This document shows, piece after piece, positions 1-21,125 of a DNA stretch of 21,125 bases (within the stretch, counting starts at the first letter, position 1; every line of letters begins with the position of its first letter). Source of the stretch: a virus; IMG/VR virus record IMGVR_UViG_3300011114_000979, positions 1-21,125 of that record. The stretch is one strand, 5' to 3'. Both the position numbers and the translations under genes were made by a program. Under the pieces are notes generated by a model. The model ran no database searches. It had not been told where the DNA came from and saw only the letters and a program-made list of their open reading frames with translations.

Positions 1-798
1 CTGAGCCACGGGGAACGCGGCCCCCAAGGCTGCCCCCAGCCCGGCAGGCTCGCCCAGGCCGGTGCCGACGTCGCGGCCCTCGACGGCTGACGTTAGGGCC
101 GCGGCGCCCCCACCCTCGGTGGCCCCACGGGCAACCTGGGCTAGGGCACGGGTCGGGGCGTGCGCGTTGACGACGGCTGAGGCGCCGCGCCCCAGAGCAC
201 CAACCCGGTCAGCCACCCCACCCAGGAGGGCCGCCCGGCTCAAGGTGTCCAGCCCCGCGACCCCGCGGCCCAGCAGCCCCAGGATCGAGGGCCCAGAGGC
301 CACGCTGGCCGCCAGCCCAGCCGCGGGGGCCAGGTAGGGGTGCGCCTGCTCGGTGGCCTGCTGGCCGGCGGCCAGGTCGCTGGACAGCTGGCGGTAGATG
401 GAGCCTGGGCTGGCCTCAGGGCCACCCATCAGACGGTTGACCGCGTAGAGCGGCAAGGTGGCACCCCCGGCGATGGCCTTGTCGGCCAGGCCAAAGGTGG
501 CGGTGTTCAGGCCGTGCCGCAGCAGGTCTGACTCGGGGGTGCCTGGCTCGGCGGTGGAGCCCCCGATGGCCGCGGTGGCTCCACGGAGGGCCCGCGGGAT
601 GGGGTCGTTGGGGGAGCCCACCAGCCAGCCGCGGTTGCGGGCCCACCAGGAGGCCTGTGGATCCCGGGCGGCCGCGGCGTCCTGGTGCTGGCGCTCTGCC
701 AGGGCCAGCTCACGGAAGGCTTGACGTGGATCCGCTGGGGGCGCCTGGCCCGCGGCCTCAAGCTCGGCCAGGAGGGCGTTCGGGTCTGGGCTAGCCAT
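1..798 (-). CDS. Putative internal virion protein, N-terminal 266 codons (cut by left window edge)
   Basis: The frame is open from an ATG at 798 to the window edge with no stop, so the C-terminus is outside. The product begins MASPDPNALLAELEAAG. It has a charged, helical first 60 residues with WWARNRGWLVG near residues 50-60, then a long alanine/glycine/leucine-rich stretch. That stretch includes HGLNTATFGLADKAIAGG, a phrasing like that of large phage internal or ejection proteins. The ATG overlaps the upstream gene's TGA by one base (TGATG), which supports translational coupling and this start. Being last of four low-complexity proteins after the tail genes fits a virion-internal protein, possibly a long one with an enzymatic domain further on, but no catalytic motif is visible here. 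The CDS call is confident because coupling and codon bias agree; the function is inferred from position and composition only. Confidence 0.75.
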   Translation of the reverse strand, partial: MASPDPNALLAELEAAGQAPPADPRQAFRELALAERQHQDAAAARDPQASWWARNRGWLVGSPNDPIPRALRGATAAIGGSTAEPGTPESDLLRHGLNTATFGLADKAIAGGATLPLYAVNRLMGGPEASPGSIYRQLSSDLAAGQQATEQAHPYLAPAAGLAASVASGPSILGLLGRGVAGLDTLSRAALLGGVADRVGALGRGASAVVNAHAPTRALAQVARGATEGGGAAALTSAVEGRDVGTGLGEPAGLGAALGAAFPVAQ

Positions 799-2525
799 CA
801 GCCCCCTCCCTGCTGCAGCTTCCGGATCTTCTCCAGCAGCGCCCGCTCAGCCGGCGACATCTGGTAGCCTGGCTGACTGCGCTTTCCGGCCCCCTGGGTC
901 AGCAGCTGGCGCTCCTCGGGGGTCAGCTGCTCAAACCAGCCGGTGTTGCGCGGCTGGGCGTTGCCCGGGGCCTGCGGGCGCCCCACAAACGAGGGGGCCG
1001 TGGGTCCACCAGCCCCGGGGGAGGGGGTCATCACCACCGGGGACCGGGGGGTCGTGGCGGCGTCGCCGGTCAGGATCGGGCCGGGCTCGGGGCTGCGTAG
1101 GCGGTAGGCCTTGTCCCACTCGGTGAACGACGGGGGCTTCCGGCCGTGCGCCAGGTAGCTGGCCTCCAGCTCGTTCCAGGCCAGGCCCCGCTCAAAGTTC
1201 CACTGCTGGCGGGACAGCAGGTTCTCGCGCAGCTGCGGCGCCTGCCCGAGGTTGCTCTCAATCTCCAGCAGCTTCTGGAAGTCGAAGTTGGTGGGGCGGC
1301 CGCCAAACAAGGGCTTGGCCGACATGGCCGCCAGCTGCTTGACCACCGTCGGGTACTCCAGCGTCGCCTGGGCCCGGGGGTCGTCGGGGTTGAAGAACTG
1401 TGTGGCCTCAGCCTGGCTCTGCGGGAACCACCGGGCGTTGGTCGGGGGACCGCCCAGCAGGTTGCCCATGCCCCGGTAGTAGACGTTTGGGTTGAGCTCG
1501 CGAGCCCGCTTGATCAGCGCGATCGCCTGCGCTGCCCCCTTGTTCTGCTCGTCCAGGGTGGACAGCTGCTTGGCGGTGGCCGGCGGGATGCGGCGGTTGG
1601 GCGGGGGCAGGGGGTTGAGGATCGCCTCGTCAGCCTCAGGGGCAGCGGCAACCGCCTGCGGGCCGGGCGGCGTCTCGCGGCGCTCACCACCCGTGGTGGA
1701 GACCCCGGGGTCCGGGGTCGCGGGGGTCACGCCAGCGGCCGGACGTGGGGTTGAGCCAGCGCCTGCCGGGGCGGCGGCCCCCGCTGCGCCAGCGCCGGTC
1801 CCGGGCCCAAACATGGTGCCGTTGGGCCCGATCATCCGCCACAGCTCAGCCTGCTCCTCCTCGGGGGTGGGATCCCAACCCTGCTCCTTGCGGGCCTTCA
1901 GGATGGCCTGGGCCCGGGCGATGATGGGGGCCGGCGGGGTGATCCCGCCCGTCCGCCCGACCTCGGTGCCGTCGGAGGCGGTGGTCACCTGGGACCAGCC
2001 GGTGGGTGAGTTGGGGTCTGGGACAACCTGCCGGGTTGAGCCGCGGCCCGCAAAGCGATTGAGCTGACCCGCCAGGGTCAGCCGCTTCATGATGGAGTCG
2101 GCCGGCAGGCCTGCCTGCTGGACCCGCAGCTGGTCGATCAGGTTGCCACGCTGCTGCTCAAACTGCAGGGCCCCGCTGGCCTCTGGGGCCGCGGCCTTGA
2201 AGCCTTGGCCGAGGGACTCGCCAAAGCTGCCGGCGCGGGTCGGTGACAGCAGCCCCCCAGCCAGGGCCAGGAGGGTGCTGGCCTTGCCCTGCTGGGCCAA
2301 GCCCTCAAGCCGCTTGATGGCCTGCTCGATCGCCTGGCCCTTCTCTTGCTGGGAGCGGTCCAGGACACCCCCGATGCCCCGGATGTCGGGGATGAGGGAG
2401 GCCGCCGCCTGACGCAAGCCCGGAAACGGTGGGCTCTGCCCGCCCCCCAGGCTGCCCAGCATCCCGAGGGCCCCAAGGGCCCCGGTCCCGGACGTCGAGT
2501 CGCCCCAGTCCTCAGTGTCAGCCAT
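798..2525 (-). CDS. Putative internal virion (ejection-type) structural protein, 575 aa
   Basis: The product is alanine/glycine/proline/glutamine-rich. It has a helical N-terminal part, a segment LLALAGGLLSPTRAGSFGES (about residues 85-104) that resembles a phrase I associate with phage structural proteins near the end of podovirus tail modules, a disordered proline/alanine-rich middle (about 240-300), and a charged C-terminus that ends in a short predicted helix. No transmembrane segment or catalytic motif is seen. The start is ATG with AGGAG six bases upstream; this Shine-Dalgarno overlaps the TAG stop of the upstream gene, so expression is coupled. The TGA overlaps the next ATG. A virion-internal or DNA-ejection role is inferred from context. 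The protein could equally be an external minor tail protein. Confidence 0.8.
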   Translation of the reverse strand: MADTEDWGDSTSGTGALGALGMLGSLGGGQSPPFPGLRQAAASLIPDIRGIGGVLDRSQQEKGQAIEQAIKRLEGLAQQGKASTLLALAGGLLSPTRAGSFGESLGQGFKAAAPEASGALQFEQQRGNLIDQLRVQQAGLPADSIMKRLTLAGQLNRFAGRGSTRQVVPDPNSPTGWSQVTTASDGTEVGRTGGITPPAPIIARAQAILKARKEQGWDPTPEEEQAELWRMIGPNGTMFGPGTGAGAAGAAAPAGAGSTPRPAAGVTPATPDPGVSTTGGERRETPPGPQAVAAAPEADEAILNPLPPPNRRIPPATAKQLSTLDEQNKGAAQAIALIKRARELNPNVYYRGMGNLLGGPPTNARWFPQSQAEATQFFNPDDPRAQATLEYPTVVKQLAAMSAKPLFGGRPTNFDFQKLLEIESNLGQAPQLRENLLSRQQWNFERGLAWNELEASYLAHGRKPPSFTEWDKAYRLRSPEPGPILTGDAATTPRSPVVMTPSPGAGGPTAPSFVGRPQAPGNAQPRNTGWFEQLTPEERQLLTQGAGKRSQPGYQMSPAERALLEKIRKLQQGGG

Positions 2526-2534
2526 GCTGGGCTC

Positions 2535-3749
2535 CTACCCGAAGAGCCGGCTGATGCCGGCCACACCCGACAGGCTGCCAGCCAGCTGGGCCAACGGGCT
2601 GGGCTGAAAGTTGGAGCCGGGGCCCGTCGTGGTCTGGTTGGTGGTCAGCGGGATCTGCTGGCCTGTGAGGATGCTGTTCATGAACTGGGTCTGCTTCTGC
2701 GGGTAGTAGGCCTGGTCCTGGAACTGGTTGTAGAGGAAGTCCAGGTTCTGCTGGTTGAGCCCGCGCAGGAGGTCCCCCTGGGTCTGGTTGGCGGCGGCGC
2801 CGGCCAGGCCCATGGACTGGCTGAGCTGGCCCAGGGCCCCGGTGGCGTTGGCCAGCCCGGTGGCCTGGGTGGTCGCCTGGTTGCCCAAGGCCCCAAGTTG
2901 GGAGCCAGCCTGCAGCTGGGCCCCGGTCAGGTTGCTGCCGACCGCCCCCATGAGCTGGCCGGCATTGAGCTGCTGACCAGCCAGCTGGTTGCCCAGCTGT
3001 CCCTGCGCCTGCCCCGCGGCCAGCTGACGGCCCTGTCCAGCCTGGTAGTTCTGCATGGAGTTCTGGAAGCCACTCTGCAGGGTCTGGGCCTGCTGACCCA
3101 GGATGGACTCGTTGGCGTCGCGGACGGCGCGGCCCGTGAAGTCGGCGTTGCGCCCGGACCCAAACATGCCGCCGCCGATGAAGGCGTCGTTGACGTGCGG
3201 GAGGAGGTTCTCCTGCAGGTTGCGCTCGCCCAGCTGCGCGATGCGGTTCGTCACCTGCTCATTGTAGGGGTTCATGAACTGGTTAAAGTCGCCCTGGTTG
3301 AACAGCTGGGCCGACTGGCCCACGTTGTTCAAGCCGGCGTAGGTGGGGGCCTGGCCGATGGTGCCGACGGAGTTGGCGTAGCTCTGGCCGACGTCGGCAA
3401 AGCCCTGGGCGGTGTTGGCAGCCTGGTTGGTGAGCGCCTGGCCCTGCTGGTTGGGGGCTTGATAGGCGCCAAAAGCGTCGCCCAGGTTACCGAGGGCCCC
3501 TTGGACGTCGCTGACGCCGTTGTAGGCGTTGTTGGTGACCCCCTGCTGGGCTGTGGTGTCCCAGCTGTTCAGGCCGGCAAAGCGTTGGCCCGACCAGGCG
3601 GGGTAGTCCATGCCGGCCAGGGCGTTGGCCTTGTTGAGGATCGCGCGTTGATAGTCCGCGAAGTACGCCGGGAGCTGCTGGCTAGAGGTGCTGTTGGTGG
3701 TGACCGACGGCGGTGGCGACCCGTTGAACAGGAAGTCCAAAAGGGCCAT
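2535..3749 (-). CDS. Gln/Asn/Gly-rich putative internal virion protein, 404 aa
   Basis: This protein is strongly enriched in glutamine, asparagine, glycine and alanine and is predicted to be mostly helical. The best-conserved-looking part is about residues 158-211, with FMNPYNEQVTNRI, then ERNLQENLLPHVNDAF, then GGMFGSGRNADF. I recognise this arrangement from phage proteins encoded next to tail and injection genes, where it is usually left as hypothetical or called a DNA-transfer protein. The N-terminus MALLDFLFNG is short and hydrophobic. The ATG at 3749 overlaps the upstream TGA (TGATG). The glutamine-rich repeats between about 215 and 300 (GQLGNQLAGQQLNAGQLMGA type) suggest a long helical or coiled structure. 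A role in the ejected protein set is inference from composition and neighbours. Confidence 0.82.
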   Translation of the reverse strand: MALLDFLFNGSPPPSVTTNSTSSQQLPAYFADYQRAILNKANALAGMDYPAWSGQRFAGLNSWDTTAQQGVTNNAYNGVSDVQGALGNLGDAFGAYQAPNQQGQALTNQAANTAQGFADVGQSYANSVGTIGQAPTYAGLNNVGQSAQLFNQGDFNQFMNPYNEQVTNRIAQLGERNLQENLLPHVNDAFIGGGMFGSGRNADFTGRAVRDANESILGQQAQTLQSGFQNSMQNYQAGQGRQLAAGQAQGQLGNQLAGQQLNAGQLMGAVGSNLTGAQLQAGSQLGALGNQATTQATGLANATGALGQLSQSMGLAGAAANQTQGDLLRGLNQQNLDFLYNQFQDQAYYPQKQTQFMNSILTGQQIPLTTNQTTTGPGSNFQPSPLAQLAGSLSGVAGISRLFG

Positions 3750-4924
3750 CAGCCGCGTCCCCCCAGATACCGCTCAACCGGCCTGGCTGGCGGCGGCACC
3801 ACCTGGCGGCGGCCCTTGTGCCTGGCCACCCGGTGCCGCAGGGCGTCAAGTTGGCGGGCCCCAGCCTCGTTGTTGCCGTCCCCCAGGTCGGAGACGGTGG
3901 CCGCGTCGATGACGTACTCGCCGTCGCTCAAGCGGGCCGGCACGGTGTCGGCCTGGCCGCTGTCGGGGCCTGACACGTATCGGGAAGCCCGCAGCGCCCC
4001 CAAGCCCCCGTGGACCTGGCCTCCACCGGCCAACCCGGGGATCGGCCCCTCCTGCTTGGTGTAGGTCCCGCCCGGGCGATCAAAGAACAGGATGGGCTGA
4101 CCGCTCGTCTGGTTCCCCAGGGTGTACCAGGAGGTTGGGTTCATGATCTGGGGTACCGGGGCCCGGCTGAAGGTGTAGTTGGCCGCGGGGGCCGCGTTGG
4201 CCGCCTGCTGGTCCTTCTGCGCCTGCGTCAGCTTGGGGGTGGAGGCGGTGGAGCCGCCCCTGCCGCCCATGGTGCCAGCCAGCAGCAGACCCCCGGCCAT
4301 CAACGGCCAGTTGCGGCTCAGCCAGCTGCCAGATGACCCGGCGGCGTTGGCGGCCGCGCCGGCCGCCTGCGGCACGTAGGAGCCGTTCCGGATTGAGTCC
4401 AGTACCCCCTCGGTGGAGGCGGAGAGGCCCCCGGCCCCGGCCGCGGCGGCCGCTGAACCGGTGCCGCCAAACAGGCCCTCAGGCCCGACCCCCAGCAGGC
4501 TGCCAATCTCTGGGCCAAAGTAGCCGGCCAGGCCACCGCCCAAGGCCCCCAGGCCCCCATACAGCAGTGGGTTCTTGCCACCCCCCAGGCTTGAGCCCAG
4601 CGCCCCCAAGCCGCCGCCCAGGAGGGCACCACCGAGGGCACCGCCAAAGTCGGAGCCAATCCCCAGCAGCCCCCCCAGGCTTTCCCCGATGCCGGGGAAC
4701 AGGGCTGGCAGGAGGGAACCGCCAACCGCCCCCAGGATCCCACCCAGGTCAAAGGCCTCAGGCAGCCCGGTGACTGGGTTGATGGGGAGCTGGCCCCGCG
4801 GGTGCAGGGCATGGAGCGTCTGCAGCTCCCGTGGGGAGACGTGGACAAGCTCGGTGTCGCCGTGCCGACCCTGCTTGGCTAGGGTCGCGGCGTGCTCACG
4901 GAGAACGGATAGGGCACCAGTCAT
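3749..4924 (-). CDS. Gly-rich phage structural protein with C-terminal LSDGEYVI motif, 391 aa
   Basis: The N-terminal 60 residues carry ELVHVSPRELQTLHALH and INPVTGLPEAFDLGGIL. Residues about 60-225 are extremely glycine/alanine/leucine-rich and may insert in or perforate membranes. The C-terminal part (about 316-352) has SRYVSGPDSGQADTVPARL followed by SDGEYVIDAATVSDLGDG. This combination occurs in a common family of phage structural proteins found beside tail-hub and injection genes; its exact function is not established. The end is basic (HRVARHKGRRQ). The start is ATG with GAGGTG just upstream. A gap of 74 bases separates it from the upstream gene, the widest gap in this left half, so a weak internal promoter cannot be excluded. 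Its TGA overlaps the next ATG. Confidence 0.85.
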   Translation of the reverse strand: MTGALSVLREHAATLAKQGRHGDTELVHVSPRELQTLHALHPRGQLPINPVTGLPEAFDLGGILGAVGGSLLPALFPGIGESLGGLLGIGSDFGGALGGALLGGGLGALGSSLGGGKNPLLYGGLGALGGGLAGYFGPEIGSLLGVGPEGLFGGTGSAAAAAGAGGLSASTEGVLDSIRNGSYVPQAAGAAANAAGSSGSWLSRNWPLMAGGLLLAGTMGGRGGSTASTPKLTQAQKDQQAANAAPAANYTFSRAPVPQIMNPTSWYTLGNQTSGQPILFFDRPGGTYTKQEGPIPGLAGGGQVHGGLGALRASRYVSGPDSGQADTVPARLSDGEYVIDAATVSDLGDGNNEAGARQLDALRHRVARHKGRRQVVPPPARPVERYLGGRG

Positions 4925-4998
4925 GCGTCACCTCATTGACGGGACCGGTGCACGGCAGCGCGCGCAGCCCAGGTTGTGTGGCAGTATACCTCAGTTGG
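4925..4998. other. Longest intergenic gap of the left half (74 bp); possible weak promoter
   Basis: No gene fits here. Read on the minus strand, the gap contains TATACT (4988 to 4983), a five-of-six match to a sigma-70 type -10 box. Seventeen bases further upstream is TTCGCT, only a poor -35 match. The start of the 391-aa gene lies about 60 bases downstream. The promoter reading is weak. The plus strand of this gap and its right flank also looks like part of a tRNA, which is treated among the findings. Confidence 0.25.
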
Positions 4999-5250
4999 CT
5001 AGCAGAGCGAACCTCTTACCCAGGTCGCCCACGCCTGCCAGGTGTCAAAGACCTCGGGCCGCGGCGGGTCGAACGTCCAGAGGTCGCCTTGGTAGTAGAT
5101 CTCGCCAGCCCAGCTGCGCCACTGCGTCTCGTCGGCTGGGGGAAAGGCCACCAGGCCGCGGCTGCCAAGCCCCTCAACAAGCCGCGAGGCCCAGGTGGTA
5201 AAGTCCAGCCCCTCTGGGCTGGGGATGTCACGAGGTTGTGGACCGGCCAC
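4999..5250 (-). CDS. Small Trp-rich conserved phage protein, 83 aa
   Basis: This is a short protein with two similar tryptophan-containing halves. One has LDFTTWASRLVEGLGSRG and FPPADETQWRSWAGEIYY; the other has PEVFDTWQAWATWVRG. This F-x-x-W-x-x-W-A pattern is familiar from small conserved proteins next to tail genes in many podovirus-like phages; the function is unknown. The start is GTG at 5250, inside the end of the upstream hub-like gene (23-base overlap), with GAGGG six bases before it, so it is probably translated by reinitiation. The stop is TAG. The CDS assignment is supported by the recognisable pattern, by codon bias and by the continuous gene order. It could be a small assembly factor or virion component. 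Confidence 0.75.
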   Translation of the reverse strand: MAGPQPRDIPSPEGLDFTTWASRLVEGLGSRGLVAFPPADETQWRSWAGEIYYQGDLWTFDPPRPEVFDTWQAWATWVRGSLC

Positions 5251-6799
5251 CGGTGTCCCTCAGGTGTGCGATGGGGGTGCCCATCAGATAGCTGCCGCCC
5301 ACCTCGTTCGACTCAACCTTGAACTGCAGGAAGCGGCGGGCGGTCTTCGGGTGGACGGCCTGGGTGGCTTCGTCAAAGGGAAAGGGCCCGGTCTCAACGT
5401 TGGGGGCCCGCGCGTTGGCCCGGCCCTCAATGAACAGGTTCAGGGTCCCTGTCTGCACAAAGTCGGGCTCAACCATCTGCACCTGCAGGGCCTTGTTGGA
5501 CTGCTGGTCGGTGCGGGACAGGTTGCCGGTGGTAAAGTACGAGTAGATGGCGTTCAGGGTGCTCCCGTCAACCTCGTCCAGGCCAGTTTCATGCTGCCAC
5601 AACCCGTAGCTGGCCGTGGCGGCATCAGGGGTGGCATCCTCAGCCGCCACCATGTAGGGATAACCCAGCACCTGGGCCGCCACCCCAGCGGACCGTCCGT
5701 AGGTTGGCAGCTCAGTGTCATACCAGGAGTTGTTGAGCACGTTGAAGATGATGGCCCAGTTGCAGAAGGTGGACTGACCGCGCGGAAAGCAGATCCAAAT
5801 CTCACCGCGCCGCGGCACCTTGAACATGTAGACCTTCTGGGCGTAGGCACGGTTGAGGTTGTCCCAAAAGAAGTCCTTGTTGAGCAGGTTTGGCCAGTCC
5901 CGCACCACCCCGTTGTAGAAGTAGAAGCGGTCGGTCCCCACCCAGTAGAAGGCGCCGTCGTACTCCAGGATGGCCGACGAGGACAGCACCGTGATGTCGT
6001 TGCTGATGGTGTCGAAGTTGAAGACGTTGGTGCTGCCGACAAAAGTGGCTCGCACGAGGGCGTTCAGCGACCAGAACAGGCCGGCTGGGGCATTGCCTGG
6101 GCCCCCGCGGTAGGGCAGCCCCCGCACCACCTTGCTCTCGCAGATGCGGGCCCCAGCAAAGCCGCCGCCACCGTCCGCCACCGTCAGGTCGTTGGGCTCC
6201 CCCGGCACGCTCCACGTGGCGTAGCCGTCGTTGCCATAGTAGAAGGCGTAGGGGTGCAGGATGACCACGCCCCCCGACACCCCAGTCAGGGTGTTGACAC
6301 CGTCAGACGGGCTGAGCGGCGCAAACTGTGAGGTGTCGTTGTTGGAGGCGTAGTAGAGCGGGGAGTCCTCCGTCTGGGCGATGTCGGCCAGGTTCAGCCC
6401 AGGGTGGGCGATGATCAGTGACGCGCTGCCGCTGGGCTGGTAGATCTGGTCAAACTGCCACAGGGTCCTGGCGTCCGCGGTGTAGGCCGCCGGCGTCCGG
6501 TCGATGGGCGCCGTGGGGGTGGTCCCCTGCAGACGCACGTAGTCCAAGGCCTCGATGGAGCCCAGGTAGATCCCGGGCCCGGCGGTCTTGTCAGAGGCCA
6601 GCATGGTCTGATAGGGACCGTTGGCCAGGGTGACCAGTTTCTGGTAACCGTTCATCTTGCGGGGCTTACCGCGGTCAAACCGGCACCACCGGCCGTCGAC
6701 GCAGGTAAAGTCGCCCTCGATAAACCCGCCATCCCGCCGGATCCCGGGCGGGATGTTGAGGACCAGCGGCGCGGGAAGCTGTTGGGGTTGCTCGGCCAC
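5228..6799 (-). CDS. Tail hub-like or beta-rich structural protein, 523 aa
   Basis: The N-terminus has PLVLNIPPGIRRDGG and then about residues 30-55 DGRWCRFDRGKPRKMNGYQK. This is a recognisable opening of a widespread phage structural protein in which a short peptide is followed by a beta-rich body. The body has repeated short blade-like strands with many W/Y/F residues and GN/DG turns (for example AILEYDGAFYWVGTDRFYFY), suggesting a propeller-like fold. The family sits beside connector and fibre genes in podovirus-type genomes, so a tail hub or knob role is likely but inferred. The start is GTG at 6799, overlapping the TAG of the fibre gene (TAGTG). The conserved opening begins about ten residues in, which supports this start. 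Confidence 0.85.
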   Translation of the reverse strand: MAEQPQQLPAPLVLNIPPGIRRDGGFIEGDFTCVDGRWCRFDRGKPRKMNGYQKLVTLANGPYQTMLASDKTAGPGIYLGSIEALDYVRLQGTTPTAPIDRTPAAYTADARTLWQFDQIYQPSGSASLIIAHPGLNLADIAQTEDSPLYYASNNDTSQFAPLSPSDGVNTLTGVSGGVVILHPYAFYYGNDGYATWSVPGEPNDLTVADGGGGFAGARICESKVVRGLPYRGGPGNAPAGLFWSLNALVRATFVGSTNVFNFDTISNDITVLSSSAILEYDGAFYWVGTDRFYFYNGVVRDWPNLLNKDFFWDNLNRAYAQKVYMFKVPRRGEIWICFPRGQSTFCNWAIIFNVLNNSWYDTELPTYGRSAGVAAQVLGYPYMVAAEDATPDAATASYGLWQHETGLDEVDGSTLNAIYSYFTTGNLSRTDQQSNKALQVQMVEPDFVQTGTLNLFIEGRANARAPNVETGPFPFDEATQAVHPKTARRFLQFKVESNEVGGSYLMGTPIAHLRDTGGRSTTS

Positions 6800-8838
6800 T
6801 AGCTGCCTGACGCCTCCCAGTAGACCGGGGTGCTTGATCGGTTCACGCCGCTGTCTGACACCGAGCGCACCTGAAAGCCGGAGGTCGTCTCGCTATCGTA
6901 ATAGAGATACGTGTTGGTGTTGGGTGGGGCCCCCAGCAAGGAGAGGTTGGCCCCGATGAAGGTGTTGGGGAAGGCAGTGCCAAAGGTTACGGTCAGGGAG
7001 CCAACCCCGTTCGTGGTGCCGGTGCCCCGCTTGACGATGATAGATGAGCCGCCCACGGGCAGTCTGACGTTGGTTGGGGTGCCGGAGGCCCCAGCCGCAA
7101 TCGCTGTACCTCCCAGGAGGATGGCCCCAAAGGCCCCGGTGCCCGCGGTGGCGCTGATGGCGGTGCCGGTTGAGCTGAAGACCGCGCTGGTCCCCGTGAC
7201 CACCCCAAAGGCCCCGGTGCCGCTGACGTTGGCCGAGGTTGCCGTCATGGTGGCGGCCGTCACAGCCCCGCTGGCCGTCACGTTGGTGGCGGTCACGGCG
7301 CCAAAGGCCCCGGTCCCGGTGACCGTGGCGGCGGCGCCGGTGAGGGCCCCGCTGGCGTTCACGCTGGTGGCACTGACCACCCCAAAGGCCCCGGTGCCAG
7401 AGATGCTGGCTGACGTGCCGGTGAACGTGGCAGCGGCGGCTGAGCCGCTAAAGTTGGCGTTGGTGGCGCTGACCGCGCCAAAGGCCCCCAGACCTGAGAT
7501 GCTGGCTGAGGTGGCGGTCAGGGAGGCTACCGAGACGGGGCCCAGGAAGGCGTAGGTGCCCGTGCCTGTGCCGCCGGTCGTGGGCAGGAACCCGGTGACG
7601 GTCGGCAGTGGGAAAGAGCTGGCGCTGGAGACGTGCCCCCTGGCGTTGACAGTGAAGGCTGGCCAGCTGGTGGCGTCACCGTAGGAGCCGGCGGCCACCC
7701 CCGAGTTGGCATGGCTGACCGTGCCGGAGCCGGTGATCGGGCCCCCGGTGAGGTCGGTGCCGGTGGCCACGCTGGTCACCGAGCCTGAGCCGCCGGCAAA
7801 GGTGAAGGCCAGCGTGGCGTTCACCCCGTTGAGCGTGATGATGGCCCTGGAGCCCTGATCCACCACCACCCCGGTGTCTGAGCCATCCACCCTGAACGTG
7901 GTGGTGAAGGCGCCTGAGGTGTTGTTGTAGACGTACCAGACCCCGGTCTGGGCCCCGTAGGTAACGAGGCGGTTGCCGGCGAGGGTGCCCTGGAACTCCT
8001 GCAGGGTGAAGGCCAGCTGAGCTGAGGACAGGGTGGTGCTGCCCGTCCCCGCGATGTTGATGAGGCCAGAGGTGACCGACGTGGCGGTGGAGGTGGCCGG
8101 CCGCCCAACCGTCCGCCAGGTGGACCCCGTCGTGTCCAGCAGGACAAAGCAGGACTCGTTCTGGTTGAGGACGATGGACGTCTGGCCGTCGATGGTCTGC
8201 GAGCTGGCTGGATCCAGGGTCAGGGTGCCGGACCCGCTGTTCTTGGCCAGGAAGAAGAACTGGCTGTTGAACGACCCCGTGATGGCGGCCAGGTTGCAGG
8301 TGGTGGCCCCGCCGGTGGCCACCAGCAGGGTGGCCCGGTCACTCTCAGTGACGCTGTAGGTGGCCGAGCTGATGTCGCTGATGGGATAGCCCTGGGCCAA
8401 CAGCCCGGCAAAGTAGACCAGGCCGGCCCCGGTCTGGGAGGCCAGCGATGGGTTGACGCTGCCCGCTCCCAGGGTGAAGGACTGCCAGGTGCCATTGGTT
8501 GACCCGTTGTCAGACAGGTAGACATAGACCGCCACCCCAGCCGCCACGGTGACGATCGAGAGGCTGCCATCGTTGACCCGCACCTCAAAGCTGTCGACCC
8601 CAACGTTGACAAAGAGGGCCGCGCTGCCTGGGCTGGCCTCGTCGGCTGGAGGAAGCATGATCTGCCAGCCGCTGGTGTCAGGGGTGACGTCCAGGATCGC
8701 GGTCAGCTGGGCGCCGTCTCCAGCCTCCTCGGTGGGCCACAGGAGGGTGGTGTCCTCCACCAGGGCCAGGGCTGAGTAGGAGCGGCCACTCGGCAGGATG
8801 ACCTGCGAGCCGCTGAAGACGCTGGTGTAGCCGCTCAT
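6799..8838 (-). CDS. Tail fibre / appendage protein with repeat shaft and gp53-like C-terminal tip, 679 aa
   Basis: The protein is rich in threonine, serine, glycine and alanine with almost no charge, typical of a trimeric fibre. About residues 355-415 hold a GTDLTGGPITGSGTVSHANS-type segment common in phage fibres. About 440-575 is a shaft of repeats centred on GTGAFG with alternating hydrophobic and Ser/Thr residues (beta-helix-like). The last 80 residues, with VTFGTAFPNTFIGANLSLLG and ending SSTPVYWEASG, resemble the gp53-like C-terminal domain of phage tail fibres, which acts as a receptor-binding tip in related proteins. The ATG at 8838 overlaps the upstream TGA as ATGA. Receptor binding is inferred. 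The N-terminus would dock to the tail hub encoded next door. No intramolecular chaperone or endosialidase motif is seen. Confidence 0.88.
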   Translation of the reverse strand: MSGYTSVFSGSQVILPSGRSYSALALVEDTTLLWPTEEAGDGAQLTAILDVTPDTSGWQIMLPPADEASPGSAALFVNVGVDSFEVRVNDGSLSIVTVAAGVAVYVYLSDNGSTNGTWQSFTLGAGSVNPSLASQTGAGLVYFAGLLAQGYPISDISSATYSVTESDRATLLVATGGATTCNLAAITGSFNSQFFFLAKNSGSGTLTLDPASSQTIDGQTSIVLNQNESCFVLLDTTGSTWRTVGRPATSTATSVTSGLINIAGTGSTTLSSAQLAFTLQEFQGTLAGNRLVTYGAQTGVWYVYNNTSGAFTTTFRVDGSDTGVVVDQGSRAIITLNGVNATLAFTFAGGSGSVTSVATGTDLTGGPITGSGTVSHANSGVAAGSYGDATSWPAFTVNARGHVSSASSFPLPTVTGFLPTTGGTGTGTYAFLGPVSVASLTATSASISGLGAFGAVSATNANFSGSAAAATFTGTSASISGTGAFGVVSATSVNASGALTGAAATVTGTGAFGAVTATNVTASGAVTAATMTATSANVSGTGAFGVVTGTSAVFSSTGTAISATAGTGAFGAILLGGTAIAAGASGTPTNVRLPVGGSSIIVKRGTGTTNGVGSLTVTFGTAFPNTFIGANLSLLGAPPNTNTYLYYDSETTSGFQVRSVSDSGVNRSSTPVYWEASGS
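7125..7492 (-). repeat. In-frame tandem repeats of the fibre shaft
   Basis: The core CCAAAGG (plus-strand reading), usually followed by CCCCGGTGCC, recurs at 7127, 7205, 7301, 7382 and 7478. The spacings are 78, 96, 81 and 96 bases, all multiples of three, so each copy encodes the same GAFG turn of the fibre at intervals of 26, 32, 27 and 32 residues. Sequence between the cores has diverged. Such repeats can change fibre length by recombination. Confidence 0.85.
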
Positions 8839-9500
8839 GCGTTCCTCCGCAGGTTGCTGCCGTCGCCGATCTTGGTCACCTCCTCGACGGTAAGGGCCTG
8901 CTTGGCCCCCTCATAAAGCTTGGCCCAGGTCATGACCCGCTCGTCGTTCTTGAGCCAGGTCTCAGCCTGCACCAGGCACTGGTAGAGCAGCAGGTTGGGA
9001 ACGTACTGCGTGGCCCAGTTCGTCTGGTTCTCGGCGCTGAGCAGCGGCGGGATGGCCATGAAGGCCCACTCAAAGGGGTAGGCCTCCCCCGGGGTGGGGG
9101 AGACGATGATGTTGCCGTAGTCGTAGTCGGCGTAGTACTTGGGGGTCCCGGTGACCGCCCGGTCGGGCGCCAGCAGCTGCAGGTAGGTGTAGTCTCGCTG
9201 GTAAAGCGGGGTGCGGTCGGTGAAGGAGCCGGCGGACCCGTTGGTGAAGGTCAGCGAGATGGTCTCGCGCCACCGGTCTGGCTTGGTGTAGACCGCCTGG
9301 CTGGCGACCAGGACCCCGGTGACAACCTCCCGAAAGCCCTGGATCTTCAGGTCCTGGATGATCTGCTTCTCAGCAAGCGTGACCAGACGCGGGCGCTGGG
9401 TGATCCAAGCCGCGTCGTCGGCGCTGTTGTCACCGCGCTCCAGGTAGGACGAGAGGTCCTCCAGCAGCGAGTTGTAGGTCATGACGGCTGGACCACTCAT
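8835..9500 (-). CDS. Head-tail adaptor-like protein, 221 aa
   Basis: The N-terminus NSLLEDLSSYLERGD is followed by ITQRPRLVTLAEKQIIQDLK, then KPDRWRETISL, YYADYDYGNIIVSPTP, YPFEWAFMAIPPLLSAENQT and a helical C-terminus with VPNLLLYQCLVQAETWLKND. I recognise this order from a common phage family placed between head and tail genes and usually described as an adaptor or head-tail connector-type protein. The ATG at 9500 overlaps the TGA of the four-cysteine protein as ATGA. An alternative ATG at 9482 would remove six residues and still keep the conserved part. It probably forms part of the ring under the portal, together with the 354-aa protein upstream; this is inference from family and position. 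Confidence 0.85.
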   Translation of the reverse strand: MSGPAVMTYNSLLEDLSSYLERGDNSADDAAWITQRPRLVTLAEKQIIQDLKIQGFREVVTGVLVASQAVYTKPDRWRETISLTFTNGSAGSFTDRTPLYQRDYTYLQLLAPDRAVTGTPKYYADYDYGNIIVSPTPGEAYPFEWAFMAIPPLLSAENQTNWATQYVPNLLLYQCLVQAETWLKNDERVMTWAKLYEGAKQALTVEEVTKIGDGSNLRRNA

Positions 9501-9808
9501 ACCCCGATGTACTCCCCGTCATCTGTGAGGATGGGTGCGCCGTCGTCGGTGGCCAGCACTCGGTAGGTGGTGTTGGCCACCCCGGTGAGGGGCACGTCGG
9601 GACGCGGGAACTCCAGGTTGATCCGCTCAGGCTGCCGAGCCGGCAGCCGCCAGGGGTCGTACTGGTCCACGCAGCCGTAGACGCAGACGCGCAGGCCCGG
9701 GAAGTTGGGGTCAGCGCGCAGCTCGCCCAGGAACCGCTTGAACTTGCAGCGGTCACAGATGGCGATCGCGATCCCGGTCCGGCGGCCGCCGTGGAGGTAT
9801 CTTGGCAT
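9497..9808 (-). CDS. Four-cysteine (zinc-ribbon-like) phage protein, 103 aa
   Basis: Cysteines 18, 21, 42 and 46 form CDRC and, after PNFPGLRVC, a second pair spaced C-x3-C, so the protein may bind one zinc ion. The second half contains DPWRLPARQPERINLEFPRP and ends ILTDDGEYIGV. This pattern of a small Cys protein followed by a proline-rich tail is common next to adaptor genes in phages; the role is not known. The ATG directly abuts the TAA of the preceding JAB-like gene, and its strong Shine-Dalgarno lies in that gene's last codons. GC content returns to the phage level here: 43 of 60 bases in 9601-9660 are G or C by hand count. Confidence 0.8.
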   Translation of the reverse strand: MPRYLHGGRRTGIAIAICDRCKFKRFLGELRADPNFPGLRVCVYGCVDQYDPWRLPARQPERINLEFPRPDVPLTGVANTTYRVLATDDGAPILTDDGEYIGV

Positions 9809-10615
9809 TTACACAGCCCCTCCTCTAAAATAGCCATCTTTCCTAAGCCTAGAAATAATATCATCTAAATGAGGAACAAGGTCGTCGTCACTCACTGGAG
9901 AATGAAGTCCGAAGTTGTATGGATAATTAGTTGTATGAGACACTCGTCCTTCTTTTAGGAGCCTTAGAAAATTCATCTCAGGTGAAAGACGCTGAGCGAC
10001 ATATTTAGCAGGGTTTGGCACCTCGACATCTAAATAGTCAATAAGTGGTTCTAAAATGTCTTCAACAGCTTTTGGCTTATTTTCAGCGAATAAAGAAAAC
10101 CTACCCAGCTCCTGTCTCAAAACAGCAGGGGATGAATAGTGGTTTCTTAAGGTCGTCATCGACAGCCGATCGCCAGGGGTGTTTGAAATAGCCCCAATAG
10201 ACCCGGCTGGTAGGCCATCAGACCAAGCTGGAAAATCTCCACGAGGCTCTAACGAAAACGTAGACGGAGAAACGGAACCGCCACCTGGATGGTTGTGGAT
10301 GTGAAGCATCGGTTTTCCACTCAGTTCGTAGTTACGATGGTATGGCGGAAAACTAACTTGAGTAGGTAAGTTGTCTGTATGCATCTCCTGCCTATAAAAA
10401 GATGGATACTCTTTTCCGAGAAGACTGAATGGGCGAGAGGCCGCCCATTCTACCGCTGGATTAGACTTGACCGCACTATCGTGGGCGGCTAGTAGATCGA
10501 GCACGGCTTGTTGACTCGGCGCCTCTCTTCCAAGAGTAGACAGCTCTCGTTCAACAACTTGCGACCTGTTTGCGCCGGTAATTATGCGCAAAAATTGTTT
10601 AAGCGCCCCCTCCAT
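9809..10615 (-). CDS. Low-GC accessory gene; candidate JAB/JAMM-like metallopeptidase-fold protein, 268 aa
   Basis: The longer open frame reaching 10906 is only a shadow in the upstream gene. The real start is the ATG at 10615, which overlaps the upstream TAA as TAATG. The product begins MEGALKQFLRIITGANRSQ. A predicted helical N-terminus (1-60) is followed by a beta-rich part, with H105, H107, H109 and P110 in LHIHNHPGG, then S118, S121, D127 (GDFPAWSDG) and GSIGAISN. JAB/JAMM and RadC-type domains use H-x-H-P with a serine and aspartate about 8 and 11 residues later. Here the serine is shifted by one and the aspartate lies further on, so activity is uncertain. The C-terminal third (about 165-268) is helical and unrecognised. 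GC is low (22/60 in 9901-9960, 28/60 in 10381-10440) and A/T-ending codons are common, unlike all neighbours, which indicates recent transfer. The function is unknown; a moron-like role is inferred. Confidence 0.8.
   Translation of the reverse strand: MEGALKQFLRIITGANRSQVVERELSTLGREAPSQQAVLDLLAAHDSAVKSNPAVEWAASRPFSLLGKEYPSFYRQEMHTDNLPTQVSFPPYHRNYELSGKPMLHIHNHPGGGSVSPSTFSLEPRGDFPAWSDGLPAGSIGAISNTPGDRLSMTTLRNHYSSPAVLRQELGRFSLFAENKPKAVEDILEPLIDYLDVEVPNPAKYVAQRLSPEMNFLRLLKEGRVSHTTNYPYNFGLHSPVSDDDLVPHLDDIISRLRKDGYFRGGAV
9817..9823. repeat. Direct repeat copy 1 (CCCCTCC) at insert boundary
   Basis: Seven-base match to 10607-10613. It lies where base composition changes from high to low GC, and it doubles as the core of the Shine-Dalgarno for the next gene. 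Seven bases can match by chance in a purine-rich ribosome-binding context. Confidence 0.5.
9817..9824 (-). promoter_or_regulatory. Ribosome-binding site AGGAGGGG of the four-cysteine gene
   Basis: Read on the minus strand, AGGAGGGG lies eight bases before the ATG at 9808. It falls within the final codons of the upstream low-GC gene and contains one of the two GGAGGGG copies that bracket that gene. Confidence 0.75.
10607..10613. repeat. Direct repeat copy 2 (CCCCTCC) at insert boundary
   Basis: Seven-base match to 9817-9823, immediately after the start codon of the low-GC gene and two bases beyond the upstream stop. High-GC phage sequence resumes just to its right. Confidence 0.5.
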
Positions 10616-11679
10616 TAGCGGGTATACCTGCGTAAATTGGGCTGAATGCGGATGGGCATGTGGTCCTCCTCGGTGCCCATCGCCTGCTTGAGGCCGCTGG
10701 CCGCATCGTTGATCAGGAGCTGATACTCGGCGGCCTCCAGCCCGTGCTTGATCCCAGCCTTGGTCAACCGCAACGCCAGGTTGTCGACGACCGGCTCCAG
10801 CCACCTTTCCGGGAAGTCCAGGGTGTCGGTCAGACGGCCCACGTCCTGCAGGCGCCGGCGGGCGTAGACGATCATGGAGGTGAAGCTGTCGTTGGGCACC
10901 GGCCACAGGGTGATCGTCGGGGCGTCACGCAGGCGCTGGTAGAAGTAGGACAGCGGGTCCCCGGCAAAGGTCTTGTTGGGCATGTTGAGATAGTCGTCGC
11001 GGTTCAGGGAGCCCATCTGGATGTCTGACGGGTTCCAGCCAAACAGCAGCTGGTAGCAGCTCAGGGTGCCCACCGTGGCCCGGATGCGCCAGTATTGGTG
11101 GGGCGAGTTGTTGGTGACGCTGGCCATGACCCACTCGTTGACCGCGGCGTTGGCCAGGAACGGGGCCAAGGCTGTGGTCCAGGTCGTCGCGTCGTCGCTG
11201 AACTCACACGTCAGGGTCAGGGTGGCGCTGGTGGCGGCCGGCAGATAGCCAATCATGCTCAGGGCCACCGGGCTCTCAAAGTCGTAATAGACGTAGCCCA
11301 GCGGGGCGGTCTGGGTGAAGGCGTTGGTCAGCAGCCCGTCAAAGGCGTACTCCAGGTTGCCGCCCGCGGAGCTCGTGGCCAGGGTATAGTCATCAGCCCG
11401 GTTGACCTTGCGCCGCACCGGGTCACTGACCTTGTCGACCACGTTGGAGGGCAGGGTGTAGGCCGGCACCCCAAGGTACAGCGGCACGATGATGGGCTCT
11501 ACCGTCCACAGGGGGATCCCGGACCGCACCACCGTCTGCATGAACAGGTAGAGGTCGTCCTTGGCGGTCTGAACCCCCTCCGCGGTGATCGCGGCGGTCG
11601 GGATCTTCAGCCGGAGAAAGGCCCGCCGGATAACGTCGTCGACGTTGAGGGTGGTGGCGTAGGTGCCTGAGGTGGCCAC
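10615..11679 (-). CDS. Connector/tail-tube-like structural protein with discoidin-like insert, 354 aa
   Basis: Residues 1-95 (helical, DVIRRAFLRLKIP, then WTVEPIIVPLYLGVPAYTLP) and 220-354 (RDDYLNMPNKTFAGDPLSYF, ITLWPVPNDSFTSMIVYARR, FPERWLEPVVDNLALRL) resemble phage head-tail connector or tail-tube-type proteins. Between them, about 100-214, is a beta-rich segment with YAFDGLLTNAFTQTAPLGYV, YYDFESPVALSMIGYL, CEFSDDATTWTTA and YWRIRATVG. That pattern matches an F5/8 type C (discoidin) carbohydrate-binding fold. The start is GTG at 11679, one base after the upstream TGA, with GGTGG before it. The TAA overlaps the start of the low-GC gene. A role at the neck or tail with surface exposure of the insert is inferred. 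Confidence 0.85.
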   Translation of the reverse strand: MATSGTYATTLNVDDVIRRAFLRLKIPTAAITAEGVQTAKDDLYLFMQTVVRSGIPLWTVEPIIVPLYLGVPAYTLPSNVVDKVSDPVRRKVNRADDYTLATSSAGGNLEYAFDGLLTNAFTQTAPLGYVYYDFESPVALSMIGYLPAATSATLTLTCEFSDDATTWTTALAPFLANAAVNEWVMASVTNNSPHQYWRIRATVGTLSCYQLLFGWNPSDIQMGSLNRDDYLNMPNKTFAGDPLSYFYQRLRDAPTITLWPVPNDSFTSMIVYARRRLQDVGRLTDTLDFPERWLEPVVDNLALRLTKAGIKHGLEAAEYQLLINDAASGLKQAMGTEEDHMPIRIQPNLRRYTR

Positions 11680-11680
11680 G

Positions 11681-12019
11681 TCAGTCCACCAGGTGCTTCA
11701 ACCCACCGCTGCTGCGACGGGTCCGCGCGGCCTTGCGGGCAGCCTGCGAGCGCAGCGGGGAGACGTAGGCGTGGCCGGCCCCGGCGGAAACGTTGGGGAT
11801 GTCGATCAAACCGCCCATGGCCTTGCGCTCGGGCTTCTCCTCCCGACGCAGGGCCTTGGTGACCTCCTGCTTGATCAGGGCTCGGTCCTGCGCGGCATCG
11901 TCGTGGCGGGCTGGGCCCCCGCGCACGTAGCCACGCACGTGCTTCAGCCCAGCGCTGCCGCTGTAGCCGTCACGTTGGCTGAAGGTAAAATCCTTGACCC
12001 GCTTGGGACCCTTGGCCAT
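11681..12019 (-). CDS. Small basic protein, 112 aa, unknown
   Basis: This lysine/arginine-rich protein begins MAKGPKRVKDFTFSQRDGYS. Its middle is KQEVTKALRREEKPERKAMG and its C-terminus is basic (SQAARKAARTRRSSGG). No fold is recognised, and much of it is probably disordered. It may bind DNA or act as a minor virion component, but nothing in the sequence proves that. The start is ATG with GAGG upstream. It lies 25 bases after the glycosyltransferase stop and is followed after one base by the connector-like gene, so it sits within the same transcription unit. The coding call rests on codon bias, the tight spacing and the absence of any competing frame on this strand. Confidence 0.7.
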   Translation of the reverse strand: MAKGPKRVKDFTFSQRDGYSGSAGLKHVRGYVRGGPARHDDAAQDRALIKQEVTKALRREEKPERKAMGGLIDIPNVSAGAGHAYVSPLRSQAARKAARTRRSSGGLKHLVD

Positions 12020-12044
12020 GCTGCCTCACCAATAACACGAGGGG

Positions 12045-13484
12045 TCAGTCCGCCGCTACGTCCATGGGCGACTCAGGTTCAACATACACCCCATCGGCCA
12101 ATTTTGACATAGGTCTGAGGGCGTCGGTCACCGCCTTGACCACCACGTCGGTGGAGATGGCTGCGGCGCAGACCGACACCCCTTCAGCGTTCACGGGGCA
12201 CTCGTCACCCCCGAAGTGCAGCTTGTGGCAGGGGAACTGTTCGCACCCCTGGGGCTCCAGGGCCACCGTGTTGCGCCAGTGCTTGGTCAGGTTCTCCTGG
12301 CTGGAGTGGCTCAGCAGCACGATCTTGGTGTTGGGCCCGTAGGCACAGGCCCATAGCACCCCAGTCTCGGCCGCCACCAAGATGTCGGCTTTCTGGGCCA
12401 GAGCATAGGAGACCCGAACGTCCTGGTCAAGGTCGTGCTTGACCCGCCGCAGGGCCATGATCCCGGCGATCTGTTCAACCTGCTTGAGCACCTGCACGAT
12501 CAGCTTCTTGTCCCGACTGCCCCCGCCCAGCAGGTGGAACGTGACGCCAGGGAACAGGAGCAGCATCCGAGACAGGGCGATCCCCAGGTAGGGCCAGGTC
12601 TTGTGCTCCGTGGAGCCTGAGAGCGCCCACGCCACGTTGACCCCTGGGGGCAGCAGGGCCTGGGCCCGCTCGTCGGCGGTTGGGTGAAAGCTGACATGCC
12701 CGGGCTCAAAGGTCAGCCCAGTCACCCGGCTTGTCACCTCCTCATAGTTGTGGTTGGCGATGGCATGCCTGGCCTCCTTGGGCCAGTGGAACCAGCCGTT
12801 CTTGGAGCCTGACAGCAGGACCCCCTCGACTGTCTCGTTGAGGAACACCAGCTGCTTGAAGCGCGGGGCAAAGCAGGCCACCATCAGGCCAAAGGAGTCA
12901 TCACCGTAGCGGTGGCGCTCGAACACCAGGAGGCGGTCGATGTGTGGGTTGTACTGCAGCATCTTGCCCGCGTTCTCCGACACCAGGTAGGTGATGTGGC
13001 GCTCTGGATCAGCCTTCTTCAAACGTGACGCGGCGTAGGAGGCCAGCAGGCCGTCCCCAAAGCCCCCGGTGCGGACCACCAGGATGTCGCGTGGCTGCTG
13101 CTCCAGCGGCTCGTAGACTGTCTTGTCGGCAAGCTCGACCGGCAGCTTCAGCAGGGCGGCGTACCAGTGGCTTGGCTTGGCTGGGATCTTCTCCACGTCG
13201 TCAAGGCAGCGCCAGCCGGTCTTCTTCAGGATGAACTGGCCAAACTGCTGTCGGCTGTAGGTGGCCGTGGCGGCCGAAACCGCCACCACCCCGTTGACCG
13301 CCAGCTTGTCCCAGACGTCGTTAAAGATGGCCTCTGGGTCTGGGGCGGTGTACCAGTTTTCACCAAGATAGGCGTGATCCAACTGCCCAGGGGCAAAGTC
13401 CTCAACGGTGTGCGGGGCGTAGAAACCTACGCCCCGCAGCCAGGGTAGTGCGAGCGCGTAGCCCGCGTCTAGGTTGGCGGCCAC
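12045..13484 (-). CDS. GT9-type glycosyltransferase (heptosyltransferase-like) with degenerate methyltransferase-like N-terminus, 479 aa
   Basis: Residues about 133-455 look like a GT-B enzyme of family 9. There is ILVVRTGGFGDGLLASYAAS at the N-terminal nucleotide-sugar fold, VAWALSGSTEHKTWPY and GVTFHLLGGG in the C-terminal fold, and ADILVAAETGVLWACAYG where family members have a D-S/T-G-x-x-H loop. C414, C419, C429 and C439 form a cysteine cluster near the end. Residues 1-110 (DAGYALALPWLRGVGFYAPH, then DHAYLGENWYTAPDPEAIF) resemble the end of a class I SAM-dependent methyltransferase without an intact glycine-rich motif I. The start is GTG, with AGGAGG overlapping the upstream TAA. Family 9 enzymes add heptose or related sugars; the donor and acceptor here are unknown. 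It could modify virion proteins, host surface sugars or DNA bases. The family call is fairly sure, the substrate is not. Confidence 0.85.
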   Translation of the reverse strand: MAANLDAGYALALPWLRGVGFYAPHTVEDFAPGQLDHAYLGENWYTAPDPEAIFNDVWDKLAVNGVVAVSAATATYSRQQFGQFILKKTGWRCLDDVEKIPAKPSHWYAALLKLPVELADKTVYEPLEQQPRDILVVRTGGFGDGLLASYAASRLKKADPERHITYLVSENAGKMLQYNPHIDRLLVFERHRYGDDSFGLMVACFAPRFKQLVFLNETVEGVLLSGSKNGWFHWPKEARHAIANHNYEEVTSRVTGLTFEPGHVSFHPTADERAQALLPPGVNVAWALSGSTEHKTWPYLGIALSRMLLLFPGVTFHLLGGGSRDKKLIVQVLKQVEQIAGIMALRRVKHDLDQDVRVSYALAQKADILVAAETGVLWACAYGPNTKIVLLSHSSQENLTKHWRNTVALEPQGCEQFPCHKLHFGGDECPVNAEGVSVCAAAISTDVVVKAVTDALRPMSKLADGVYVEPESPMDVAAD

Positions 13485-13493
13485 GGGGCCTCC

Positions 13494-14237
13494 TTAGGCT
13501 TGGGTAACCCCGTAGACCGACGAGCCATTGGTCGACGCGGACGGGGCGATCTGCGCGTCGCTAGCCAAGATGGAGACGATCAGGCGTCGGGTGCCGTTGG
13601 CGGTGCCCGCGGTGCCTGGGGTGATGGTGCCGCGCACTGGGCCGGTGGCCCCGGTTGCGGGGGAGGTGTTGTCGGCGGTGGTCACCGTCTGGCAGCTGGT
13701 CCCGTTGAAGTAGGCCTGCTGGAGGAAACCGCGGTCAGCCAACGCGATCGGCAGGCCAAACACGTCAGCCGTCTGCACGGTGATCGGGTTGGCGGTGCCG
13801 CCGGCTGAGACTGAGGCGACCCCACGCACCGGCTTTGAGAACGTCACAGTGCCGTTGGTCGGGCCCGTGGCGGTGGCCGTCAGCAGCTGGCCGTAGTAGT
13901 CGTAGCCGGTCAGCGTGAAGGTCGTCGCGGCAAGGGTGGCCGTCGACACGAGGCTGATGCAGCGCTCGCTGTCGAGGATGAACCCAGAGCTCCCGTTCGG
14001 CAGCGTGCCGGCGGTGATGCTGGAGCCGTTGGCGGCCAGGGTGATCGCGCCCCCGGCGGTGCCCACGCTGGCGGTGGTCGCCAGGGCGGCCAGCTGTGCC
14101 GGCACAAGCTCAAACCCGTAGGCGCGGCCCACGCCGACCACCCCAAACGCCTCGGGCGCCGGGGCGATGTTGGTGGCCTGCCAGGGCCGGCGGACGGGAA
14201 CTGGGCCCAACGCCAGGTAGTCGGAGAACTGTGTCAT
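13494..14237 (-). CDS. Beta-rich minor structural protein, 247 aa
   Basis: The protein is rich in threonine, alanine, glycine and serine with few charges. It includes PVPVRRPWQATNIAPAP near the start, a middle of repeated short strands (ITLAANGSSITAGTLPNGSS, YDYYGQLLTATATGPTNGTV), and then VFGLPIALADRGFLQQAYFN and NTSPATGATGPVRGTITPG. This pattern is seen in structural proteins encoded just after the capsid gene in podovirus-type phages; the exact role (head fibre, decoration or neck) is not established. The ATG at 14237 has AAGGAG five bases upstream. It follows the strong hairpin after the capsid gene, which may reduce its expression relative to the capsid. The TAA lies directly before the glycosyltransferase ribosome-binding site. 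Confidence 0.8.
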   Translation of the reverse strand: MTQFSDYLALGPVPVRRPWQATNIAPAPEAFGVVGVGRAYGFELVPAQLAALATTASVGTAGGAITLAANGSSITAGTLPNGSSGFILDSERCISLVSTATLAATTFTLTGYDYYGQLLTATATGPTNGTVTFSKPVRGVASVSAGGTANPITVQTADVFGLPIALADRGFLQQAYFNGTSCQTVTTADNTSPATGATGPVRGTITPGTAGTANGTRRLIVSILASDAQIAPSASTNGSSVYGVTQA

Positions 14238-14252
14238 GTGTGCTCCTTAGGG

Positions 14253-14282
14253 GAGCCGCGCCTGGTTACCCAGGCGCGGCTC
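14253..14282 (-). terminator. Perfect 13-bp GC-rich hairpin with GTAA loop after the capsid gene
   Basis: On the transcribed strand, GAGCCGCGCCTGG, a GTAA tetraloop of the GNRA type, and the exact complement CCAGGCGCGGCTC form a perfect stem, starting 14 bases after the capsid stop codon. The bases after it are CCCCTAAGG, without a U tract, so it is not a textbook intrinsic terminator. It may act as a partial terminator, an attenuator, or a 3' block that stabilises the capsid message. Confidence 0.6.
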
Positions 14283-14296
14283 GCCTGTGCCTGAGG

Positions 14297-15214
14297 TCAG
14301 AGACCAGCGGTGCCGTAAACGGTCCGCGGGTCGGTCCAGCCAACGTCGTAGCGCTCGGTGGACTTGTAGCGCATGGAGTCGGTTTCGAAGTCGCCCTCCA
14401 TGGCCTTGTCCAGCTTGCGCCGCATCATCAGCTTAAGGCCGTCCTCAACGTTACCGTTCTGGATCCACCACGCGGTCGAGCTCGTCAGGCGGGTCATGAC
14501 CTTCACGCCGCCGGAGAGCATGTCCTTGCTCTTCACGGGGTTGATGTCGTTGTTCGCCGTCCCGGCGCGCAGCACCGACTTGATCAGCACCTCGCCTTGG
14601 AAGACGTTTGACGGGGAGACGATCAGGTGGTCCGGGTTCAAGCGGATCTTCTTCTGGTTGTTGTCAACCGCGGAGTAGATCTGAACCAGGAGGGCCTCGA
14701 GGCTGGTCTGCGACAGCGCCGCGGCCGTGGCCAGCTGGTTGCTGAACGTGCCGTTGGCGATCGGATGGGCCGTGCTGATCAGCGACACGCCGTCACCGCC
14801 CTGGTAGGAGCTGTTGAAGGCGCGGTTCAGCACGTTGGCCGTCAGCGTCTCCTTGGTCTCCACCATGGACTGCGCCAGGTGCCGCGAGTAGGTCTGGCCG
14901 ATGGCGATGTGGTCGCCGTCCTCAGCCAGGACCCGCGTGATCGCAAACGCCAGCCCGTACACCTTGTACAGGTAGCGCTTGATGTACAGCGTGCCGCCAG
15001 ACTGGTAGGTCACCGGCATGCCGTCCGGCAGCTCGGGGGCAGCCCCAAAGCCGTACAGGACGGGCTCCTCGTGGTAGTTGCGGGGGATGCCGGTCTGCTC
15101 CTTGAAGATCCCCTTCCACTCGTCGGCCCGCTGGTCGTAGATGCCGTCGAACGCCTCGTTCATGATGGGCTCGACGATTGCACGGAAGTCCGTGCTCCGC
15201 ATTGGAATGGCCAT
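14297..15214 (-). CDS. Major capsid protein (HK97-like fold), 305 aa
   Basis: The protein opens with MAIPMRSTDFRAIVEPIMNE and continues through EWKGIFKEQTG, YLYKVYGLAFAITRVLAEDG, then LNRAFNSSYQGGDGVSLIST with AHPIANGTFSN, LIVSPSNVFQGEVLIKSVLR, and a C-terminus with ERYDVGWTDPRTVYGTAG. This order (long helical spine, YQGGDG with ST-HP, late GWTDPR) matches a phage major capsid protein family with the HK97 fold. Its length suits an uncleaved capsid protein without a fused scaffold, and a separate scaffold is encoded upstream. The start is ATG with AGGAG seven bases upstream. It follows the decoration protein and precedes a strong hairpin, which fits high-level expression. This is the most secure functional call in the window. 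Confidence 0.92.
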   Translation of the reverse strand: MAIPMRSTDFRAIVEPIMNEAFDGIYDQRADEWKGIFKEQTGIPRNYHEEPVLYGFGAAPELPDGMPVTYQSGGTLYIKRYLYKVYGLAFAITRVLAEDGDHIAIGQTYSRHLAQSMVETKETLTANVLNRAFNSSYQGGDGVSLISTAHPIANGTFSNQLATAAALSQTSLEALLVQIYSAVDNNQKKIRLNPDHLIVSPSNVFQGEVLIKSVLRAGTANNDINPVKSKDMLSGGVKVMTRLTSSTAWWIQNGNVEDGLKLMMRRKLDKAMEGDFETDSMRYKSTERYDVGWTDPRTVYGTAGL

Positions 15215-15228
15215 GGTTCAGCTCCTGC

Positions 15229-15804
15229 TCACAGCGCCACTTTGTTGGCGACGTACTGGTGCTCAGCGATCTGAACTCGGACGACGGTGTAAGCGTCGCC
15301 CCAGGCGTTGTCGATGGCTGGGTCGAGACCAACGATCCGCAGCTGCCCCTGAGCGCCCGACCCGGTCAGCGTCGCGTTCAGCATCGCGGCCGACAGACCG
15401 GTGTTGGTGGAGCCAGCGGTGACGCTGGTGAAGTTGCCTTGGTCGCCGATGGCGGCCTGGGTCAGCGAGCCGCTCGCCTGGATGCGGTACTCAATGTTGG
15501 GGTCATCCCAGACGTAGGCGGTGGCGGTCCCGGCGTAGGTCTGGCCGGAGCCCCAGTAGGGCGACACGACCGGACGCTGGGTCACGGGGTCAGTGTACTC
15601 GACGCCGGCAAACGCCCCGAGAAAGTTGTCGGTGGTTGCGGCGGCAAGCGCAAGGTAGCCCGTCGTCAACATCATGACGGGGGCGCCCTTGTAGATGGCA
15701 GTCCCGTAGCCGCTGCTGATCCCGTTGGGGTAGGCCGTTGCGCGAACCTGGCCAGAGGGATGATAGGCGGCGTCGAGACCGAAGGGAGCGGAGGTTGTGC
15801 TCAC
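15229..15804 (-). CDS. Head decoration / capsid-associated protein, 191 aa
   Basis: A longer frame begins at a TTG (15852) inside the upstream gene, but the GTG at 15804 has AGGAG nine bases before it and begins MSTTSAPFGLDAAYHPSGQ, so it is taken as the start. Recognisable blocks are YGTAIYKGAPVMMLTTGYLA, FLGAFAGVEYTDPVTQRPVV, WDDPNIEYRIQASGSLTQAA and LDPAIDNAWGDAYTVVRVQI, ending in QYVANKVAL. Together they match a family of small beta-rich proteins encoded immediately before podovirus-type capsid genes, which are thought to be head decoration or cement proteins. Sixteen bases separate it from the upstream stop, and its TGA lies just before the capsid Shine-Dalgarno. The decoration role is inferred from family and position. 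Confidence 0.85.
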   Translation of the reverse strand: MSTTSAPFGLDAAYHPSGQVRATAYPNGISSGYGTAIYKGAPVMMLTTGYLALAAATTDNFLGAFAGVEYTDPVTQRPVVSPYWGSGQTYAGTATAYVWDDPNIEYRIQASGSLTQAAIGDQGNFTSVTAGSTNTGLSAAMLNATLTGSGAQGQLRIVGLDPAIDNAWGDAYTVVRVQIAEHQYVANKVAL

Positions 15805-15813
15805 CTGTGGTGT

Positions 15814-15818
15814 CTCCT
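15814..15818 (-). promoter_or_regulatory. Ribosome-binding site deciding the GTG start of the decoration protein
   Basis: AGGAG on the minus strand, nine bases before the GTG at 15804. No comparable site precedes the TTG at 15852, so the shorter protein is preferred. Confidence 0.7.
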
Positions 15819-15820
15819 GT

Positions 15821-16369
15821 TTATGGGGTGAAGATTGGCCGGCGCCCGACAAGCTGTCGGATCGCCCGGTTCCCCTCCTCGGCCACCACCCGTCCGCCCT
15901 TCTGGGCGATGCCTTGCTGCATCGCGGCCACGGCGTTCTCCAGCTTCTCCTCCTCCTCGAGGGGCGCCTCGTGGTGGCTGATCATCATGTAGCGCTGATA
16001 CAGCTCGTCACGGATCTTGAAGGCAACCATCTCGTTGATGGAGATATAGCCGGCCATCTCAGCATCCTTGCCGCGCAGGTGCTCAAAGCCAGGGACCTCC
16101 TCGGGCGTCACCGGCTCGTAGCCGAGCTGGCGCCGCTGGGGCAGGTTGTCGCGGGGGTTTGAGGTTGTCAGCCAGCAGACGTGATAGCCTGGGATGGGGG
16201 GTAGGTTGGGGAGGGAGGTGCGGAACAGCGTGTTGCGGAACATCTCCACCCGGACGTCGTCGCCCAGGCGCAGCGCGCCATCACCCTCTGTTGCCGCACG
16301 TTGGTCAGCGGACCGCTGAGCACGCTCAGGTCCACCCAGGTCGTTCTTGACTCGCGGATCACCGGACAT
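15821..16369 (-). CDS. Conserved phage protein of the head block, 182 aa
   Basis: The N-terminal 40 residues are polar and probably disordered. The rest carries EMFRNTLFRTSLPNLPPIPG, YHVCWLTTSNPRDNLPQRRQ, LGYEPVTPEEVPGFEHLRG, YISINEMVAFKIRDELYQRY and a charged helix, APLEEEEKLENAVAAMQQG. I recognise this order as a conserved phage protein that regularly lies between scaffold and capsid genes; no biochemical role is known to me. The ATG at 16369 overlaps the scaffold TGA (TGATG). Co-location with scaffold and decoration genes suggests a head-assembly or head-completion part. No membrane segment, metal site or nuclease motif is seen. Confidence 0.8.
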   Translation of the reverse strand: MSGDPRVKNDLGGPERAQRSADQRAATEGDGALRLGDDVRVEMFRNTLFRTSLPNLPPIPGYHVCWLTTSNPRDNLPQRRQLGYEPVTPEEVPGFEHLRGKDAEMAGYISINEMVAFKIRDELYQRYMMISHHEAPLEEEEKLENAVAAMQQGIAQKGGRVVAEEGNRAIRQLVGRRPIFTP

Positions 16370-17397
16370 CAGCGGGTTCCCTGCATCTGTTTGTCAAACT
16401 CACGATAGCGCTGGATCATGCGCTCACGTTTTACGTCGTCGTCCCAGATGCCCGCCTGCTTCATCGCCTCGATGCGGTGCGGCGTCAGCGGGTTGGGGGC
16501 GGTCGGGGTTGAGCGGCCAGAGGCACCACCGCCCCGCACGGGGGGCCCGCGGCGGCCTTGGGCGGCCCCCTCAAACCGGTGGGGAAGGGCCTCACGCACG
16601 CGGGCGTCGAGCTCCTCCCAATACTCACGGTCCCGCGAGTCCAGGCCCTCGCTGGTCAGCGCCACGTCCAAGCTCGAGACCAAGACTGAGTCGCGGTCCT
16701 GGCCGTTGAGGTTGTACCAGGGCTTGTCCTGCATGAACCGCACGGCGTGGCTGACCAGCTCCGGGTCAACGCCGGGGGCCGGCTGGGGGGCCATCTGTTG
16801 GCGCTGGGGCGGCGCCTGCTGCCGCTGGACGCTGTCGGCCAGCTGAGCCCGGCGGGCCTCGATGCGGCGGGCCTGCTCAACCGCGGCGTCGCGGTCAGCC
16901 AGGGCCTGCGTGGCCAGGGGGCCGTCGCCATTGGCGATGGCGGTCGCGTGCCTGTTCTCGGCCGCCTGAAACTGAGCCCGCACCTGCGCGAACTGGGAGT
17001 CCAGCGCCTCCAGGGTGTTGGTGGCGGTGCCCACCATCTGGCCCTGCAGGGCGGTGGTCAGCTGGGCAACGTGCTGCTCCAGCTGTTGGATGCGCTGCTC
17101 GGCCCGCAGGCGGGCCTGGCGTTGGATGTCGCGCCGCCGGGTGTGGCGGGATTGGCCCGCCCGGGAGAACCGTTCATCCTGGGTGTCATCGTCGTCGTTT
17201 GGGTTTGGCTCGACATCGACGACGCGCTCTCGACGTGGCTCGTCCTGCTCAGCACCCGCCCCAGCACCAGGCTTGGGGGAGGACCCCTGGTCTGAGGCCG
17301 TCTTGGCAGGGGCCTGGTTGAAGAGCTTGACGTCCTCGGTCGTGACGGGGACGTCCCCGCCGCCGACGTCGATCTGGTGCTCTAGGGAGTCGCTCAC
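16369..17397 (-). CDS. Scaffold-like head assembly protein, 342 aa
   Basis: The composition is typical of a scaffold: an acidic, disordered N-terminus (VVDVEPNPNDDDDTQDERFS), a long charged helix with coiled-coil character (about 85-200, including RLRAEQRIQQLEQHVAQL), a glutamine-rich linker (QRQQAPPQRQQMAPQPAPG), and a folded C-terminal part ending RIEAMKQAGIWDDDVKRERM with IQRYREFDKQMQG. Scaffolds of related phages end in similar short basic helices that bind the capsid protein. The start is GTG at 17397, overlapping the TGA of the GroES-like gene as GTGA. It sits two genes upstream of the decoration and capsid genes, the usual place. No protease motif is seen. The scaffold call rests on architecture and position. 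Confidence 0.8.
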   Translation of the reverse strand: MSDSLEHQIDVGGGDVPVTTEDVKLFNQAPAKTASDQGSSPKPGAGAGAEQDEPRRERVVDVEPNPNDDDDTQDERFSRAGQSRHTRRRDIQRQARLRAEQRIQQLEQHVAQLTTALQGQMVGTATNTLEALDSQFAQVRAQFQAAENRHATAIANGDGPLATQALADRDAAVEQARRIEARRAQLADSVQRQQAPPQRQQMAPQPAPGVDPELVSHAVRFMQDKPWYNLNGQDRDSVLVSSLDVALTSEGLDSRDREYWEELDARVREALPHRFEGAAQGRRGPPVRGGGASGRSTPTAPNPLTPHRIEAMKQAGIWDDDVKRERMIQRYREFDKQMQGTR

Positions 17398-17870
17398 GTG
17401 GGCGTCCTCCCCATGACGTAGGCCTTGATCAGGCGCGGGTCGACCCCGGCCTTGACGCGGCCTCGGATCTCGGTGTCCTTGAAGAGGGCAAAGAGTGCCT
17501 TCTCATGCTTGCCGTGCTCCACCTCCCAGCGGTCACCACCGTACAGCGGGATGCGCACGTGCTGGCCAGGCTCGCACCAGGCGCCCTCGACCCAGGGGGC
17601 CATGGTGGTGCGGTTGCGGAAGGCCAGCGGCCCGGTCGCGATGACCTTGGCAACCTGCTGGTTCCAGTATTCGGTGTCAACCGACTCGTCGGCCAGCAGG
17701 ATCCCGCCCTCGGTGGCCTTGCGGGGGGTGCGGATCTGCACCAACACGTCACTGCCGGTGGGCTCAAGCAGTGGGTCGACCGTGGGGAAGGGGTCGTAGT
17801 CCACCTTGCTTGGGAGCTTGAAGGTGGCCTTCAGCCCCGCCAGGTCTAGGGTGCCGGTGTCTGGTGTCAA
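17394..17870 (-). CDS. GroES-like co-chaperonin, 158 aa
   Basis: After a 37-residue extension, residues about 38-130 follow the Cpn10 fold: GSDVLVQIRTPRKATEGGIL at the position of the mobile loop, LADESVDTEYWNQQVAKVIA with TGPLAF, then WVEGAWCEPGQHVRIPLYGG and DRWEVE. Bacterial GroES is about 97 aa; this protein has extra N- and C-terminal segments and an insert (NRTTMAPWVEG). Phage homologues such as T4 gp31 replace or assist GroES in folding the capsid protein through host GroEL, which fits the position just upstream of scaffold and capsid genes. The start is TTG at 17870 with AGGAGG eight bases before it; no better ATG or GTG precedes the conserved part. Interaction with host GroEL is inferred. 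Confidence 0.83.
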   Translation of the reverse strand: MTPDTGTLDLAGLKATFKLPSKVDYDPFPTVDPLLEPTGSDVLVQIRTPRKATEGGILLADESVDTEYWNQQVAKVIATGPLAFRNRTTMAPWVEGAWCEPGQHVRIPLYGGDRWEVEHGKHEKALFALFKDTEIRGRVKAGVDPRLIKAYVMGRTPT

Positions 17871-17873
17871 GCC

Positions 17874-18053
17874 TCAGTCCTCCTCACTGCCACGCATCAG
17901 CCTCTCGAGCACAGCCTGCGCCCTCGACAGCCCCTGGTAGTACCCGACAAGCCTGGCATACTCAGCGTGCGTTGGCAGCATCGTTCTTAGAGCATCGTGC
18001 GCAAGCTTGTCCTGCTCGCGCTTCAACTCTCCCAAGAAGCGTTCTTCCAGCAC
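17874..18053 (-). CDS. Small helical protein, 59 aa
   Basis: An open frame starts at GTG 18053, with GGGAGGG ten bases upstream, and runs to TGA at 17874. The product begins MLEERFLGELKREQDKLAHD, continues through HAEYARLVGYYQGLSRAQAV and ends in an acidic SEED. It is predicted to be fully helical. The EY-x-x-LVG-x-Y-x-GL phrase is familiar from tiny phage proteins between portal and scaffold genes. It fills the gap between the basic 75-aa gene and the GroES-like gene, and the latter's ribosome-binding site lies in its last codons. The function is unknown. No other frame in this gap is better. Confidence 0.65.
   Translation of the reverse strand: MLEERFLGELKREQDKLAHDALRTMLPTHAEYARLVGYYQGLSRAQAVLERLMRGSEED
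17879..17884 (-). promoter_or_regulatory. AGGAGG supporting the TTG start of the GroES-like gene
   Basis: AGGAGG on the minus strand, eight bases before the TTG at 17870 and inside the final codons of the 59-aa gene. The optimal spacing is the main evidence for the rare TTG start. Confidence 0.7.
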
Positions 18054-18089
18054 CCTATGGAGTCCCTCCCACCATGTAAACTGAAAATG

Positions 18090-18317
18090 TTAGCAGCGCT
18101 TGGCGCGACCACCCTTCTTCAGGCCCATGGGCATGCCGCCCGGCATCCCACCAGCGGCGGCCCCGGCCAGGTCGGCGCCGCCTGGCGGCATCTCGGGCGG
18201 GGCAGCCACCATGACGACCTTTGGCGCCTTGCGCGGTCCCGCCTTGACCTTGCCGCCCTTCTTCATGCCGGTGATCTTCTCACCCATCGCCATCCGCTTG
18301 TGCTGGTTAATCGCCAT
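18090..18317 (-). CDS. Small basic Gly/Met/Lys-rich protein after the portal gene, 75 aa
   Basis: The open frame extends upstream, but the ATG at 18317 has AGGAGG eight bases before it, so the protein begins MAINQHKRMAMGEKITGMKK. It ends GLKKGGRAKRC. Two basic GMKKGGK/GLKKGGR patches flank a hydrophobic and proline/glycine/alanine-rich centre. It overlaps the portal stop by 11 bases, which indicates coupling. Similar small basic proteins follow portal genes in many podovirus-type genomes; their function is not known. DNA binding or a head-completion role is possible from the charge but unproven. A single cysteine ends the protein. Confidence 0.72.
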   Translation of the reverse strand: MAINQHKRMAMGEKITGMKKGGKVKAGPRKAPKVVMVAAPPEMPPGGADLAGAAAGGMPGGMPMGLKKGGRAKRC

Positions 18318-21117
18318 CGGTTGTGCCTCCTGTGGGCGGGTTGTGTAGTCGAGCGGCGTTGTTCTCACGCGCGATCTGCAGGCGTGTCGCGTTGTCGCGC
18401 AGGTTCAGCTGATCCTCCTGCGCCAGGTCAGCCAGGTGCTGCTGCAGCTCCGCGTCGGCCGCCGCCTGGGCTCCCTGGCTGTCTTGTTCCGCTGCAGCCA
18501 GCTGCAGGTGACGGTCGGCGGCGGCGCCCGCGGCGTCCAGGATCTGCTGACGCCTGGCCACCGCGTCGGCGGCCTGGTCCCGGCTGATCAGCTGCGCCAG
18601 GTTGGCGTGCTCCAACGCGGCGCCCTGCCGAAGCTCCTCGGCCTTCAGCTGGGCGGTGGCCATGTTCCGCTGCTGCTCAGCTTGACCCCGGACCTGCAGG
18701 TCCTGGCCACGCAGCTGAAGCTCTTGGCTCTTCTGCTGCAGGGTCCCCTGCGTCTTCTGGCCCTCAAGCTGCAGCCGGGCCATGCCCAACTTCTCGTCGA
18801 TCTGGTTGCGCTGCATGGCCGCCGCGGCGGCCGGACCACCCTGCATCTGGATCATCTGCTGCATCTGGGCCTGCTGGGCCTGCTGCACCAGCTGTGAGGC
18901 CTGCTGGATGATCTGCGGCAGCCCCCGCAGCTCCTGCTGCGCCTTGTTGAACACGATCGGCTGGGCCACGGCCAGCAGCTGGTCAAACCGGCGCAGCAGG
19001 CGGGGGTTCTTCTTGTCGATCAGCCGCTCCGCCGGCTGCCCAGCCGCGCGGGACACCAGCTCGTAGGTGTTGGCCACGTACCACATGGTGAGGTGCTCGA
19101 TCAGGTGCTTGACCATCGCCGGGAACAGCTGCGGTTGGATGGCCGGGTTGGCCCCAAACATGGGATCCTGCATGAACAGCACGTGCGTCTTGAGGTGGGC
19201 CAGGTGGTCCTGGTCCGGGAAGGCCAGCACCGGGCGGCCCAGCGAGGCCATCATGTTCTCGTTCACGGCATTCTGGAGCTCAGCCTCCTGCGGCTTAACC
19301 AGGAGCTCCTCATAGTTAGGGATCTTCAGCGTCTGCAGGATCCGCTTTTCGACCTCACGGTTGTCGTAAAGACCGAGCTGGGCGGTGGCGGTGGCCCGCT
19401 GGGCGACGGCCTGCACCTGGGCGACCCGCTGCTGCTCAGAGAAGATGTCGGGGTCGGACACCGGGGCCACGTCAAGCGGACCCTGGTAGTCAGCCCGGCG
19501 GGCCAGACGCTCGCCGGTCTCCATGACGAGGTCCTGCTCGTCCAGGTAGAGCTCGTTGAGCGTGTGGATGGTGTCCAGCAGCATCTCCATGCTGCGGTGG
19601 TTGCGGCGGTGGATGGCCTTGAAGACCTTCAGCCCCTGTTCCACCCGCGACAGCTGCGTGCCCACCGGGGTGTTGGCGTTGCTGTCGACGGCCGTGTCGC
19701 TGAGCGTGATGCGCACCATCGACTCGACCTGCTCGCTGAGGAAGCCAAGCAGCTGGAACAGGGCGGGGGACGGCTGGTTGAACGGCACGGCCATCGCAAG
19801 CTTGCGGATGTCGTCGACGTTCAGCGAGCCCTCGATCTTGTTGACCTCGGTCAGGTTGATGGTGTTGTTTTGACCGGAGAGGTTGGCCCCCTCCAGGGCC
19901 AGCAGGGTGGGGGTGGTGTTGACCAGGGCGGAGTCCAGCAGGGCACGCAGGGCGCCCGTGGCCGCCACGTCAAGCGAGGAGACCACGGAGTACAGCGACA
20001 GGTCGTAGGCGTCGCGCCACGCCAGGAAGCCAAACTTGATCAGCCAGTTGAGGCGCCTGACCTTCTGGTCGTCCTCCTTCCAGTTGCGGTAGATGCAGCG
20101 CACCTTGCCGGTCTCGTCGTCAAACTCCAGGATGTAGGGCCGCACGCCCTCGCCGATCAGGTCGTCGGTGACGCTGGCCCAGACGACCGTCTGCAGGCCG
20201 TCCGGGTTGTCAGAGGGCTGTGACCGACCCACCATCCGGTTGATGGCCTGCTCAGACTGGGTCTCGTTGGGCGGGATGCTGGTCGACAGCTCCAGCTCGT
20301 CAAGGTAGACGCCCTCCGCCACCCGCGCCGCGACCTCGTCCTTGGTGAGCATCTGCTCCTCAAAGATCCGCGGGGCCGCGTAGAAGTAGGTCGTCTCGTA
20401 GGGCACAAAGACGCGCTCAGTGGGCACAAACTGGAAGGCCGGGCGCTTTTGGACGGCGTCCCACCAGACCTTGAGGAACTGACAGCCCCCCATCGGCACC
20501 TGGGACTGCAGCTGCTCAAACTCGTCACGGAACTCCGGGGCCTGCTTGGTCAGCTGCCAGTTCATGTGGCGGGCCTTGCGCTCCGCCTTGTCCAGCTTCT
20601 CGCCAGTCACCTCACCCAGCACGTGGGTCCGCACCGGGCCATCCGGCGGCAGCAGCTCGGTGACGATCTGGCTGCTGTATTGGATGGAGGCCTTCAGGAA
20701 GCCTGGGTGGCTGACCACCGAGCCGCCGTCCATGCCGTCGCCCGCGGCGCCACGCTCGTTGCCCTGGGTCCCCAGCGCCTCCAGGGCCTCCTTCTGGCGC
20801 TTGTCGCGGTCCTGGCGGGTCTCCTTGTCGGTCTGGTAGAGGTGCAGATAGCGCACCCCCAGCTCGTGAAGTTCAGCAGCTGACAGGTCCGCGGCCAGGT
20901 TGGCGTAGAAGTCGCTCAGCTCCGGCGGCCCCTCGGCCAGCTCCAGCTCACCGCGCAGCTTGCGGTCCATCTCCGACACCTCCTCCTGGGAGGTCATCGT
21001 GTCCATGCCGCTGTTGGGCTTTGGCGCGTCGCCTTGATCGTCGTACTCGTCGGCCAGGTCGAACGGTGAGGGCTCTTGGAAGTCGCTCAAGGTGCCTGTA
21101 TCCCCAAAATGTCCCAC
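18307..21117 (-). CDS. Portal protein-like, 936 aa (start near right window edge)
   Basis: The core (about 130-650) contains GGSVVSHPGFLKASIQYSSQ, then IVTELLPPDG, EQLQSQVPMGGCQFLKVWWD, FQFVPTERVFVPYETTYFYA, FLAWRDAYDLSLYSVVSSLD and SLNVDDIRKLAMAVPFNQPS. This is the pattern of a large portal family in podovirus-like phages. From about 720 to the end is a glutamine/alanine-rich charged helix (QQMIQMQGG, QLRGQDLQVRGQAEQQRN), comparable to the barrel of P22-type portals but longer. The first 55 residues are acidic and disordered. The GTG at 21117 is the first start in view; the frame stays open to the edge, so the true start may lie outside. An ATG at 20970 follows GGAGG by eight bases and would give a protein shorter by 49 residues. 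The portal forms the DNA entry ring and drives packaging with the terminase. Confidence 0.87.
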   Translation of the reverse strand: MGHFGDTGTLSDFQEPSPFDLADEYDDQGDAPKPNSGMDTMTSQEEVSEMDRKLRGELELAEGPPELSDFYANLAADLSAAELHELGVRYLHLYQTDKETRQDRDKRQKEALEALGTQGNERGAAGDGMDGGSVVSHPGFLKASIQYSSQIVTELLPPDGPVRTHVLGEVTGEKLDKAERKARHMNWQLTKQAPEFRDEFEQLQSQVPMGGCQFLKVWWDAVQKRPAFQFVPTERVFVPYETTYFYAAPRIFEEQMLTKDEVAARVAEGVYLDELELSTSIPPNETQSEQAINRMVGRSQPSDNPDGLQTVVWASVTDDLIGEGVRPYILEFDDETGKVRCIYRNWKEDDQKVRRLNWLIKFGFLAWRDAYDLSLYSVVSSLDVAATGALRALLDSALVNTTPTLLALEGANLSGQNNTINLTEVNKIEGSLNVDDIRKLAMAVPFNQPSPALFQLLGFLSEQVESMVRITLSDTAVDSNANTPVGTQLSRVEQGLKVFKAIHRRNHRSMEMLLDTIHTLNELYLDEQDLVMETGERLARRADYQGPLDVAPVSDPDIFSEQQRVAQVQAVAQRATATAQLGLYDNREVEKRILQTLKIPNYEELLVKPQEAELQNAVNENMMASLGRPVLAFPDQDHLAHLKTHVLFMQDPMFGANPAIQPQLFPAMVKHLIEHLTMWYVANTYELVSRAAGQPAERLIDKKNPRLLRRFDQLLAVAQPIVFNKAQQELRGLPQIIQQASQLVQQAQQAQMQQMIQMQGGPAAAAAMQRNQIDEKLGMARLQLEGQKTQGTLQQKSQELQLRGQDLQVRGQAEQQRNMATAQLKAEELRQGAALEHANLAQLISRDQAADAVARRQQILDAAGAAADRHLQLAAAEQDSQGAQAAADAELQQHLADLAQEDQLNLRDNATRLQIARENNAARLHNPPTGGTTDGD

Positions 21118-21125
21118 AGACTGCC

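Follow-up and report, generated by a model that had tools for sequence, protein, structure and literature searches.

In phages, the presence of free-standing homing endonucleases in the gaps between conserved genes is well established (PMC2988022), and nuclease genes near structural genes are likewise established at the boundaries of genetic exchange (PMC10448857). JAB domains of the RadC and toxin types have, in turn, been put forward as nucleases (PMC5512222, PMC3482391). Here, we describe a single gene with a JAB-like motif that sits in a phage virion operon, at a junction in which homing-endonuclease-like genes occur in related phages.

A precisely inserted low-GC gene in a virion operon

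The DNA analyzed, a 21-kb fragment of a virus record (21,125 nucleotides, referred to as the window), carries genes that form a podovirus-type virion operon. These encode a portal, a GroES-like protein, the capsid, two SU10-type adaptors, and tail and fibre proteins, with some of the roles assigned from position alone. The nearest isolates were the Caulobacter phages RW, RLK, KcrB, and GB2A, along with contig MW202545 (capsid protein 74% identical), and the nearest relative overall was contig L003, with a 91% identical capsid protein and about 50 to 79% identity for most proteins. The GroES-like co-chaperonin within the operon (17,394 to 17,870, minus strand) was kept in L003, RW, MW202545, and Roseobacter phage CRP-901. 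A 479-aa protein (12,045 to 13,484, minus strand), judged by eye to be like family-9 (heptosyl) glycosyltransferases and lacking a Pfam or PHROG match, had a homolog in L003; none was detected in phage RW (L083) or MW202545 (L084).

The inserted gene (9,809 to 10,615, minus strand) encodes 268 aa in 807 bp including the stop, and runs from an ATG at 10,615 to a stop codon at 9,811 to 9,809. Its GC content was 46.7% overall (57.6, 43.5, and 39.0% at codon positions 1, 2, and 3), compared with 64 to 72% in 17 neighbor genes, in which third positions reached 81 to 92%. It was the sole low-GC gene among those in the window. Measured against the rest of the window, codon fit was −2.99 bits per codon for the inserted gene and between −0.99 and −1.40 for each of the others, while codons ending in A or T made up 61% of its total versus 8 to 19% elsewhere in the window. 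The base composition of the gene is foreign, and a 268-codon open frame with such a codon-position pattern is not expected as a product of chance. A low-GC gene amid a high-GC structural operon, as described in the original prediction, was thus borne out; the range of 37 to 47% GC given there was only a local count, and the gene reaches 60% in places.

The gene lies between adaptor A (10,615 to 11,679, minus strand), which has an SU10-adaptor-like C-terminal part and an F5/8C-like insert, and a conserved 103-aa protein (9,497 to 9,808, minus strand). The insert in adaptor A is discoidin-like (F5/8 type C, Pfam E of 0.01), spans residues 104 to 181 approximately, and is unusual for a head-tail adaptor. 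At the left junction, TAATG (10,613 to 10,617, minus strand), the adaptor TAA overlaps the ATG of the inserted gene, and at the right junction, TAAATG (9,806 to 9,811, minus strand), the stop of the inserted gene is followed directly by the ATG with which the 103-aa gene begins. The site is empty in L003, where the adaptor gene ends AGATAATGCCCCGC and its TAA overlaps the ATG of the 103-aa gene. The same junction in the window reads CGCTAATGGAG, then the inserted gene, then GTGTAAATGCCAAG; both neighbors stay in frame, and gene order on both sides is the same in the two contigs. Given the overlap of the two genes in L003, the nearest relative, the window holds a clean one-gene insertion that is precise at both ends and preserves both flanking frames. 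Unoccupied in L003 and in other relatives, the site shows the insertion directly and supports the reading of an accessory gene acquired within a structural operon. GAGGAGG, present at the 3′ end of the inserted gene just upstream of the 103-aa gene ATG and absent in L003, could act as a ribosome-binding site for the 103-aa gene. As for the suggestion that the gene is expressed with the structural operon and has no promoter of its own, operon expression is probable.

The adaptor/103-aa junction in related phages

Loci encoding the 103-aa protein were taken as two sets of 80, from which identical loci were removed before counting, with 2 loci not judgeable. The adaptor and 103-aa genes were adjacent, leaving the junction empty, in 110 of the 130 distinct loci, and the remaining 20 held one ORF between them. 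On reading, all 20 occupants resembled free-standing GIY-YIG or HNH/NUMOD3 homing endonucleases, and many had NUMOD3-like tails. Pfam HNH and NUMOD3 matches exceeded the cut-off in three occupants (L213, L229, and L236), sub-threshold GIY-YIG or HNH matches were seen in four others (L185, L188, L215, and L233), and two that had no Pfam match (L184 and L243) were assigned by eye; later occupants were assigned by eye together with profiles made from junction occupants. Across 713 kb, such occupant-derived profiles missed L243 and identified 24 ORFs, of which 19 lay exactly at the junction, a count biased toward the junction because the profiles were built from its own occupants. Several occupants resemble the window gene in their fit: they begin within the adaptor stop codon and run right up to the next start.

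These comparisons of gene content and sequence indicate that the adaptor/103-aa junction is a homing-endonuclease hotspot, a feature that is new here and was overlooked by the original prediction. The same junction in L010 (about 1690 to 1822) held a short unrelated insertion of about 130 bp. Further along, several kb of variable genes separated the 103-aa gene from the second adaptor in many relatives (L004, L011, L043, L044, L053, L079, and others), and neither the window nor L003 had any there.

A JAB-like motif in a protein with no detected relatives

The protein carries the signature H107-N-H109-P-G-G-G-S-V-S116-P-S-T119 (10,259 to 10,297, minus strand), with H105 two residues upstream, and the whole stretch reads H105-I-H107-N-H109-P-G-G-G-S-V-S-P-S-T-F-S-L-E-P-R-G-D127. 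The residue numbering given previously for H105, H107, H109, S118, S121, and D127 was correct, and P110 was also placed. The HxH(P) metal-binding pair is present as H107-N-H109-P110, and the Ser that follows HxHP is present as S116, which aligned with the Ser that is conserved in the MuF-JAB sequences described below. The zinc-ligand Asp expected three residues after that Ser, the JAMM Asp position, is absent and T119 is found there. D127 (10,235 to 10,237, minus strand), eight residues further on, may be a displaced third metal ligand from its place in the sequence, with the AlphaFold (AF2) model not firm on it. Assignment of the upstream catalytic Glu was alignment dependent: E69 (10,409 to 10,411, minus strand) paired with the invariant JAB-family Glu in alignment A3 and in the L-INS-i alignment, and E31 paired instead in A2.

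When the motif was run as a DNA pattern (HNHPGG-x-S/T-x-S/T-P) against viral contigs, the matches beyond noise were of one protein kind, phage MuF-type head proteins with a JAB domain at the C terminus. Ten aligned MuF-JAB sequences had invariant Glu, HNHPGG, Ser-Pro, and Asp. These sequences were picked with the window motif pattern and the sharing of the motif is therefore partly by construction; the independent point is that HNHPGGxSxSP is the consensus of the MuF-JAB family and that the window protein matches all specified positions. Phage JABs had been placed by the original prediction in assembly proteins of long-tailed phages, but they are not confined to tail assembly: these closest motif matches are C-terminal domains of MuF-type head proteins. 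The proteins from L125 to L161 were diverse MuF-type JAB proteins with a C-terminal THNHPGGxSFSxxD domain, and the four such domains scanned had no Pfam model above cut-off.

Against a JAB profile, the real protein scored 16.9 bits compared with a maximum of 2.3 in 1,000 full shuffles. Against the MuF-JAB profile, 447 of 2,000 shuffles in which the 11-residue motif was kept scored at least as high as the real protein, so it is the motif itself that carries the JAB assignment. Pfam revealed no MuF domain N-terminal to the motif, which is preceded by 106 residues in the 268-aa ORF.

Relatives of the window protein were found neither in family libraries nor in 50,697 phage records or 72,556 plasmids, and scanning viral and genome contigs with short peptides also returned none. 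Pfam, PHROGs, NCBIfam, and PADLOC gave nothing usable, the only matches being two chance-level PHROG matches to the C-terminal third, and a PDB sequence search returned chance matches only. The profile search for homologs and their contexts that had been proposed thus yielded no homolog in which conservation of the histidines could be compared. Several candidates were discarded: a Flavobacterium phage FpV4 ‘peptidase’ (tblastn, E of 4) was a chance alignment without HxH; Stenotrophomonas phage matches to the C-terminal third (E of 4 to 9) were unsupported; and matches in about 1,000 bacterial genomes (E of 0.002 to 0.01 per genome) had in-frame stops or were unrelated. One of these genome matches, in L167, was read as an unrelated OmpA-like ‘GHTDNLP’, and a genome-wide HxHNHPGG pattern gave nearly all noise, with only L101, an Omnitrophica giant protein, looking JAB-like.

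AlphaFold run on the single sequence, without JAB rows in the alignment, gave an unusable model (pLDDT of 37.7). With 35 MuF-JAB rows, residues 60 to 268 reached a mean pLDDT of 63 and a pTM of 0.47, and pLDDT rose to as much as 82 in ten-residue blocks around the motif. VIA matches of this model of residues 60 to 268 were to BubCD (Z of 7.3), a chain of an Rpn8/Rpn11 complex (7.0), AMSH (6.6), and RadC (5.5), with all Z values below 8, and BFVD matches were to viral minor capsid proteins. Foldseek against the PDB had a best E of 0.35 and nothing at an E of 0.001 or lower; the missing match was not counted against the fold. Since the JAB rows drive the AF2 model, whose JAB fold may have been imposed by the alignment, the JAB/MPN matches speak for compatibility and are not proof. 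A resemblance to JAB/MPN proteins was seen only in the model that included the JAB rows. Taken together, the protein has the signature of a known phage JAB domain, with no signal outside the motif, a Thr at the Asp position, and a model built on JAB sequences; its JAB identity, as read from the motif, is plausible but unproven.

Origin of the inserted gene and comparison with known systems

The inserted gene is most likely a mobile gene, delivered by recombination, for a divergent JAB-like protein. The firm result is that one gene recently entered, with precise ends, a homing-endonuclease slot in the virion operon of this podovirus, a relative of Caulobacter phage RW; toward the fuller account that follows we lean somewhat. 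Double-strand-break repair between phages would have brought the gene in, whether it was mobile in its own right or was cargo that underwent co-conversion with a homing endonuclease since lost; the single known copy is compatible with either route. Once in place, it would be translated by coupling to the upstream adaptor stop (TAATG), and its 3′ end would provide the Shine-Dalgarno sequence for the 103-aa gene. The product would be a divergent JAB-like metal binder (H107, H109, and perhaps D127) with helical regions on both sides. Action on nucleic acid appears at least as likely as cleavage of ubiquitin-like conjugates, because every other occupant of the slot resembles a DNA endonuclease and JABs of the RadC and toxin types have been put forward as nucleases.

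It is doubtful, though possible, that HNHPGGGSVSP is coincidental or convergent and that the protein is an orphan with some unrelated fold, encoded by a mobile gene that is perhaps in decay. The lack of similarity outside the motif and of profile matches in the libraries searched would fit this, as would the failure of single-sequence AF2 and the Thr at the Asp position; however, the full HNHPGGxSxSP consensus of an independent JAB family is matched far beyond full shuffles, and the intact 268-codon frame speaks against decay.

A new type of homing endonuclease is unlikely, in which the JAB-like HxH would form the nuclease active site, helical parts at both termini would bind DNA, and cutting of the empty junction region in co-infecting phages would copy the gene. 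The gene shares its junction with the 20 endonuclease-like occupants, is near them in size (268 aa versus about 170 to 235 aa), and, like them, fits tightly between frames and has the lower GC often seen in them; the nuclease proposals for RadC-type and toxin JABs (PMC5512222, PMC3482391) point the same way. Against this, similarity to GIY-YIG or HNH enzymes was not found (these two families were checked with their own profiles and other nuclease families only through Pfam): 256 of 1,000 shuffles scored as high as the window protein with the GIY-YIG profile and 41 of 1,000 with the HNH profile, which is not convincing. Pfam also detected neither NUMOD nor any other DNA-binding motif, the protein lacks the metal Asp, and the single known copy gives no sign of spread. 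We know of no JAB domain that acts as a homing endonuclease. The N terminus was also considered as a decayed HNH domain and rejected (a weak resemblance to one HNH group gave a best pairwise p of 0.033 over the set, and p was 0.27 with a broader Mob/HNH profile), as was kinship with the GIY-YIG occupants, to which there was no similarity. That the JAB-like metal center is the catalytic domain of a homing endonuclease, in the slot because it homes there itself, is distinctly improbable.

The original prediction raised possible activity against host peptide tags, ubiquitin-like conjugates, or defense proteins, for which support was not found. Such JAMM peptidase cargo, removing or cleaving ubiquitin-like or peptide modifications, for instance to counter conjugation-based defense, is improbable. 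It would agree with the HxHP signature and with the deubiquitinases and BubCD among the VIA matches of the JAB-row model, but the canonical Asp is replaced by Thr, the motif is nearest to MuF/toxin-type JABs, and toxin JAB clades are described as lacking conservation of the ubiquitin-tail tunnel residues (PMC3482391). In addition, there was no PADLOC match, and no ubiquitin-like or defense gene was recognized in the window, itself a fragment. Assembly of low-GC DNA of another organism into the phage contig is highly improbable, for all that this is a single copy on a single metagenomic contig with an abrupt composition shift, given that the insert is bounded exactly by start and stop codons with neighbors in frame, the flanking order is as in L003, and inserts occur at the same junction in other phages.

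If an orphan with a JAB-like center replaces homing endonucleases here, the long-standing nuclease proposal for RadC- and toxin-type JABs would gain a defined target for a direct test, namely the adaptor/103-aa junction in a relative that has no insert there. A true JAB-fold homing nuclease would be the first known to us and would directly support that proposal. If the gene is cargo instead, a homing-endonuclease hotspot in a virion operon would be importing non-nuclease genes.

Among known systems, RadC, Prok-JAB, and JAMM (MPN+) proteins have the HxHP signature in common with the window protein and, provided that the model holds, the fold; the window protein differs in that it lacks Asp at S+3, has an uncertain Glu, and matches no Pfam or NCBIfam model. 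Compared with the C-terminal JAB domain of MuF proteins, it is a 268-aa product of its own gene, lacks a MuF domain, and has Thr for the invariant Asp, a longer post-motif loop, and no similarity outside the motif, but it shares the HNHPGGxSxSP core (with the upstream Glu of the E...HNHPGGxSxSP pattern dependent on the alignment), a predicted helical region after that core, and a phage structural context. HEG islands with cargo (PMC10448857) offer nuclease genes near structural genes that could deliver such a gene, although no endonuclease gene is left beside it in the window contig. Unlike the free-standing mob HNH and seg GIY-YIG endonucleases of T4 (PMC2988022), the protein has no GIY-YIG, HNH, or NUMOD signature; like them, it is encoded by a single intergenic ORF with a tight fit to the flanking start and stop codons, and it sits at a junction that ORFs resembling free-standing homing endonucleases occupy in related phages and that is empty in other relatives.
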